A stretch of 64,000 nucleotides of DNA from Bradyrhizobium ivorense (GTDB lineage: Bacteria; Pseudomonadota; Alphaproteobacteria; Rhizobiales; Xanthobacteraceae). A program made the translations under genes and the position numbers. Location: positions 62,001 through 126,000 of the forward strand of contig NZ_CAADFC020000022.1 of the NCBI RefSeq assembly GCF_900696085.1. The letters run 5' to 3'. This document shows positions 1-64,000 of the stretch, piece by piece (positions within the stretch are counted from its first letter, which is position 1; every line of letters begins with the position of its first letter). The notes beneath the pieces were generated by a model, which did not search any database, was not told the DNA's origin, and saw only the letters and a list, made by a program, of their open reading frames with translations.

Positions 1-2
1 GC

Positions 3-806
3 CATTTCCCGGCCGACAAGGTGCTGGCGCTGTGCACCGGCAGCCAGGGCGAGCCGCGCGCCGCGCTGGCGCGGATCGCCAATGACGACCATCCGCAGGT
101 CACCCTGAACAAGGGCGACACCGTGATCTTCTCCTCCCGCACCATTCCCGGCAATGAGAAGGCGGTCGGCAGCATCATCAACAATCTGGTGATGCAGGGC
201 GTCGAGATCATCACCGACCGCGAGCATCTGGTGCACGTCTCCGGCCATCCGCGCCGCGACGAGCTGCGCGACATGATCTCCTGGGTGCGGCCGCAGCTTT
301 TGATCCCCGTCCACGGCGAGGCGCTGCACCTCGCCGAGCACGCCAGGCTGGCGCGCCACGCCGGCGTGCCGAAGGTGCTGACCTGCCGCAACGGCGACCT
401 GGTCAAGCTCGGTCCCGGCGAGCCCGGCATCATCGGCGAGGTCCCGGCCGGCCGGCTCTACAAGGATGGAACAATCCTGGAAGATTCCAAGTCGCGCGCG
501 GTGGTGGAGCGGCGGCGGATGGCGTTTGCCGGCTGCGCCTTCGTCGCCGTCGCCATGACCGAGCAGGGCGAGCTGGCCGACGATCCCGAGGTTGATCTCG
601 CCGGCATGCCGGAGAACAATGCCACGGGCGAGCTGCTCGACGACATCGTGTTCGATGTGGTGGTATCGACCATCGAGGGCCTGCCGAAGCCGCGGCGGCG
701 CGATCCGGACGCGCTGGCGGAATCGGTGCGCCGTGCGGTGCGGGCGGTGATCAACGAGCACTGGGGCAAGAAGCCGATCTGCTTCGTGCATGTGCTGACG
801 GTCTGA
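3..806 (+). CDS. rnj: Ribonuclease J, C-terminal part (5' end outside window)
   Basis: The reading frame is open from the first bases, so the start lies upstream. The visible 267 residues match the back half of ribonuclease J, a metallo-beta-lactamase/beta-CASP 5'-to-3' exo- and endoribonuclease used in alphaproteobacterial mRNA turnover and rRNA processing. Landmarks are the beta-CASP motif GSQGEP near the start, HVSGHP about 80 residues in, and PVHGEALHLAEHARLA, followed by the C-terminal domain. It ends with TGA, and a palindromic repeat separates it from mce. The catalytic HxHxDH motif would be upstream of the window and cannot be checked. The family call is firm. Confidence 0.9.
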   Translation, partial: HFPADKVLALCTGSQGEPRAALARIANDDHPQVTLNKGDTVIFSSRTIPGNEKAVGSIINNLVMQGVEIITDREHLVHVSGHPRRDELRDMISWVRPQLLIPVHGEALHLAEHARLARHAGVPKVLTCRNGDLVKLGPGEPGIIGEVPAGRLYKDGTILEDSKSRAVVERRRMAFAGCAFVAVAMTEQGELADDPEVDLAGMPENNATGELLDDIVFDVVVSTIEGLPKPRRRDPDALAESVRRAVRAVINEHWGKKPICFVHVLTV

Positions 807-827
807 CGCCGCGGCGACGGTGGTTTA

Positions 828-945
828 CCTCTCCCTTGGGAGAGGTCGGCGCGAAGCGCCGGGTGAGGGATTACGGTCTCTCATAGGGCTGCGGCCCCTC
901 ACCCGATTTGCTGCGCAAATCGACCTCTCCCCGTCGGGGAGAGGT
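828..945. repeat. Complex palindromic repeat upstream of mce
   Basis: A chain of hairpins fills the rnj-mce gap: CCTCTCCC/GGGAGAGG (828-845), GGCGC/GCGCC, GGGTGAGGG (861-869) pairing with CCCTCACCC (896-904), GATTTG/CAAATC, and a closing CCTCTCCCC/GGGGAGAGG near 924-944. This looks like one of the dispersed intergenic palindromes common in rhizobial genomes. It probably folds into a cruciform or a stable RNA in the mce leader. A role in mRNA processing is possible but not shown. Confidence 0.75.
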
Positions 946-967
946 GAAGCGAATAAGGGAGAGGAAC

Positions 968-1372
968 ATGCTGGGCCGGCTCAATCACGTCGCGATCGCG
1001 GTCAAGGACGCCAAGAGCGCCGCGAAGATCTACGGCACCGCGTTCAACGCCGAGATTTCCGACGCCGTGCCGCTGCCGGAGCACGGCGTCATCACCGTGT
1101 TCGTGACCCTGCCGAACACCAAGATCGAGTTCATCGAGCCGCTCGGCGAGGCCTCGCCGATCGCCAAATTCGTCGAGCGCAATGCCGACGGCGGCATTCA
1201 TCACATCTGCTACGACGTGCCCGACATCATCGCCGCGCGCGATCGCCTGATCGCCGACGGCGCGCGGGTGCTCGGCGACGGCCAGCCGAAGATCGGCGCC
1301 CACGGCAAGCCAGTGCTGTTCTTCCATCCGAAGGATTTTTCGGGCGCGCTGGTCGAGATCGAGCAGGCCTGA
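968..1372 (+). CDS. mce: Methylmalonyl-CoA epimerase
   Basis: The 134-residue product is a single VOC/glyoxalase-fold protein that interconverts (2R)- and (2S)-methylmalonyl-CoA in the propionyl-CoA to succinyl-CoA route. It opens with LNHVAIAVKD, carrying the first metal-ligand His, and contains GGIHHICYDVPD (second His) and a C-terminal glutamate in ALVEIEQA. Length is normal for the family. The ATG at 968 is preceded by GGGAGAGG. An in-frame start at 908 would translate the palindromic repeat and is less likely. Five bases separate it from the next gene, so the two are probably co-transcribed. Confidence 0.9.
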   Translation: MLGRLNHVAIAVKDAKSAAKIYGTAFNAEISDAVPLPEHGVITVFVTLPNTKIEFIEPLGEASPIAKFVERNADGGIHHICYDVPDIIAARDRLIADGARVLGDGQPKIGAHGKPVLFFHPKDFSGALVEIEQA

Positions 1373-1377
1373 GGCCA

Positions 1378-1656
1378 ATGACCGCGTACCAGATCTCCAC
1401 CGGGCTCGCGATCTACTTCGTGCTTTGGTGGCTCACGCTGTTCTTGACGCTGCCGTTCGGGGTGCGCAGCCAGCACGAGGACGGCGTCGGCGCGCCCGGC
1501 ACCGACCCCGGCGCGCCGGTGCTGGCGCGGATGGGCCGCAAGCTGATCTGGACCACGATCATCTCGGCCATGATCTTCGCAATCGGGATGTGGGCCTATT
1601 ACGCCGGCTATCTTTCGATCGAGCGGCTGTCGAAACTGATGGGGATGCCATTCTAG
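1378..1656 (+). CDS. DUF1467 family membrane protein
   Basis: The 92-residue protein has two predicted transmembrane helices (about residues 6-28 and 57-80) joined by a polar loop with VRSQHEDGVGAPGTDPGAP, the hallmark of the alphaproteobacterial DUF1467 family. Function is unknown. It follows mce by five bases and in related genomes usually lies between mce and proS, as I recall; here proS is about 14 kb further on. Start ATG at 1378. Confidence 0.85.
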   Translation: MTAYQISTGLAIYFVLWWLTLFLTLPFGVRSQHEDGVGAPGTDPGAPVLARMGRKLIWTTIISAMIFAIGMWAYYAGYLSIERLSKLMGMPF

Positions 1657-1678
1657 GACTGGCTGTCGATGGCCCATG

Positions 1679-1736
1679 CCCGCATGAGCGAAGCGACATG
1701 CGGGAACAGTCCCGGGTATCGCTTCGCTCACCCGGG
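1679..1736. repeat. Two hairpins with mutually complementary loops
   Basis: Hairpin 1 has arms CCCGCATG (1679-1686) and CATGCGGG (1697-1704) around the loop AGCGAAGCGA. Hairpin 2 has arms CCCGGGT (1711-1717) and ACCCGGG (1730-1736) around a loop containing TCGCTTCGCT, the exact reverse complement of loop 1. This resembles a Bradyrhizobium-type intergenic repeat. It lies 3' of the DUF1467 gene and 5' of the next gene. Confidence 0.7.
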
Positions 1737-1780
1737 CTACGAAGAATGTTAGAAGTCGTTATCGGTCTTGGGGGAGAGGA

Positions 1781-2128
1781 ATGAATTTCCAGCGGATCGC
1801 GATCGTTCTGTTCGTGCTGCTCGCCGCCGGCCTTGCCGGATCGTTCTATTTCTCCTGGAAGACGCTGACGCGGCTGCGCACCGTGCAGGCCTTCGTCGAG
1901 AGCTCGGTCTTCGCCGAAGCGGTCGCGGCCTGCGAACGGGCGCAGAGCACGACGCCGTTCAAGTGGAACGGCGGCCAGTCAACCGCGGTGATCGGGCTGC
2001 ATTCGGTCAAGGTCGACAAGAGCGCCGTCAGCGCGAGCTACACGCTGTTCGCGGACAGCGTCTATTGTGACTATGATCCGATCCGGAAGAAGGCCGATAT
2101 CGGTTCGAACTTCCTGGAACGGGAGTGA
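1781..2128 (+). CDS. Hypothetical membrane-anchored periplasmic protein
   Basis: The 115-residue protein has an N-terminal hydrophobic segment (about residues 6-27) that is an uncleaved anchor or signal peptide, then a soluble domain of about 85 residues with two cysteines (in VAACERAQ and VYCDYDP). I do not recognise the family. GGGAGAGGA precedes the ATG, so the start is well supported. It sits 38 bases upstream of mtnK in the same direction and may be co-transcribed with it, though nothing in the sequence links it to methionine salvage. Confidence 0.65.
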   Translation: MNFQRIAIVLFVLLAAGLAGSFYFSWKTLTRLRTVQAFVESSVFAEAVAACERAQSTTPFKWNGGQSTAVIGLHSVKVDKSAVSASYTLFADSVYCDYDPIRKKADIGSNFLERE

Positions 2129-2166
2129 GGATCAACCTCACCCCGGGAGTGTGAGGAGGAGACCAA

Positions 2167-3471
2167 ATGAACCTGCAGGCGCAATCCGCCTCCGGGCCAA
2201 GCCCATATCGCATCCTGCGGGAGACGGATCTCCGCGAATATCTGGCGGGACTGCCCGCCATCGTCGCCCAGCTCGGCGGCGCGCCGGCCGACTGGTCGAT
2301 CAGCGAAGTGGGCGACGGCAATCTCAACCTCGTCTTCATCGTGAAGGGCAAAAGCGGCGGCGTTGCCGTCAAGCAGGCGCTGCCCTATGTGCGGCTGGTC
2401 GGCGAGAGCTGGCCGTTGCCGCTGTCGCGCGCCCATTACGAGCACATGGCGCTGGTGCATCAGGCGCGATTGGCGCCCGACCTGGTGCCGGCCGTGCTGC
2501 ATCATGACGGCCCGTTGGCGCTGACCGCGATGCAGCTGCTCGAGCCGCACATCATCATGCGCAAGGGGCTGATCGGCGCTGTCAGCTATCCGCGCTTCGT
2601 CGATGATATCTCGACCTTCATGGCGCGGACGCTGTTCTTCTCCTCCGACCTCGCGCGCGGGGCGGCGGAGCGGAAAGAGGGGATCGCGGCGTTCGCCAGT
2701 AACCACGCGCTCTGCAAGATCACCGAGGACCTGATCTTCACCGATCCCTACCGGATTGCCGAGCAGAACCGCTGGACCGCGCCGTATCTCGACGACACCG
2801 CCGCCGCGTTCCGCGACGACCTCGACCTGCATGTCGCCATCTCCCGGCTGAAGCTGAAATTCATGGCGAGCCCGGAGGCGCTGATCCACGGCGACCTGCA
2901 CACCGGCTCGATCATGGTCACCGACAGCGAGACCAGGGTGATCGATCCCGAATTCGCCTTCTACGGCCCGATGGGTTTTGATATCGGCGCCGTCATCGGC
3001 AATTTGCTGATGGCCTATCTGGCGTCCGCGGGGCACGAGCGCACGCCGGGCGAGCGGGCCGCGTTCGAGGCCTGGCTGCTGGACGTGGTCGAAGGCGTCT
3101 GGACCGAGTTCGCCCGGAAATTTTTGGCGCTGTGGCGCAGCGAGGCAAGCGGCGACGGCTATCCGGCGTCGCTGTTCACGGGCGAGGCGGGCGCTGCCCG
3201 GCTGGAGGCCGAGCGGCAGGCCTACATGGCGCGCCTATTCCAGGCCACGGTCGGCTTCGCCGCGGCCAAAACCATCCGTCGCATCCTCGGCCTCGCGCAC
3301 AACATCGACTTCGAGTGGATCGCCGACGAGAAACAGCGCGCGATCTGCGAGGCGCGCGCCCTCAAGCTGGCGCGCAGCCTGATGCTGGAGGCCCCGTCGT
3401 TCACCACAATCGCCACCGTCACCTACGCCGCCCGCGAACTGCGCCACTGGCAGCCGCACTTCGCGAGGTAG
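2167..3471 (+). CDS. mtnK: S-methyl-5-thioribose kinase
   Basis: The 434-residue protein phosphorylates methylthioribose to methylthioribose-1-phosphate in the methionine salvage pathway, in the cytoplasm. It is an aminoglycoside-phosphotransferase-fold kinase: GDGNLNLVFIVKG is the nucleotide-binding loop, VKQALPYVR carries the conserved lysine, HGDLHTGSIMV is the catalytic loop, and DPEFAFYGPMGFDIGA is the metal-binding segment specific to MtnK. Length is typical. AGGAGG lies just upstream of the ATG. No mtnA or other salvage gene is visible nearby; the downstream neighbour is a convergent ABC transporter. Confidence 0.93.
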   Translation: MNLQAQSASGPSPYRILRETDLREYLAGLPAIVAQLGGAPADWSISEVGDGNLNLVFIVKGKSGGVAVKQALPYVRLVGESWPLPLSRAHYEHMALVHQARLAPDLVPAVLHHDGPLALTAMQLLEPHIIMRKGLIGAVSYPRFVDDISTFMARTLFFSSDLARGAAERKEGIAAFASNHALCKITEDLIFTDPYRIAEQNRWTAPYLDDTAAAFRDDLDLHVAISRLKLKFMASPEALIHGDLHTGSIMVTDSETRVIDPEFAFYGPMGFDIGAVIGNLLMAYLASAGHERTPGERAAFEAWLLDVVEGVWTEFARKFLALWRSEASGDGYPASLFTGEAGAARLEAERQAYMARLFQATVGFAAAKTIRRILGLAHNIDFEWIADEKQRAICEARALKLARSLMLEAPSFTTIATVTYAARELRHWQPHFAR

Positions 3472-3528
3472 GGAACGTAGTCGTAGGGGGCAAAGCGCGG
3501 CGTTTGACATGTGAACCAGAAACCCACT

Positions 3529-3658
3529 CCGTCATCCTGAGGTGCGAGCCTTGCGGCGCACTTGCGCCGCTGGGCGAGCCTCGAAGGATGAATCGGCCCG
3601 GCTGGTGGCCGTCGATCCTTCGAGGCTCGCCGAAGAGGCTCGCACCTCAGGATGACGG
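3529..3658. repeat. Nested perfect inverted repeat (rhizobial intergenic palindrome)
   Basis: Perfect 22-base outer arms lie at 3529-3550 and 3637-3658 (first arm begins CCGTCATCCTGAGG). Nested inside are GCGAGCCTCGAAGGAT (3574-3589) and its exact complement at 3615-3630. It occupies the gap between the convergent mtnK and ABC transporter genes. Very long perfect arms of this kind are typical of dispersed Bradyrhizobium repeats. The folded RNA could act as a bidirectional 3'-end structure. Confidence 0.85.
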
Positions 3659-3682
3659 GTTAATTTGCTCAACTTGCTCGGT

Positions 3683-3783
3683 GTCATCACCCGCGCATGT
3701 GGGTGATCCAGTATTCCAGAGGCGGTGGTGAATGAACCGAGAGGCCGCGGCGTACTGGATCGCCCGTCAAGCCGGGCGATGAC
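3683..3783. repeat. Second inverted repeat in the mtnK/ABC intergenic region
   Basis: GTCATCACCC (3683-3692) and GGGCGATGAC (3774-3783) form imperfect outer arms. GATCCAGTA (3705-3713) pairs exactly with TACTGGATC (3753-3761). This is a different element from the one just upstream, so the 3472-3852 gap consists almost entirely of two adjacent palindromic repeats and holds no gene that I can see. Confidence 0.75.
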
Positions 3784-3852
3784 AGCGGTGGGTGAGGACA
3801 AAGCTTCACACCTTCTCAAGATGACGGGTCCAACAATGCCCCCTCGATCGGC

Positions 3853-4887
3853 TCAGTCCGCCGCCTGTTCGCGCAGTCGTTGGGCGTAGACGTTGATGAT
3901 CAGCGCCGCCAGCAGGATCAGGCCGCGGATCAGGATCTTCAGGAAGCTGTCGATGTTGACGTGGTCGAGGCCGTTGTTGAGCACGCCGAGCACGAACAGG
4001 CCGACGATGGTGTTGCCGATGCCGCCGCGGCCGCCGAACAGGCTGGTGCCGCCGACCACCACGGCCGCAATGGAATCCAAGAGATAGGTGTCGAACTCGT
4101 TCTGCTGCGCGCTGCCGAAATGCGCGACGCCGAGCATGCCGCCGATGCCGGAGCACACCGCCGAGATCACCATCACGGCGCCGAGGATCAGCTTGACGTT
4201 GAGGCCGGCAAATTCGGCGGCCTCGCGGTTGCCGCCGACCATGTAGACGTAGCGGCCGAACCGCGTGTAGGTCAGCACCAGATGGCCGCCGAGCAGCATC
4301 ACGGCGGCGACGATTACGATCCAGGGGATGCCACTGACCGAGCCGGAGCCGAGCGTCGTGATCAGCGGCGGCACCTTGTAGGCGATCTGGCCGCGCACTA
4401 GCAGCGCGGAGACGCCGGCCGCGATCTGCATCATCGCCAGCGTCATGATGAAGGAGGGGATGCCGATCACGGTCAGGCCGAGCGCGTTGACGAGGCCGAG
4501 CAGCGCGCACAGCGCCAGCGCCAGCAGGATCGCGGCCCAGCCGGGCATCGGGACGTTGGCGATGTTGACGTAGGATTCCTGCAGGGTGAAATACGCCACG
4601 GCGATGCCGGTGACGTTGGCGATGCTGGCGATCGAGAGATCGATCTCGGCGCACAGGATCACGAAGGTGAGGCCGACGGCGATGATGCCGGTGACCGAGA
4701 CTTGCGTGAGAATATTGCCGACGTTGTCGAGCGTCGCAAAGGAGGGGCTGGCGATCGCAAAGAAGCCGCTGAGCAGGATCAGGGTCAGGAACGGCGCAAT
4801 GTTGCGCATCTGCGAGCGCAGGAACGGCGCCAGCCCGCGCGGCCGCTGGTGATCCGCCGGCCTCGTCGCGCTGTCACTGCTCGCCAT
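3853..4887 (-). CDS. Ribose-type ABC transporter permease (RbsC-like)
   Basis: The 344-residue protein is strongly hydrophobic, with about eight to ten predicted membrane segments, and belongs to the BPD_transp_2 permease family of sugar importers. Recognisable stretches are AEIDLSIASIANVTGI near residues 85-100 and VVVGGTSLFGGRGGIGNTIVG, the family's C-terminal coupling signature. It forms the channel of a periplasmic-binding-protein-dependent importer in the inner membrane. It is the last gene of the minus-strand set (binding protein, ATPase, permease). The substrate is probably a monosaccharide or polyol but cannot be read from the sequence. Confidence 0.9.
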   Translation of the reverse strand: MASSDSATRPADHQRPRGLAPFLRSQMRNIAPFLTLILLSGFFAIASPSFATLDNVGNILTQVSVTGIIAVGLTFVILCAEIDLSIASIANVTGIAVAYFTLQESYVNIANVPMPGWAAILLALALCALLGLVNALGLTVIGIPSFIMTLAMMQIAAGVSALLVRGQIAYKVPPLITTLGSGSVSGIPWIVIVAAVMLLGGHLVLTYTRFGRYVYMVGGNREAAEFAGLNVKLILGAVMVISAVCSGIGGMLGVAHFGSAQQNEFDTYLLDSIAAVVVGGTSLFGGRGGIGNTIVGLFVLGVLNNGLDHVNIDSFLKILIRGLILLAALIINVYAQRLREQAAD

Positions 4888-4902
4888 TACGTCTCTCCAT
4901 CA

Positions 4903-4927
4903 GGCCCGATGAGCAGGTCATCGGGCC
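4903..4927 (-). other. Intergenic hairpin between ABC ATPase and permease genes
   Basis: GGCCCGATGA (4903-4912) and TCATCGGGCC (4918-4927) form a perfect 10-bp stem around GCAGG. On the transcribed (minus) strand there is no U-run, so it is not a classic terminator. It may stabilise or process the mRNA between the two cistrons. Confidence 0.5.
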
Positions 4928-4943
4928 TTGTTCGCTTGTTTGC

Positions 4944-4988
4944 GCATGATCTCTTCGGAAAACCGCTTCGCACTTTTCCGGATCATGC
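4944..4988 (-). repeat. Dispersed GCATGATCCGGAAA repeat, copy 1
   Basis: Read on the minus strand, this imperfect palindrome runs GCATGATCCGGAAAAGTG, then a centre, then GGTTTTCCGA and GATCATGC. It begins at the stop codon of the ABC ATPase gene. Two further copies with the same orientation relative to the upstream gene start at the stops of lolD and fabZ. Confidence 0.8.
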
Positions 4989-4989
4989 T

Positions 4990-6492
4990 CTAAGCCGCCT
5001 CCAGCAGGCGGTCCTTGCTGACCGCCTCGCCCGCAAATTCACGCACCACCGCGCCGCGCTTCAGCACCAGGATCCGGTCGGCCAGCGACAGCACCGTCTC
5101 CGGCTCGGTCGACAGCACGATGATCGCAAGCCCCCTGGCGCGGAGGTCGCGGACGATGTTGATCACGTCGTTCTTGGCGCCGACGTCCATGCCGCGGGTC
5201 GGCTCGCACAGCACCAACAGGCGCGGCGGATAGGTCAGCCATTTCGCCAGCGCCACTTTCTGCTGGTTGCCGCCGGAGAGCATACCGAGGTCGAGCCCGA
5301 CCACCGGCGGCCTGATCTGCAGCTGCTCGACCTGGCGTTTTGCAATCGCGCGCTCGGTCACCGGCTTGAGCAGCAGGGCGGAGATCCGCTCCAGAACGCT
5401 GATCGAGATGTTCTTGTAGACCGGCTCCTGGTGGAACAGCATCGCGCGCCGGCTCTCCGGCACCAGCGCGATGCCGGCGCGCCGGGCGGCTGCGGTGCTG
5501 CGGAAGATCTTTGCCGCGCCGTCGACCGCGAGCGTGCCGCCATCTGGCTTCAGCTTGCCGAACAGGATGCGCGACAGCTCGAGCTGGCCGCAGCCCATGA
5601 AGCCGTAGACGCCGAGCACCTCGCCGGCGCGCGCCTCGAACGAGACGTCCTGCAGGCTGCGGCCGAGCGAGAGCTGATCGGCCTTCAGCACCACCGCGCC
5701 GCCGTTCGGCGCCGGCAACATCAGGTCGTCGGTGTAGCTGTGCTCCAGCGCCTCGCCGCCGCGGCCGATCATGGCCTCGATCAGCGCGCCCTTGCTGGTG
5801 GCGCTGGAGGCGGTCTCGGCGACTTTGCGGCCGTTGCGGAACACGGTGACGACATCGGAGACGCGCAAAATGTCTTCGATGAAATGCGAGATGAAGACGA
5901 TGCTGGTGCCTTGGTCGCGCAGCCTGCGCAGCGTCGCGAACAGGCGCTCGACCTCGGGCGGGGAGAGCGCGGAGGTCGGCTCGTCCAGGATGATGATGCG
6001 GGCGCCGGAGAACAGCACGCGGGCGATCTCGATCAGCTGCTGCAAGCCGATCGGCAGGTCGCCGAGCCGCGTCATCGGGTCGACGTCGATGCCGAACCGG
6101 GACAGCTGCTCGCCGGCCTCTCGCGCCATCCGCCGCCATTGCACGAGGCCAAGGCGGTTGGTTGGCTGGTTGCCGAGGAACACGTTCTCGGCAACGGTGA
6201 GATCAGGCGCGACGCTGAGCTCCTGATGCACCATGCCGATCCCGGCGGCGTGCGCGTCGCGGGTCGAGCGGAAGCGGGTCTCCTTGCCGTCGAGCATGAA
6301 GCGGCCGGAGAATTCGGGGTGCACGCCGGCGATGATCTTCATCAGCGTGCTTTTCCCCGCGCCGTTCTCGCCGACGAGACCGCGGATCTCGCCGGCGCGC
6401 AACGCGAAGTCGACGCCACGAAGAGCTTCGACACCGCCGAAGGCCTTCGTGATCTCCTTCAATTCGAGGATCGGGGAGCGTCCTTGCTGCAT
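4990..6492 (-). CDS. Ribose-type ABC transporter ATPase with two nucleotide-binding domains (RbsA-like)
   Basis: The 500-residue protein holds two ABC domains in tandem, as in RbsA/MglA. Domain 1 has Walker A GENGAGKST (about residue 40), a signature-like segment IGLQQLIEIARVL and Walker B IIILDEPTSAL. Domain 2 has the degenerate Walker A normal for this family (YGFMGCGQ), the signature LSGGNQQKVALAKWL and Walker B LLVLCEPTRGMD, where Cys replaces the usual Asp. The first site is probably the active one. It lies 9 bases after the binding-protein gene and is co-directional with the permease. Confidence 0.92.
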   Translation of the reverse strand: MQQGRSPILELKEITKAFGGVEALRGVDFALRAGEIRGLVGENGAGKSTLMKIIAGVHPEFSGRFMLDGKETRFRSTRDAHAAGIGMVHQELSVAPDLTVAENVFLGNQPTNRLGLVQWRRMAREAGEQLSRFGIDVDPMTRLGDLPIGLQQLIEIARVLFSGARIIILDEPTSALSPPEVERLFATLRRLRDQGTSIVFISHFIEDILRVSDVVTVFRNGRKVAETASSATSKGALIEAMIGRGGEALEHSYTDDLMLPAPNGGAVVLKADQLSLGRSLQDVSFEARAGEVLGVYGFMGCGQLELSRILFGKLKPDGGTLAVDGAAKIFRSTAAARRAGIALVPESRRAMLFHQEPVYKNISISVLERISALLLKPVTERAIAKRQVEQLQIRPPVVGLDLGMLSGGNQQKVALAKWLTYPPRLLVLCEPTRGMDVGAKNDVINIVRDLRARGLAIIVLSTEPETVLSLADRILVLKRGAVVREFAGEAVSKDRLLEAA

Positions 6493-6501
6493 GAGGACCG
6501 C

Positions 6502-7539
6502 TCAGATCAGGAAGTGATCCTCCATCCACTGCATGCCCGGCGCGTTGGCCTTGGTCACGACCGGACCGTCGGTGATGACGTGTTTCGGGATGCCCTGGCC
6601 GCTCTTCTCGCCGCCGGCCACGGCGGCGACGCCCGCGACGATCGCACCGCCATGGATGCGGCAGGACGGATTGCGCACGGTTGCGAACATGCGGCCTTCC
6701 GCGACGGCCTGGATTGCCGGCGGCATGGCGTCGACGCCGCCGATCAGGATGTTGGTGCGGTTGCGCGCCTTCATGATGTTGTAGGCGGCGAGCGCCATGT
6801 CGTCATTGTGGAAGAACGCCGCGTCGATCTGCGGATATTTTGTCAGATAGGTTTCCCAGAGCCGGGCGGTCTTGGAGACGTCCCAGTCGGCGGGCTGGGT
6901 ATCCAGCACCTCGATGTTCGGGAACTGTTTTACCACGCTGTTGAAACCCTTGGCGCGGCCCTGCGCGCCGGTGTGGCCGAGCGCACCCTGGGTCATGATG
7001 ATCTTGCCCTTGCCGCCCATCGCGTTGCACAGCGCCTGCGTCACCGAAGCGCCCATGAACTCGTTGTCGGGTGCGAGGAACGAGTGGACGTTGATCTGAT
7101 CGAGCGGCGCGATCAGCGTGTCCATGTCGATCACCGGCGTGCCGGCGTCGATCATCTTTTGCACCGGCTGGGTGAGGGTGCCGATGCCGAACGCCTGGAT
7201 CGCGACGAAGTCCCACTTCTGCGACGCCATGTTGTCGATCGCGGCGCGCTGCTTGACGGCGTCGAGCTGACCGTCGAACCAGGTGACCTCGACGTTGAAC
7301 AGCTTGCCCCAGAACTCGGCGGCCTGCTTGCCCTGCGCGCACCAGGTCGCCTGCAGTCCGGCGTTGGAGAAGGCGGCCTTGAGCGGCTTTTCCGAGCGGC
7401 CCATTTCGGCGGCGAGCGCCGGGCCCATGGCGCCGAACATCGCTGCGGCGGCGCCGCCGGCTGCCGCGATTTGCAGAAGGTCGCGCCTCGTCGTCGACGA
7501 TTTGTCCATCCCTGGCATGGTTGCTTGCTCCCTCTTCAT
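6502..7539 (-). CDS. Sugar ABC transporter substrate-binding protein, Tat-type signal
   Basis: The 345-residue protein is a type I periplasmic binding protein (Peripla_BP_4) with the usual two-lobe pattern, including KAAFSNAGLQATW at the mature N-terminus, DFVAIQAFGIGTL, APLDQINVHSFLAPDNE and a C-terminal HNDDMALAAYNIMKA. The N-terminus has STTRRDLLQIAAAGG, a twin-arginine motif before a hydrophobic stretch ending LAAE, so export is probably through Tat. The real start may be the ATG ten codons in (MDKSSTTRRD). It is the first gene of the three-gene importer; the ligand is unknown. Confidence 0.88.
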   Translation of the reverse strand: MKREQATMPGMDKSSTTRRDLLQIAAAGGAAAAMFGAMGPALAAEMGRSEKPLKAAFSNAGLQATWCAQGKQAAEFWGKLFNVEVTWFDGQLDAVKQRAAIDNMASQKWDFVAIQAFGIGTLTQPVQKMIDAGTPVIDMDTLIAPLDQINVHSFLAPDNEFMGASVTQALCNAMGGKGKIIMTQGALGHTGAQGRAKGFNSVVKQFPNIEVLDTQPADWDVSKTARLWETYLTKYPQIDAAFFHNDDMALAAYNIMKARNRTNILIGGVDAMPPAIQAVAEGRMFATVRNPSCRIHGGAIVAGVAAVAGGEKSGQGIPKHVITDGPVVTKANAPGMQWMEDHFLI

Positions 7540-7608
7540 TTTTTGACCGACGGCGTCAGTTGCACGCGCCGCGGATCATGGGAGTGTGTCACAATCGGAA
7601 CGGCGACG

Positions 7609-8034
7609 CTACGGTGTCTCACCGGCAAGATGCTTCTGCTGCAGCACGACAGCATCGATGTCGCGCAACAGCTTGTGCCACGCAGCATCGATCTCGTCGG
7701 ACCATTGCGCACCGAGCATCTCGCGCAGTTCGTCGGCAATCACGGCAAAGAACGCGACGAACAAATCGCGTGGCGTGCCGTATGCATCGTGCGACGACAC
7801 CTCGCATTCGATCATGCGGAAATGTCCGCGGCGTTCGCCGGCGAAGTCGATGATGGCCTCGATGGTCAGCGACAACATCGAACCTTTCACCGATTCGCTG
7901 CCTTCGCTGCGAAACATCGCCTGTGCTTCGGGATGCTCGCGGAACAGACGCCGATAGACCTGCGGCGTCAGGTCATCGCAGCGCGCGGCGGCGAGTTCAA
8001 AACTGTGTTCGATAGGATTCGGCGATGACGTCAT
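7609..8034 (-). CDS. Single-domain globin-like haemoprotein
   Basis: The 141-residue protein reads as one globin fold. IEHSFELAAARCDDLTPQVY covers helices A/B with Tyr27 at the likely B10 position, LFREHPEAQAMF ends in the conserved CD1 Phe41, and HDAYG supplies His82 as the probable proximal haem ligand before the G and H helices (WSDEIDAAWHKLLRDID). There is no reductase domain, so it is a single-domain globin that would bind O2 or NO in the cytoplasm and need a separate reductase. The usual distal Gln/His is not obvious. It is followed on the same strand by the ABC binding-protein gene 69 bases away and preceded by an orphan terminator. Confidence 0.75.
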   Translation of the reverse strand: MTSSPNPIEHSFELAAARCDDLTPQVYRRLFREHPEAQAMFRSEGSESVKGSMLSLTIEAIIDFAGERRGHFRMIECEVSSHDAYGTPRDLFVAFFAVIADELREMLGAQWSDEIDAAWHKLLRDIDAVVLQQKHLAGETP

Positions 8035-8055
8035 GGCGGATTGCGATCATCACAC

Positions 8056-8085
8056 AAAAAAAGAGCAGGGCTGAAAGCCCTGCTC
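8056..8085 (-). terminator. Rho-independent terminator of the candidate sRNA
   Basis: A perfect 10-bp stem GAGCAGGGCT (8063-8072)/AGCCCTGCTC (8076-8085) with a 3-base loop is followed, on the minus strand, by seven U residues (8062-8056). It lies upstream of the globin start and so would stop transcription arriving from the right. Confidence 0.85.
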
Positions 8086-8220
8086 CAAAAATTGTGTCGA
8101 CCCTATTTTCCCCAAAAATGAGATTTGATCTTGATTATTGGGGTGACGCTGCTTGTGCGCGTCGGGCTCCTCCCGAGACTTGGACCACCAGGACACGCCT
8201 CGCGGCTGGCCTGAGCCCGG
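8056..8220 (-). ncRNA. Candidate small RNA with its own promoter and terminator
   Basis: No convincing protein gene lies on this strand between 8036 and the pcu operon, yet a strong intrinsic terminator faces left at 8056-8085. Upstream on the same strand are two further hairpins: CGGGCTC (8219-8213) with GAGCCCG (8169-8163), and CCCCAA (8143-8138) with TTGGGG (8115-8110). A possible promoter is GTGACA (8250-8245), 17 bases, TACCAA (8227-8222), which would start transcription at the first hairpin and give an RNA of about 160 nt. A weak open frame crosses the region but its codons look random and it reads through the terminator stem. It could be a known rhizobial sRNA family that I cannot name; 6S RNA is not excluded by length. 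Confidence 0.45.
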
Positions 8221-8406
8221 ATTGGTAGACCATCTTTCCAGGCTTGTCACCATTTTCGGCAACGATTGTTCAAATTTCCAGCAGTTTGCGAAATGATCGG
8301 CATGACGCCACTGACGGTTGCAGCAGCGGGAGGAAAACGCGCGATGGGGTAAGGGGATACGGCAGGTTGTTGGAGTGGCTGTGACGCACGTGCCACGCCC
8401 GGTCAT

Positions 8407-8444
8407 TTCCGCCTGCTGGAATAAACCGCGTGCTGCTTTGTCTC
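8407..8444 (+). promoter_or_regulatory. Possible promoter/operator of the copper operon
   Basis: TTCC (8407-8410) and GGAA (8418-8421) form a small inverted repeat. GGAATAAA (8418-8425) followed about 14 bases later by GTCTC (8440-8444) has the general form of an ECF sigma-factor promoter, 37 bases before the first gene. No sigma-70 promoter is obvious in 8300-8480. Weak evidence. Confidence 0.2.
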
Positions 8445-8480
8445 GACTTCCAGCGATGGCGGTGATTAGTTCCTCGCAGG

Positions 8481-8864
8481 ATGGGTTTTGCGATGCGCCG
8501 GCGGCTCAAGAATTTCTTGCCGATCGTCCTGGTTGCCCTGCTGGTGCAAATTTTTGCGCCAATCGGGGCCTGCTGGGCGGCGAGCCTTGCCGCGTCCGAC
8601 CCGCTCGCGGCGGCCACGATCTGCCATGGCGATGGCGGTGCCGGAACCGGGCAGGGCGACCAGACCGGGCAGCGGGCCCATGACGGCTGCTGCTCCGCCT
8701 GCAGCGTGCTGCAGACCGGTGCGCCGGTTGATACACCCGAAGTCGCCGATGTCGCCGTCGACCGAGCGCCGACCCAGGTCGCCTGGCTCGATTTCGCGCG
8801 CGATCTCGCCCATTCGCGCGCCGGCTCTCCCGCACAGGCCCGCGCACCACCCTCGTTCTCCTGA
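8481..8864 (+). CDS. pcuA: DUF2946 family periplasmic protein (PcuA-like)
   Basis: The 127-residue protein starts with a signal peptide (RRRLKNFLPIVLVALL ... GACWA). The mature part holds the DUF2946 pattern: a CH pair in TICHGDGG, an isolated His in RAHDG and a CC-x2-C cluster in GCCSACSVL, all plausible copper ligands. In B. japonicum the copper-starvation operon pcuABCDE begins with a periplasmic protein in front of the TonB receptor, and position and features fit pcuA. ATG 8493 is an alternative start that gives the same signal peptide. It is the first gene of a seven-gene operon. Confidence 0.7.
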   Translation: MGFAMRRRLKNFLPIVLVALLVQIFAPIGACWAASLAASDPLAAATICHGDGGAGTGQGDQTGQRAHDGCCSACSVLQTGAPVDTPEVADVAVDRAPTQVAWLDFARDLAHSRAGSPAQARAPPSFS

Positions 8865-8950
8865 CCACGTTCTCGCAGCCGGCGTCACCTTGGTACGCCG
8901 GCAAGTGCCCTTGAGCAAACCGGCCGAAGAGCCGGTGTCAGGATTCATCC

Positions 8951-11365
8951 ATGTTCCGTTATCATCCGCCGGGCGGGGCAAGCGCATTGGTGCTGGGCGC
9001 CGCGCTGTGCGCGATCCCGTCCATGATTCCATCTTGGGCGAAGGCCCAGAGCACGGCCTTGCCGCCCGTCACGGTCGAGGCGCCGCAGGCTGCGCGCGCC
9101 AAGCCGGCGGCAGCGAAGCCGCGCGCGCGGACCGCGTCCGTCCGCCGGCCGGCGCGGGCGCGGGCGGCGCCGACCGTGGCGACGACGGCCCCGGCACGGA
9201 GCGCGACGCCATCAGAGACGGCAGGCGCCGCGCGCGACAGCCTGAACCGGGCACCCGCCGGCCAAACGGCGACCACGATCGATCGCAGCCAGTTCGACAA
9301 CCGGCCGGCGTTCTCGGTCGCCGACGTGCTGCGCGACAGTCCGGGCATCTCGATCAAGCAGGGCAACGGCCCGCGCGACTTCGGTATCTCGATCCGCGGC
9401 TCCAACGCCCGCAACGGTTTTGGCATCCGCAACCTCGTGATCTTCGACGACGGCTTTCCGGTCACCCAGCCCGACGGCCTGTCGCGCAGCGACCTGATCG
9501 ATCCGCACGCCTATGGCGCGATCGGCGTGGTGCGCGGGCCGTCATCGGCGCTCTACGGCAACTACGCGACCGGCGGCGCGCTGAATTTTCGGACCCGGCC
9601 GGGCGGCACGATCGACGGCATCGAGTACGGCGTCGACGGCGGCAGCTTTGGCTATCTCAACAACTATCTCGCCGCCGGCAAGAAGGTCGGCAATTTCGAG
9701 GGCTCGCTGTTCGCCAGCGACGCGCGCGGCGACGGCTATCTCGGCAACAGCTGGTTTAATACCCAGACCGTCAACTTCCTCGGCACCCTGCAGGCGACGC
9801 CGGACGACCGCTTCACAGTAAAGCTGATCAACAACGACCTGACAGCGCGGCTGCCGATCCGCGCCTCCCTGAATCAATTCTACCTAAATCCGTTCCAGCG
9901 CGGCTGCACGACGGGAGCGACCGCGGCGCCGGGATGCGGCACTGTGACCTTGTTCAACAACGGCTTCAACACCGCCGCCGGGACCGACAAGGAGACCGCG
10001 CTGCAGGCGGGCCTCGAACGCGACGACCGCCGCACCATCGTCGGGGGGCGCTGGGAGCACGATTTCGACAACCAGACCACCTGGCGCAATCAGTTCGTGT
10101 TCGACGACCGCAACATCAACCAACCGACCGGATCGACCAGCGCGATCGGCGATTTTCCGTCCTACAATTTCATGAGCGACGTCACCAAGCGTGGTGAAGT
10201 CCTCGGGATGGATTCCACGACGTTCGTAGGAGCCTGGTACAACACGCTGACCGCGTCGAGCGATACCCGCAATGTGATGCCGGGAGGCAACGCGACGCTG
10301 GGCCGGCTCCAGAGCAATCTGTTCAGCGACACCACGAACTATGGCATTCGTGCGCGCGAGGAGTTGAAGCTCACGCCCGCGCTGACGGCGATTGCCGGCA
10401 TCGGCTGGGAGACCACCAATCTGAGCGGCCGCAACACCGCCTACACCTACACGGGCGCGGCCGGGACGACGACCACGGCCATCACCACGGCGGACCGGCA
10501 ATTCCAGAACACCGCGCCCGAGCTTGCGCTGCTCTACCGGCTCAACGGCGAATGGCAATTGCGCGGCCGGGTCGCGACCGGTTACGGCACCCCGCAGGTC
10601 AGCAACTTGTTCGTGCTGCCGACCGGCCTCTCGGGCAACAACACCGGCCTGCAGCCGCAAACCAATCTCGGCTACGACATCGGCGCCGACTGGACGCCGA
10701 ACAATGCGCTCAAGGTCAGCGTCACCGGCTTCTACGAGTTCTTCAAGGACGAGCTGGTCTCGCAGGCCACGCCGATCCAGGGCATCAGCTACACCTTCAA
10801 TGCGCCGCGATCGGAACATCGCGGCGTCGAGCTCGCCGCCGACTGGAAGTTCCTGCCGGGCTGGCGGTTCTCCGCCGCCTACACCTATCTCGACGAGGTC
10901 TACACCGAGTACACCGAGAACATCACCAACGGCGCGGTGTTCAGCTTCAATCGCGCCGGCAACAAGATCCCCGGCATCTCGCCGAACGAGCTCACCGCAC
11001 GGCTGGGCTACGACCAACTGTCGGGTCCGTTGCAGGGCCTCGGCGGGTTCGTCGAAGTGCAGTGGAAGGATTCCTTCTACATGGACAACGCCAACCTTCT
11101 GAAGGCGCCGGGCTACGAGCTCGTCAATCTCAACCTGCACTACAAGACCGATCTCGTTTCCGACTATTTCCGGAGCGTGAACCTGTTCCTCGAGGTGCGG
11201 AACGTGTTCGACCGCACCTACGTGGCGTCGGCGAACAACATCGCGAATTCGGTCACGGCGGCAGGCGTTCAAAATCCTGCGAGCGTACTGGCGAACACGA
11301 CCGGCTCGATCTATGCCGGATCGCCGCGCGCCTTCGTCGCCGGCATGAAGGTCGCATTCAAATGA
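8951..11365 (+). CDS. pcuB: TonB-dependent outer-membrane receptor (PcuB-like)
   Basis: The 804-residue protein has a signal peptide ending near AKAQS, an Ala/Pro/Arg-rich linker (about residues 40-95), a plug domain (FSVADVLRDSPGISIKQ, RNLVIFDDGFPVTQPDG, VVRGPSSALYGNYATGG) and a long beta-barrel ending in a terminal Phe-containing strand (AFVAGMKVAFK). It is a ligand-gated channel powered by TonB-ExbBD. The context (DUF2946, PCuAC, YcnI, CopCD) points to copper or a copper complex as ligand, matching PcuB of B. japonicum. The stop overlaps the next start (ATGA). Confidence 0.88.
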   Translation: MFRYHPPGGASALVLGAALCAIPSMIPSWAKAQSTALPPVTVEAPQAARAKPAAAKPRARTASVRRPARARAAPTVATTAPARSATPSETAGAARDSLNRAPAGQTATTIDRSQFDNRPAFSVADVLRDSPGISIKQGNGPRDFGISIRGSNARNGFGIRNLVIFDDGFPVTQPDGLSRSDLIDPHAYGAIGVVRGPSSALYGNYATGGALNFRTRPGGTIDGIEYGVDGGSFGYLNNYLAAGKKVGNFEGSLFASDARGDGYLGNSWFNTQTVNFLGTLQATPDDRFTVKLINNDLTARLPIRASLNQFYLNPFQRGCTTGATAAPGCGTVTLFNNGFNTAAGTDKETALQAGLERDDRRTIVGGRWEHDFDNQTTWRNQFVFDDRNINQPTGSTSAIGDFPSYNFMSDVTKRGEVLGMDSTTFVGAWYNTLTASSDTRNVMPGGNATLGRLQSNLFSDTTNYGIRAREELKLTPALTAIAGIGWETTNLSGRNTAYTYTGAAGTTTTAITTADRQFQNTAPELALLYRLNGEWQLRGRVATGYGTPQVSNLFVLPTGLSGNNTGLQPQTNLGYDIGADWTPNNALKVSVTGFYEFFKDELVSQATPIQGISYTFNAPRSEHRGVELAADWKFLPGWRFSAAYTYLDEVYTEYTENITNGAVFSFNRAGNKIPGISPNELTARLGYDQLSGPLQGLGGFVEVQWKDSFYMDNANLLKAPGYELVNLNLHYKTDLVSDYFRSVNLFLEVRNVFDRTYVASANNIANSVTAAGVQNPASVLANTTGSIYAGSPRAFVAGMKVAFK

Positions 11366-12603
11366 GGACCGCATCGATGGGATATCGCAGAGCTGCGGCC
11401 TCGACCTTGCTGACGGCGATCATGCTCGCGGCCTTGCCGGGCGTGGCGTCGTCGCAGATGAGCCATCAGCACGCCTCCGAAGCGGCGTGCGAGGAAGCCG
11501 ATTTGCACTGCGCGACCAAGGTCACGCCCGCGTTCGGTCCGGACGGAACGTTGTGGCTCGCCTGGATGGCGGGCGGCCAGATTTCGGTCGCGAGCTCGAA
11601 GGATCAGGGCAGAAGCTTCTCCAAGCCGGTCCAGGTCACGCAGAAAGGGCTCAATCTGGATTGGGGGCCGGACGCACGGCCGAAGCTTGCGATCGATGCA
11701 AAGGGCGGCATCGCGCTGGCGTTCTCGACCTTCCGCGATCAGGCCTTCAATGGTCAGGTGCTCACCACGCGCTCGAGCGATGGCGGGCGCACATTCGATC
11801 CGCCGAAGCCGATCACCGCGAGCAATGAAAGCCAGCGCTTCGAGGCGATCGGTTTCGATCCCACCGGCGCTGTGTTCGCGGCGTGGCTCGACAAGCGCAA
11901 CCGCGTGCCGGCACAGCAGCGCGGCCAGAAATACGACGGTGCCGCGCTGTTCTTTGCGACCTCGAAGGACGGCGGCGCGACGTATTCCGATGCGCAGCTG
12001 GTGGCCGACAATACCTGCGAATGCTGCCGGCTCGGACTTGCGTTCGACGGCGCAGGGCATCCCGTGGTCGTGTTCCGCAACATATTTGAGGGCGGCGTGC
12101 GCGATCATGCGATCGTGACGTTCAGCGATCTCGCCAAGCCCGGCGAGGTGCACCGGGTGAGCCGCGACGACTGGCAGATCGCGGCCTGTCCGCATCACGG
12201 CCCGAGCCTGACCATCTCGGCTGCCGGCACCTACCACGTGACCTGGTACACCAACGGTAAGGCGCGCAAGGGATTGTTCTACGCGCAGTCGCGCGACGGC
12301 GGGAAAACCTTTAGCGAGCCGTTTCCGATCGGCCAGCCGAACCACAGCCCGTCACGGCCGCAGATCATCGCCGGAACGCAGGGGCTCGCGATGGTCTGGA
12401 AGGAGTTCGACGGGCAGAAGACGTCGGTCAATCTGATGACGTCGCGCGATGACGGCGCGACCTGGTCGAAGCCGTCGGTGATCGCCGACACCGCCGACAG
12501 TTCCGACCATCCGCTGCTCGTGTCGGACAACCACCAGGTTTATTTGTCCTGGATGACCAAGGCCGACGGCTATCATTTCCAGGCGATCGGAGGCGAACCA
12601 TGA
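11362..12603 (+). CDS. Secreted Asp-box beta-propeller with Cys/His cluster, copper operon member
   Basis: The 413-residue protein has a signal peptide (about residues 1-31) and five Asp-box motifs of the form S-x-D-x-G-x-T/S-F/W/Y at about residues 79, 138, 201, 310 and 361, so it folds as a sialidase-like beta-propeller. Automated pipelines would call it exo-alpha-sialidase, but I do not see the arginine triad arranged as in sialidases. Instead it has C219, C221, C222 (TCECC) and C276, H278, H279 (ACPHHG), plus a His/Met/Cys-rich mature N-terminus (SQMSHQHASEAACEEADLHC). These look like a metal site. ATGA overlaps on both sides imply translational coupling with the receptor and the thioredoxin. 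A structural, copper-binding role is my inference. Confidence 0.7.
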   Translation: MRTASMGYRRAAASTLLTAIMLAALPGVASSQMSHQHASEAACEEADLHCATKVTPAFGPDGTLWLAWMAGGQISVASSKDQGRSFSKPVQVTQKGLNLDWGPDARPKLAIDAKGGIALAFSTFRDQAFNGQVLTTRSSDGGRTFDPPKPITASNESQRFEAIGFDPTGAVFAAWLDKRNRVPAQQRGQKYDGAALFFATSKDGGATYSDAQLVADNTCECCRLGLAFDGAGHPVVVFRNIFEGGVRDHAIVTFSDLAKPGEVHRVSRDDWQIAACPHHGPSLTISAAGTYHVTWYTNGKARKGLFYAQSRDGGKTFSEPFPIGQPNHSPSRPQIIAGTQGLAMVWKEFDGQKTSVNLMTSRDDGATWSKPSVIADTADSSDHPLLVSDNHQVYLSWMTKADGYHFQAIGGEP

Positions 12604-13097
12604 AACGTCATTTGCTCGCTGCACTGATGCTGTTCGCCGCGCTGCCATCCGCCGCGGCGGCGGAGCAGGGCGCGCTAAAGCCGTTCGAGCGCGGCAGCTG
12701 GCAAAAACTGCTGCGCGCGCATGCCGGCCATCCGACTCTGGTACATTTCTGGGGTGTGACCTGCGGACCATGCAAGGTCGAGCTGCCGGAGCTCGGCCAG
12801 TTCATGAAGGATCACCCCGGCATCGACGTCGTGACGATCAGCGCGGATCTGGTTCCCACCCTGCCGGAGGCGACCCGAGCGATGCTGGATCGCGCCGGGC
12901 TGGCGTCGGCCGAGAACTGGATCTTTGGCGACGGTTTTGCTGAGCGGCTGCGCTTCGAGATCGATCCGGCATGGCAAGGCGATATCCCGCGAACCATGCT
13001 GGTGGCCCGCGACGGAACCGTCACAACGATCGAAGGCTCGGCCGAGATCGCCGATCTGAACAAATGGTCCGAGGCGCAGGCTGCCGCGCTACGATGA
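12600..13097 (+). CDS. TlpA-like periplasmic thioredoxin
   Basis: The 165-residue protein has a signal peptide (LLAALMLFAALPSAAAA) and a thioredoxin fold of the TlpA/ResA type with redox motif C55-G-P-C58 (WGVTCGPCKVELPEL) and the conserved cis-proline region GDIPRTMLVARDG. Proteins of this class keep copper-binding cysteines of cytochrome oxidase biogenesis factors reduced. It overlaps the beta-propeller gene by four bases (ATGA), and its likely partners are the cysteine-containing propeller and PCuAC/Sco-type copper delivery. Confidence 0.82.
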   Translation: MKRHLLAALMLFAALPSAAAAEQGALKPFERGSWQKLLRAHAGHPTLVHFWGVTCGPCKVELPELGQFMKDHPGIDVVTISADLVPTLPEATRAMLDRAGLASAENWIFGDGFAERLRFEIDPAWQGDIPRTMLVARDGTVTTIEGSAEIADLNKWSEAQAAALR

Positions 13098-13125
13098 TAC
13101 GATAACTGGAAAGGACTCCGTTGCC

Positions 13126-13620
13126 ATGAACACGTTCTCCCGTATCACCGCGCTCACCGCGCTCGCCACCGCACTCGTGTCCGCATCCGCGCGCGCCGAG
13201 GACGTCAAGGCCGGCGATCTCGTGATCACCCAGGCCTGGGCGCGCGCCACGCCGAGCGGCGCCAAGATCGGCGGCGGCTATCTCACCATCGAGAACAAAG
13301 GCACGACGCCCGATCGCCTGGTCTCGGGCTCCGGCGACGTCGCCGGCCGGATGGAGATCCACGAGATGGCGATGGACAACGGCGTGATGAAGATGCGCCC
13401 GCTCGATAAGGGCGTGACCATCGAGCCCGGCAAGACCTTGAAACTCGCGCCCGGCGGCTTTCATCTGATGATGTTCGACCTGAAGAACCCGCTGAAGCAG
13501 GGCGACAAGGTGCCGGTCACGCTGCAGTTCGAGAAGGCCGGCAAGGTGACGGTGTCGCTGGATGTGCAGTCGGTCGGCGCGCAGTCGCCCGGCGGCGGCC
13601 ATTCCGGTCACAAGATGTGA
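13126..13620 (+). CDS. pcuC: PCuAC-type periplasmic copper chaperone (PcuC-like)
   Basis: The 164-residue protein has a signal peptide (to about residue 24, ASARA) and a DUF461/PCu(A)C cupredoxin-like domain. The Cu(I) ligands fit the family pattern: H79 (MEIHEM), M90 (VMKM), H113 and M115/M116 (GGFHLMMF). A C-terminal tail GGGHSGHKM adds His/Met ligands, as in Cu-scavenging members. It delivers Cu(I) to the CuA site or to Sco. It corresponds to PcuC of B. japonicum, required for aa3 oxidase maturation under copper starvation. Confidence 0.9.
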   Translation: MNTFSRITALTALATALVSASARAEDVKAGDLVITQAWARATPSGAKIGGGYLTIENKGTTPDRLVSGSGDVAGRMEIHEMAMDNGVMKMRPLDKGVTIEPGKTLKLAPGGFHLMMFDLKNPLKQGDKVPVTLQFEKAGKVTVSLDVQSVGAQSPGGGHSGHKM

Positions 13621-13628
13621 GGCTGATC

Positions 13629-14156
13629 ATGCGGACATATGCGCTCTTCGCCGTTGCCGCCGCGGCGCTCGCCGCGTCGCCGGCGATAGCGCACATCACG
13701 CTCGAGGCCAAGCAGGCGGCAGTCGGCTCGTACTACAAGGCCGTGTTCGCCGTGCCGCATGGCTGCGCGGGATCACCCACCGTCAAGGTCCGCGTGCAGA
13801 TTCCGGAAGGCGTCATCGGGGTGAAGCCGATGCCGAAGGCCGGCTGGACGCTCGACATGGTCACCGGCAAATACGCCAGCGAGTACGACTACCACGGGGC
13901 GAAAATCTCGGAGGGGGTGACGGAGGTGGCGTGGAGCGGCGGCAAGCTTTCCGACCAGAACTACGACGAGTTCGTGATGCAGACCTTCCTCACCGATACG
14001 CTGAAGCCGAACACAGTGCTGTATTTCCCGGTCGTGCAGGAATGTGAGCAGGGCGTCAGCCGCTGGATCGACATCCCCTCGGCCGGGCAGGACGGCGGCC
14101 ACGGTCATGGCAGCAGGACGCCGGCGCCGGGCGTCAGGCTGCTGCCGAAGTCGTAG
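13629..14156 (+). CDS. pcuD: YcnI/DUF1775 periplasmic copper-binding protein (PcuD-like)
   Basis: The 175-residue protein has a signal peptide ending SPAIA; the mature N-terminus is HITLE, giving the N-terminal His that YcnI proteins use for copper. Other conserved family pieces are AVPHGCAGSPT, VKPMPKAGWTLD and a Trp in EVAWSGG, with a His-rich C-terminal tail (GGHGHGS). The ATG at 13629 gives a normal signal peptide; a GTG at 13617 overlapping the pcuC stop is an alternative. It fits the third periplasmic protein (PcuD) of the pcu operon. Confidence 0.85.
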   Translation: MRTYALFAVAAAALAASPAIAHITLEAKQAAVGSYYKAVFAVPHGCAGSPTVKVRVQIPEGVIGVKPMPKAGWTLDMVTGKYASEYDYHGAKISEGVTEVAWSGGKLSDQNYDEFVMQTFLTDTLKPNTVLYFPVVQECEQGVSRWIDIPSAGQDGGHGHGSRTPAPGVRLLPKS

Positions 14157-14160
14157 CGCG

Positions 14161-15723
14161 ATGCGGCTGGTCGCAAGCCTCGCCGCGCTGCTGGTGGCGC
14201 TGTGTCTTGCGACCGCGGCCCATGCGCATGCGGTGCTGATCGCCGCCGAGCCAGCCGACGGCAGCGTTCTGGCGGAAGCGCCGAAGATGCTGGTGCTCCG
14301 CTTCAACGAGGCGGTGGCGCCGACCGCGGTCAGCCTGCTCGATGCCGCAGGCCGGCCCCGCGACGTCGCAATCCGCGCCGTCGACCAGTCGGTGTTGGTG
14401 TCGCTGCCGTCCGACCTGCCGAAGGGCACGCAGGCGATCAGCTATCGCGTGGTGTCGCAGGACGGCCATCCTGTCGCCGGCTCGCTGCTGTTCTCGATTG
14501 GAACCGTCACCGGCGCGACGGCGGCGCCCGACGGCGGCGTGCTGCACGCACTGATCTGGCTGGCGCGGCTCGCGCTCTATTTCGGGCTGCTCGCCGGCGT
14601 CGGCGGCGTGTTCTTCGCGGCCTGGATCTCGCACGGACCCGCCGGTGAACGCCTGATCATGTGGGCGCTGAAGATCGGCCTGGTCGGCGCGATCGCCTCG
14701 CTCGGCTTGCAGGGCGTCGATCTGTTGAACCTGCCGCTCACGGGGATCCTGACACGGGCGGCATGGGCCACCGCCATCAATACCAGCCTGTTTCCCGCCT
14801 TGCTGCTCGCGATTGCCGCCATGCTGATCGCGGCGATCGCCTGGCGCAGCCCGTCGATCGGCGCGTCATGGCGGCGCACCGCGATCGCAATGATCTGCGT
14901 CGGGCTGTCATTTGCGATCAGCGGCCATGCCGCCACCGCCTCGCCGCAATGGCTGACGCGGACCGCGCTGTTCATCCATGGCGTCGGCCTGGCCTATTGG
15001 ATGGGCGCGCTGGCGCCGCTGGCCGTGCTGGCCTGGCAGCGCAAGGATTCGCTGCTCCGGGTGCTCAGGTATTTCTCGACGCTCGCGGTGCCGATCGTCG
15101 CGCTGATCGCAGTGTCGGGCCTGGTGCTCGCCGTGGTTCAGCTGGAAAGTTTTCGCGCGCTCGTCGACACCGGATACGGCAACATCCTCTTGCTGAAGCT
15201 TGTGCTGGTGTCGTTGCTGCTGGTGTTCGCCGCGCTGAACCGGCTGGTCTTCACGCCGGCGATCGCGCGCGAATTCCACCGGACGCGGCCGCTGCAGCGC
15301 TCGATCGCGCTCGAATTCGTGCTGATGATCGCCATCCTCTCGCTGGTGGCGCTATGGCGCTTCACGCCGCCGCCGCGCGCGCTGGCGATGTCATCAGACG
15401 TTCCGCTCGCCGTCCACATTCACACCGATGCCGCAATGTTCCAGGTGCTGATCACGCCCGGCAAGGTCGGGCAGAACGACTTCGTGCTGCAGCTGATGAA
15501 CGGCGACGCCAGCCCGTTTGCCGCCAAGGAGGCGGCGCTGACCTTGAGCCTGCCGGAGCGCGGCATCGAGCCGATGGAACGCAGCGCTACGCTTGGTCCC
15601 GACGGCTACTGGCATGTGAACAAGGCGCCGCTGCCGTTCCCGGGCCGCTGGCACATGCAGATCGGCGCCCTGGTGAGCGACTTCAAGAAAGTGACACTGG
15701 AAGACGACGTCGATATCCGCTAA
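14161..15723 (+). CDS. pcuE: CopC-CopD fusion copper import protein (YcnJ/PcuE-like)
   Basis: The 520-residue protein joins a signal peptide and CopC domain (about residues 1-115; the mature end begins HAVLIAAEPADG, giving the Cu-ligand His, with a second His in SQDGHPVAGS) to a multi-pass CopD domain (about 125-425, at least eight membrane segments, with FAISGHAATASPQWL and a His in LFIHGVGLAYWMGAL) and a C-terminal periplasmic domain of about 90 residues. YcnJ in Bacillus and PcuE in B. japonicum are proposed to bring copper through the inner membrane. It starts four bases after the YcnI gene and is the last gene of the operon. Confidence 0.9.
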   Translation: MRLVASLAALLVALCLATAAHAHAVLIAAEPADGSVLAEAPKMLVLRFNEAVAPTAVSLLDAAGRPRDVAIRAVDQSVLVSLPSDLPKGTQAISYRVVSQDGHPVAGSLLFSIGTVTGATAAPDGGVLHALIWLARLALYFGLLAGVGGVFFAAWISHGPAGERLIMWALKIGLVGAIASLGLQGVDLLNLPLTGILTRAAWATAINTSLFPALLLAIAAMLIAAIAWRSPSIGASWRRTAIAMICVGLSFAISGHAATASPQWLTRTALFIHGVGLAYWMGALAPLAVLAWQRKDSLLRVLRYFSTLAVPIVALIAVSGLVLAVVQLESFRALVDTGYGNILLLKLVLVSLLLVFAALNRLVFTPAIAREFHRTRPLQRSIALEFVLMIAILSLVALWRFTPPPRALAMSSDVPLAVHIHTDAAMFQVLITPGKVGQNDFVLQLMNGDASPFAAKEAALTLSLPERGIEPMERSATLGPDGYWHVNKAPLPFPGRWHMQIGALVSDFKKVTLEDDVDIR

Positions 15724-15890
15724 TGGCTGCGGCCTGCGTGCCGGGCCGTCCAGGCGGAGCGCAATACGCTCAAATGGCCGAAATTCGCCTGATTTGAAGG
15801 GTTTTTGACCTGAAGCGGCCTTGTGTTTTCGCACCCGATCCGGTTTCACTGCAGCTCCTCTGAGCCACCTCTGATTCTCCGAGTAACCCC

Positions 15891-17210
15891 ATGCGATTGT
15901 CGCGGTTTTTCCTGCCCATCCTGAAAGAGAACCCGAAAGAGGCGGAGATCGTCTCGCATCGGCTGATGCTGCGCGCGGGCATGATGCGGCAGGAGGCGGC
16001 CGGCATCTATGCATGGCTGCCGCTCGGCTTCCGGGTGCTGAAGAAGATCGAGCAGATCGTGCGCGAGGAGCAGGATCGCGCCGGTGCGCTGGAGCTTCTG
16101 ATGCCGACGCTGCAGCTCGCCGATCTCTGGCGCGAAAGCGGCCGCTATGATGCCTATGGCCCGGAGATGCTGCGCATCGCCGACCGCAACAAGCGCGAAC
16201 TGCTGTACGGGCCGACCAACGAGGAAATGATCACCGAGATCTTCCGCGCCTACATCAAGTCGTACCGGAACCTGCCGCTCAACCTCTACCACATCCAGTG
16301 GAAATTCCGCGACGAGCAGCGTCCGCGGTTCGGCGTGATGCGCGGCCGCGAATTCCTGATGAAGGACGCCTATTCGTTCGACCTCGACGAAGCCGGCGCG
16401 CGGCGCTCCTACAACAAGATGTTCGTCGCTTATCTGCGCACCTTTGCGCGGATGGGCCTGAAGGCGATCCCGATGCGCGCCGAGACCGGCCCGATCGGCG
16501 GCGACCTCAGCCATGAATTCATCGTGCTCGCCGAGACCGGTGAGTCCGGCGTCTTCATCAATCGCGACGTGCTGGATCTGCCGGTGCCGGGCGCGGACGT
16601 CGACTATGACGGAGACCTGACCCCGATCATCAAACAGTGGACCTCGGTCTATGCGGCGACCGAAGACGTGCACGAGGCGGCGCGCTTCGAGCAGGAAGTG
16701 CCCGAGGCCAAGCGTCTGAACACGCGCGGCATCGAGGTAGGCCAGATCTTCTATTTCGGCACCAAATATTCCGACACGATGAAGGCACTGGTCACCGGTC
16801 CCGACGGCGTCGACGTACCGATCCACGGCGGCTCCTACGGCGTCGGCGTCTCGCGCCTGGTCGGCGCGATCATCGAGGCCTGCCACGATGACGCCGGCAT
16901 CAAATGGCCCGAGGCCGTGGCGCCGTTCCGCGCTGCGATCCTCAACCTCAAGCAAGGCGACAGCGCGGTCGATGCCGCCTGCGAGCAGCTCTACCGCGAC
17001 CTCACGGCGAAGGGCGTCGACGTGCTCTACGACGACACCGATCAGCGCGCCGGCGCGAAATTCGCAGCGGCCGATCTGATCGGCATTCCCTGGCAGATTC
17101 TGGTCGGGCCGAAGGGACTTGCCGACGGCAAGGTCGAGGTGAAGCGACGCAGCGATGGCTCACGCGACAACATGAGCCCGGCGGACGTGGTCGCAAAGCT
17201 CGCGGGCTAA
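15891..17210 (+). CDS. proS: Prolyl-tRNA synthetase, short alphaproteobacterial form
   Basis: The 439-residue class II enzyme charges tRNA-Pro. Motif 2 is in [25 protein letters not shown] (split by length limits: [17 protein letters not shown] then LMKDAYSF, near residue 140); motif 3 is [14 protein letters not shown] (about 315); the anticodon-binding domain follows from about residue 345. It lacks the roughly 180-residue INS editing insertion of the E. coli enzyme, which is normal for alphaproteobacteria and means mischarged Ala-tRNA-Pro must be cleared by a free-standing editing protein. It begins the conserved proS-lolC-lolD run. Confidence 0.95.
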
Positions 17211-17283
17211 AGATTATTCCAGTACGCAGTTATCCGCGGGGTAATGCGGCCACATTTGCCCCGAATCATGGGATTATCGACAG

Positions 17284-18564
17284 ATGGATGAGACCATGAC
17301 CGAGCCAGTCCGCACCCCGCCGTTTGCGCCATTCGAATGGCTGCTGTCCGGACGCTATCTGCGCGCGCGCCGCAAGGAAGGCTTCATCTCGGTCATCGCC
17401 GGCTTTTCGTTCCTCGGCATCATGCTCGGCGTCGCCACGCTGATCGTGGTGATGGCGGTCATGAATGGCTTTCGCAAGGAGCTCTTGGACAAGATCCTCG
17501 GCCTCAACGGCCATCTGCTGGTGCAGCCGCTGGAGTCGCCGCTCACCGACTGGAAGGACGTCGCCGACCGCATCAGCCAGGTCCCCGGCATCCGCCTGGC
17601 CGCGCCCGTCGTCGACGGGCAGGGGCTCGGTTCGTCGCCGTTCAACGCGGCCGGCGTCTTCATCCGCGGCATCCGCTCCGACGACCTCAACAACCTCACC
17701 TCGATCGCCAAGAACATCAAGCAGGGCTCGCTCGAGGGTTTTGACGAAGGGCAGGGGGTCGCGATCGGCCGCCGGCTTGCCGACCAGCTCTCGCTGCATG
17801 CCGGCGACATGATCACGCTGGTGGCGCCGAAGGGAGCGGTGACGCCGATGGGCACCACGCCGCGCATCAAGCCCTACAAGATCACGGCGGTGTTCGAGAT
17901 CGGCATGTCGGAATACGATTCGACCTTCGTGTTCATGCCGCTGACCGAGGCGCAGGCCTATTTCAACCGCAACAACGACGTGTCCTCGATCGAGGTGTTC
18001 ACCACCAACCCCGACCGCATCGACACCTACCGCAAGCTGGTGACGGAAGCGGCCGGGCGGCCGGTGTTTCTGGTCGACTGGCGGCAACGCAACTCGACCT
18101 TCTTCAACGCGCTGCAGGTCGAGCGCAACGTGATGTTCCTGATCCTGACCATGATCGTGCTGGTTGCGGCGCTCAACATCGTCTCCGGGTTGATCATGCT
18201 GGTGAAGGACAAGGGCCAGGACATCGCGATCCTGCGCACCATGGGGGCCTCGCAGGGCTCGATCATGCGGATATTCCTGATCACCGGCGCCTCGATCGGC
18301 GTGGTCGGCACGCTGACCGGCTTCTTCGTCGGCATGCTGATCTGCCTGAACATCGAATCGATCAGGCAGTTCCTGTCGTGGCTCACCAATACCGAGCTGT
18401 TCTCGCCGGAATTGTATTTCCTCTCAAAACTGCCGGCGGAAGTCGATTTCGGCGAAACGCTGGCGGTCGTGATCATGGCGCTGACGCTGTCTTTCCTCGC
18501 GACGCTCTACCCGTCGTGGCGCGCCGCGCGCCTCGATCCGGTCGACGCGCTCCGGTACGAGTGA
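17284..18564 (+). CDS. lolC: Lipoprotein-releasing ABC transporter permease LolC/E
   Basis: The 426-residue inner-membrane protein has an N-terminal membrane helix (about 32-55), a large periplasmic MacB-like domain (about 60-270) and three C-terminal FtsX-type helices ending with TLYPSWRAARLDPVDALRYE, the standard end of LolC/E. With LolD it extracts outer-membrane lipoproteins and hands them to LolA. A single LolC/E-type gene, acting as a homodimer, is usual in alphaproteobacteria. lolD follows within ten bases. Confidence 0.93.
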   Translation: MDETMTEPVRTPPFAPFEWLLSGRYLRARRKEGFISVIAGFSFLGIMLGVATLIVVMAVMNGFRKELLDKILGLNGHLLVQPLESPLTDWKDVADRISQVPGIRLAAPVVDGQGLGSSPFNAAGVFIRGIRSDDLNNLTSIAKNIKQGSLEGFDEGQGVAIGRRLADQLSLHAGDMITLVAPKGAVTPMGTTPRIKPYKITAVFEIGMSEYDSTFVFMPLTEAQAYFNRNNDVSSIEVFTTNPDRIDTYRKLVTEAAGRPVFLVDWRQRNSTFFNALQVERNVMFLILTMIVLVAALNIVSGLIMLVKDKGQDIAILRTMGASQGSIMRIFLITGASIGVVGTLTGFFVGMLICLNIESIRQFLSWLTNTELFSPELYFLSKLPAEVDFGETLAVVIMALTLSFLATLYPSWRAARLDPVDALRYE

Positions 18565-18573
18565 GGCGTGCAC

Positions 18574-19275
<702 letters not shown>

Positions 19276-19308
19276 GCATGATCCGGAAACATTCCGAAAC
19301 GATCGTGC
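19276..19308 (+). repeat. Dispersed GCATGATCCGGAAA repeat, copy 2 (short form)
   Basis: This 33-base version, GCATGATCCGGAAA then ATTCCGAAAC and GATCGTGC, begins at the base after the lolD stop codon. It lacks the centre found in the other two copies. Confidence 0.7.
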
Positions 19309-19330
19309 CCTCACGAAAGGCCGGAGCGCC

Positions 19331-19597
19331 TCAATAGGCTGGGCGGGGCCGTCTGGCTGCGCCCCGCGGCCGACCGGCGGCAGCTCCGGCGTAATAGGGA
19401 TTGTCGAAGCAGATCGCGCCAAGGCCGGACGATACCGCCTTGCACTGCGCCAGCGAGGTATAGCTGCAGTCGGTGTCCTCGCCGCCAAAGCGGTAATTGG
19501 TTTTGCAGACCGGCGAGGTCGTATCGTACTTCTGCGCGCTCGCCGGCGTGGATGCGACAGCGCCCAGCGCCAACAGTGCCAGAACCAGGCCGCGCAT
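19331..19597 (-). CDS. DUF3551 small secreted protein (a)
   Basis: The 88-residue protein has a signal peptide (LVLALLALGAVASTPASA) and the DUF3551 core with four cysteines: PVCKTNYRFGGEDTDCSYTS, QCKAVSSGLGAICFDNPYY. The cysteines probably form two periplasmic disulfides. The tail is Arg/Pro/Ala-rich. DUF3551 is expanded in Bradyrhizobium and has no known function. A second member lies 72 bases away on the same strand. Confidence 0.8.
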   Translation of the reverse strand: MRGLVLALLALGAVASTPASAQKYDTTSPVCKTNYRFGGEDTDCSYTSLAQCKAVSSGLGAICFDNPYYAGAAAGRPRGAARRPRPAY

Positions 19598-19669
19598 CAG
19601 AAATCTCCTGTCGATCGGGGCGTCCGCAACGCCAAAGCGTGATGACGATTCAACCCAATCTCATCCGCT

Positions 19670-19984
19670 TTAGCGGAAAAACAGGTTGAAGAAATTTCCG
19701 TCGTCGCGGCGCTCGCGCGGAGGAACGTTGAGATAGGAGCGGGGATCGCGGTCACCGGCATAGTAGGGATTGGCGATGCAGTTCTGTCCAATTCCCGAGG
19801 CGGTGGCCAGGCACTGCTCATACGTCTCATAGCTGCAATTGCTGAGACCCTCGTAGCGGTCGCCCTGAATGCAGAACGGGTAGCGCACACCGACGGCATG
19901 CGCGGGGCCGGCTCCAAGTCCGGTTCCAAGCGTTGCGAGCGTGACCACGGACGCCGCAGCGAGAAGCATTGTTCGCATTTTCAT
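19670..19984 (-). CDS. DUF3551 small secreted protein (b)
   Basis: The 104-residue paralogue of its neighbour has a signal peptide ending GPAHA, then YPFCIQGDRYEGLSNCSYET, EQCLATASGIGQNCIANPYY with the same four-cysteine spacing, and a charged tail ending NFFNLFFR. Start ATG at 19984; an ATG two codons further in is nearly equivalent. Function is unknown. The pair probably arose by tandem duplication. The 284-base gap on its right also holds the porin promoter region; it is relatively AT-rich and no gene is seen in it. Confidence 0.78.
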   Translation of the reverse strand: MKMRTMLLAAASVVTLATLGTGLGAGPAHAVGVRYPFCIQGDRYEGLSNCSYETYEQCLATASGIGQNCIANPYYAGDRDPRSYLNVPPRERRDDGNFFNLFFR

Positions 19985-20268
19985 TTCCCTGCCGCGAAGA
20001 CTCTCTTGCGACGATCCAAACCGGACAACCGGGTTCCCGTCAACACGGTCTCACGCGCAATTGCACATGCCGATTTGAATTGTGAAGAATGTGCGGCGAC
20101 GATGTGGCGAAATGTGCAAGAAGTGCCTCTAACACAGCATTAACTTACAATTTGAACTGACACGTTTGGGAGTGCCTGTTGCAGCGAAGTTACAGCAATT
20201 TGGATCGAGACTGCTATGACGATGTCTCGCGGCCTTGGGGGCCAGTAGAAAAAGTTGGAACGGGAAAA

Positions 20269-21015
20269 ATGAAAAAGGTTTTGCTTGTCACGGCCAGCCT
20301 GATCGCGCTCGCTGCGGTCACTCCGGCCTCCGCGGCCGATCTCGCGGCTCGCCCTTACACCAAGGCACCGCCGATGGTTGCCGCCGTGTATGACTGGACG
20401 GGCTTCTACATCGGCGTCAACGGCGGTTGGGGCTCCAGCCGCAGCAGCTGGAACTCGGTTGCGCCGTTCCTGGTGGGCGGCGAAGGCAGCCACGATGCGG
20501 ACGGCGGCACGGTCGGTGGTCAGATCGGCTATCGCTGGCAGTCCGGCGGCTGGGTGTTCGGCCTCGAAGCTCAGGGCAACTGGGCTGACTTCAAGGGCAG
20601 CAACAACAGCCTGCTGTTCCCCGGCTTCGTGAATACGTCGAAGACTGAAGCATTCGGCCTGTTCACCGGTCAGATCGGTTACGCCTGGAACACCACCTTG
20701 CTCTACTTCAAGGGTGGTGCTGCTGTGACCTCGGACAAGCATCGCATCAACTCGGCTGCCACTGGCGCGCTGTTTGCGAGCTCGAACGATGACACCAACT
20801 GGGGTGGCACCGTCGGTGTTGGTCTCGAATGGGCGTTCGCTCCGGGCTGGTCGGCTGGCGTCGAGTACGACCATCTGTTCATGCAGGATCGTACCGTCAA
20901 CTTCACCTCGCCGGCCGGCGCGCTTGTCGCCAGCGACCGCATCAATCAGGACGTCGACCTCGTCACCGTCCGCCTGAACTACAAGTTCGGCGGCCCGGTC
21001 GTGGCGCGCTACTGA
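20269..21015 (+). CDS. Outer-membrane beta-barrel protein (Omp25/31-like)
   Basis: The 248-residue protein has a signal peptide (KKVLLVTASLIALAAVTPASA), then DLAARPYTKAPPMVAAVYDWTG, the typical opening of rhizobial opacity/Omp25-Omp31 family barrels, and GFYIGVNGGWG. It ends in VRLNYKFGGPVVARY, a C-terminal strand recognised by the BAM complex. About eight strands are expected. Synonymous codons (many GGT, GTC, CTG) suggest high expression. An upstream in-frame ATG would add 30 residues before the signal peptide and is rejected. A strong terminator follows. Confidence 0.9.
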   Translation: MKKVLLVTASLIALAAVTPASAADLAARPYTKAPPMVAAVYDWTGFYIGVNGGWGSSRSSWNSVAPFLVGGEGSHDADGGTVGGQIGYRWQSGGWVFGLEAQGNWADFKGSNNSLLFPGFVNTSKTEAFGLFTGQIGYAWNTTLLYFKGGAAVTSDKHRINSAATGALFASSNDDTNWGGTVGVGLEWAFAPGWSAGVEYDHLFMQDRTVNFTSPAGALVASDRINQDVDLVTVRLNYKFGGPVVARY

Positions 21016-21043
21016 TCGCTCGCTTAATTCAAGCGACACAGAA

Positions 21044-21071
21044 AGCCCCGGGCTCTGCCCGGGGCTTTTTT
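21044..21071 (+). terminator. Rho-independent terminator of the outer-membrane protein gene
   Basis: A perfect 10-bp stem AGCCCCGGGC (21044-21053)/GCCCGGGGCT (21057-21066) with loop TCT is followed by a T-run (to 21071). Confidence 0.92.
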
Positions 21072-21144
21072 CTTTGGCGGGTTGGCTGAGACGCGCGGAT
21101 TAACCATCGGTCGCGATCGCGAGAGAGACCCTTGCCGGGCGCGC

Positions 21145-21172
21145 TTGACTCCTAGAACAAAAAAGGAACAAT
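21145..21172 (+). promoter_or_regulatory. Promoter of the 32-residue peptide gene
   Basis: TTGACT (21145-21150), 16 bases, AACAAT (21167-21172) resembles a sigma-70 promoter. The first LexA box lies in its spacer, so repressor binding would block RNA polymerase. Confidence 0.5.
21155..21169 (+). promoter_or_regulatory. LexA box 1 (GAAC-N7-GAAC)
   Basis: GAAC (21155-21158), seven bases, GAAC (21166-21169) is an exact alphaproteobacterial SOS box (GTTC-N7-GTTC on the other strand). It lies between the -35 and -10 elements of the micro-gene promoter. Confidence 0.8.
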
Positions 21173-21187
21173 GTTCTGCATACGTTC
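21173..21187 (+). promoter_or_regulatory. LexA box 2 (GTTC-N7-GTTC)
   Basis: GTTC (21173-21176), seven bases, GTTC (21184-21187) is a second exact SOS box in opposite orientation, three bases after box 1 and around the expected transcription start. A third GTTC follows at 21190. Confidence 0.78.
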
Positions 21188-21206
21188 CAGTTCACGGGAG
21201 GCAAAC

Positions 21207-21305
21207 ATGCTGAAGGTTTTCGTGGAAGAAGCGGCGGCGCTGGCATCGATCACGCTGTTCGTCGGGATGATCGCGGTGTGGGCTCAGCTGATCCCGCAAT
21301 TCTGA
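21207..21305 (+). CDS. 32-residue single-span membrane peptide under LexA control (SidA-like candidate)
   Basis: ATG 21207 is preceded by a strong Shine-Dalgarno GGGAGG (21196-21201). The product begins MLKVFVEEAAALAS, continues with a hydrophobic helix (about residues 9-29, LFVGMIAVWAQ) and ends LIPQF. Two exact LexA boxes overlap its promoter. In Caulobacter, SidA is a LexA-controlled inner-membrane peptide of 29 residues that blocks division through FtsW/FtsN; size, topology and control are alike here, and dnaE is the next gene. I infer an SOS-induced division inhibitor; sequence homology to SidA cannot be tested from the window alone. Confidence 0.65.
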   Translation: MLKVFVEEAAALASITLFVGMIAVWAQLIPQF

Positions 21306-21497
21306 GAATGTGTGAGCAGGAACAGGGATATAGTGCGCCTTGTGGAGCTTTGGGGATAAGCGGTTAAAGCGATCAATCCACAGCGTTCCGCGTGGACTCG
21401 ACAGTGCTCAAGCCTCACGATGCGAGGGCGAGTCGGGTCTGTCATTCTCCGAGGCCCGGCGCTCGCTCATCCCTGACGCAGACACCTTTGAGCAGCC

Positions 21498-24400
21498 ATG
21501 TCGAATGCCGGATTCGTTCATCTTCACGTTCATTCGGCCTATTCGCTGCTGAAGGGCTCGATCAAGATCGCCAAACTCGGCGAGCTTGCGAAGGCCGACC
21601 GCCAACCGGCGCTGGCGCTCACCGACACCGACAACATGTTCGGGGCGCTGGAATTCTCCGACAAGATGGCCGGCTATGGCATCCAGCCGATCGTCGGCTG
21701 CGAGATCGCGGTGGATTTCGGCGACGTCGATCCGACGTCGCGCAGCATTCTGGCGGCGGGGCCGACGCGCATCGTGCTGCTGGCGGCGCGCGAGCGCGGC
21801 TACCAGAACCTGATGCGGCTGAACTCGCGGGCGTTTTTGGAGACGCCGGTCAACCAGACCCCGCACATCAAGTTCGACTGGCTCGCCGACAACGCCGAGG
21901 ATCTGATCGCGCTGACCGGCGGGCCCGACGGGCCGATCGCGATGGCGCTGCGCGCCGATCAGGCGCAGCTGGCGGCCGCGCGCTGCGAGCGTCTCGCCAG
22001 CCGGTTCGGCGACCGTCTCTACATCGAATTGCAGCGCCACGGCGTCGACAAGGAACGGCGCACCGAGACCGGCCTGATCGATCTCGCCTACGCCAAGGGC
22101 CTGCCGCTGGTCGCAACCAACGAGCCGTATTTCGCGACCAACGACGACTATGAATCGCATGACGCGCTGCTCTGCATCGCCGGCGGCCATCTGATCGCCG
22201 AGACCAATCGCGAGCAGCTGACGCCCGATCACCGCTTCAAGACCCGGGCGGAAATGGCGGTGCTGTTCGCCGACATTCCGGAGGCGCTAGCCTCGACGGT
22301 CGAGATCGCCGAGCGCTGCTCGTTCCGGCCGAAGACGCGCAAGCCGATTCTGCCGTTCTTCACCGTCGGCGCCGAATCGAGCGTGGACGCCGCCGCCGAC
22401 GAGGCCGCCGAGCTGAAGCGTCAGGCCGAGGAGGGGCTTGCCAACCGCCTGCGCGTGCACGGGCTGTCGCCGGGCATGACCGAGGAGGACTACAGCAAGC
22501 GGCTCGCCTTCGAGCTCGACGTCATCACCCGCATGAAATATGCGGGCTACTTCCTGATCGTGTCCGACTTCATCAAATGGGCCAAGGCGCAGGGCATTCC
22601 GGTCGGGCCAGGCCGCGGCTCCGGCGCGGGCTCGCTGGTGGCGTGGGTGCTGACCATCACCGACCTCGATCCGATGCGCTTTGCGCTGCTGTTCGAGCGC
22701 TTCCTCAATCCTGAGCGCGTTTCGATGCCGGACTTCGACATCGACTTCTGCCAGGATCGCCGCGGCGAGGTGATCCAGTATGTGCAGGAGCGCTACGGCC
22801 GCGACCAGGTGGCACAGATCATCACCTTCGGTACGCTGCAGGCGCGCGGCGTGCTGCGCGACGTCGGCCGCGTGCTGCAGATGCCCTATGGTCAGGTCGA
22901 CAAGCTGACAAAACTGGTGCCGCAAAATCCGGCGGCCCCCGTGACGCTGGCGCAGGCGATCGAGGGTGAGCCGAAGCTACAGGCGTTCCGCGACGAGGAT
23001 CCGGTGGTGGCGCGCGCCTTCGACATCGCGCAGCGCCTGGAGGGCCTGACCCGCCACGCCTCGACCCACGCCGCCGGCATCGTGATCGGCGATCGCCCGC
23101 TCAGCGAGCTGGTGCCGATGTATCGCGATCCGAAATCCGACATGCCGGTCACCCAGTTCAACATGAAATGGGTCGAGCCCGCGGGCCTCGTCAAATTCGA
23201 CTTCCTCGGCCTCAAGACGCTGACCGTGCTCGACGTCGCGGTCAAGCTGCTCAAGCAGCGCGACATCCATGTCGATCTCGCGACGCTGCCGATCGACGAC
23301 GCAGCGAGTTACCAGATGCTGGCGCGCGGCGATGTGGTCGGCGTGTTCCAGGTGGAAAGCCAGGGCATGCGGCGCGCGCTGATCGACATGCGGCCGGACC
23401 GTTTCGAGGACATCATCGCGCTGGTGGCGCTGTATCGCCCCGGTCCGATGGCGAACATCCCGACCTACTGCGCGCGCAAGCACGGCGACGAGGAGCCGGA
23501 GTATCTGCATCCGATCCTGGAGCCGATCCTGAAAGAGACCTTCGGCGTCATCATCTATCAGGAACAGGTGATGCAGATCGCGCAGCAGATGGCCGGCTAC
23601 TCGCTCGGCCAGGCCGACCTGCTGCGCCGCGCGATGGGCAAGAAGATCCGCGCCGAGATGGACAAGCAGCGCGACGTCTTCGTCGCCGGCGCGACCAAGA
23701 ACGGCGTCACGAAGGGCCAGGCGGAGACCATCTTCGAGCTGCTGGCAAAGTTCGCCGACTACGGCTTCAACAAGAGCCACGCCGCCGCCTACGCGCTGGT
23801 GTCCTACCACACCGCCTACATGAAGGCGCATTACCCGGTCGAGTTCTTGGCGGCGTCGATGACGCTCGAACTCAACAACACCGACAAGCTCTCCGAATTC
23901 CGCTCCGAGGCGCAGCGGCTCGGCATCAAGGTCGAGGCGCCCAACATCAATCGCTCCGGCGCGACCTTCGAGGTCGGCGACAAGACGATCTATTACGCGC
24001 TCGCCGCGCTGAAGGGCGTCGGCATCCAGGCCGTCGAGCAGATCATCGCGGAGCGCAACAACAAGGGCGCCTTCACCTCGCTCGCCGATTTCGCCTCGCG
24101 CGTCAGCCCGAGGGCCATCAACAAGCGGATCATCGAGAGCCTGGCTGCGGCGGGCGCCTTCGACACGCTCGAGCCGAACCGCGCGCGGGTGTTCGCCGGC
24201 GCGGATTCGATCCTCGCCGCCTGCCAGCGCAGCCACGAGGCCGCGACGTCGGGGCAGAACGACATGTTCGGCGGCGCCGCGGATGCTCCCAGCATCATGC
24301 TGCCGCAGGTCGAGCCTTGGCTGCCCGCGGACCGGCTGCGCCGCGAATATGACGCGATCGGCTTCTTCCTGTCGGGGCATCCGCTCGACGATTACGCGAC

Positions 24401-25028
24401 CGCGCTGAAGCGGCTGCGCGTGCAATCCTGGGCGGAATTTTCCCGCGCGGTCAAAACCGGCGCGACCGCCGGCAAGGTCGCCGCCACCGTGGTGTCGCGC
24501 ATGGAGCGGCGCACCAAGACCGGCAACAAGATGGGCATCATGGGCCTGTCGGACCCGACCGGCCATTTCGAGGCGGTGCTGTTCTCCGAAGGGCTCGCGC
24601 AGTACCGCGACGTGCTCGAGCCGGGCGCAGCGGTGCTGCTGCAGCTCGGCGCCGAGCTGCAGGGCGAGGACGTGCGGGCGAGGGTGCTGCACGCCGAACC
24701 GCTCGATCACGCCGCGGCCAAGACCCAGAAGGGCCTGCGCATCTTCGTGCGCGACACCAGGCCGCTCGACTCGATCGCCCGCCGGCTCAACATGCCGGAC
24801 GCGGCGCCCGCCGCGGGCGCAGGCGGCGCGCCAAAGCCGCCGGTGCTCAAGCCGGGCGCAGCGCCTGCACCGCCGCCCGCGGGGGCCGACGGCGACGTCT
24901 CGCTGGTGATGATGCTCGACCTCGAGACCGAGGTGGAGATGAAGCTGCCGGGCCGCTACAAGGTCTCGCCGCAGATCGCCGGCGCGATCAAGGCCGTGGC
25001 CGGGGTCGTCGACGTCCAGACGCTGTAA
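21498..25028 (+). CDS. dnaE: DNA polymerase III alpha subunit
   Basis: The 1176-residue replicative polymerase has an N-terminal PHP domain (FVHLHVHSAYSLLKGS, residues 6-21), the family C catalytic core with GPGRGSGAGSLVAWVL and the PDFDIDF aspartates at about 412-416, a beta-clamp binding motif QNDMF at about residue 920, an OB domain (GKVAATVVSRMERRTKTGNKMG) and a Pro/Ala-rich linker before the C-terminal tau-binding region. Length and order match dnaE1. No clear Shine-Dalgarno precedes the ATG. About 190 bases separate it from the LexA-controlled micro-gene, so the two might be co-transcribed under SOS conditions. Confidence 0.96.
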   Translation: MSNAGFVHLHVHSAYSLLKGSIKIAKLGELAKADRQPALALTDTDNMFGALEFSDKMAGYGIQPIVGCEIAVDFGDVDPTSRSILAAGPTRIVLLAARERGYQNLMRLNSRAFLETPVNQTPHIKFDWLADNAEDLIALTGGPDGPIAMALRADQAQLAAARCERLASRFGDRLYIELQRHGVDKERRTETGLIDLAYAKGLPLVATNEPYFATNDDYESHDALLCIAGGHLIAETNREQLTPDHRFKTRAEMAVLFADIPEALASTVEIAERCSFRPKTRKPILPFFTVGAESSVDAAADEAAELKRQAEEGLANRLRVHGLSPGMTEEDYSKRLAFELDVITRMKYAGYFLIVSDFIKWAKAQGIPVGPGRGSGAGSLVAWVLTITDLDPMRFALLFERFLNPERVSMPDFDIDFCQDRRGEVIQYVQERYGRDQVAQIITFGTLQARGVLRDVGRVLQMPYGQVDKLTKLVPQNPAAPVTLAQAIEGEPKLQAFRDEDPVVARAFDIAQRLEGLTRHASTHAAGIVIGDRPLSELVPMYRDPKSDMPVTQFNMKWVEPAGLVKFDFLGLKTLTVLDVAVKLLKQRDIHVDLATLPIDDAASYQMLARGDVVGVFQVESQGMRRALIDMRPDRFEDIIALVALYRPGPMANIPTYCARKHGDEEPEYLHPILEPILKETFGVIIYQEQVMQIAQQMAGYSLGQADLLRRAMGKKIRAEMDKQRDVFVAGATKNGVTKGQAETIFELLAKFADYGFNKSHAAAYALVSYHTAYMKAHYPVEFLAASMTLELNNTDKLSEFRSEAQRLGIKVEAPNINRSGATFEVGDKTIYYALAALKGVGIQAVEQIIAERNNKGAFTSLADFASRVSPRAINKRIIESLAAAGAFDTLEPNRARVFAGADSILAACQRSHEAATSGQNDMFGGAADAPSIMLPQVEPWLPADRLRREYDAIGFFLSGHPLDDYATALKRLRVQSWAEFSRAVKTGATAGKVAATVVSRMERRTKTGNKMGIMGLSDPTGHFEAVLFSEGLAQYRDVLEPGAAVLLQLGAELQGEDVRARVLHAEPLDHAAAKTQKGLRIFVRDTRPLDSIARRLNMPDAAPAAGAGGAPKPPVLKPGAAPAPPPAGADGDVSLVMMLDLETEVEMKLPGRYKVSPQIAGAIKAVAGVVDVQTL

Positions 25029-25097
25029 AGCCGGGCCAAAACCGGCCGTTTCGGCCGGAATCCGGCGTTTCCGGCCGGCGTAACCGGCCGTATTTCC

Positions 25098-25125
25098 TTG
25101 CTTCTGGCGCAAATCGCGCTATATA
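25098..25125 (+). promoter_or_regulatory. Probable promoter of rpsB-tsf
   Basis: TTGCTT (25098-25103), 16 bases, TATATA (25120-25125). Transcription would start near 25132, leaving a leader of about 108 bases before rpsB. A CCGGCCG/CGGCCGG hairpin (25042-25058) lies upstream, after dnaE. Confidence 0.5.
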
Positions 25126-25239
25126 GCGCGCCATCTCACACGGAAACATGGCTCTCAAAGGCCGTCCGGTGGCAACCGGGCCTGTCAAGGCGCGTTTGCT
25201 CACACGTTTCCGGAGGAACCAACCGGAGAATCAAAACCT

Positions 25240-26232
25240 ATGGCGCTACCCGATTTCAACATGCGTCAGCTCCTCGAAGCTGGCGTTCACTTTGGCCACC
25301 AGGCCCACCGCTGGAACCCGAAGATGCAGGATTACATCTTCGGCGCCCGCAACAACATTCACATCATCGATCTCGCGCAGACCGTGCCGATGCTCCACAC
25401 CGCCCTGAAGGCGGTCAGCGACACGGTCGCCAAGGGCGGCCGCATCCTGTTCGTCGGCACCAAGCGTTCGGCGCAGGACGGCGTCGCCGAGGCTGCCAAG
25501 CGTTCGGCGCAGTACTTCGTCAATTCGCGCTGGCTCGGCGGCACGCTGACCAACTGGAAGACGATCTCGGCCTCGATCAAGCGGCTGCGTCACCTCGACG
25601 AGGTGCTCGCCTCGGGCGAAGCCAACTCCTACACCAAGAAGGAGCGGCTGACCTTGCAGCGCGAGCGCGACAAGCTCGACCGTTCGCTCGGCGGCATCAA
25701 GGACATGGGCGGTCTGCCCGACATGATCTTCGTGATCGACACCAATAAGGAAGACATCGCGATCCAGGAGGCCCAGCGCCTCAACATTCCGGTCGCCGCG
25801 ATTGTCGACACCAACTCGGATCCGAAGGGCATCACCTATGTGGTGCCGGGCAATGACGACGCCGGCCGTGCGATCTCGCTCTACTGCGACCTCGTGGCGC
25901 GCGCCGCCATCGACGGCATCTCGCGCGCCCAGGGTGAGTCCGGCATCGACGTCGGCGCGTCGGCGGACCCGGTACAGGAAGAGCTGCCGGCGGCCGCGCC
26001 GTCCGGCTTCCAGGGCCTCGCGGGTCCCCGCGGCACCGCCGACAACCTCAAGAAGCTCACCGGTGTGTCCGGTGCGATCGAGAAGAAGCTCAACGACCTC
26101 GGCATCTTCCACTATTGGCAGCTCGCCGAGCTCGACCATGACACCGCGCACAAGATCGGCGAAGAAGTCGGTCTGCCGAGCCGCGCCGACGCCTGGGTCG
26201 CCCAGGCCAAGACGCTCGCCGAAGCGGAATAA
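25240..26232 (+). CDS. rpsB: 30S ribosomal protein S2 with C-terminal extension
   Basis: The 330-residue protein carries the whole S2 core ([61 protein letters not shown]). It then extends about 90 residues beyond the roughly 240 of E. coli S2. The extension has an Ala/Pro linker and a helix-hairpin-helix-like segment ([20 protein letters not shown] ... YWQLAELD). Extended S2 is usual in rhizobia. It is the first gene of the translation factor cluster. Confidence 0.97.
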
Positions 26233-26359
26233 ACGTTACGCGGCGTGGCCGGGCCTGTCCCGGCCGCCGCTCCTGTTCCACGAACAACGGTTTCCCTGTT
26301 GCTGAAAGCGGCGCCACCCGGCGCCGCGGCTTCATCACAGGCAAGAAGGACATTGAACG

Positions 26360-27283
26360 ATGGCGACGATCACAGCAGCGATGGTCAAGGATCTCCGCGA
26401 GTCGACCGGCGCGGGCATGATGGATTGCAAGGCGGCGCTGACCGAGAACAACGGCGACATGCAGGCCGCGCAGGATTGGCTGCGCAAGAAGGGCATCACC
26501 AAGGCTGCCAAGAAGTCCGGCCGCGTCGCGGCTGAAGGCCTGATCGGTGCGGTGACTTCCGGCACCAAAGGCGTGCTGGTCGAGGTTAATTCGGAAACTG
26601 ACTTCGTCGCGCGCAACGAGCAGTTCCAGGGCCTGGTCAAGATGATCGCCCAGGTCGCACTGCACAACGGTGCCGATGTCGAGACCATCAAGGCCGCCAA
26701 GGTCGGCGACGTCACCGTCGAGACCGCGATCTCGGACGCCATTGCGACCATCGGCGAGAACATGACGCTGCGCCGCGCCGCCGCGCTCGAGGTCAGCAAG
26801 GGCGTGGTGTCGAGCTACGTCCACAACGCCGTGATCGACGGCGCCGGCAAGATCGGTGTGATCGTGGCGCTTGAATCCGCCGGCAAGACCAACGAGCTTG
26901 CGATCCTCGGCCGCCAGCTTGCCATGCACGTCGCCGCCGCGAAGCCGCTGGCGCTCGACTCGACCGGGCTCGATCCGGAGACCGTCAAGCGCGAGAAGGA
27001 CGTGCTGGCCGACAAATACCGCCAGCAGGGCAAGCCGGAGAACGTCATCGAGAAGATCGTCGATTCCGGCCTGAAGACCTATTTCAAGGAAGTCTGCCTG
27101 CTGGATCAGGCCTTTATCCACGACAGCGGCAAGTCCGTTGCCCAGGCCGTGAAGGAAGCTGAGGGTAAGGTCGGCGCGCCGATCAAAATTGCCGGCTTTG
27201 TGAACTATGCTCTCGGTGAGGGAATCGGGAAGCAGGAAAGCGACTTCGCCGCCGAAGTCGCGGCCGCCAGCGGCAAGAAGTAA
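26360..27283 (+). CDS. tsf: Elongation factor Ts
   Basis: The 307-residue guanine nucleotide exchange factor for EF-Tu opens with the UBA-like domain [21 protein letters not shown] and has the [13 protein letters not shown] motif that contacts EF-Tu. It ends with a normal C-terminal helix. AAGGA precedes the ATG. It is cotranscribed with rpsB in most bacteria. Confidence 0.97.
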
Positions 27284-27354
27284 GCCGCTGACATCGAGGC
27301 CTCCGGCGCACGCGCCGGAAGCCTGCCTGCGCGGGATAAGAAAGCGATCGCATC

Positions 27355-28071
27355 ATGGCTGAGCCGATCTATCGTCGCGTGGTGATCAAGCTGTCCGGCG
27401 AATATCTGGCCGGCTCCCACGCCTTCGGGATCGACCAGCCGACCGTCGACCGCATCGCCGACGACCTGATCGCGGCGCAAAAGCTCGGCATCGAGGTCGC
27501 GGTCGTGATTGGCGGCGGCAACATCGTCCGCGGCGTCGAAGTCTCCGCGCGCGGCGTGTCCCGGCCGACCGGCGACACCATGGGCATGCTCGCCACCATG
27601 ATGAACTGCCTGGCGCTGGAGGCGGCGATCGAGCGCAAGGGGACCGCGGCGCGGACGCTGTCGGCATTCGTTATGCCGGAGATTTCCGAGCTGTTCACCC
27701 GCAGTGCAGCGCACAAATATCTCGCCGAGGGACGGATCGTCCTGCTCGGCGGCGGAACCGGCAATCCGTTCTTCACCACCGACACCACCGCGGTGCTGCG
27801 GGCGGCCGAGATCGGCGCGCAGGTGGTGCTGAAGGCCACCAATGTCGACGGCGTCTACAGCGCCGATCCGAAGAAGGACCCCAAGGCCAAGCGCTTCGAC
27901 CGCCTGACCCATTCGCAGGCGATCGAGGGTGGCTACAAGGTCATGGATGCGACCGCTTTCGCGCTTGCTCGCGAGACGTCGCTGCCTATCATCGTGTTTT
28001 CGATCGCGGAGCCCGGTTCGATCGGTGGGATTCTGCGCGGGTCCGGACACGGCACCGTCGTCGCCGGCTGA
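27355..28071 (+). CDS. pyrH: UMP kinase
   Basis: The 238-residue amino-acid-kinase-fold enzyme phosphorylates UMP to UDP. Landmarks are [12 protein letters not shown] at the start, [41 protein letters not shown] and [15 protein letters not shown]. Length is typical. A TCCGGCG/CGCCGGA hairpin (27302-27319) lies in the gap after tsf. Confidence 0.97.
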
Positions 28072-28122
28072 CGCTGGCGCCTACGGGCCGCGTCAACCGG
28101 TTTCTTGAAAAGGGAGAACGTC

Positions 28123-28686
28123 ATGGCCGCACCTGGTTTTGACATCAACGAAGTGAAGCGCCGGATGCAGGGCGCCACGCAGTCGCTCAAGCACGAGCTT
28201 GGTGGCCTGCGCACCGGCCGCGCCGCGGCCTCCATGCTGGAGCCGGTCCAGGTCGAGGCCTACGGCTCGCACATGCCGCTCAACCAGGTTGCGACCATCA
28301 GCGTGCCCGAGCCGCGTCTGCTGTCCGTTCAGGTCTGGGACAAGTCGATGGTCAAGGCCGTGGAAAAGGCGATCGTCGATTCCAATCTCGGCCTGTCGCC
28401 GGCCACCGAAGGCCAGGTGCTGCGGCTGCGCATTCCCGAGCTCAACCAGGAGCGCCGCAAGGAGCTGGTCAAGGTCGCGCACAAATACGCCGAGCAGGCC
28501 AAGGTCGCGGTCCGCCACGTGCGTCGCGACGGCCTCGATATCATCAAGAAGATGGAAAAGAATCACGAGATCTCCGAGGACGATCAGGAGCGCCTGTCCA
28601 ACGAGGTGCAGAAGGCGACCGACGGGATGATCCACGAGATCGACCAGCTGCTGGCCGCCAAGGAAAAGGAAATCCTGACGGTCTGA
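28123..28686 (+). CDS. frr: Ribosome recycling factor
   Basis: The 187-residue protein, with EF-G, splits post-termination ribosomes. It shows [18 protein letters not shown] (residues 21-38), the [15 protein letters not shown] motif and the coiled-coil C-terminus. The ATG at 28123 is preceded by AGGGAG and gives the normal length; a start 18 bases upstream would place the Shine-Dalgarno inside the gene. Confidence 0.96.
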
Positions 28687-28756
28687 CGCGACCTTTCGCT
28701 TTGACGCGCTTTCTTCACGTCGGCTTGTCCGCGTGAGAGCGCCATGGGAACACGCC

Positions 28757-29515
28757 ATGTCGAACGCCGTAGCCCCTGCAACCGACGGACCGGATCGCTC
28801 CGGAAGTCCGTTGCACGTGGCGATCATCATGGACGGCAACGGGCGCTGGGCCGCCGCGCGCGGCCTGCCGCGCGCCGAAGGCCATCGCCGCGGCGTCGAG
28901 GCGTTGCGCCGCACGGTGCGCGCGGCCCATGAACTCGGCGTGCACTACCTCACGATTTTCTCGTTCAGCTCGGAGAACTGGTCGCGGCCGGCGACCGAGA
29001 TCGGCGATCTGTTCGGTCTGCTGCGCCGCTTCATCCGCAACGATCTGGCGAGCCTGCATCGCGATGGCGTGCGGGTGCGTGTGATCGGCGAGCGCGACGG
29101 GCTCGACCCCGACATCTGCGCGCTGCTCAACGAGGCCGAGGAGCTGACCAAGGGCAATGTGAAGCTCAATCTCGTCGTCGCCTTCAACTACGGCTCGCGC
29201 GCCGAAATCGCCGCTGCCGCGCGGCGGCTCGCGCGCGAGGTCGCCGAAGGCAAGCGCGACGCCGCTTCGATCGACGCCGACACGCTCGGGCAATATCTCG
29301 ATGCGCCCGACATTCCCGATCCCGATCTGATCATCCGCACCAGCGGCGAGCAGCGCCTGTCGAATTTCCTGATGTGGCAGGCCGCCTATAGCGAACTGGT
29401 GTTCGTGCCGGTGCTCTGGCCCGATTTCGACAAGGCGGCGCTGGAGAGCGCGATCGCGGAATACGGCAGGCGCGAGCGCCGCTTCGGCGGCCTCGCTGCG
29501 AAAACCGGCTCGTGA
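28757..29515 (+). CDS. uppS: Undecaprenyl diphosphate synthase (isoprenyl transferase)
   Basis: The 252-residue cis-prenyltransferase makes the C55 lipid carrier for peptidoglycan and O-antigen. Motifs: [20 protein letters not shown] with the catalytic Asp, [11 protein letters not shown], and [18 protein letters not shown] plus YSELVF. The start is placed at ATG 28757; an upstream ATG at 28733 is possible but adds residues not usual in the family. The stop overlaps the cdsA start (GTGA). Confidence 0.95.
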
Positions 29516-30402
29516 CCGAGGGCGAAGCCGCGCGCGCGGCAGCGGAAGCCGCACCGGAGCCTGCGAAACACGCTTCCGAAGCCGCGAGCGAGCAGGGCTC
29601 GCGCAATCTCGTGATGCGCGTCGTCGCGGCCCTCGTGCTGGCGCCGGTCGCGATCATGCTGGCCTATGTCGGCGGCATTGCCTGGACCTTGTTGGTGACG
29701 CTGGCCGCGATCGGACTGTTCGTGGAATGGCTGATGGTCACGGACGTCGGCCGCGAGCTCCGTGTGGTGGGCCCCGGCGTTGCCGCGCTGCTGCTTGCCG
29801 GTCTCGGCCTGATCGCCGGCCGGATCGATGCGGCGCTGATTGTGCTCGCGATCGGCGCGGTCGCGGTGGCGCTGACCTCGGGCGAGCGGCGCAACTGGGC
29901 GACCGCCGGACTGCTCTATGCAGCGGCCGCCGAGGTCGCATCGGTGCTGGTGCGCCTCGATACGGCCAAGGGGTTTGGCGCGCTGATGTTCGTGCTGCTG
30001 GTGGTGTGGGTCACCGACATCGGCGGCTATTTTGCCGGTCGCAGCATCGGCGGACCAAAGCTCTGGGTGCGGATCAGCCCGAAGAAGACCTGGGCCGGCG
30101 CCATCGGCGGCTTCGCGGCGAGCCTGCTGGTGGCGGCCGGCTTTGCCGCCTTCGAGATCGGCTCCACCGCGCCGCTATTGGTGCTCGGCGCGCTGCTGTC
30201 GGTGGTGTCGCAGCTCGGCGACCTCTTCGAATCCGCCGTGAAGCGGCGGTTCGGGGTGAAGGATTCGAGTCATATCATTCCCGGCCATGGCGGGGTCCTG
30301 GACCGCCTGGACGGGTTTGTCGCGGCCGTGATTGTTGCGGCGATTTTAGGTTTCGTTCGCGGCGGCGCCGATGGCGTCGGGCGCGGTCTTATGGTTTGGT
30401 GA
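29512..30402 (+). CDS. cdsA: Phosphatidate cytidylyltransferase
   Basis: The 296-residue inner-membrane enzyme makes CDP-diacylglycerol. It has an Ala/Glu-rich N-terminal tail, about seven membrane segments, and the signature region [13 protein letters not shown] then [19 protein letters not shown] and [14 protein letters not shown]. It begins with GTG overlapping the uppS stop, indicating translational coupling. It supplies phospholipid precursors alongside the isoprenoid genes on either side. Confidence 0.94.
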
Positions 30403-30406
30403 TGTG

Positions 30407-31630
30407 ATGAGCGCAGTTCCATTGCGTAACAACAAGGCCGCGGCATCCGCGGTGCGGTCGGTAACTGTCCTGGGCGCCACCGGCTCGATCGGTGACAGCA
30501 CCATGGATCTCCTGCGCGGCGCGCGGGATCGCTACCGGGTCGAGGCGCTGACCGCGAACAGCAATGTCGAGGCGCTGGCCAAGCTCGCCAGGGAATTCGG
30601 CGCGCGGTTTGCCGCGATCGCCGACCCCACGAAATTGTCCGCGCTGAAGGATGCGCTGGCCGGCACCCGCACCGAGTGCGGGGCGGGCGAGAGCGCCATC
30701 ATCGAGGCCGCGGCGCGGCCTGCCGACTGGGTGATGGCGGCGGTCAGCGGCGCCGCCGGGCTCAAGCCCGCGCTCGCCGCGGTCGATCGCGGCGCCTCCG
30801 TTGCGCTCGCCAACAAGGAGTGCCTGGTCTGCGCCGGCGATTTCTTCATGGAGCGCGCCGCCAAGGCCGGCGCCTGCATCCTGCCGGCGGATTCCGAGCA
30901 TAACGCGCTGTTCCAGGCGCTGGCCTCGGGCGACCGCGCCGAATTGGTTCGCGTGATCATCACCGCTTCGGGCGGCCCGTTCCGCACCTGGGCTCCGGCC
31001 GACATCGAGCAGGCGACCCTGGAGCAGGCGCTGAAGCATCCGAACTGGAGCATGGGCCAGAAGATCACGATCGATTCGGCGTCGATGATGAACAAGGGCC
31101 TCGAGGTGATTGAGGCGTCCTATCTGTTCGCATTGACGCCGGACGAGATCGACGTGCTGGTGCACCCGCAGTCGATCATCCACGGCATGGTCGAATTCTC
31201 CGACCGCTCGGTGATGGCGCAGCTCGGCGCGCCCGACATGCGGATCCCGATCGCGCATTGCCTCGGCTGGCCCGACCGGATCGTCGGCCCGTCGGCGCGG
31301 CTCGATCTCGCCAAGATCGGTCAGCTCACCTTCGAGGCGCCGGATTTCGCCCGCTTCCCCGGGCTGCGGCTGGCCTACGAGGCGCTGCGGACCGGGAAGG
31401 GCGCGACGACCGTCTACAACGCCGCGAACGAAGTCGCGGTCGCCGCGTTTATCGCTGGCAAGATCAAGTTCGGCGCGATCGCTCGCCTGGTCGAAGCGAC
31501 GATGAACGATTGGATCCGGACCGGGAATCGGGCACCGCTGGTCTCGGCGGATGATGCGATTTCCGTTGACCATGTTGCGCGAAATAAAGCTGCCGCCCTA
31601 TTGCCTCAAATTGCCTTAAAGGCAACCTAG
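30407..31630 (+). CDS. dxr: 1-deoxy-D-xylulose 5-phosphate reductoisomerase
   Basis: The 407-residue NADPH-dependent enzyme makes MEP, the second step of the non-mevalonate isoprenoid pathway. It has the Rossmann opening [30 protein letters not shown], the metal-binding [13 protein letters not shown] and the active-site loop [23 protein letters not shown] (HPNWSMGQK, then [10 protein letters not shown]). Start ATG at 30407, four bases after the cdsA stop. It feeds IPP/DMAPP to uppS. Confidence 0.96.
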
Positions 31631-31673
31631 AGGGTTGGGGACGGAGCCTTTGGCTCTTGTCGAGGGAACACGG

Positions 31674-32825
31674 ATGCCCGAATTTTTTCTTCATACTTTC
31701 AGTACGTTGAGTCATGGGCTCGTCGGTTACATTGTCCCATTTTTATTCGTCCTGACGATTGTCGTCTTCTTCCACGAACTGGGTCACTTCCTGGTCGCGC
31801 GCTGGGCCGGGGTGAAGGTGCTGACCTTCTCGCTCGGGTTCGGGCCGGAGCTCGCGGGCTTCAACGACCGCCATGGTACGCGCTGGAAGATCTCCGCGAT
31901 TCCGCTCGGCGGCTACGTCAAGTTCTTCGGCGATGACTCAGAGGCGTCGACGCCTTCGACGGAAAAGCTCGCAACGATGACGGCGGAGGAGCGCGAAGGC
32001 AGCTTCCACCACAAGACCGTCGGGAAGCGCGCCGCGATCGTCGTCGCCGGCCCGGTCGCCAATTTCATCCTGGGTGCGCTGATCTTTGCCGGCATGGCGC
32101 TCTATTACGGCAAGCCCAGCACGATCGCCCGGGTCGACGGCATTGTCGCCGACAGTGCGGCCGCCGCGGCGGGCTTCAAGGTGGGCGACGTCATCCTCGA
32201 AATCGACGGCAGTCCGATTCAAAGCTTCGCCGACATGCAGCGCGTCGTAGGATCGAGCGCAGGTTCAAAGCTTGCATTCCGGGTCAAGCGCGACGGCGAG
32301 GTCGTTTCATTCAATGCGACGCCGGCGCTCAAGGAGGTCAAGGATCCTTTCGGCAACGCGCATCGCATCGGCGTGCTCGGGATCGAGCACAAGGCCCAAA
32401 CCGGCGAGGCGACCAGCGTGCCGGTTGGCGTCGTGGAATCGCTCCGAATCGGCGTCGAGCAGGTCTGGTACATCATTTCCAGCACCTTCAAGTTCCTGGG
32501 GTCGCTGTTCGTCGGAACCGGCAATCCGGGCGAGGTGAGCGGGGTCCTTGGCATCGCGAAACTCTCCGGCCAGGCGGCGAGCGCCGGGTTCCAGTTCGTC
32601 GTGAACCTGTGCGCAATCCTGTCGGTCTCGATCGGCCTGCTGAACCTGTTCCCGATCCCACTGCTGGACGGCGGGCACCTCATGTTTTACGGGGCGGAAG
32701 TGCTGCGCGGACGCCCGCTCTCGGAGCGCACGCAGGAGGTCGGGTTCCGAATCGGTCTTGGTCTGGTCCTGATGCTGATGGTGTTTGCAACCTATAACGA
32801 CATCCTCAAATTGGCTGGGTCGTGA
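31674..32825 (+). CDS. rseP: Site-2 intramembrane protease RseP
   Basis: The 383-residue zinc metalloprotease in the inner membrane has HExxH in VFFHELGHFLVARWAGVKV (about residues 30-48), one PDZ domain (about 125-205, with VDGIVADSAAAAAGFKVGDV) and the second metal motif NLFPIPLLDGGHL near the C-terminus. It cleaves anti-sigma factors and leftover signal peptides. ATG 31674 follows GAGGGAA. It lies between dxr and bamA, the usual place. Confidence 0.94.
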   Translation: MPEFFLHTFSTLSHGLVGYIVPFLFVLTIVVFFHELGHFLVARWAGVKVLTFSLGFGPELAGFNDRHGTRWKISAIPLGGYVKFFGDDSEASTPSTEKLATMTAEEREGSFHHKTVGKRAAIVVAGPVANFILGALIFAGMALYYGKPSTIARVDGIVADSAAAAAGFKVGDVILEIDGSPIQSFADMQRVVGSSAGSKLAFRVKRDGEVVSFNATPALKEVKDPFGNAHRIGVLGIEHKAQTGEATSVPVGVVESLRIGVEQVWYIISSTFKFLGSLFVGTGNPGEVSGVLGIAKLSGQAASAGFQFVVNLCAILSVSIGLLNLFPIPLLDGGHLMFYGAEVLRGRPLSERTQEVGFRIGLGLVLMLMVFATYNDILKLAGS

Positions 32826-33000
32826 AACGCGGCTTTTTTGTGACGTTGCTAATGGGCAACGTCTTGGAACGAATTGGAAATACGCTCCCGTAGAAAGTTT
32901 GCCCCCATGGCAAATTTGGTTACAAGCTGAGCATAAGGTTGGGAATCTGTCGGGGCGTTGGGGAACGATCCGGCATCGGAAGGATAAGGGCGCGTTGCGC

Positions 33001-35541
33001 ATGATGTTTGGAATGCGAGTGAGGGGGGGCTTGTTCGCTGCCCTGGTCATGTTCGCCGTGCCGGTGGCTGCCACCTTGGCGGCCGTGAGTGTGTCTGCGC
33101 CTGCGCTTGCCCAGACCGTCGATTCGATCGCCGTCGAGGGCAACCGGCGTGTAGAGCTCGAAACCATCCGTTCCTACTTCCGTCCGGGTCCGGGCGGTCG
33201 GCTCGGGCAGGCCCAGATCGACGACGGCCTGAAGGCGCTGATCGAGACCGGCCTGTTCCAGGACGTCCATATCGAAACGCGCGGCGGGCGCCTGGTCGTG
33301 ATCGTGGTCGAGAACCCGGTGATCGGCCGCGTCGCCTTCGAGGGCAACAAGAAGATCAAGGACGAGCAGCTGACGGCCGAGGTCCAGTCCAAGCCGCGCG
33401 GTACCTTCTCGCGCCCGATGGTGCAGTCGGATGCGCTGCGAATCGCCGAAATCTACCGCCGGTCCGGCCGCTACGACGTGCGGGTCAATCCGCAGATCAT
33501 CGAGCAGCCGAACAACCGCGTCGACCTGATCTTCGAGATCAATGAAGGCGTGAAGACTGGCGTCCGCTCGATCGAATTCATCGGCAACAACGCCTATTCG
33601 GCGTCCCGTCTGCGCGACGTCATCAAGACCCGTGAATCGAACATCCTGAGCTTCCTCGGCGGCAACGACGTCTACGATCCCGATCGCGTCGAGGCCGACC
33701 GCGACCTGATTCGCCGCTTCTACCTCAAGAACGGTTATGCCGACGTCCAGGTCGTGGCCGCGCTGACCGAATACGATCCGGACAAGAAGGGCTTCCTGGT
33801 CACCTTCAAGATCGAGGAAGGCCAGCAGTATCGCGTCGCCGCCGTCAACTTCACGTCGTCGATCTCGACGCTGGATCCGAACGCGCTGCGCTCGTGGTCG
33901 CGCGTCAATGTCGGCTCGCTCTACAACGCCGAGGCGCTGGAGAAGTCCGTCGAAGAGATGCAGATCGAGGCCTCGCGCCGCGGCTACGCCTTCGCGGTGG
34001 TGCGGCCGCGCGGCGACCGCAATTTCGAGAATCACACGGTGTCGATCACCTTCGCGATCGACGAGGGCCCGCGCACCTACATTGAGCGCATCAACGTCCG
34101 CGGCAACACCCGCACCCGCGATTACGTCATCCGCCGCGAGTTCGACATCTCCGAGGGCGACGCCTACAACCGCGCGCTGGTCGATCGCGCCGAGCGCCGG
34201 CTGAAGAACCTCGACTTCTTCAAGACCGTCAAGATCACCACCGAGCCGGGCTCCTCGAGCGACCGGGTCATCCTGATCGTCGATCTCGAGGAGAAGTCGA
34301 CCGGCGACTTCTCGGTGTCGGGCGGCTATTCGACCACCGACGGCGCGCTGGCCGAAGTCTCGGTCTCCGAGCGCAACCTGCTCGGGCGGGGCCTGTTCGC
34401 CAAGGCGTCGGTGACTTACGGCCAGTACGCCCGCGGCTATTCGCTGTCGTTCGTCGAGCCCTATCTGCTCGACTACCGCGTCGCGCTCGGCCTCGACCTC
34501 TACCAGCGCCAGCAGCTGTCCAACAGCTACATCTCCTACGGCACCAAGACGCTCGGCTTCAGCCCGCGGCTCGGCTTCAGCCTGCGGGAAGACCTCTCGC
34601 TGCAGCTGCGCTACTCGATCTATCAGCAGGAAATCTCGCTGCCGTCGACGCTGAACAACTGTAACAACATCCAGACCTTGCCGGATGGAACGCCCAATCC
34701 CGCGTTCTTCCCGAGCCCGGCCTTCGCCAATCTGCACGGCATCGACCTGACCTCGACCAACGGTCTCGGGTGCTTCTACGACGGCGAAGCCTCGCTGCCG
34801 GTCCGCAAGGAACTGGCGGGTGGCAAGACGCTGACCTCGGCGCTCGGCTACACGCTGAACTACAACACCCTCGACAACAACAAGAATCCGACCGACGGCC
34901 TGCTGGTCGACTTCCGGCAGGACTTCGCGGGTGTCGGCGGCGACGTCAGCTACATCAAGACCGCGATCGATGCGAAGTACTACACCCCGCTGGTCTCCGA
35001 CCTCGTCGGCGTGATCCACGCCCAGGGCGGTATCCTGAACAAGCTGGGCAGCACAGAGCTGCGCATGCTGGATCACTTCCAGATGGGCCCGAACCTGGTC
35101 CGCGGCTTCGCGCCGAACGGCATCGGTCCGCGTGACATCAACCCCTACAGCACGCAGGACGCGATCGGCGGCACCAAGTACTGGGGCGTGTCGGCGGAAC
35201 TGCAGATGCCGTTCTGGTTCCTGCCGAAGGAAGTCGGCCTCAAGGGCGCGGTCTACGCGGACGCCGGTGGTCTGTACGACTACCAGGGACCAACGTCGTG
35301 GGCGGCGACCGGCGAAGTCAACGTGCCGGGCTGCGTCAGGCCGACCAACAACCCGCCGACGCCGGGCACCTGCCTCGGGCTGAACTTCGACGACAGCAAG
35401 GTCGTCCGCACCTCGGTCGGTGTCGGCCTGATCTGGCAGTCGCCGTTCGGACCGCTGCGCTTCGACTATGCGATCCCGCTGACCAAGGGCCAGTTTGACC
35501 GCACACAAGAGTTCCGGTTTGGCGGCGGTACTTCGTTCTAA
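33001..35541 (+). CDS. bamA: Outer-membrane protein assembly factor BamA
   Basis: The 846-residue protein has a signal peptide (to APALAQ, about residue 37), five POTRA domains (about 38-430; the first begins [20 protein letters not shown]) and a 16-strand Omp85 barrel with the conserved VRGF of loop 6 ([16 protein letters not shown]). It ends at ...FRFGGGTSF with the C-terminal Phe. It folds and inserts outer-membrane barrels such as the TonB receptor and Omp25-like protein in this window. A longer frame is open upstream, but the signal peptide fixes the start near 33001. Confidence 0.95.
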
Positions 35542-35573
35542 GACCGGTTGCCGGCCGGACTGCGACGGAAAGA

Positions 35574-36635
35574 ATGGCGCAGCCGATCTTCTTCAAGAAG
35601 CCTCCTTCGTCAACGCTGGCTGAGATCGCCGCGCTGACGAAGGCGCATCTGGTCGACCCCGCGAGGGGCGCGCAGCAGATCAGGGGACTGGCTTCGCTCG
35701 ACGAAGCCGGCCCGATGCACCTCGCCTTCTTCGACAATCTCAAATACGCCGACCAGCTCGCCGCGACCCGGGCCGGGGCCTGCCTGGTCAGCCCGCGCTT
35801 CGAGGCGCAGGTGCCCAAGGGCACCGCGGTGCTGCGGGCGACCAAGCCGTTCCACGCCTTCGTCCAGCTCGCCCGCGAATGGCATGCCGATGCGCTGCGG
35901 CCGCAGTCCTGGTTCGATACCGAGGGCATCGCGCCGTCGGCGATCATCGACCCCACCGCGCGGCTGGAGGACGGCGTCATCGTCGATCCGCTGGTCGTGA
36001 TCGGGCCCAGGGTCGAGATCGGCGCGGGCACCATCATCGGCGCCGGCGCGGTGATCGGGGCCGACGTCAAGATCGGCCGCGACTGCAATGTCGGCGCCAA
36101 GACCACCATCCAGTTCGCCCTGATCGGCAACAACGTGCTGATCCATCCCGGCTGCAACATCGGCCAGGACGGCTACGGCTTCATCTTCTTCGGGCCTTCG
36201 GGCCACCTGAAGGTGCCGCAGACCGGCCGGGTGCTGATCCAGAACAATGTCGAGGTCGGTGCCGGGTCGACCATCGACCGCGGCTCGCTGCGCGACACCG
36301 TGATCGGCGAAGGCACCAAAGTCGACAACCAGGTTCAGATTGGCCACAATGTGACCATCGGCAGGCACTGCCTGCTCGCGGCCCAGATCGGGCTCGCGGG
36401 CAGCCTGACGATCGGCGACAATGTCGCGCTCGGCGCCAAGGTGGGCATCAACAACCACCTCAACATCGGCGACGGCGCCCAGGTGACGGCGATGAGCGCG
36501 GTCAAGGACGACATCCCGCCGAACGGTCGCTGGGGCGGGCACTTCGCCAAGCCGACCAAGCAGTGGTTCAGGGAAATCATCGCGGTCGAGCGCCTGGTGC
36601 GCGACAACGAAGCGAAGGGTAAGGACGAGGAGTGA
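35574..36635 (+). CDS. lpxD: UDP-3-O-acylglucosamine N-acyltransferase
   Basis: The 353-residue left-handed beta-helix enzyme adds the second acyl chain in lipid A synthesis. An N-terminal uridine-binding domain (to about residue 110) is followed by hexapeptide repeats ([22 protein letters not shown], and [19 protein letters not shown]) and the catalytic-His region [16 protein letters not shown], with [18 protein letters not shown]. The stop overlaps fabZ (TGATG). Confidence 0.95.
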
Positions 36636-37093
36636 TGGAGGAGTCGCCGGTCAGGTTCGAGCTCGTGGATATCAACGATATCCTGAAGACGCTGCCGCAC
36701 CGCTTTCCGATGCTGCTGATCGACCGGGTCATCAAGATCCGCGCCGACTACAGCGGCATCGGCATCAAGAACGTCACCTTCAACGAGCCGCCGTTCCAGG
36801 GACATTTTCCGGAGCGGCCGGTGTATCCCGGCGTGATGATGATCGAGGCGATGGCCCAGACCGCCGGCGTGATCGGCATCAAGTCGGTCGAGGGCACCGA
36901 GAAGCCGCGCGCGGTGTACTTCCTCACCATCGACAAGTGCAAGTTCAGGAAGCCGGTCATGCCCGGCGACACCATCGAATACCACATGCGCTCGCTCGGC
37001 CGGCGCAAGACGATGTGGTGGTTTCACGGTGATGCAAAGGTCAACGGCCAGGTCGTGGCCGAGGCCGATGTCGGAGCCATGCTGACGGATTAA
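36635..37093 (+). CDS. fabZ: 3-hydroxyacyl-ACP dehydratase FabZ
   Basis: The 152-residue hot-dog-fold enzyme dehydrates 3-hydroxyacyl-ACP in fatty acid synthesis and competes with lpxA/lpxD for the shared hydroxyacyl-ACP pool. Motifs: [17 protein letters not shown] and [20 protein letters not shown], with the catalytic His and Glu. It overlaps the lpxD stop (TGATG). The TAA stop is joined directly to a dispersed repeat. Confidence 0.95.
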
Positions 37094-37138
37094 GCATGAT
37101 CCGGAAAAGTGTGAAGCGGTTTTCCGAAAAGATCATGC
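37094..37138 (+). repeat. Dispersed GCATGATCCGGAAA repeat, copy 3
   Basis: GCATGATCCGGAAAAGTG, then GGTTTTCCGAAAA and GATCATGC form an imperfect palindrome starting at the base after the fabZ stop, in the same sense as copies 1 and 2. Confidence 0.8.
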
Positions 37139-37154
37139 TCAAACAAAAGCCACG

Positions 37155-37478
37155 TCACGACGTGCGGCAGGCGTAGCGGCCGTCGGCGCCTGCGATCCGC
37201 AACACGCGATTGACGAAGATGCCCATCGACGGTGCGTTCATCAGCGCGTCGAAGGTCTCAACCGGGACGCTGCAATAGTGCTGGTAGCTGCCCCTGACCG
37301 TGACCAGCAGCGCGCGCTGGCTGGCGTCGTAGCAGACGCGCTGCACGATCGAGCTGCGATTGATGTCGCGACAGTCGAAGGTCGAGAGATCGACGCGGCC
37401 GCCGCGCCCGAGATCGACCGTCTCCGGGCCGACAGGCGCAGAGAGCAGGCTGAGGATCAGCGTGGCGGCCCGGACCAT
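37155..37478 (-). CDS. KTSC-domain secreted protein inside the lpx cluster
   Basis: The 107-residue protein has a short signal peptide (MVRAATLILSLLSAPVG) and a KTSC-like domain: SIVQRVCYDASQRALLVTVR, then YQHYCSVPVETFDALMNAPSMG and NRVLRI. Cysteines in TFDCRD, VCYD, HYCSV and YACRTS may pair in the periplasm. Function is unknown. It is on the strand opposite to the lipid A genes on both sides, so it is probably a later insertion, consistent with the repeat next to it. ATG 37478 is chosen because it opens the signal peptide. Confidence 0.65.
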   Translation of the reverse strand: MVRAATLILSLLSAPVGPETVDLGRGGRVDLSTFDCRDINRSSIVQRVCYDASQRALLVTVRGSYQHYCSVPVETFDALMNAPSMGIFVNRVLRIAGADGRYACRTS

Positions 37479-37627
37479 GGTCGGTTGCGACCCGTTTCGT
37501 TGCAATGGGCGGTCATGATACGTCACTGGACAGGGCGGGCAAAGTCGCGCTAACGACCGCCCCAACCGACAGTCTAGCGCCTCAACTAGCGCATTGGCGC
37601 CGTTAACGAATTCCGGACCGCAATTCC

Positions 37628-38422
37628 ATGACCATGATCGATCCCACTGCGCGCATTGCCGATGGCGCCGTGATCGGAGCGGGCACCGAGATCGGCCCGT
37701 ACTGCATCATCGGCCCCAATGTCGTGCTCGGCGAGAATTGCAAGCTCCTGGCACACGTCACGGTCAACGGCCACACCACTGTTGGCGCCGGCTGCGTCAT
37801 CTCGCCGTTTGCCGCGCTCGGCGGCCCGCCGCAGGATCTGAGCTATCGCGGCGAGCCGACCCGCCTCGAGATCGGCGAGGCCTGCACCATCCGCGAGGGC
37901 GTCACGATGAACATCGGCACCGTCAAGGGCGGCGGGCTGACCCGCGTCGGCGATCGCGGCTTCTTCATGAACAACAGCCATGTCGGCCACGACTGCACGG
38001 TCGGCAACAACGTGATCTTCGCCACCTCGGCGACGCTCGGCGGCCACTGCGAAATCGGCGACTTCGTCTATATCGGCGGCCTGTCGGCGGTGCACCAGTT
38101 CACCCGCGTCGGCCCGCAGGTGATGATCGGCGGCGTCTGCGGCGTGCGCGGCGACATCATCCCGTTCGGGCTCGCCAACGGCCAGTATGCCGTGCTCGAA
38201 GGCCTCAACATCATCGGCATGCGGCGCCGCCAGTTCACCAAGCAGCGGCTGGCTGCGGTGCGCGCGTTCTATCAAAAGCTGTTCCACGGCCCCGGCGTCT
38301 TCGCCGAGCGGCTGGCGTCGGTGCAGCCGCTGGCCGACGAGGATCCCGCGATCGCGGAGATTCTGGCCTTCATCGACGGCGCCAAGCACCGCGCGCTCTG
38401 TCTTCCCGCCAACACCAACTGA
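37628..38422 (+). CDS. lpxA: UDP-N-acetylglucosamine acyltransferase
   Basis: The 264-residue left-handed beta-helix protein performs the first step of lipid A synthesis. Hexapeptide repeats begin at IDPTARIADGAVIGAGTEIG; the catalytic His is in NNSHVGHDCTVGNNVIFAT, and the C-terminal helical domain begins near RRRQFTKQRLAAV. Length is typical. It is separated from fabZ by the KTSC gene but co-directional with lpxD-fabZ, and lpxI follows seven bases after it. Confidence 0.95.
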   Translation: MTMIDPTARIADGAVIGAGTEIGPYCIIGPNVVLGENCKLLAHVTVNGHTTVGAGCVISPFAALGGPPQDLSYRGEPTRLEIGEACTIREGVTMNIGTVKGGGLTRVGDRGFFMNNSHVGHDCTVGNNVIFATSATLGGHCEIGDFVYIGGLSAVHQFTRVGPQVMIGGVCGVRGDIIPFGLANGQYAVLEGLNIIGMRRRQFTKQRLAAVRAFYQKLFHGPGVFAERLASVQPLADEDPAIAEILAFIDGAKHRALCLPANTN

Positions 38423-38429
38423 GCAGGGG

Positions 38430-39299
38430 ATGGCCGCCAGCATGACGTCAGCGGCGCCCTCGCTTTCCTCACCGGTCGGCGTCATCGCCGGCGGCGGCGC
38501 CATGCCGTTTGCGGTCGCGGACTCGCTGGCCGCGCGCGGCATCACGCCGGTGCTGTTCGCGCTGCGCGGCGCCTGCGACCCGGCGCGGGCGCAGCGGTTT
38601 CGCCATCGCTGGATCTCGGTCGGCCAGCTCGGGCGGGCGACGCGGCTGTTCCGCGACGAAGGCTGCCGCGACCTGATCTTCATCGGCACCCTGGTGCGTC
38701 CGGCGCTCTCCGAGATCAGGCTCGACTGGGGCACGCTGCGCGTGCTCGGCCACGTCCTGCGCGCGTTCCGCGGCGGCGACGATCATCTGCTCTCGAGCGT
38801 CGGCCGCATCCTGGAGCAGCAGGGTTTTCGCATGGTCGGGATCAAGGACGTCGCGCCCGATCTCCTGATGCCGGAAGGCGCGGTCACGCGCACGGCTCCC
38901 GATGGCGACGCGCTCGCCGACATCGCGCGCGGCCGTGCGGTGCTCGACGCGCTCGGACCGTTCGACATCGGGCAGGCGGCCGTCGTGATCGACGGCCATG
39001 TGGTCGCGGTCGAGGATATCGAGGGCACTGACGGGCTGCTGGCGCGCGTCGCGCGGCTGCGTGCCGAGGGCCGGATCCGCGCCAAGGCCGGGAGAGGCGT
39101 GCTGGTGAAGGCGCCGAAGAGCCGGCAGGATCTGCGCTTCGATCTGCCGACCATCGGCCCGCGGACGGTCGAGGGCGCGGCGGCGGCAGGGATCGCCGGC
39201 ATCGCCGTGATTGCCGGCAACACGCTTGCCGCCGAGCCGCAGGCCCTGATCGAGGCCGCCGACGCCAAGGGCCTCTTTGTCATCGGGCTCGAGAGCTGA
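38430..39299 (+). CDS. lpxI: UDP-2,3-diacylglucosamine pyrophosphatase LpxI
   Basis: The 289-residue DUF1009/LpxI protein replaces the E. coli LpxH hydrolase in alphaproteobacteria and releases lipid X. Landmarks are VGVIAGGGAMPFAVADSLA, the GDDHLLSSVGRILEQQGF region, VEDIEGTDGLLARV, and KAPKSRQDLRFDLPTIGPRT with the catalytic Asp. ATG 38430 follows GCAGGGG. The stop overlaps the lpxB start (TGATG), so the two are translationally coupled. Confidence 0.94.
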   Translation: MAASMTSAAPSLSSPVGVIAGGGAMPFAVADSLAARGITPVLFALRGACDPARAQRFRHRWISVGQLGRATRLFRDEGCRDLIFIGTLVRPALSEIRLDWGTLRVLGHVLRAFRGGDDHLLSSVGRILEQQGFRMVGIKDVAPDLLMPEGAVTRTAPDGDALADIARGRAVLDALGPFDIGQAAVVIDGHVVAVEDIEGTDGLLARVARLRAEGRIRAKAGRGVLVKAPKSRQDLRFDLPTIGPRTVEGAAAAGIAGIAVIAGNTLAAEPQALIEAADAKGLFVIGLES

Positions 39300-40477
39300 T
39301 GGCGGCACGCAGCCCCACCGCCGGCCGCAAGATCTTCCTCATCGCGACCGAGGAGTCCGGCGATCGGCTCGGCGCCGCGCTGATGAAGGTGCTGCGCCAG
39401 CGTCTCGGCGACGCCGTGCAGTTCTCCGGCGTCGGCGGCCGCGCCATGACGCAGGAGGGCATCGACCCGCTGTTTCCGATCGAGGAGCTGTCGATCGTGG
39501 GCTTTGCCGCGGTGGTGAAGCAACTGCCGAAAATCCTGCGATTGATCCGCCGCACCGCCGATGCAGTGCTCGATGACGCGCCCGATATGCTCGTGATCAT
39601 CGACAGCCCCGATTTCACCCATCGCGTCGCCCGCCGCGTCCGCGCGCGCAATCCGGTCATTCCGATCGTCGACTACGTGTCGCCGTCGGTCTGGGCCTGG
39701 CGGCCGGGCCGGGCGCGCGCGATGCGCCGCTATGTCGATCACGTGCTGGCGCTGCTGCCGTTCGAGCCCGAGGAATATCAGAAGCTGCAGGGGCCGCCGT
39801 GCAGCTATGTCGGCCATCCCCTGATCGAGCAGCTCGGCTCGCTGCGGCCGAATCCTGACGAACGGCAGCGCCGCGACGGCGCGCCGCCGGTGCTGCTGGT
39901 GCTGCCGGGCAGCCGGCGCAGCGAGATCCGGCATCATCTGGCATTGTTCGGCGCAGCACTCGGTACGCTTGGCGAGCGAATGAAGTTCGACCTCGTGCTG
40001 CCGACCATGCCGCATCTCGAGGCCATGGTGCGCGAGGGCGTGGCGTCGTGGCCGATCGTGCCGCGGATCGCGGTCGGCGACGCCGAGAAGCGCGCCGCGT
40101 TCCGCATCGCGCGTGCCGCGCTGGCGAAATCGGGCACCGTGACGCTGGAGCTCGCGCTGTCGGGCATTCCGATGGTGACGGCGTATCGGGTCGGCGCCGT
40201 GGAGGCATTCATCCTGCGCCGCGCGATCCGGGTGTCGTCGGTGATCCTCGCCAATCTCGTGATCGGCGCCGACATCATTCCCGAGTTCCTGCAGGAGGAC
40301 TGCACGCCGGACAAGCTCGCGCAGGCGCTCGGCGAGGTGATCGCCGACACGCCCGAGCGTCTGCGGCAGCTCGTGGCGTTTTCGACGATGGACGCGAAGA
40401 TGTCGACCGGCGACCAGCCGCCGAGCGTTCGCGCCGCCGACATCGTGCTGGCGACGATGGCGCGGCGATCCGGCTAG
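39299..40477 (+). CDS. lpxB: Lipid-A-disaccharide synthase
   Basis: The 392-residue GT-B glycosyltransferase joins lipid X and UDP-diacylglucosamine. Motifs: FLIATEESGDRLGAAL, DSPDFTHRVARRVR, VDYVSPSVWAWRPGRA, LPGSRRSEI and AKSGTVTLELALSGIPMV. Length is normal. It ends the lpxD-fabZ-lpxA-lpxI-lpxB run. Confidence 0.95.
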   Translation: MAARSPTAGRKIFLIATEESGDRLGAALMKVLRQRLGDAVQFSGVGGRAMTQEGIDPLFPIEELSIVGFAAVVKQLPKILRLIRRTADAVLDDAPDMLVIIDSPDFTHRVARRVRARNPVIPIVDYVSPSVWAWRPGRARAMRRYVDHVLALLPFEPEEYQKLQGPPCSYVGHPLIEQLGSLRPNPDERQRRDGAPPVLLVLPGSRRSEIRHHLALFGAALGTLGERMKFDLVLPTMPHLEAMVREGVASWPIVPRIAVGDAEKRAAFRIARAALAKSGTVTLELALSGIPMVTAYRVGAVEAFILRRAIRVSSVILANLVIGADIIPEFLQEDCTPDKLAQALGEVIADTPERLRQLVAFSTMDAKMSTGDQPPSVRAADIVLATMARRSG

Positions 40478-40497
40478 ACTCCCCGTGTCGCAGGGGC

Positions 40498-40660
40498 GCG
40501 TTGCCAATATGGCGAAAACAACCCCATGCAAAGTAGCCCAGCGGTAGCCGGCGGCCGCCGGCACTCGACAAAGGCGGCGTTCGACGGCAGCCTTGACACG
40601 TCGGGCAAGTCAGCCGTATTCTTCCACTATTCCGAAAACCGTGCATCCAGGGGCCCGCAA
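40498..40660. other. Intergenic region after lpxB, possible dispersed repeat
   Basis: No gene is seen between 40478 and 40775. The stretch with GGCGAAAACAACCCCATGC and later CTTGACACGTCGGGCAA resembles text I recall from many Bradyrhizobium intergenic regions. A GC-rich palindromic segment (GGCATGCCGCGAGCGGCATCC) follows it. I cannot confirm the repeat status from one copy. Confidence 0.3.
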
Positions 40661-40739
40661 CCAGCTGGCTGGATGCGGCATGCCGCGAGCGGCATCCGGC
40701 CGCAGCGGTTCCGCTTGCATCGGATAATTAGCTGGTACT

Positions 40740-40761
40740 AATATTAGCTATCTCTAATATT
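40740..40761 (+). promoter_or_regulatory. Operator-like palindrome upstream of the SRPBCC/ArsR pair
   Basis: AATATTAG (40740-40747), six bases, AATATTAG's exact complement CTAATATT (40754-40761). AT-rich perfect palindromes of this size are typical ArsR-family operators, and the arsR gene is the second gene of the transcript starting here. Confidence 0.6.
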
Positions 40762-40775
40762 ATGGAAGCCACCCG

Positions 40776-41432
40776 ATGAAGATCGATCCCATTGCCTATG
40801 TCGGCGCCGTCATTCGCGAAGTCGCGTTCCGGGAGCGCGACGGCAAGCCGGCGCGGACGGTAATTGCGACCCGCCGCTATGACACCGACATCGACGATCT
40901 CTGGGATGCGCTGACCAATCCGGAGCGGATTCCGCGCTGGTTCCTGCCGATCTCCGGCGAGCTGCGCCTTGGCGGCCGCTACAAGTTCGAAGGCCAGGCG
41001 GGCGGTGAGATCACCGCCTGCGAACCGCCGCGCCGGCTCGCCGTGACGTGGGAGGCGATGGGCGCCGTCAGTTGGGTGACCGTGACGCTGGCGGAGGATC
41101 GCTCCGGCGGCACGCGTCTGGAATTGGAGCATGTGGCGATCGTCGAGGGCGACTTCTGGGATCGCTTCGGACCCGGAGCGGTCGGCGTCGGCTGGGATCT
41201 CGCGTTGCTCGGGCTCGCCCTCTATCTCGCCACGCCCGCGGGCCAGGAATTCGACCGCGCCGCCGCCTCGGCATGGCCTGCCTCCGACGACGGCAAGGAC
41301 TTCATCCGCCGCAGCAGCGCAGATTGGTGCCGCGCCTCGATTGCGGCGGGGACGGAGGAGGCGGCGGCGCGCAGGGCAGCGGCGAACACCACGGCGTTCT
41401 ATTGCGGCGAGCCGGAGCCGGGCGGGAGCTAA
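40776..41432 (+). CDS. SRPBCC (AHSA1-like) protein
   Basis: The 218-residue protein contains an AHSA1/START-like fold: TRRYDTDIDDLWDALTNPERIPRWFLPISGELRLGG (first strand, helices and the usual PER...W motif; split here as DDLWDALTNPERIPRWF) and GGEITACEPPRRLAVTW. Members bind hydrophobic ligands in the cytoplasm. The C-terminal 60 residues are helical, with CRASIAAGTEEAAARRAAANT. It is six bases upstream of an ArsR-type regulator, a common SRPBCC-ArsR arrangement. Ligand unknown. Confidence 0.82.
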   Translation: MKIDPIAYVGAVIREVAFRERDGKPARTVIATRRYDTDIDDLWDALTNPERIPRWFLPISGELRLGGRYKFEGQAGGEITACEPPRRLAVTWEAMGAVSWVTVTLAEDRSGGTRLELEHVAIVEGDFWDRFGPGAVGVGWDLALLGLALYLATPAGQEFDRAAASAWPASDDGKDFIRRSSADWCRASIAAGTEEAAARRAAANTTAFYCGEPEPGGS

Positions 41433-41438
41433 CTCACC

Positions 41439-41774
41439 GTGCACGCCTTCGATATCCTCGGCGATCCGGTCCGGCGGCGCATCCTGGAACTGCTCGCGAC
41501 CGGCGAGCACAGTTCGGGCGACATCGTCACCGTCGTGCAGCGCGAATTCGGCATCACCCAGTCGGCGGTGTCACAGCAGCTGCGGATCCTGCGCGACGCC
41601 GGATTTGCCTCGGTGCGCGCCGACGGCACGCGCCGCATCTATGCAGTGGAACCCGCTCGGTTGCGCGAGGTCGATGACTGGCTCGACCGCTTCCGGGCGT
41701 TCTGGCTGCCGAAGCTGGATGCACTCGCCACCGAAGTCGCCCGCGGCAAACGAAAACGGCGCCATCAGGAGTGA
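41439..41774 (+). CDS. ArsR-family transcriptional regulator (no metal cysteines)
   Basis: The 111-residue winged-helix protein has FDILGDPVRRRILELLATGEH, SSGDIV and the recognition helix ITQSAVSQQLRILRDAGF. It has no cysteine, so it is not a thiol metal sensor, and probably senses whatever the partner SRPBCC protein handles. Start is GTG 41439. Its last codons overlap the terminator stem. It is co-directional with the SRPBCC gene and likely autoregulates the pair through the palindrome at 40740. Confidence 0.88.
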   Translation: MHAFDILGDPVRRRILELLATGEHSSGDIVTVVQREFGITQSAVSQQLRILRDAGFASVRADGTRRIYAVEPARLREVDDWLDRFRAFWLPKLDALATEVARGKRKRRHQE

Positions 41775-41784
41775 TGGCGCCGTT
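41755..41784 (-). terminator. Terminator between convergent arsR and gltA
   Basis: A perfect 13-bp stem AACGGCGCCATCA (41755-41767)/TGATGGCGCCGTT (41772-41784) has loop GGAG. On the minus strand it is followed by TTCGTTTGCC, so it best serves gltA; it also overlaps the end of the arsR coding region. Confidence 0.75.
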
Positions 41785-41807
41785 CCGGATCGCTTGATGC
41801 GTGCCGC

Positions 41808-43109
<1,302 letters not shown>

Positions 43110-43241
43110 CGTGATATCCCCGATGAAATCGTTGCGAAAACCGCCCTTGCCCAGTCGCTAATTGACGACCCGTGGCGGGGTGGGACGGCTTGTGGAGAAA
43201 GCGTCCGAGGATGGGTAGCTCATTGCCATGTGCGCTGCAAG

Positions 43242-43262
43242 ATGGACCCTGGCAGGGTCCAT
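43242..43262 (-). terminator. Hairpin downstream of gltX
   Basis: ATGGACCC (43242-43249) and GGGTCCAT (43255-43262) form a perfect 8-bp stem just after the gltX stop. No U-run follows, so it may be a processing or Rho-assisted site rather than an intrinsic terminator. Confidence 0.4.
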
Positions 43263-43268
43263 GCAGGA

Positions 43269-44693
43269 TCACGCCGCCTGATCGGCGAGACGGGCAATAC
43301 ACTCCTGGCGTCCTAGGACCGCCAGCACGTCGAAGATGCCCGGCGATGTGGTGCGGCCGGTCAGCGCCACCCGCAGCGGCTGGGCGACGGCGCCGAGCTT
43401 CAAATTGTTCTGCTCGGCGAAATTCCGCATCGCGGACTCCGTCGTCTCCGCGGTCCAGTCGTTGACGGCTTCGAGCGCCGTGCGCAGCCTGCCGATCAGC
43501 GCGCGGGTTTCCGGCGTCAGCAGCGCCGCCGCCTTTGGATCGAGTTCGAGCGGGCGGTCGGCGAAGATGAAGTAGGCGCCGGCGATCAGCTCGATCAACG
43601 TCTTGGCGCGCTCCTTCAGGCTCGGCATCGCGCGCAGCAATTGCGCCCGCGTGGTGTCGTTGAGCTTCGGCTTCAGGGCCGCGCCTTCAGGAACATAATC
43701 CAGCACGCTCTCGAACTGGGTCACGAGGGATTGATCGTCGCTCTGGCGGATATAGTGACCGTTGAGGTTCTCCAGCTTGGCGAAGTCGAACCGCGCGGCC
43801 GAGCGGCCGACGCCGGAGAGGTCGAACGCGGCGATCATCTCCTCGGTCGAGAAGATCTCCTGATCGCCATGGCTCCAGCCGAGCCGGACCAGATAGTTGC
43901 GCAGCGCCGCCGGCAGGTAGCCCAGCGCGCGATAAGCGTCGACGCCGAGCGCGCCATGGCGCTTCGACAGTTTCGAGCCGTCGGGACCATGGATCAGCGG
44001 AATGTGGGACATGCTGGGCAGCTCCCACTCCAGCGCGTCGTAGATCTGCTTCTGCCGCGCGGCGTTGATCAGGTGATCGTCGCCGCGAATGATGTGGGTG
44101 ACGCCCATGTCGTGGTCGTCGACCACGACCGCGAGCATGTAGGTCGGGGTACCGTCGCCGCGCAGCAGGACGAGGTCGTCGAGGTTCTCGTTCTGCCAGA
44201 CCACGCGGCCCTGGACCTGGTCCTCGATCACGGTCTCGCCGGTCTGCGGCGCCCTCAGGCGGATGGTCGGCTTGATGCCGGCGGGCGCGGTCGACGGATC
44301 GCGGTCGCGCCACATGCCGTCATAGAGGCGGGTACGGCCCTCGGCGCGCGCCTTCTCGCGCATCGCGGTGAGCTCCTCCGGCGAGGCGTAGCAGTAATAG
44401 GCGCGGCCTGCGGCGAGCAGGCTCTCGGCGACCTCGCGGTGGCGGGCGGCGCGGCTGAACTGGTAGATGACGTCGCCATCCCAATCGAGCTCGAGCCAGC
44501 GCAAGCCGTCCAGGATGGCGTCGATCGCCTCCTTGGTGGAGCGCTCGCGGTCGGTGTCCTCGATTCGCAGCAGCATCTTGCCGCCGTGCTTCTTGGCATA
44601 GAGCCAGTTGAACAGGGCGGTGCGGCCGCCTCCGATATGGAGGAAGCCGGTCGGCGACGGAGCGAAGCGCGTGACGATCGAAGACGAGGTCAT
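43269..44693 (-). CDS. gltX: Glutamyl-tRNA synthetase
   Basis: The 474-residue class I synthetase has the HIGH variant [20 protein letters not shown] at residues 11-30 and the KMSKS variant SKLSKRHGA near residue 250, followed by the all-helical bacterial anticodon-binding domain. It starts at ATG 44693, 67 bases from a divergent flavoprotein gene. A GlnRS gene is also present nearby, so whether this enzyme also charges tRNA-Gln is open. Confidence 0.95.
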
Positions 44694-44760
44694 TTCGAGA
44701 ATGGGGTACCCAATGAGTGAGCCGGGCGACCGTGTATCATAGCCGGGGGAGACTTAGCCA

Positions 44761-45348
44761 ATGCTTATCCAGGTCGTTCATAGCCATCCGCTCGAGGACA
44801 GCTATGACCACGCGCTGTTTCAGACCATCGTCGGGACATTGCGGCGCCGGCATGAGGTGATCGCGACCGATCTCGACCGCGAGCGGTTCTCGCCGGTGAT
44901 GACCGAGGCGGAGCGGCGGAGCTATTTTCAGGGCCCCCATGCGGAGGAGGCGGTGTCGCGCCTGATCGGCGACCTCCGCCGGGCGGACGGCATCATCTTC
45001 TGCTTTCCGCACTGGTGGTTTTCCATGCCGGCGATGCTCAAGGGCTATTTCGACCGGGTCTGGGCGCCGGGAACCGCGTTTGCCCATGATCTGGCCGGCG
45101 GGCGCATCAAGCCGCTGCTGACCAACATCCGCCTGTTCGGGGTGGTGACGACCTATGGCTCGCCCTGGTGGCTGACCCGGATCGTGATGCAGGATCCAGG
45201 CCGCAAGGTGCTGTTCCGCGCCCTGAAGCCGATGTGTGGCGCGGGCGCCCAATCGTTCTATATGGCCCATTACGACATGGACCGCTCCACGCCGGCCTCC
45301 CGGACGGCGTTCATCGAGCGGGTACGGGCGAGGGTCTCCGCGCTATGA
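44761..45348 (+). CDS. NAD(P)H-dependent oxidoreductase (flavodoxin-fold, NQO1/MdaB-like)
   Basis: The 195-residue protein belongs to the Flavodoxin_2 family: an N-terminal strand [16 protein letters not shown] (dinucleotide/flavin phosphate loop), [27 protein letters not shown] (given as [20 protein letters not shown], the FMN/FAD and quinone contact region) and TYGSPWW. It probably performs two-electron quinone reduction in the cytoplasm. Its gene is divergent from gltX and 73 bases upstream of glnS. Confidence 0.82.
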
Positions 45349-45421
45349 TTGGCGCCGCGCAGGGCTTGGCCGGACCGCGCGAATTTGGCAGAAGGCACTT
45401 CAATCCAATGGGAACCCTTTG

Positions 45422-47104
45422 ATGACGACTGACACGGCGACGGCAGAGGCAGGGCGCGATTTCATCCGCGACATCGTCCAGGCCGATCTCTCCTCCCACA
45501 AGCACAGCCGGATCGTGACGCGCTTCCCGCCGGAGCCGAACGGCTACCTGCATATCGGCCACGCCAAATCGATCGCGCTCAACTTCGGCATCGCCCAGGA
45601 GTTCGGCGGCCAGTGCAATCTGCGCTTCGACGACACCAATCCGACCAAGGAGGAACAGGAGTATATCGACTCCATCCAGGCCGACGTGCACTGGCTCGGC
45701 TACGACTGGGGCAACAATCTCTTTTTTGCCTCGGACTATTTCGAGCGCCTCTACGACTGGGCCGAGGGCCTGATCAAGGCCGGCTATGCCTATGTCGACG
45801 ACCAGTCGCAGGAGGAGATCCGCACCTCCCGCGGCACCCTGACCGAGCCAGGCAAGAACTCGCCGTTCCGCGACCGCCCGGTCGAGGAGAACCTCGATTT
45901 GTTCCGCCGCATGAAGGCCGGCGAGTTTCCGAACGGCGCCCGCGTGCTGCGCGCCAAGATCGACATGGCGTCCGGCAACATCAATCTGCGCGACCCCGTG
46001 CTGTACCGCATCCTGCACGCCCATCATCCGCGTACCGGCGACACATGGTCGATCTACCCGAGCTACGACTACGCGCACGGCCAGTCGGACGCGATCGAGG
46101 GCATCACCCATTCGATCTGCACGCTGGAGTTCGAGGATCACCGGCCGCTCTATGAGTGGCTGCTCGACAAGCTGCCGGTGCCCTCGAAGCCGCACCAGTA
46201 TGAAATGGCGCGGCTCAACCTGACCTACACGCTGCTGTCGAAGCGCGTGCTGACCCAGCTCGTGCGCGACGGCCACGTCTCGGGCTGGGACGACCCGCGG
46301 ATGCCGACCATCGCCGGGCTGAAGCGGCGCGGCGTGCCGCCGGCGGCGGTCCGCGAGTTCATCAGGCGCATCGGCGTCGCCAAGGCCAACAGCGTGGTCG
46401 ACGTCGGCATGCTCGAATTCTGCATCCGCGAGGAGCTGAACCGCACCGCGCTGCGCCGCATGGCGGTGCTGCGGCCGCTCAAGGTGGTGATCGAGAACTA
46501 TCCGGAAGGCCAGGTCGAGGAGCTCGAAGCGATCAACCATCCCGACAATCCGGAGGCCGGCACCCGCAAGATCGCGTTCGGCCGCGAGCTCTATATCGAG
46601 CAAGACGACTTCATGGAGAACCCGCCGAAGAAGTTTTTCCGTTTGTCGCCGGGCAACGAGGTGCGGCTGCGCTACGCCTACTTCGTCAAGTGCACGAGCG
46701 TGGTGAAGAACGATGCCGGCGAAATCGTCGAGCTGCGCTGCACCTATGACCCCGCGACCAAGGGCGGCAACGCGCCCGACGGCCGCAAGGTGAAGGCGAC
46801 GATGCACTGGCTTTCCGCGGCGCAGTCCAAGCCCGCGGAGATCCGAATCTACAACCAGCTGTTCGCCAACCCGAGCCCGGACGCAGGCAATTTCGCCGGC
46901 GACCTCAATCCGCAGTCGCTGGAAGTGCTGACGGACGCGCGCGTCGAGCCTGCTATTGCCGAGAGCAATTCGCCGGATGCGATGCAGTTCGAGCGGCAGG
47001 GCTACTTCGTGCGCGATCCGGACTCGACGCCGGACAAGCTGGTGTTCAACCGCACCATCGGCCTGCGCGACACCTTTGCCAAGGAAGTCGGCGGCAAGGG
47101 TTAG
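45422..47104 (+). CDS. glnS: Glutaminyl-tRNA synthetase
   Basis: The 560-residue class I enzyme matches GlnRS rather than Glu[22 protein letters not shown] with the GlnRS HIGH motif, the LLSKRVL motif near residue 270, and a C-terminal two-barrel anticodon domain ([24 protein letters not shown]). ATG 45422 gives the usual N-terminus. GlnRS is patchy in alphaproteobacteria, most of which use GatCAB, so this gene probably entered by transfer in the lineage. Confidence 0.94.
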
Positions 47105-47135
47105 GCCGTCCGGCAAGCGGAAGCGGAGGCGATCG

Positions 47136-47522
47136 ATGCCAAGCGAGACCGACGAGATCGCCTCCGCCATCATCGCCAGATGGTCGGCTGCGTTCAGCAA
47201 GCTCGATGCGGAGACGCTCGCCGCGCTCTATTCCAGGAGCGCGTTCTTCTTCGGCTCGAACCCGACCCTCTATCGCGGCCGCGACGGCGTCAAAGCCTAT
47301 TTTGAAGGCCTGCCGCGCTGGCGTGCGCCGCGCGTCCAGTTCAGCAATGTCAGCAGCGAGCGGGTGAATCCCGATCTCGTCAACGTGGCCGGCATCGCAT
47401 CCTTCTTCCTCGACAGCGATGCGCCGTCGCTCGCCGTCAAGATCACCTGGGTGATTGCGCGCGAGGACGGCGACTGGAAGATCGCCTGCCATCACGTCTC
47501 CTCGCAGACGCCGTTGATCTAG
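47136..47522 (+). CDS. SnoaL/NTF2-like protein
   Basis: The 128-residue protein has an NTF2-like cone fold: [42 protein letters not shown] and a C-terminal [14 protein letters not shown]. Members act as small-molecule isomerases or ligand-binding domains; no catalytic residue set is evident. GCGGAGG lies upstream of the ATG. Its last four bases overlap the end of the convergent glnA gene. Confidence 0.78.
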
Positions 47523-48949
47523 ATGTCGTAGTACAAATGGAACTCGTAGGGATGAGGTCGCAATCTGATGGGATCGACCTCCTTCTTCCGCTTGTAGTCG
47601 AGCCATGTTTCGATCACGTCGGCGGTGAAGACATCGTTGCGCAGCAGGAATGCGTGATCGCGTTCGAGCGCGTCCAGCGCCTGGTCCAGTGACCCCGGCG
47701 TCGACTTCACGTCCTTCGCCTCGGCCGGCGGCAGGTCGTAGAGGTTCTTGTCGATCGGGCTACCCGGGTCGATCTTGTTGCGGATGCCGTCGAGACCGGC
47801 CATCAGCATTGCGGCAAAAGCCAGATAGGGATTGCAGGAAGGATCCGGCGAGCGAAATTCGACACGCTTGGCCTTCGGGTTCGGCGAATACATCGGAATG
47901 CGGCAGCAGGCTGACCGGTTGCGCTGGGAATAGACCAGGTTGATCGGAGCCTCATAGCCCGGCACCAGACGCCGATAGGAGTTCGTGGTCGGGGCGCAAA
48001 GCCCGCACAACGCCCAGGCGTGGGTCAGCAGGCCGCCGATATAGTGGCGGGCGAGCTGGCTCAGTTCGGCATAGTCGCCCCTGTCGTAGAACAGGTTGGT
48101 CTCGCCTTTCCACAGCGACTGATGAACATGCATTCCAGACGCGTTGTCCTCGAACAACGGTTTCGGCATGAACGTTGCGGTCATGCCGTTCCGGCGAGCG
48201 GTGTTCTTCACCACGTATTTGTAGATCATCAGATTGTCCGCCATGCGCGTGAGCGTGGTGAAGCGCATGTCGATTTCGTTCTGCCCACCGGTCGCGACTT
48301 CATGGTGATGGGCTTCGATCTGGATGCCCAGCTGCTCCATGGTCAGCACCATTTCGGTGCGGAGCGCCTGCATGCTGTCCGTCGGGGGCACCGGAAAGTA
48401 TCCCTCTTTCGGGCGCGGCTTGTGTCCCAGATTGGGCGCTTCCTCCGAGCCGGTGTTCCAGCTGCCCTCACTGGAATCGATTTCGTGGAAAGCGTAATTG
48501 ATGCCCTGTCCGTAGCGCACGCTGTCGAACACGAAGAATTCCGCCTCCGGACCGAAGTAGCTGATATCGGCGTGGCCCGTGGCCTTCAGGTGGGTTTCGG
48601 CTTTCTGGGCGATGTAGCGGGCATCACGGCTATAGGATTGACCGGTCGTGGGGTCGCGGATGTTGCAGATCAATACCAGGGTGGATGCAGGGGAATACGG
48701 GTCGAGAAAGGCCGTGGTCGGATCCGGAACGACCAGCATGTCGCTTTCCTGGATTTCCTGAAAGCCGCGGATCGATGAGCCGTCGAAGCCAATTCCCTCT
48801 CCGAGAGCCTCGACGCTCGCGGCGCTCGGCGGGACGGAAAAATGTTGCCATACCCCCGGCAAATCGGTGAAACGCAGATCGATCATCTGCACTTTCTCGT
48901 CCTTGATCGCCTTCACGATATCTTCGGCTGTTGCGCACTTTGGAAACAT
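47519..48949 (-). CDS. glnA: Type I glutamine synthetase, divergent paralogue
   Basis: The 476-residue GSI enzyme makes glutamine from glutamate, ammonia and ATP. It has [31 protein letters not shown] (metal ligands), the [16 protein letters not shown] motif, [21 protein letters not shown] (split as [21 protein letters not shown]), [16 protein letters not shown] and NLYDLPPAE with the adenylylation-type Tyr. No PII gene is adjacent, as would be expected for the main rhizobial glnA operon, so I take it as a second glutamine synthetase, perhaps acquired. Confidence 0.9.
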
Positions 48950-49065
48950 GGCTTCGCTCCTGTCATGGAGAGCCGCGTCGATGAGATTGTGCTGCCGTTC
49001 TCAAGCCGCCATAGGGCAGCTTGAGACTGATCCCGCTCCAGGTTCTGCGCAGCTCGCGGGCGGCC

Positions 49066-49248
49066 TCAGCTTTGGTGCGGCCCGCGCATCAGCTTCATGG
49101 CGTCTTCGATATGCCGCCAGGTTCTGGCCAGCTCGGCCTCGCCTTTTGCTTCAAGCTCGATGGCGTTTTGGGCAGCTTCCGCAATGGCCTTGGCGCCATG
49201 TGCCTCGAGCAACTGCCGCGCATAGCTGTGGATGTCGATTTCTCGCAT
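49066..49248 (-). CDS. Small conserved helical protein
   Basis: The 60-residue protein starts MREIDIHSYARQLLEAHG, continues AIAEAAQNAIELEAKGEAEL and ends in ARTWRHIEDAMKLM, a compact two- or three-helix protein. Similar short proteins are common in rhizobia and have no known function. GAGAGGAG lies about nine bases before ATG 49248 on the minus strand, which fixes this start over a longer frame from 49278. Confidence 0.65.
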   Translation of the reverse strand: MREIDIHSYARQLLEAHGAKAIAEAAQNAIELEAKGEAELARTWRHIEDAMKLMRGPHQS

Positions 49249-49497
49249 GGCGTCATACTCCTCTCGTCCTGAGCGCAACCGTAAACACCGGTCGGGCCGC
49301 GAACCGCAGACGTTGACACCTGGTCAAGCGCACGCAGTGTGCATCTTGCTGCGGCGCGATTGCAAGAGCCCTTTCCGGGTAGCGGGGACGCCCGGGTGGA
49401 CGTCGGCTACGGATCAGCAGCGGCAACAGATCGCAGGTCCGGCTAGATGCTTTTTGCTCCCGCCGCACCATATCCGGGGAAGAGGGAGGTGAGGATT

Positions 49498-49860
49498 ATG
49501 CGCATTCAACACTGGCAGGATGCTGCCAGCCTGTTGGTGGGAGTCTGGCTGATTGCGTCGCCGTTTGCACTGGGCTTCTCCGGGGCAGCTCTCTGGATCT
49601 CCATCGCACTCGGATTGGGCGTCGTGCTGTTTGCCTTGGAGGCATTCATCATTCCGTCCTATCTGGAGGAGTGGGGCGAGATGCTGATGGGAGCGGCTCT
49701 GGTGTTGGCACCCTGGACGTTCGGCTACGAACAGGGACCGGTCACCACGAGCAGCGTGCTCGGCGGAATCGTGGTGATCGCGCTCGCTTGCTGGGAGCTG
49801 ACGACAGATCGTGATTTCGCCACCTGGTGGCACGATCGCTGGCATCACCGAGCTGGCTGA
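49498..49860 (+). CDS. SPW-repeat membrane protein
   Basis: The 120-residue protein has four predicted helices in two repeats, WQDAASLLVGVWLIASPFALGF and EWGEMLMGAALVLAPWTFGY, each with the (S/A)P-hydrophobic motif of the SPW repeat family, and a His/Trp-rich C-terminus (WWHDRWHHRAG). It is an inner-membrane protein of unknown function. Start ATG 49498 follows GGGAGGTGAGG. No promoter could be assigned. The 239 bases that follow, up to the MFS gene, hold nothing I can identify. Confidence 0.78.
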   Translation: MRIQHWQDAASLLVGVWLIASPFALGFSGAALWISIALGLGVVLFALEAFIIPSYLEEWGEMLMGAALVLAPWTFGYEQGPVTTSSVLGGIVVIALACWELTTDRDFATWWHDRWHHRAG

Positions 49861-50099
49861 GGGGAAGCGAACCGGGTTGTTGGCCTGACCGCCAGCGACT
49901 GGCGGCCGGAGAGCTTGAATTTGCCTGGCGCTGCATCCCCTCCGGCTGCGTTGACGCATCGCGGATGCCGGTTCTGCAAGGAAATCACGCCCGAGCGACG
50001 GCGAGTGCGGGACGATCCGGAAGCCTCGCCCCGCACGTGGTGGAACGCCGATCATGAACCTTGCTGCGGGGTTAGCTGTGCCGCAGCAAGGTCACTCCG

Positions 50100-51428
50100 T
50101 CACGGCGCGGTTCGCGCCTCGATCTGCTCCCAAATTTTGGTCTCGCGTGTCTCCGGCATGATGAAGAGCGCGATTATGAAGCACACCGCGGGAACGGCGA
50201 TCGGGTAGATCAGCGCGTAGCCTATGCTGCCGGTCGCTGCGAAGGCAGCTGATGTGATGAACGGCACCAATCCGCCGCCCCAACCGTTGCCGATGTGATA
50301 CGGCACCGAGACCGAGGTGTACCTGATCCTGGCCGGGAAGAACTCCGCCAGGAATGCACCGACCGGCCCGTACACCATCCCGACGTAGCAGACGAGGATG
50401 AAGACGATGAGGATGGCGACCGGATAGTTGATGTGTCCCGGCTGCGTGACCGTGCCGAGCCACAGATACAGCGGATAGTAGGTGATCGCGGCAAGCAGCA
50501 TTCCGCCGAGGATCACGGGTTTACGGCCGATCTGATCCGACAGCCAGCCAAAGAAGATCAGGCTCGGCGTTGCGATCAGCAGCGCGGTTCCCACGATGTA
50601 GGCAGAGGTGATCGCATCGACCTTGGAGACCTGCTGCAGGAAGTACAGCGCCCAGAATTGACCGCTGTACCAGACCACGCCCTGTCCGATCAGGACGACG
50701 ATGGCGATCAGGATGTACTTGATGTTGGCGCTGAGGAAAGCTTCCCGCCAGGGATTCCTGGTCATCTGTCCGCGCGCCTTGATCTCCTGGAAAATCGGCG
50801 TCTCCTGGAGCTGAAGGCGGATGTAGATGGCGATGGCCACCAGCAGGAACGAGACCAGGAATGGAACGCGCCATGCCCATTCGTCGAAGGCCTGATTGCC
50901 TGCCCAGGTCCGGGTCAGGACGATCACGGCCAGCGACACCACGATCCCGAGCGTCGGCGAGGTTTGGAGCCAGCCGGTATAGTAGCCGCGGCTGTCGTCC
51001 GGAACATGCTCGGCGACATAGGTGATGGCGCCGCCATATTCGCCGCCCAGGCATAGACCCTGGACCATCCGCAAGCCGAACAGAACGAAAGCGGCCGTCA
51101 GGCCGATCGACTGATAGGTCGGGATCAGTCCGATCGCGCCCGTTCCCAGGCCCATTCCGCTCAGCGTAATGAGGAATGTATATTTGCGGCCGATCCGATC
51201 GCCCATCCATCCGAACAGGAAAGCCCCGAGCGGACGGATCAGGAATCCCGCAGTGAACAGCGCGATCGTGCTCAGCAGGGCTGCGACGGGGTGGGATTGC
51301 TCAAAGAACTTGACCGACAGCACTGCGGCCAGGCTGCCGAAAATGTAGAAATCGTACCACTCAATGATGTTTCCCACTGACGCAGCAACAATCACGCGAC
51401 GAAAATCGCTTGGTACTTGAATAGCCAT
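50100..51428 (-). CDS. MFS metabolite:proton symporter (MHS family)
   Basis: The 442-residue protein has twelve predicted membrane segments and the metabolite:H+ symporter signatures: NIIEWYDFYIFGSLAAVLS in helix 1, GWMGDRIGRKYTFLIT between helices 2 and 3, and RMVQGLCLGGEYGGAITYVAE. Relatives import dicarboxylates, alpha-ketoglutarate or proline/betaine. The substrate here is unknown. It stands alone between two intergenic regions. Confidence 0.9.
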   Translation of the reverse strand: MAIQVPSDFRRVIVAASVGNIIEWYDFYIFGSLAAVLSVKFFEQSHPVAALLSTIALFTAGFLIRPLGAFLFGWMGDRIGRKYTFLITLSGMGLGTGAIGLIPTYQSIGLTAAFVLFGLRMVQGLCLGGEYGGAITYVAEHVPDDSRGYYTGWLQTSPTLGIVVSLAVIVLTRTWAGNQAFDEWAWRVPFLVSFLLVAIAIYIRLQLQETPIFQEIKARGQMTRNPWREAFLSANIKYILIAIVVLIGQGVVWYSGQFWALYFLQQVSKVDAITSAYIVGTALLIATPSLIFFGWLSDQIGRKPVILGGMLLAAITYYPLYLWLGTVTQPGHINYPVAILIVFILVCYVGMVYGPVGAFLAEFFPARIRYTSVSVPYHIGNGWGGGLVPFITSAAFAATGSIGYALIYPIAVPAVCFIIALFIMPETRETKIWEQIEARTAP

Positions 51429-51861
51429 GTGCTGCTCCTATCAAATGCAAACACTACGCCTCGCGTTTTTCAGCGATCGATCCGCTCGCGGCGTGCGCGT
51501 GGTGCACGGCGTTACAGGCGAGATTGGCGAGTTCGTCCGCAACGCCTGGTCTCAGGCGGAGTTCTGGGCCACCTGAGAAGAGCTCCAGCGGCCTTCACGT
51601 GCCGCGAGCCGTTACTGCCTCATCCCTGTCTGATCGGGAGTGGAGGCATCCGGACAGTCTAATCCCAATGGGATTCGGTACCTAATGAGACTTTCGGCTC
51701 GATCGGTTTGACGCAGGCCGCAGGAGAGGGGCCGGCGCGGGAGCCGCGGCGCAGGCCGGTCCTGGTATCGAGCCTTGCCGGTTCGTATTCTGGATCCGTT
51801 CCGCTAGCGGCAAGGTCACAGCTTCCGGTAGCTTGGCGTCCCGGCAGGGATCGCAAGCGGA
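51429..51861. other. Gene-poor divergent region between MFS and comEC genes
   Basis: No complete gene is seen in these 433 bases, which must hold the promoters of both divergent genes. An odd-length palindrome AATCCCA-A-TGGGATT lies at 51661-51675. A short frame ending GEFVRNAWSQAEFWAT at about 51575 reads like a protein C-terminus but has no visible start. Confidence 0.4.
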
Positions 51862-54147
51862 ATGGCGGAGCAGGGCACGACGCCGGGCGGCAAACGCGGC
51901 TACGCGGGGACGTGGCCGCCGCGCGCGGCCGCGCCGGCCGGCGGCTACGCGCCGGACCGTCCCAGCATCTGGCCGCCGCTGGTCGAGACGCTGCGGCAAT
52001 GGGCGCGCGCGGAGGCGGGCGCTGGGCGGCTGCTGCCCTGGGTGCCGGTGGCGTTCGGCACCGGCATCGCCTTCTATTTCGCGGCCGAGCGCGAACCGAT
52101 GCTGCCCGCCGCGGCAGCCGTTGCGATTGCGCTGTGCGCGCTTGCCGTCCTGCTGCGGCGCCAGCGGCTGTTTCCCGTCATCGTCATGGTAGCGGCGGTT
52201 GCGGCGGGATTTGCCACCGCGACCTGGAAGACGGCGCGCGTCGCGCACGGCGTGCTGGCGCGGCCGATGTTCTCGGTGGCGCTGACCGGCTTCGTCGAGA
52301 CGCGCGACATCAGGGAGAAGACCGACCGCTTCGTGCTGCGCGTGGTCACGATGGAGAGCCCGCGGGAGACCACAAAACTTGAGCGCGTGCGGCTGTCGGT
52401 GAAGAAGGGCACCGCGCCTGAGGTCGGCAGCTTCGTCGAATTGAAGGCGCGGCTGCTGCCGCCGCTCGGGCCGCAGCGGCCGGGCTCCTATGATTTCGGC
52501 CGCGACCTGTATTTTCAGGGCATCGGCGCCTCCGGCTTCGTGATGGGCGCGGTCAAGAGTAAGGAGGCGCCGGCGAGCGGTGGCTTCGCGCTGCGCTACG
52601 CCGCCTTCATGCAGGGCCTGCGCGACGCCATTGATGCGCGGATCCGCACCACGCTCGACGGCGACCGGCGCGCGATCGCGACCGCATTGCTGACCGGCCG
52701 GCGCGATGCGATCTCGCCGCCGGTCAACGATGCGATGTTCATCTCCGGGCTCGGCCACGTGCTGTCGATCTCCGGCTACCACATGGCGGTCGTCGCCGGC
52801 GTGGTGTTCTTTGCGGTGCGGGCGCTGCTGGCGCTGTTTCCGGCGCTGACGGCCGCGCATCCGATCAAGAAATGGGCGGCTGCGGCCGCGCTGCTCGCCG
52901 CCGCTTTCTATCTCGCGCTGTCGGGCGCGGAGGTCGCGACGCAGCGCTCATTCTTCATGACGGCGGTGGTGCTGATCGCTGTCATGGTGGATCGCCGCGC
53001 CATCACGTTCCGGACGCTGGCGGTGGCGGCGCTGATCGTGCTCGCGATCGCGCCGGAAGCGCTGGTGCATCCGAGCTTTCAGATGTCGTTTGCCGCAACC
53101 CTCGGGCTGGTGGCGCTGGTGCAGATCGGGATGCCGAGCCTGTTGGCATCGCCCGACCATTCGGTGACGGCACGCGTCGCGCTGTGGGGCGGGCGCGAGC
53201 TTGCGGTGCTGGTGCTGGCCTCGCTGGTGGCGGGGCTCGCGACCACGCCCTATGCCGCGTTCCATTTCCATCGGGTGACGCCCTACGGGCTGCTCGCCAA
53301 TCTCGCGGCGATGCCGGTGGTCTCCGCGATCGTGATGCCGGCGGGCCTGCTCGGGCTCGCCGCGATGCCGTTCGGGTTCGACGGCGTGTTCTGGGCGATC
53401 ATGGGATTTGGCATCGACTGGATGATCGTGGTGACGCAGTGGGTCGCCGCACTGCCGGGCGCAGTCGGCCGGATGGCGGCATTCGGCACCACCCCGCTGA
53501 TCGCGGCGAGCGCCGGGATCATCCTGCTCGGGCTGTTGCGCACGCCGCTGCGCTGGTCGGGCGCGGCGTTGCTGGTGGCGGCCTTGGTTTGGGCGGTGCG
53601 GGCGCCGCTGCCGGACATTCTGATCTCCGCCGATGGCCGCAATGTCGCGGTGCGCGGCGGCGACGGGCGGCTGCATCTGATGCACAGCGCGCGGGACGCC
53701 TTCGTGGTCAAGGAATGGCTGGCGGCGGATGCCGACGCGCGGACCGCGGGCGATGCGTCGCTCGGCGAGGGCGTCTCCTGCGACGAGGCCGGTTGCGTCA
53801 CCCGGCACCGCGGCGGCGGCTTTGTCGCGCTGTCGACGCGGCCGGAGGCGCTGGCCGACGATTGCGAGCGGGCTGCGGTGATCGTGACGGCGCGGCAGGT
53901 CGCCCAGGGCTGCGCGGCGTCGGTGATCGATGCCGAGCGGCTGCGCCGGCACGGCGCGCTGGCGCTGCGCCGGATCAGCGACGGCTTTGCGATCGATGCG
54001 GTCAAGCCCGGCGGCATCGACCGGCCGTGGTCGCCGGCGGTTCCCGGCGACGGCGACAGCGAGACAACGCTGCGGCTGCCCGCCAGCGCGGCACGCCCCG
54101 CCGTCGATGCAACGCCGGCCGAGGCCGATCTGCAGGTCGATGATTAG
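51862..54147 (+). CDS. comEC: ComEC/Rec2 DNA uptake channel protein
   Basis: The 761-residue inner-membrane protein has N-terminal membrane helices, a periplasmic DUF4131/OB-like domain (about 140-260), the Competence domain with SGLGHVLSISGYHMAVVAGVVFF (as SGLGHVLSISGYHMAVVAG, residues about 295-313) and many helices, and a C-terminal beta-lactamase-like region that lacks obvious HxHxDH metal ligands. It would carry single-stranded DNA into the cytoplasm. No other competence gene is in the window. It is convergent with the small gene at 54144. Confidence 0.9.
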   Translation: MAEQGTTPGGKRGYAGTWPPRAAAPAGGYAPDRPSIWPPLVETLRQWARAEAGAGRLLPWVPVAFGTGIAFYFAAEREPMLPAAAAVAIALCALAVLLRRQRLFPVIVMVAAVAAGFATATWKTARVAHGVLARPMFSVALTGFVETRDIREKTDRFVLRVVTMESPRETTKLERVRLSVKKGTAPEVGSFVELKARLLPPLGPQRPGSYDFGRDLYFQGIGASGFVMGAVKSKEAPASGGFALRYAAFMQGLRDAIDARIRTTLDGDRRAIATALLTGRRDAISPPVNDAMFISGLGHVLSISGYHMAVVAGVVFFAVRALLALFPALTAAHPIKKWAAAAALLAAAFYLALSGAEVATQRSFFMTAVVLIAVMVDRRAITFRTLAVAALIVLAIAPEALVHPSFQMSFAATLGLVALVQIGMPSLLASPDHSVTARVALWGGRELAVLVLASLVAGLATTPYAAFHFHRVTPYGLLANLAAMPVVSAIVMPAGLLGLAAMPFGFDGVFWAIMGFGIDWMIVVTQWVAALPGAVGRMAAFGTTPLIAASAGIILLGLLRTPLRWSGAALLVAALVWAVRAPLPDILISADGRNVAVRGGDGRLHLMHSARDAFVVKEWLAADADARTAGDASLGEGVSCDEAGCVTRHRGGGFVALSTRPEALADDCERAAVIVTARQVAQGCAASVIDAERLRRHGALALRRISDGFAIDAVKPGGIDRPWSPAVPGDGDSETTLRLPASAARPAVDATPAEADLQVDD

Positions 54148-54371
54148 TGGTGGTCGGAGGAGGGGGCGGTCGGCAGCTCGAACAGGCCGAGGTGGTATTC
54201 GTCGGCATCGGGGCCGGCGTCAGGCTTCTTGACCAGGGTGAAGACGGCTTCGGGAAACTGCTGCCAGACCTTGAGGTCATCGGCGGTCACGGTCAGCCAG
54301 CCGAACCGGAACATGTAGCGGCCCGGTTCCGTGACGCGTCCAGCTCGCTGCCATGTGACCTTGTCGACCAC
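54144..54371 (-). CDS. Small conserved hypothetical protein
   Basis: The 75-residue protein reads VDKVTWQRAGRVTEPGRYMF, then RFGWLTVTADDLKVWQQFPE and FTLVKKP..., a pattern I recall from Bradyrhizobium hypothetical proteins. There is no signal peptide or membrane helix. GTG 54371 is favoured because the longer frame from 54518 runs through a 21-bp tandem repeat and looks unlike a protein. It overlaps the comEC stop by four bases. Function unknown. Confidence 0.5.
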   Translation of the reverse strand: MVDKVTWQRAGRVTEPGRYMFRFGWLTVTADDLKVWQQFPEAVFTLVKKPDAGPDADEYHLGLFELPTAPSSDHH

Positions 54372-54399
54372 CGCACGTCCTCCGCGCGGGATGATGCGC

Positions 54400-54462
54400 C
54401 AAGGTGCCGTTCGGCGCAACCAAGGTGCCGTCCAGCGCAACCGAGCCGGCGTCCGGCGCAAC
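54400..54462. repeat. Three tandem 21-bp units
   Basis: Units at 54400-54420, 54421-54441 and 54442-54462 share the frame CAAGGTGCCG...GGCGCAAC with few differences. The unit length is a multiple of three, so any frame crossing it encodes a seven-residue repeat. It lies upstream of the small gene at 54144-54371. Confidence 0.7.
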
Positions 54463-54555
54463 CTCACTGATGCGCCCCGGAACGGAACTCCGGGGTCGCT
54501 CGAAATCGCTTTGGTCACCCGCCGCGGGACAGCTCATCCTGCGGCGACGATGCGC

Positions 54556-54984
54556 TCAACCCAAAAACAGCGATGCGAATGCGGAGGGCCGCCGCTCTGC
54601 GACCTTGGGCTTGTGCTCGACGGTCGGATGCAGCGCCGGCAGCTGCAGCACGGTGACGCGCTGGCCTTCGACGAGCTGGGTCACCAGCACATGGCTGCCG
54701 TCGGGGAATTCGACCGCGTCGTGATGGCGATCCGGCACGTCGGGCTCGACCTCGTTGAACACGCCGACCCGATAGCCGATCGTCTTGGTCCAGATCCACC
54801 GGCTGTCGTAGCGGACGTTCTCGACGAAGGCGAGTTCGGTGCCGGGCAGCATGCAGACCGCGACGTTGGGATCGTTCTCCGAGGCAAAACCGCGGGTCGA
54901 CGTGCCGCGGAAAGTCGTGCTGATCAGCGTCTCTCCGACGACGGCGGGACGCGATTGCACCGCATGCAGGCTATAGTCACACAT
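54556..54984 (-). CDS. Conserved hypothetical protein (MCDYSLHAV type)
   Basis: The 142-residue protein begins MCDYSLHAVQSRPAVVGETL, contains TRGFASENDPNVAVCMLPGTEL, IWTKTIGYRVGVFNEVEPDV and HHDAVEFPDGSHVLVTQL, and ends in ASLFLG. It is beta-rich and soluble. This family is frequent in Bradyrhizobium, as I recall, and has no assigned function. A GGAAGGCTCCTC-type purine stretch is not evident before the start, but the N-terminus is the conserved one, so ATG 54984 is preferred over a longer frame. Confidence 0.65.
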   Translation of the reverse strand: MCDYSLHAVQSRPAVVGETLISTTFRGTSTRGFASENDPNVAVCMLPGTELAFVENVRYDSRWIWTKTIGYRVGVFNEVEPDVPDRHHDAVEFPDGSHVLVTQLVEGQRVTVLQLPALHPTVEHKPKVAERRPSAFASLFLG

Positions 54985-55309
54985 CGGAAGGCTCCTCTGT
55001 CGAGGTAGCGACCCGTGCCTCTCCTTGAGGCGCGGGCCTCTACCAGAGTGGACGATAGCGAACGAGTGTTTTCTCGTTTCGAGGCGATTGTACGACTGGC
55101 CACGGACGGCCTCAATCACAAACACGCTACAGCGCGTCGGCGGTATCTGGGCGCATCTGGTGCAAGTCACACGTCGCGCTATCCGCCAAGCAACGGTCCG
55201 ATGTGTCGCTCCGTTCCTCGATCGGGATGACTTTTCTTCGAATCGTCATCCCGCCCGATAGTTTTGCTTGAGCATGATCTCCGCGCAGACGATCAAGTGC
55301 CGCCGGCGC
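54985..55309. other. Intergenic region downstream of lexA
   Basis: No gene is seen in these 325 bases. A 9-bp hairpin CGGGATGAC (55223-55231)/GTCATCCCG (55245-55253) could mark the lexA 3' end, without a U-run. A fragment GAGCATGATCTCCG near 55272 resembles half of the GCATGATC dispersed repeat. Confidence 0.4.
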
Positions 55310-56014
55310 CTAGTATTTCCTGTACAGGCCGATCAGCTTGCCCTGGATGCGCACCCGGTTCGGCGGCAGGATGCGCACTTCATAGGCGGTGTTGGCCGGC
55401 TCGAGCGCGATCGATGCACCGCGGCGGCGGAAGCGTTTCAGGGTGGCTTCCTCCTCGTCGATCAGCGCCACCACGATGTCGCCGGTGTTGGCGGTGTCGT
55501 TGCGCTGGATCAGCGCCATGTCGCCGTCGAGGATGCCGGCGTCGACCATGGAGTCGCCGCGCACTTCGAGTGCGTAGTGCTCGCCGGCGCCGAGCATGTC
55601 CGGCGGCACGCTGATGGTGTGGCTGCGGGTCTGCAGCGCCTCGATCGGCGTACCGGCCGCGATCCGGCCCATCACGGGGACGGCGACCGGACGGTTGCCG
55701 TCGTCCTCGGCCACCGGCGGCGTCGAGGAGCGCTTGCCGAGCGCGCCCTCGATCACGCTCGGGGTGAAGCCGCGGCGGCCATTGCCGCCGCCGGCGGCCA
55801 GTTCGGGCAGCTTGATCACCTCGATCGCGCGCGCCCGGTTCGGCAGGCGGCGGATGAAGCCGCGCTCCTCCAGCGCGGTGATGAGGCGGTGGATACCGGA
55901 TTTCGAGCGCAGGTCGAGCGCATCCTTCATCTCGTCGAAGGAGGGCGGCACGCCGGCCTCTTTCAGACGTTCATTGATGAAACGCAGAAGTTCGTACTGT
56001 TTGCGCGTGAGCAT
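55310..56014 (-). CDS. lexA: LexA SOS repressor
   Basis: The 234-residue repressor has an N-terminal winged helix ([20 protein letters not shown], with [20 protein letters not shown] as recognition helix) and a C-terminal S24 autoprotease domain: cleavage site Ala120-Gly121 ([13 protein letters not shown]), nucleophile Ser155 (RGDSMVDAG) and general base Lys193 (ATLKRF). It is longer than E. coli LexA through a Gly/Arg-rich linker, as usual in alphaproteobacteria. RecA filament formation triggers self-cleavage. An SOS box in its promoter indicates autoregulation. Confidence 0.96.
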
Positions 56015-56144
56015 CTCGAGTATTCCCCCGGTTGATAGCGTCGTTCGATTCCGAGACTTCGGAAGACCCGGAGCACGGCGCTCCGCGATGAACTCCCGAT
56101 TGTAGACACCAGTACTCGAAACAAATCATGAACGGACACTATAT

Positions 56145-56159
56145 GTTCGATATGTGTTC
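56145..56159 (-). promoter_or_regulatory. LexA box upstream of lexA (GTTC-N7-GTTC)
   Basis: GTTC (56145-56148), seven bases, GTTC (56156-56159) lies 131 bases upstream of the lexA start. It is an exact match to the alphaproteobacterial SOS operator and supports autoregulation. A TATAGT-like -10 follows it on the minus strand. Confidence 0.85.
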
Positions 56160-56221
56160 CGCAACCACTTAATTTCAGGTGAACGTAACGGGCAATCGGC
56201 GAAGTGGCGGCCGCGCGAGGC

Positions 56222-57433
56222 TCACTCCGGCATCGTGAGGATCTCGCATTCGGCGCCGCTCGCGGCCGCGGGCGCGAACGGCGGACGAACGAGAAGTGCC
56301 TGCGCCGCAGCGAGATTCCCCAGCAGCGATGAGTCCTGCTTCAGCACGGGCGTTGCGATCAGCGTGCCGTCCGCGCGCGCCTCGAGGCGGGCGCGCAAGT
56401 AATCCTCACGCTGGTCGTTGGCGGCGAGATCGCGGCCGAGCAATGCGCGCGCGCGGACGTGATGAATCACCTTGCGGCCGCTCAGTGCCCGAATCAGCGG
56501 CACCAGGAACAGGTAGGCGCAGACATAGGACGACACCGGATTGCCGGGCAGGCCGATCACCCGCATCGCGCCGAGCCGGCCGTGCATCATCGGCTTGCCG
56601 GGCCGCATCGCGATCCGCCAGAACGCCATGGTGACGCCCTCGGCCTCCAGCGACTGCTTGACCAGGTCGTGGTCGCCGACCGAGGCGCCGCCGGTGGTTA
56701 TCAGGACGTCGGCGCCGGCATCGCGCGCTCGGCGGATGCCTGCGGTCGTTGCGGCCACGGTGTCGGCGGCGATCCCGAGATCGATCGTCTCGGCACCCTC
56801 GGCGCGGGCCAACGCCCGCAGCGCATAGCCGTTGGAATAGACGATCTGGCCGGGACCCGGCTTGGAACCCGGCATCACCAGCTCGTCGCCGGTTGCCAGC
56901 ACCGCGACTCTGGGACGGCGGCGCACCGCGAGTTCCGGATAGTTCATGGCGGCGGCAAGCGAGAGCGCGCGGTCGGAGAGGCGGCTGCCGGCCGCAAGCA
57001 GCACGTCGCCTTCGCGGAAGTCGACACCGGGGGGACGGATATGCCGCCCGGTGACCGCCGTCTCGGTGATGGTGATGTGGTCGCCATCGACCCTGGTGTC
57101 TTCCTGGATGATCACAGCGTCGGCGCCGTTGGGGATCACGCCGCCGGTAAAGATCCGCACCGCTTCGCCGGCGCCGACGGTGCGCTCGAACGGGCGGCCG
57201 GCGGCGACCTCGCCGATCACCTTCAGCCGCGCCGACAGGTCGGCCGCATCGATCGCGCGCACGGCATAGCCGTCCATCGCCGACATCGCTTGCGGCGGCT
57301 GGGTGCGCAGCGCCGCGACGTCGCGCGCCAGCGTGCGGTGATAGGCGGCATCGAGGCCGACCATCTCCTCAGGCAGCGGCTCGGCGCCGGCGAGAATCGC
57401 GGACAGGGCATCGGCAACCGGCATCAAGGCCAC
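56222..57433 (-). CDS. moeA: Molybdopterin molybdotransferase MoeA
   Basis: The 403-residue enzyme inserts molybdate into adenylylated molybdopterin. Landmarks are QAMSAMDGYAVRAIDA (residue about 48), GGVIPNGADAVIIQED, AVLATGDELVMPG, TTGGASVGDHDLVKQSLE and GLPGNPVSSYVCAYLF. The normal four-domain length is present. Twelve bases separate it from the HAD gene upstream; lexA follows downstream after 207 bases with its own promoter. Confidence 0.95.
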   Translation of the reverse strand: MALMPVADALSAILAGAEPLPEEMVGLDAAYHRTLARDVAALRTQPPQAMSAMDGYAVRAIDAADLSARLKVIGEVAAGRPFERTVGAGEAVRIFTGGVIPNGADAVIIQEDTRVDGDHITITETAVTGRHIRPPGVDFREGDVLLAAGSRLSDRALSLAAAMNYPELAVRRRPRVAVLATGDELVMPGSKPGPGQIVYSNGYALRALARAEGAETIDLGIAADTVAATTAGIRRARDAGADVLITTGGASVGDHDLVKQSLEAEGVTMAFWRIAMRPGKPMMHGRLGAMRVIGLPGNPVSSYVCAYLFLVPLIRALSGRKVIHHVRARALLGRDLAANDQREDYLRARLEARADGTLIATPVLKQDSSLLGNLAAAQALLVRPPFAPAAASGAECEILTMPE

Positions 57434-57445
57434 GCGCGGACCTCC

Positions 57446-58084
57446 TCAGATTTTGCTCTCGATCCCAAGCGCGGACAGCGCCCTTGCCACGTCATCCGTC
57501 GATGTCACGTGGACGGCATGAAGGCCGCGCGCCCGCGCGCCCTCGATATTGGCCGCCGTATCGTCGAAGAACAGGATCCGCGACGCCGGCACGCCGATGG
57601 CTTTTACCACATGATCATAGGCCGCGGCGTCGGGTTTGCGCAGCCCGATCGTCGAGGACAGGAACACGGTGCGGAAATGGCTGAGCACATCGGCATAGGC
57701 GACCGAAAAATGCGCGACGTGGGCCGGGTTGGTGTTGGAGAACGCGTACAACGGCATCCGCTGGGCGGCGCCGGCGAGCAGCGGCGCGATGCCCGGCATC
57801 TCGCCGGCGAAGATCGCGTTCCAGCCCTCGAGGAACTGGGCGTCAGTGAGCCTGACGCCGAGCGTGTCGCGCAGATTGGCGAAGAACGCGGCGTCATCGA
57901 TCCGGCCGATCTCGTGATGCTTGAAGCTGTCGTCGACGACGAAGCGGCCGGCGAGGTCGGCGGGCGCGCAGCCGGCGTGGCCGGCCCAGCACGCCATCAC
58001 CTTGTCGAAGCTGATGTCGAGCACGACGCGGCCGATATCGAACAGCAGCACGTCGACGGAATTGGGGGAGAGATCTGGGGTCAT
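57446..58084 (-). CDS. HAD-family hydrolase (subfamily IA)
   Basis: The 212-residue phosphatase-like protein has motif I VLLFDIGRVVLDISF (the second motif I Asp is replaced by Arg-Val spacing as in the YihX-type group), a helical cap, motif II YAFSNTNPAHV, motif III Lys in IGLRKPDAAAYDH and motif IV LFFDDTAANIEGA. A small phosphorylated substrate is likely. ATG 58084 is chosen because the sequence upstream lacks domain features. It is upstream of and probably co-transcribed with moeA. Confidence 0.85.
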   Translation of the reverse strand: MTPDLSPNSVDVLLFDIGRVVLDISFDKVMACWAGHAGCAPADLAGRFVVDDSFKHHEIGRIDDAAFFANLRDTLGVRLTDAQFLEGWNAIFAGEMPGIAPLLAGAAQRMPLYAFSNTNPAHVAHFSVAYADVLSHFRTVFLSSTIGLRKPDAAAYDHVVKAIGVPASRILFFDDTAANIEGARARGLHAVHVTSTDDVARALSALGIESKI

Positions 58085-58228
58085 TGCGCCGACGGTGTAC
58101 GAAAATTGCGGGCAGGCGGCAATGGATTCGACGGGCTGGCGGGAGCGGGGGAGCATCGTCCGGCTCACATGCTTGCGAGTGGGATGCGTGCGGGTGGGGC
58201 CCATGCTCGGTCTCGTCGCAGCGGACGT

Positions 58229-58250
58229 TATTTCGAACATTCTAGAAATA
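58229..58250 (+). promoter_or_regulatory. Probable ArsR operator
   Basis: TATTTC (58229-58234) and GAAATA (58245-58250) form a 6-bp inverted repeat with a 10-base centre, 40 bases before the arsR start. Position and AT content suit an ArsR autorepression site. Confidence 0.55.
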
Positions 58251-58289
58251 CCGATTGACGCGGCGTCAAGGGCAAAGCATGGTCGCATC

Positions 58290-58607
58290 ATGAAGATCGA
58301 TGACGCCGCAGCACGCCTGGAGGCCCTCGGCAATCCGACCAGGCTCAGGATCTACCGGGCGCTGGTCCGCGCCGGACATGCCGGCATGCCGGTCGGGCGT
58401 CTGCAGGACCGGCTCAGGATTCCGGCGTCGACGCTGTCGCACCACGTCAAGGCGCTGGTCTCCGTGGGGCTGATCTCGCAGGTGCGCGAGGGCACCACGC
58501 TCATCTGTCACGCCCAGTACGACACAATGCAGGGCCTGGTGGATTTTCTGGCTGCCGAGTGCTGCGCCGACGAAACGGAATGCAAAGAAGCCAAGACGGC
58601 GGCCTGA
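58290..58607 (+). CDS. arsR: ArsR-family repressor with arsenite-type cysteine triad
   Basis: The 105-residue winged-helix protein has ALGNPTRLRIYRALVRAG and the recognition helix IPASTLSHHVKALVSVGL. Near the C-terminus it has Cys91, Cys92 and Cys98 (AECCADETEC). The spacing n, n+1, n+7 equals that of the As(III) site of Acidithiobacillus ferrooxidans ArsR (Cys95/96/102). It is therefore probably an As(III)/Sb(III)-responsive repressor that releases the operator at 58229. It is upstream of two MFS genes in the same direction. Confidence 0.88.
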   Translation: MKIDDAAARLEALGNPTRLRIYRALVRAGHAGMPVGRLQDRLRIPASTLSHHVKALVSVGLISQVREGTTLICHAQYDTMQGLVDFLAAECCADETECKEAKTAA

Positions 58608-58649
58608 TCCTTTAGCGCTTTCTTCGATGATTCCAGAAGGACAGAAAAA

Positions 58650-58706
58650 ATGAGCGTAACGATGGTCGGCCGGCTGCGGGTGTTCCTAGTCCCGGCGGCA
58701 GGATGA
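58650..58706 (+). CDS. 18-codon leader frame coupled to the MFS gene
   Basis: ATG 58650 is preceded by AAGGA (58636-58640). The frame encodes MSVTMVGRLRVFLVPAAG and stops with TGA overlapping the MFS start (ATGA, 58703-58706). The MFS gene has only a weak AGG of its own, so translation of this mini-frame may be needed for its expression. Whether the peptide itself matters is unknown. Confidence 0.35.
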   Translation: MSVTMVGRLRVFLVPAAG

Positions 58707-59935
58707 GGACACGCCCTTTCGCACTCGAACATCGTTCGCTGATAGCGGCGATGTGCCTCGGACAGATCGGCAATCTGCTTCCGCATGTCGCGCTGTCGGC
58801 CAATCTCGCGCAGCACCTCATGCCTGCCTGGGGTATGAGTGCGGCCGAAGGCGGGCTGCTCGCCAGCGGCTATGCCTTTGGCTACATGCTGGCGGTCCCG
58901 GTGCTGACGACGCTGACCGATCGGATCGATGCCCGCCTCGTTCTTCTCTGCGGATCGATCGTCAGCGGACTTGCCACGATCGCGTTCGGTCTGTTCGCAG
59001 TCGGCTTCTGGTCGGGCGTGGTCATCTGGTCGCTCGCGGGTCTCGGCTTCGCCGGCGCCTACATGCCGGGGCTGAAGGCTCTGACAGATCGGCTGCCAGC
59101 GGGGAACACCTCCCGGGCCGTGACACTCTACACATCCAGCTTCTCGCTGGGCGTCGGGCTTTCCTTTCTGGTGGCGCAACTCGTCGCTGAACATTGGGGT
59201 TGGCGGGCGGCTTTTGTGGTCACCGGCATCGGGCCCGCCGTGATGGCCGTCGTGTGCCTGGCGATGGAAGAACGCAGGTCGGAGCACAAGCCCGGGCGGC
59301 TTTTGAATTTCAAACCTGTCTTCGCGAACCGCGAGGCGCTGGGCTACATCTTCGGCTATGGCGCCCACTGCTTCGAGCTCTACGGCGTCAGGACCTGGCT
59401 GGTGGGGTTCTGGGCCTACGTGACCGCGCACCAGGGCGCGCCGTCCTGGATGTCCCCGGTCGTCGTGAGTGTCGTGTTCGCTGTCATTTCCATGCCTGCC
59501 AGCATCCTCGGCAATGAGGCCGCGCTGAAGTTCGGTCGCCACCGCGCCATCACGGCGGTGATGATCGCATCTGCCTCGGTGGCGGTGCTGATCGGCTTGA
59601 ACGTCGCTGCGCCGGCGTGGGTGGTCGCGTTGCTGCTGTTGGCCTACGGCCTGACCGTTCCCGCCGATTCCGGAGCGCTGACCGCCGGCATGTCGGCTGC
59701 GGCAACCCGCGAACATCGGGGTGCGACGCTCGCGCTTCATTCAACGGTGGGCTTCGGGCTTTCCGCCGCCGGCGCCTGGGGAACGGGTGTGGCGCTCGAT
59801 GTCGCCGGCGGTCCGCAGAGTGCCGCCGGATGGATGCTGGTCTTCATCGTCCTCGCGGGCGGAATCGCGATGGGCCCGCTCGCGCTTCTCTGGTCGCGCG
59901 CCGGCGAGACGAAAAGCGCGATTGCCGCGAAATAA
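58703..59935 (+). CDS. MFS transporter linked to arsR (first of two)
   Basis: The 410-residue protein has about twelve predicted helices (LIAAMCLGQIGNLLPHVALS, LLASGYAFGYMLAVPVLTTL, TDRIDARLVLLCGS) and resembles the CynX/NimT-like side of the major facilitator superfamily. It has Cys residues at about 19, 62 and 180 but no metal-binding cluster I can identify. Downstream of an arsenite-type ArsR it is a candidate arsenical efflux pump, though the substrate is only inferred. No arsB, acr3 or arsC is in the window. Confidence 0.8.
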   Translation: MRTRPFALEHRSLIAAMCLGQIGNLLPHVALSANLAQHLMPAWGMSAAEGGLLASGYAFGYMLAVPVLTTLTDRIDARLVLLCGSIVSGLATIAFGLFAVGFWSGVVIWSLAGLGFAGAYMPGLKALTDRLPAGNTSRAVTLYTSSFSLGVGLSFLVAQLVAEHWGWRAAFVVTGIGPAVMAVVCLAMEERRSEHKPGRLLNFKPVFANREALGYIFGYGAHCFELYGVRTWLVGFWAYVTAHQGAPSWMSPVVVSVVFAVISMPASILGNEAALKFGRHRAITAVMIASASVAVLIGLNVAAPAWVVALLLLAYGLTVPADSGALTAGMSAAATREHRGATLALHSTVGFGLSAAGAWGTGVALDVAGGPQSAAGWMLVFIVLAGGIAMGPLALLWSRAGETKSAIAAK

Positions 59936-59962
59936 CCGCGCTTGGACACAGGGAGAATGCGG

Positions 59963-61141
59963 GTGGATCGATCACGGCTCGGCATCATCGCGGCGCTCGG
60001 CACCGCGCAAACGCTGGCCTGGGGGTCGAGCTACTATCTGCCGGCGATTCTCGCCGATCCGATCGCGCACGATCTCGGGATTTCCAGCAACTGGTTCTTT
60101 GCGGCGTTCTCGGCATCGCTGGTGATCTCGGGGCTGCTCGGCCCGCGCATCGGCCGCCAGATCGATCGCGTCGGAGGACGGCAGGTGCTCTGCGCCTCGA
60201 ACGTCGTGCTCGCGGCAGGCTTGGCGCTGCTCGGCGCCTCTGGCTCGGTGTGGACGATGTCGGCGGCCTGGCTGCTGCTCGGCATCGGCATGGGCCTCGG
60301 GCTCTATGACGCCGCGTTCGGTGCGCTGGGCCGCATCTATGGCAGCGACGCGAGGTCCGCGATCACCGGGATCACGCTGATCGCGGGCTTCGCCAGCACG
60401 GTCGGCTGGCCGCTGAGTTCGCTCGGCCTTGCGACCATTGGCTGGCGCGAGACCTGCTACGCCTGGGCGATCGCGCATCTCGTCATCGGGTTGCCGCTCA
60501 ACCTGCTGCTGCCGCGGACCGTGCCGGCGGCCGCTTCCGATGGCTCTGCCGCCAAGCCCGCCATTCCGATCGACCGGACCATGGTGTTGCTGTCATTCGC
60601 GCTCGCTGCTGCCTGGACTGTGACCTCGGCGATGGCCGCGCATCTGCCGCGGATCGTCGAAACCTTCGGCGCGACTCCGGCGCAGGCGGTGTTCGCCGGC
60701 ATGATGATTGGGCCGGCCCAGGTCGGCGCCCGCATCCTGGAGGCCGGCTTTCTCAGCAGATTCCATCCGCTGCTCTCCACGCGGCTCGCCTGCATCACCC
60801 ATCCGGTCGGCGCCTGCGTGATCGGCGTCTTTGGCGGCGGCGCGGCGGCAGCCTTCGCGCTGCTGCACGGCGCGGGCAACGGCATCCTGACCATCGCGCG
60901 CGGGACGCTGCCGCTCGCGATCTTCGGGCCCGAGAATTACGCGTACCGGCTCGGGCTGATCGGCGCGCCGTCCCGGATCTGCCAGGCGCTGGCGCCGCTG
61001 GCTTTCGGGCTTCTGATTGAGCCGATGGGAAGGGCGGTGGTCGTCGTGTCGGCCGGGCTCAGCCTGTCTGCATTGATCGCGCTGGCGCTGTTGCCGCATG
61101 GGCGCTCGGCCGGGGCAACAGCACATAGCAAAGCGCGATAG
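59963..61141 (+). CDS. MFS transporter linked to arsR (second of two)
   Basis: The 392-residue protein has twelve predicted helices, with IIAALGTAQTLAWGSSYYLP in helix 1, PRIGRQIDRVGGRQVL in loop 2-3 and GLGLYDAAFGALGRIYG. The Shine-Dalgarno GGGAG (59951-59955) is one base from ATG 59957 but seven bases from GTG 59963, so GTG is the likelier start. It lies 27 bases after the first MFS gene. In arsenic loci of other bacteria MFS pumps (ArsK, ArsJ types) occur; similarity to these cannot be tested here. Confidence 0.8.
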   Translation: MDRSRLGIIAALGTAQTLAWGSSYYLPAILADPIAHDLGISSNWFFAAFSASLVISGLLGPRIGRQIDRVGGRQVLCASNVVLAAGLALLGASGSVWTMSAAWLLLGIGMGLGLYDAAFGALGRIYGSDARSAITGITLIAGFASTVGWPLSSLGLATIGWRETCYAWAIAHLVIGLPLNLLLPRTVPAAASDGSAAKPAIPIDRTMVLLSFALAAAWTVTSAMAAHLPRIVETFGATPAQAVFAGMMIGPAQVGARILEAGFLSRFHPLLSTRLACITHPVGACVIGVFGGGAAAAFALLHGAGNGILTIARGTLPLAIFGPENYAYRLGLIGAPSRICQALAPLAFGLLIEPMGRAVVVVSAGLSLSALIALALLPHGRSAGATAHSKAR

Positions 61142-61265
61142 CTGGTAGACACATCCTCGTCTACCTCCACATCGCGGCGTGAGCTATCACCGCAATGATC
61201 ATATCTCGGCTCACGTCTCCCTGTGGGCACGAAATCCCGCACCTTGCATCGCCCAGGAGCCGTTG

Positions 61266-62189
61266 ATGCGCTTGCCTGCCGTCCTCTCGTCCGCTCTGCT
61301 GTCGCTCGCGCTCGCCGCAAGTTCCGCGGCCGCCGAAGAGCTCTCGGGCACGTTGCAGAAGGTCAAGGAGACGAAGAAGATCACGCTCGGCTACCAGGAG
61401 GCCTCCGTTCCCTTCAGCTATCTCGACGACCAGCAGCGGCCGATCGGCTTTGCGCTCGATATCTGCCTCAAAATCGTCGACGCCGTGAAGGAGGAGCTCG
61501 GCACACCCGACATCGCGGTCGACTATCTTCCGGTGACTTCGTCGAACCGGATTCCGCTGATGGTCAACGGCACGATCGACCTGCATTGTTCGGCGACCAC
61601 CAACAGCGCCGATCGCCAGAAGCAGGTGACGTTCACCAACACGCACTTTCTCAGTGCGACCAAATTCGCCGCCAAGAAGTCGGCCAACATCAACACGATC
61701 GACGACCTGAAGGGCAAGTCGGTCACGGCGGTGGCGGGGTCGGTCAACCTGACGCAGCTCATCAAGGTCAACACCGAGCGCAAACTCGGCGTCAATGTCT
61801 TGCCGGCCAAGGACCAGGCCGAGGCGTTCCTGATGCTGGAGACCGACCGCGCCCAGGCCTATGCGCTCGACGATGTGCAGCTCGCGGTGGCGATCGCGCG
61901 CTCGAAGCAGCCGGCGCTCTACATGATCAGCGAGGAGGCGTTCTCGAAGGCGGAGCCGTTCGGGATCATGCTGCGGCGCGAGGACGCGCCGTTCAAGGCG
62001 CTGGCCGACCGCGCCACCGCCGAGCTCTACAAGAGCCCGGAGATCGAGGTGATGTACAAAAGGTGGCTGGAGCAGCCGACGCCGCCGGTTGGCATCAACT
62101 ACAACGTCCCGATGTCGCCGGCGCTGCGCAACGCATTCAAGAATCCGAATTCAAGTTACGATCCTGACGCCTATCAGGTCGCCAAATAG
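61266..62189 (+). CDS. Amino-acid ABC transporter substrate-binding protein (GltI-like)
   Basis: The 307-residue protein has a signal peptide (LPAVLSSALLSLALAASSAAA) and a type II SBP_bac_3 domain: ETKKITLGYQEASVPFSYLD, RPIGFALDICLKIVDAV, CSATTNSADRQKQVTFTNTH and GKSVTAVAGSVNLTQL. The pattern is that of glutamate/aspartate-binding proteins (GltI/AatJ). No permease or ATPase gene follows, so it must work with components encoded elsewhere. ATG 61266 opens the signal peptide. Confidence 0.88.
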   Translation: MRLPAVLSSALLSLALAASSAAAEELSGTLQKVKETKKITLGYQEASVPFSYLDDQQRPIGFALDICLKIVDAVKEELGTPDIAVDYLPVTSSNRIPLMVNGTIDLHCSATTNSADRQKQVTFTNTHFLSATKFAAKKSANINTIDDLKGKSVTAVAGSVNLTQLIKVNTERKLGVNVLPAKDQAEAFLMLETDRAQAYALDDVQLAVAIARSKQPALYMISEEAFSKAEPFGIMLRREDAPFKALADRATAELYKSPEIEVMYKRWLEQPTPPVGINYNVPMSPALRNAFKNPNSSYDPDAYQVAK

Positions 62190-62229
62190 GCCGAGCGATC
62201 GCTGCCGGAATCAACAGAATGAGGCAGTC

Positions 62230-62463
62230 TCACTGCTTCGCTCGGTCTGACTGGAACACCAGTGAGGCGTGAAACAACGGCGTGGTCTCGGAGCGAACCT
62301 CAATCGCCACGTCCCGTCGTTTATTCTCGTCCGCCGCATCGCGGGCCAAGGCAGCCAAAGCATCGGTCGCTTCGACCTCGGCCGCGAGTTGGTTCGGCAG
62401 GTCCAATCCTTCGTCGGGGTAGAGGTTTTTTCCGTCTCTGATGTCGAAGAAGTAGCGCATCAT
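62230..62463 (-). CDS. DUF6894 family small protein
   Basis: The 77-residue protein starts MMRYFFDIRDGKNLYPDEGLDL, the DUF6894 pattern, and continues with an acidic helix (EATDALAALARDAADE) and a beta-rich end. Start is ATG 62463 or 62460; GAGG precedes it. The family is abundant in rhizobia and its role is unknown. The 265 bases to the cold-shock gene hold nothing else that I recognise. Confidence 0.75.
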   Translation of the reverse strand: MMRYFFDIRDGKNLYPDEGLDLPNQLAAEVEATDALAALARDAADENKRRDVAIEVRSETTPLFHASLVFQSDRAKQ

Positions 62464-62728
62464 GCCGACCTCGCGGGGCAACGTACAACGAAAGGCCTGC
62501 AAAGCCGTTCCTGTCCTGACGAAACAACCGGGAACCAAGCCATCCCGTGCTCACCGCCCGGTGAGTCTTCGCTTACTTGCGCCGCGGTGCCAACACCCAT
62601 ATGCTGGCCTCGTTCGATTAGCCGCCGTGCCTTTTTGAATGTGCCCGCGGGCTACCTTCCCAAAGACATCGCACCAGTTGAATCCGGCCAGAGGATGGTC
62701 GAGCGAACGTGTTTTTGGAGAAAGACAA

Positions 62729-62941
62729 ATGGCGACCGGTACAGTGAAGTGGTTCAACGGCCAAAAGGGCTATGGGTTCATCCAGCCGAACGACGGCGGC
62801 AAGGATGTGTTCGTTCACATCAGCGCCGTCGAGCGGGCAGGTTTCGGCGGTCTCGCCGAGGGACAGCGCGTGAACTACGAGATCAGAACCGACCGCAAGA
62901 GCGGGAAAGACAGCGCGGACAATCTTTCGCTGTCCGAGTAA
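62729..62941 (+). CDS. cspA: CspA-family cold-shock protein
   Basis: The 70-residue OB-fold protein has RNP1 KGYGFIQP and RNP2 [10 protein letters not shown] in [18 protein letters not shown] and [10 protein letters not shown]. It binds single-stranded RNA/DNA and acts as an RNA chaperone. GGAG precedes ATG 62729. A terminator follows. Confidence 0.95.
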
Positions 62942-62981
62942 CGGTTCCGTTACATCATCACGGACGTAGCGGAACGCTGGC

Positions 62982-63020
62982 GGCTCGCTCGATCACGCGA
63001 TTGAGCGAGCGAGCCTTGTT
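62982..63020 (+). terminator. Terminator of the cold-shock gene
   Basis: GGCTCGCTC (62982-62990) and GAGCGAGCC (63007-63015) form a 9-bp stem followed by TTGTTT. Confidence 0.65.
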
Positions 63021-63040
63021 TCGTGCAGACGAGGATCAGC

Positions 63041-63271
63041 ATGGACGGGAAGAAGATGCTCTCGCCGACCAGCGTCGCTCGCGCCGAGCGTCAACGTCTG
63101 GCCGCAGAGGAAGGCGCGCGCGCCATGGCCGAAGTCGACCGGCAGGCCGCGGCGGTCCGCAAGAACATGGCACGGCTTCGCATCCTGAGAGAAGCCAAGG
63201 AGGCGGCGGAGGCCGGTGCCCAAGCGGACGCCCCCGTTGCGCTCAAGAAGAAGCGCAAGACGATCGGGTGA
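63041..63271 (+). CDS. Small highly charged helical protein
   Basis: The 76-residue protein starts MDGKKMLSPTSVARAERQRL and is one long amphipathic, Arg/Lys/Glu/Ala-rich helix (AEEGARAMAEVDRQAAAV, RKNMARLRILREAKEAAEAG) with a basic end KKKRKTIG. It may form a coiled coil or bind nucleic acid. GAGGAT precedes ATG 63041; a GTG 18 bases upstream is less likely. I do not recognise a family. Confidence 0.55.
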   Translation: MDGKKMLSPTSVARAERQRLAAEEGARAMAEVDRQAAAVRKNMARLRILREAKEAAEAGAQADAPVALKKKRKTIG

Positions 63272-63448
63272 CAGCAGGCTGCGGGTGTCGGCGGATTCCG
63301 GCTCCGGAAAACGGATCGCCGCGCATGACGGCGACTCTTGGAACGGCCTTTCGCGCGCGATGCCAAAAACGAAATAGCGTCTCATATACATCGGCGGGTT
63401 TTTCCGCAAAGCTTGCGGCGTTGTGACTGCTGATCGGGAGCGCTGCCG

Positions 63449-64000
63449 GTGACCACGCCAATTTCCATTTCACGACGGTCTGCACTCGGCGTGCTCGCCG
63501 GAAGCCTGCTTGCGGGGGCAGCGCGCGCCGAGACCGGTGCGGGAGCGGGGGCCGATCTCGGCGGCGTGACGCTGCGCGTCGCCTATTACAAGGGCGGCTG
63601 GCGGCCGCTGCTGCAGGCTGCCGGCGAGGACAAAACGCCGTACCGGATCGATTGGAAGGAGCTCAACAATGGCGTGCTCCATATCGAGGCGCTGAACGGC
63701 GATGCGCTCGACATCGGGTCTGGCAGCGAGATCCCCGCGATGTTCGCGGCGCGCCAGAACGCCAAGGTGCGCTTCATCGCCGTCACGCATGAAGACCTCA
63801 ACACACAAGTGACCGTGGCAGCGAAGGATGCGCCAATCCGTTCGATCGCCGACCTCAGGGGAAAGCGGGTCGGGTATGTGCGCGCGACCACCGCGCACTA
63901 TTTCCTCGCCCGGCAGCTCGAGGAAGCGGGCCTGTCGTTCGCCGACATCGAGGCCATCAACCTGACGCCGTCGGACGGCTACTCGGCGTTTGCCTCCGGC
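63449..64000 (+). CDS. ABC transporter substrate-binding protein, sulfonate/nitrate type (3' end outside window)
   Basis: The 184 visible residues have a twin-arginine-like signal (ISRRSALGVLAGSLLAGAARA) and a periplasmic binding domain of the NMT1/SsuA kind: VTLRVAYYKGGWRPLLQAAG, DIGSGSEIPAMFAARQNAKV, DAPIRSIADLRGKRVGYVRA and HYFLARQLEEAGLSF. The likely ligand is an aliphatic sulfonate, taurine or related compound. GTG 63449 follows GGGAG at eight bases. The gene runs off the window. Confidence 0.85.
   Translation, partial: MTTPISISRRSALGVLAGSLLAGAARAETGAGAGADLGGVTLRVAYYKGGWRPLLQAAGEDKTPYRIDWKELNNGVLHIEALNGDALDIGSGSEIPAMFAARQNAKVRFIAVTHEDLNTQVTVAAKDAPIRSIADLRGKRVGYVRATTAHYFLARQLEEAGLSFADIEAINLTPSDGYSAFASG

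Follow-up and report, generated by a model that had tools for sequence, protein, structure and literature searches.

The closest described system is SidA of Caulobacter, an SOS inhibitor of 29 residues that resides in the inner membrane and targets FtsW (PMC4211646). A lexA mutant lacking sidA no longer filaments (PMC12700426), and an AlphaFold 3 model, not considered by its authors to be of high confidence, places SidA on TM7 of FtsW (PMC13396833). The Caulobacter LexA motif has been published as GTTCN7GTTC, with a single box described at ~97% of the SOS promoters (PMC12700426), and the dnaE gene of that organism is listed as CC1926 (PMC1839093). DidA, also from Caulobacter, resembles the peptide considered here in being small and single-helical and is likewise a damage-induced division inhibitor by description, but it has 71 residues, is SOS-independent and DriD-driven, and binds FtsN (PMC4211646). 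YneA (Bacillus), SosA (Staphylococcus), and ChiZ (Mycobacterium), compared here by description, are SOS- or damage-induced small membrane proteins that target the synthesis of the septal wall and differ in possessing extracytoplasmic parts, including a LysM domain in YneA (PMC13396833). Among the SOS products of Escherichia coli, SulA disrupts FtsZ polymerization (PMC4211646), whereas DinQ, which is small and hydrophobic like the present peptide and is encoded by an SOS gene, is described as a toxin with an antisense RNA (PMC3567139).

The window (the whole 64,000-nt stretch of DNA analyzed here) contains, 192 nt upstream of dnaE, a 32-codon frame whose translation is MLKVFVEEAAALASITLFVGMIAVWAQLIPQF. 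With a probability of roughly 77%, this frame encodes, under SOS control, the SidA-type division inhibitor of the Bradyrhizobium lineage; its role would be that of SulA in Escherichia coli, an SOS checkpoint on division, although SulA is not a membrane peptide. To our knowledge, the damage-triggered arrest of division has been little studied in other alphaproteobacteria, including the nitrogen-fixing symbionts. The features of the locus are collected in Table 1.

Table 1. Features of the sidA-like locus and of the lexA region within the window.
Feature	Position	Strand	Basis or remark
-35 element TTGACT	21145..21150	+	promoter scan; TTGAC conserved in relatives' arrays
LexA box 1, GAAC-N7-GAAC, in promoter spacer	21155..21169	-	exact motif; conserved in relatives
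Candidate -10 AACAAT, on the 3-bp joint of the two boxes	21167..21172	+	promoter scan; -10 role inferred
LexA box 2, GTTC-N7-GTTC; would cover transcription start	21173..21187	+	exact motif; conserved in relatives
Shine-Dalgarno GGGAGG	21196..21201	+	direct reading of letters
sidA-like gene, 32-residue peptide	21207..21305	+	ATG 21207 to TGA 21305
dnaE, DNA polymerase III alpha subunit	21498..25028	+	downstream linked neighbor
lexA of the same genome	55313..56014 (match range)	-	sequence match
Exact LexA box ~130 nt upstream of lexA, internal control for the box	56145..56159	+	exact motif

The Shine-Dalgarno sequence, the 32-codon frame, and the single hydrophobic helix put forward in a preliminary description of this DNA were all recovered. 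A longer in-frame ORF also begins at ATG 21171; nevertheless, conservation among relatives starts at ATG 21207. AlphaFold2 returns a single helix spanning residues 2-31 (pLDDT 96), predicted here to be one membrane helix, and both the helix and the length agree with what is expected of a SidA-type peptide (about 29-35 residues with one hydrophobic helix). The outer-membrane-barrel gene that precedes the peptide gene is followed by a terminator-like hairpin at 21050-21067, and a scan of the interval between the peptide gene and dnaE (21305-21498) found no terminator-like site; given this and the 24-56 nt gap in Caulobacter, dnaE and the SOS peptide may share a transcript. Between 20900 and 21700, an Rfam scan produced nothing at gathering score, and the 14 sub-threshold matches (13 over the 21050-21067 hairpin and one inside the frame) were taken as chance. 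A tblastn search of plasmids and phages with the peptide gave no match up to E 1.

In all 60 genomes of the genus that were searched, own included, the best match to the peptide is an open frame, free of the stops and frameshifts that the preliminary description regarded as incompatible with its proposal; identity in the other 59 ranges from 74 to 97%, and 42 of 61 family genomes (own and one congener included) likewise yielded a match. The 58 loci read, which are those returned by the genus search (60 matches) and the family search (42), own included, invariably begin with ATG and encode 32 residues in 57 cases and 33 in one. Each has at least one exact LexA box within 120 nt (an inverted pair in 54, one box in 4), and dnaE lies downstream on the same strand in 57, at distances of 110-1101 nt, so that the shared conservation of frame, boxes, and dnaE linkage, proposed earlier as a check, is borne out. 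Among the best 80 of 294 confirmed named loci, mostly from Bradyrhizobium, the paired array is present in 78, a single box in one, and no box in one; dnaE accompanies 79 (median distance, 192 nt), and 79 peptides have 32 residues and one has 33. These best 80 of 294 include records from Bradyrhizobium, Rhodopseudomonas, Afipia, and Tardiphaga that carry the candidate gene, as well as a Nitrobacter MAG that carries it but has no exact box within 120 nt.

Nucleotide variation among the loci falls at third positions (minority bases at codon positions 1/2/3, 249/91/582), and mean pS is 0.54 versus a mean pN of 0.12 over 57 comparisons against the window CDS, a substitution pattern indicating that the sidA-like frame is under purifying selection. 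Residues K/R3, E8, L12, F18, and W25 are retained throughout both in the 58 loci read and in the best 80 of 294 named loci. Because the open frame, the purifying selection, the boxes, and the dnaE linkage are all kept among relatives, it is near certain that 21207-21305 is a real gene with LexA boxes. Across the family, the paired box array was found in 74 of 119 genomes (reversed control pattern, 4), and some members of the family lack the gene at their dnaE locus. One genus of the family that escaped the sequence search encodes diverged 32-mers, downstream of paired boxes and upstream of dnaE, in both of its genomes that were read; the 19 family genomes without a peptide match comprise 2 with diverged 32-mers, 13 with no box, and 4 that could not be judged, i.e., no exact LexA box occurs within 1.5 kb before dnaE in 13 of the 15 that were judgeable. 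These 13 box-less genomes present an apparent loss or relocation of the gene; a search of the gene-less genomes for one-mismatch boxes or short hydrophobic ORFs before dnaE turned up a few isolated one-mismatch boxes, confined to three genomes, along with two ORFs that did not convince.

A LexA box in the promoter is among the features expected of a SidA-type SOS division inhibitor, and in sequence terms it is present here. The two exact SOS boxes reported earlier were confirmed, and the first lies, as had been claimed, across the spacer of a promoter-like site, TTGACT-16-AACAAT (21145-21172), that is the sole one in 21000-21520 (shuffles, 0.2) and matches the consensus at only 9 of 12 positions. 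One LexA box alone is weak evidence, as the window holds 4 exact matches against a mean of 1.55 in 100 shuffles, 6 of which reach 4, and single GTTC-N7-GTTC motifs number 207 on both strands of the whole genome versus 204 for a control pattern. The 9.4-Mb genome contains a single copy of the paired array GAAC-N7-GAAC-N(0-10)-GTTC-N7-GTTC and none of its control. In all 53 aligned arrays of relatives, TTGAC is situated 3-15 nt upstream of box 1 (a count with no chance control), the joint between the boxes measures 3 bp in 51 of the 53 and reads A/T-A/T-T, and its last T, which is also the last T of AACAAT, is invariant in all 51 arrays of 33 bp. The -10 element likely lies on the joint, the spacer falling under box 1 and the start site under box 2, a spacing at which two LexA dimers would occlude RNA polymerase. 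The placement of an inverted box pair about the -10 points to tight repression, which is what one would expect for a peptide able to halt division.

The identity of GAAC/GTTC-N7 as the LexA box in this organism is supported by the exact box upstream of its own lexA and by the 7 genomes, out of 12 with twin boxes in other genera, that carry the array before lexA. These genomes came from a twin-box search of the class in which 14 of 385 genomes matched (reversed control, 2), namely 2 of the window's genus, 7 with the array before lexA, as recognized by the LexA N-terminus, and 5 that look like chance. In those 7 genomes, which belong to other alphaproteobacterial families, the inverted boxes upstream of lexA stand 8-10 bp apart (pattern maximum, 10). 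The window also has a further exact match at 56276-56290, farther upstream of lexA.

The preliminary description had stated that sidA lies beside dnaE in Caulobacter, and genome comparison bears this out. A search of the Caulobacter family with a 29-residue peptide found before the dnaE of one of its members matched 49 of 60 genomes at E <=10, many of them weakly; dnaE was present in all 30 loci returned. In 20 of these loci a short peptide is accompanied by an exact box no more than 120 nt away, 7 of the 20 having two boxes 18 bp apart. One genus of the family was taken as Caulobacter since 36 of its 61 genomes bear crescentin, a family that in a set of 14 named control genomes matches only Caulobacter vibrioides; of these 36 crescentin-bearing genomes, 30 were sampled. 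All 30 encode a peptide of 29-30 residues at 24-56 nt before dnaE (29 residues in 27 loci, one with a GTG start, and 30 in 3, where an ATG stands just before the printed frame). Of the 30, 21 have an exact LexA box no more than 120 nt away; in the remaining 9, two boxes with one mismatch each stand at -51 and -33, and their 18-bp start-to-start spacing is that of the exact pair in the window. As the one peptide among these that was submitted to NCBIfam was identified there as 'cell division inhibitor SidA' (NF033228; 72.3 bits, cut-off 35), sidA can be said to precede dnaE in Caulobacter as the present gene does in the window. The dnaE-adjacent, same-strand position characteristic of the SidA type is accordingly common to the window, 57 of the 58 loci, 79 of the best 80 of 294 named loci, and 30 of 30 Caulobacter genomes.

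Direct sequence similarity is weak. NF033228 gives no match to the window peptide up to E 1 or to a second peptide of the window's family up to E 10, and it scores a 29-mer from another genus of the Caulobacter family at 20.5 bits (cut-off 35). In an ungapped alignment with three Caulobacter-family peptides, the window peptide shares 9-10 identities over 29 positions; a profile comparison with Caulobacter-family peptides recovers the same ungapped register (40% identity, 25 columns, E 0.0027) at a probability of only 11%. Scored against the window-family profile, the Caulobacter SidA peptide has p 0.08 and a sister peptide of the genus p 0.005. Homology of the window peptide to SidA is nonetheless likely, in view of the position, the boxes, the size, the 9-10 shared residues, and the existence of intermediates. 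The earlier proposal of a SidA equivalent in the Bradyrhizobium lineage is supported as to SidA type, whereas identification as SidA by the existing model is not, because NF033228 does not match the window peptide. Like SidA, the window gene has LexA box(es) upstream and directly precedes dnaE on the same strand, and both peptides have one predicted helix, a short N-terminal arm with basic and acidic residues, and few charges thereafter; the window peptide differs in being 2-3 residues longer (32 versus 29-30) and in having W25-A26-Q27 near its end, and its gene in having an exact inverted box pair with 3 bp between. In this comparison the window gene would be a diverged SidA-type member with a paired-box promoter.

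A mechanism can be proposed on this basis. In the undamaged cell, two LexA dimers on the paired boxes would occlude the -35/-10 promoter; when DNA is damaged, RecA would trigger LexA self-cleavage, the promoter would open, and the 32-residue peptide would be made and would insert in the inner membrane as one helix. Under the positive-inside rule, the basic residue 3, the acidic residue 8, and the scarcity of later charge suggest an N-in, C-out topology, such that the short N-terminal arm (K/R3, E8) would face the cytoplasm. The peptide would then bind the septal wall-synthesis complex (FtsW, FtsI/FtsN) and keep it inactive until repair is done. The peptide probably acts on FtsW/FtsI/FtsN, the locus and the likely descent making FtsW with FtsI/FtsN the most probable target. 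The sequence itself establishes the gene, its boxes, their conservation and linkage, and a predicted helix; LexA binding, induction, topology, FtsW binding, and division arrest are features that we infer.

Other functions could be served by a gene of this kind. TisB of Escherichia coli is an SOS-induced small hydrophobic peptide and a toxin with an antisense RNA, with which type I toxins are usually paired; we know of no division-inhibitor role for either TisB or DinQ. Were the window gene to encode such a peptide, one that depolarizes the inner membrane and slows growth with no specificity for the divisome, its size, single helix, and LexA boxes would be explained equally well, and DinQ, the product of an SOS gene, has been described as toxic and single-transmembrane (PMC3567139). 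The location of the gene at the SidA position beside dnaE and its similar sequence core nevertheless argue against this; the Rfam scan revealed no known antisense RNA, although an undescribed RNA would escape it, and we consider a TisB- or DinQ-like toxin unlikely. The divergence of the sequence from SidA could also mean that a LexA-controlled membrane peptide of the SidA line has changed its role and acquired another target, in keeping with which DidA, another small Caulobacter inhibitor, is reported to act through FtsN (PMC4211646); as the regulation, size, and locus are the same, such a shift would be less economical, and it appears improbable.

A further alternative is that the frame is a cis-acting leader peptide or upstream ORF of little importance in itself, LexA really controlling dnaE. 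The constancy of the dnaE linkage, the short intergenic distance in Caulobacter, and the lack of a terminator-like site between the two genes in the window are all compatible with such an arrangement; on the other hand, dnaE begins anywhere from 110 to 1101 nt away among the loci that were read, the amino acids are constrained along the helix, and Caulobacter SidA works as a protein (PMC4211646), which together leave a mere leader function very improbable. A SidA-type division inhibitor thus remains the preferred reading.

The same arrangement recurs more widely in the Alphaproteobacteria. dnaE was matched in 142 of 241 class genomes, and 109 of the 141 other than the window's own were examined over <=1.5 kb upstream (29 loci returned and 80 fetched, the 32 left out being mostly small genomes). 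An exact LexA box is present in 27 of these 109 upstreams and absent from 82; 20 combine the box with a Shine-Dalgarno sequence and a hydrophobic frame of 25-50 residues on the dnaE strand, and in the remaining 7 the box is unaccompanied by a peptide of this kind. The opposite strand and a control pattern each gave 0 of 109, and 20 rounds of shuffling a mean of 0.1 and a maximum of 1. By family label, the 20 module-bearing upstreams are spread over 11 families besides that of the window. Their 19 distinct peptides match the window-family profile with a joint p of ~3e-11 under segment-preserving shuffles that keep helix composition, a value inflated by the relatedness of the peptides, which are not phylogenetically independent; single p values run from 0.001 to 0.65, the five best being 0.001-0.005. 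A six-residue motif test (14 of 19 versus 1.3 expected) was not counted, as the motif had been defined after viewing the sequences. Also set aside as evidence was a class-wide family-profile search, in which 111 of 240 genomes (own included) had hits at E <=5, those listed being mostly short pieces of larger frames; it produced nothing convincing outside the family, the best hit (E 0.003) lying inside a 283-residue frame. Short hydrophobic frames of 31-47 residues that follow a LexA box and precede dnaE were noted across many alphaproteobacterial families (13 loci), and these perhaps constitute a large hidden SidA-like family.

No description of SidA in the Bradyrhizobium lineage was found in the literature searched, a search that most subscription papers, the original SidA paper among them, lay outside. 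One paper retrieved as a possible SidA/LexA study of Rhizobiales was dismissed, the matching word in the accessible text being Sidak (PMC10811719), and the accessible part of another mentions Bradyrhizobium only as the source of higA (PMC13384398).

These results supply a testable division-inhibitor candidate for Bradyrhizobium, Rhodopseudomonas, Afipia, Tardiphaga, and a Nitrobacter MAG, and searching for the arrangement of box, peptide, and dnaE yields candidates that were missed by the sequence models tried. We tentatively suggest, at somewhat less than even odds, that LexA box, membrane peptide, and dnaE form an ancestral alphaproteobacterial checkpoint module in which a fast-evolving SidA family serves as a common brake on division under SOS conditions across the class and from which, in some lineages, transcription continues into dnaE. 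If so, the NCBIfam SidA model would catch, among the peptides tested, only the Caulobacter end of the family, and transcription into dnaE would let one signal both stop division and refit the replisome.
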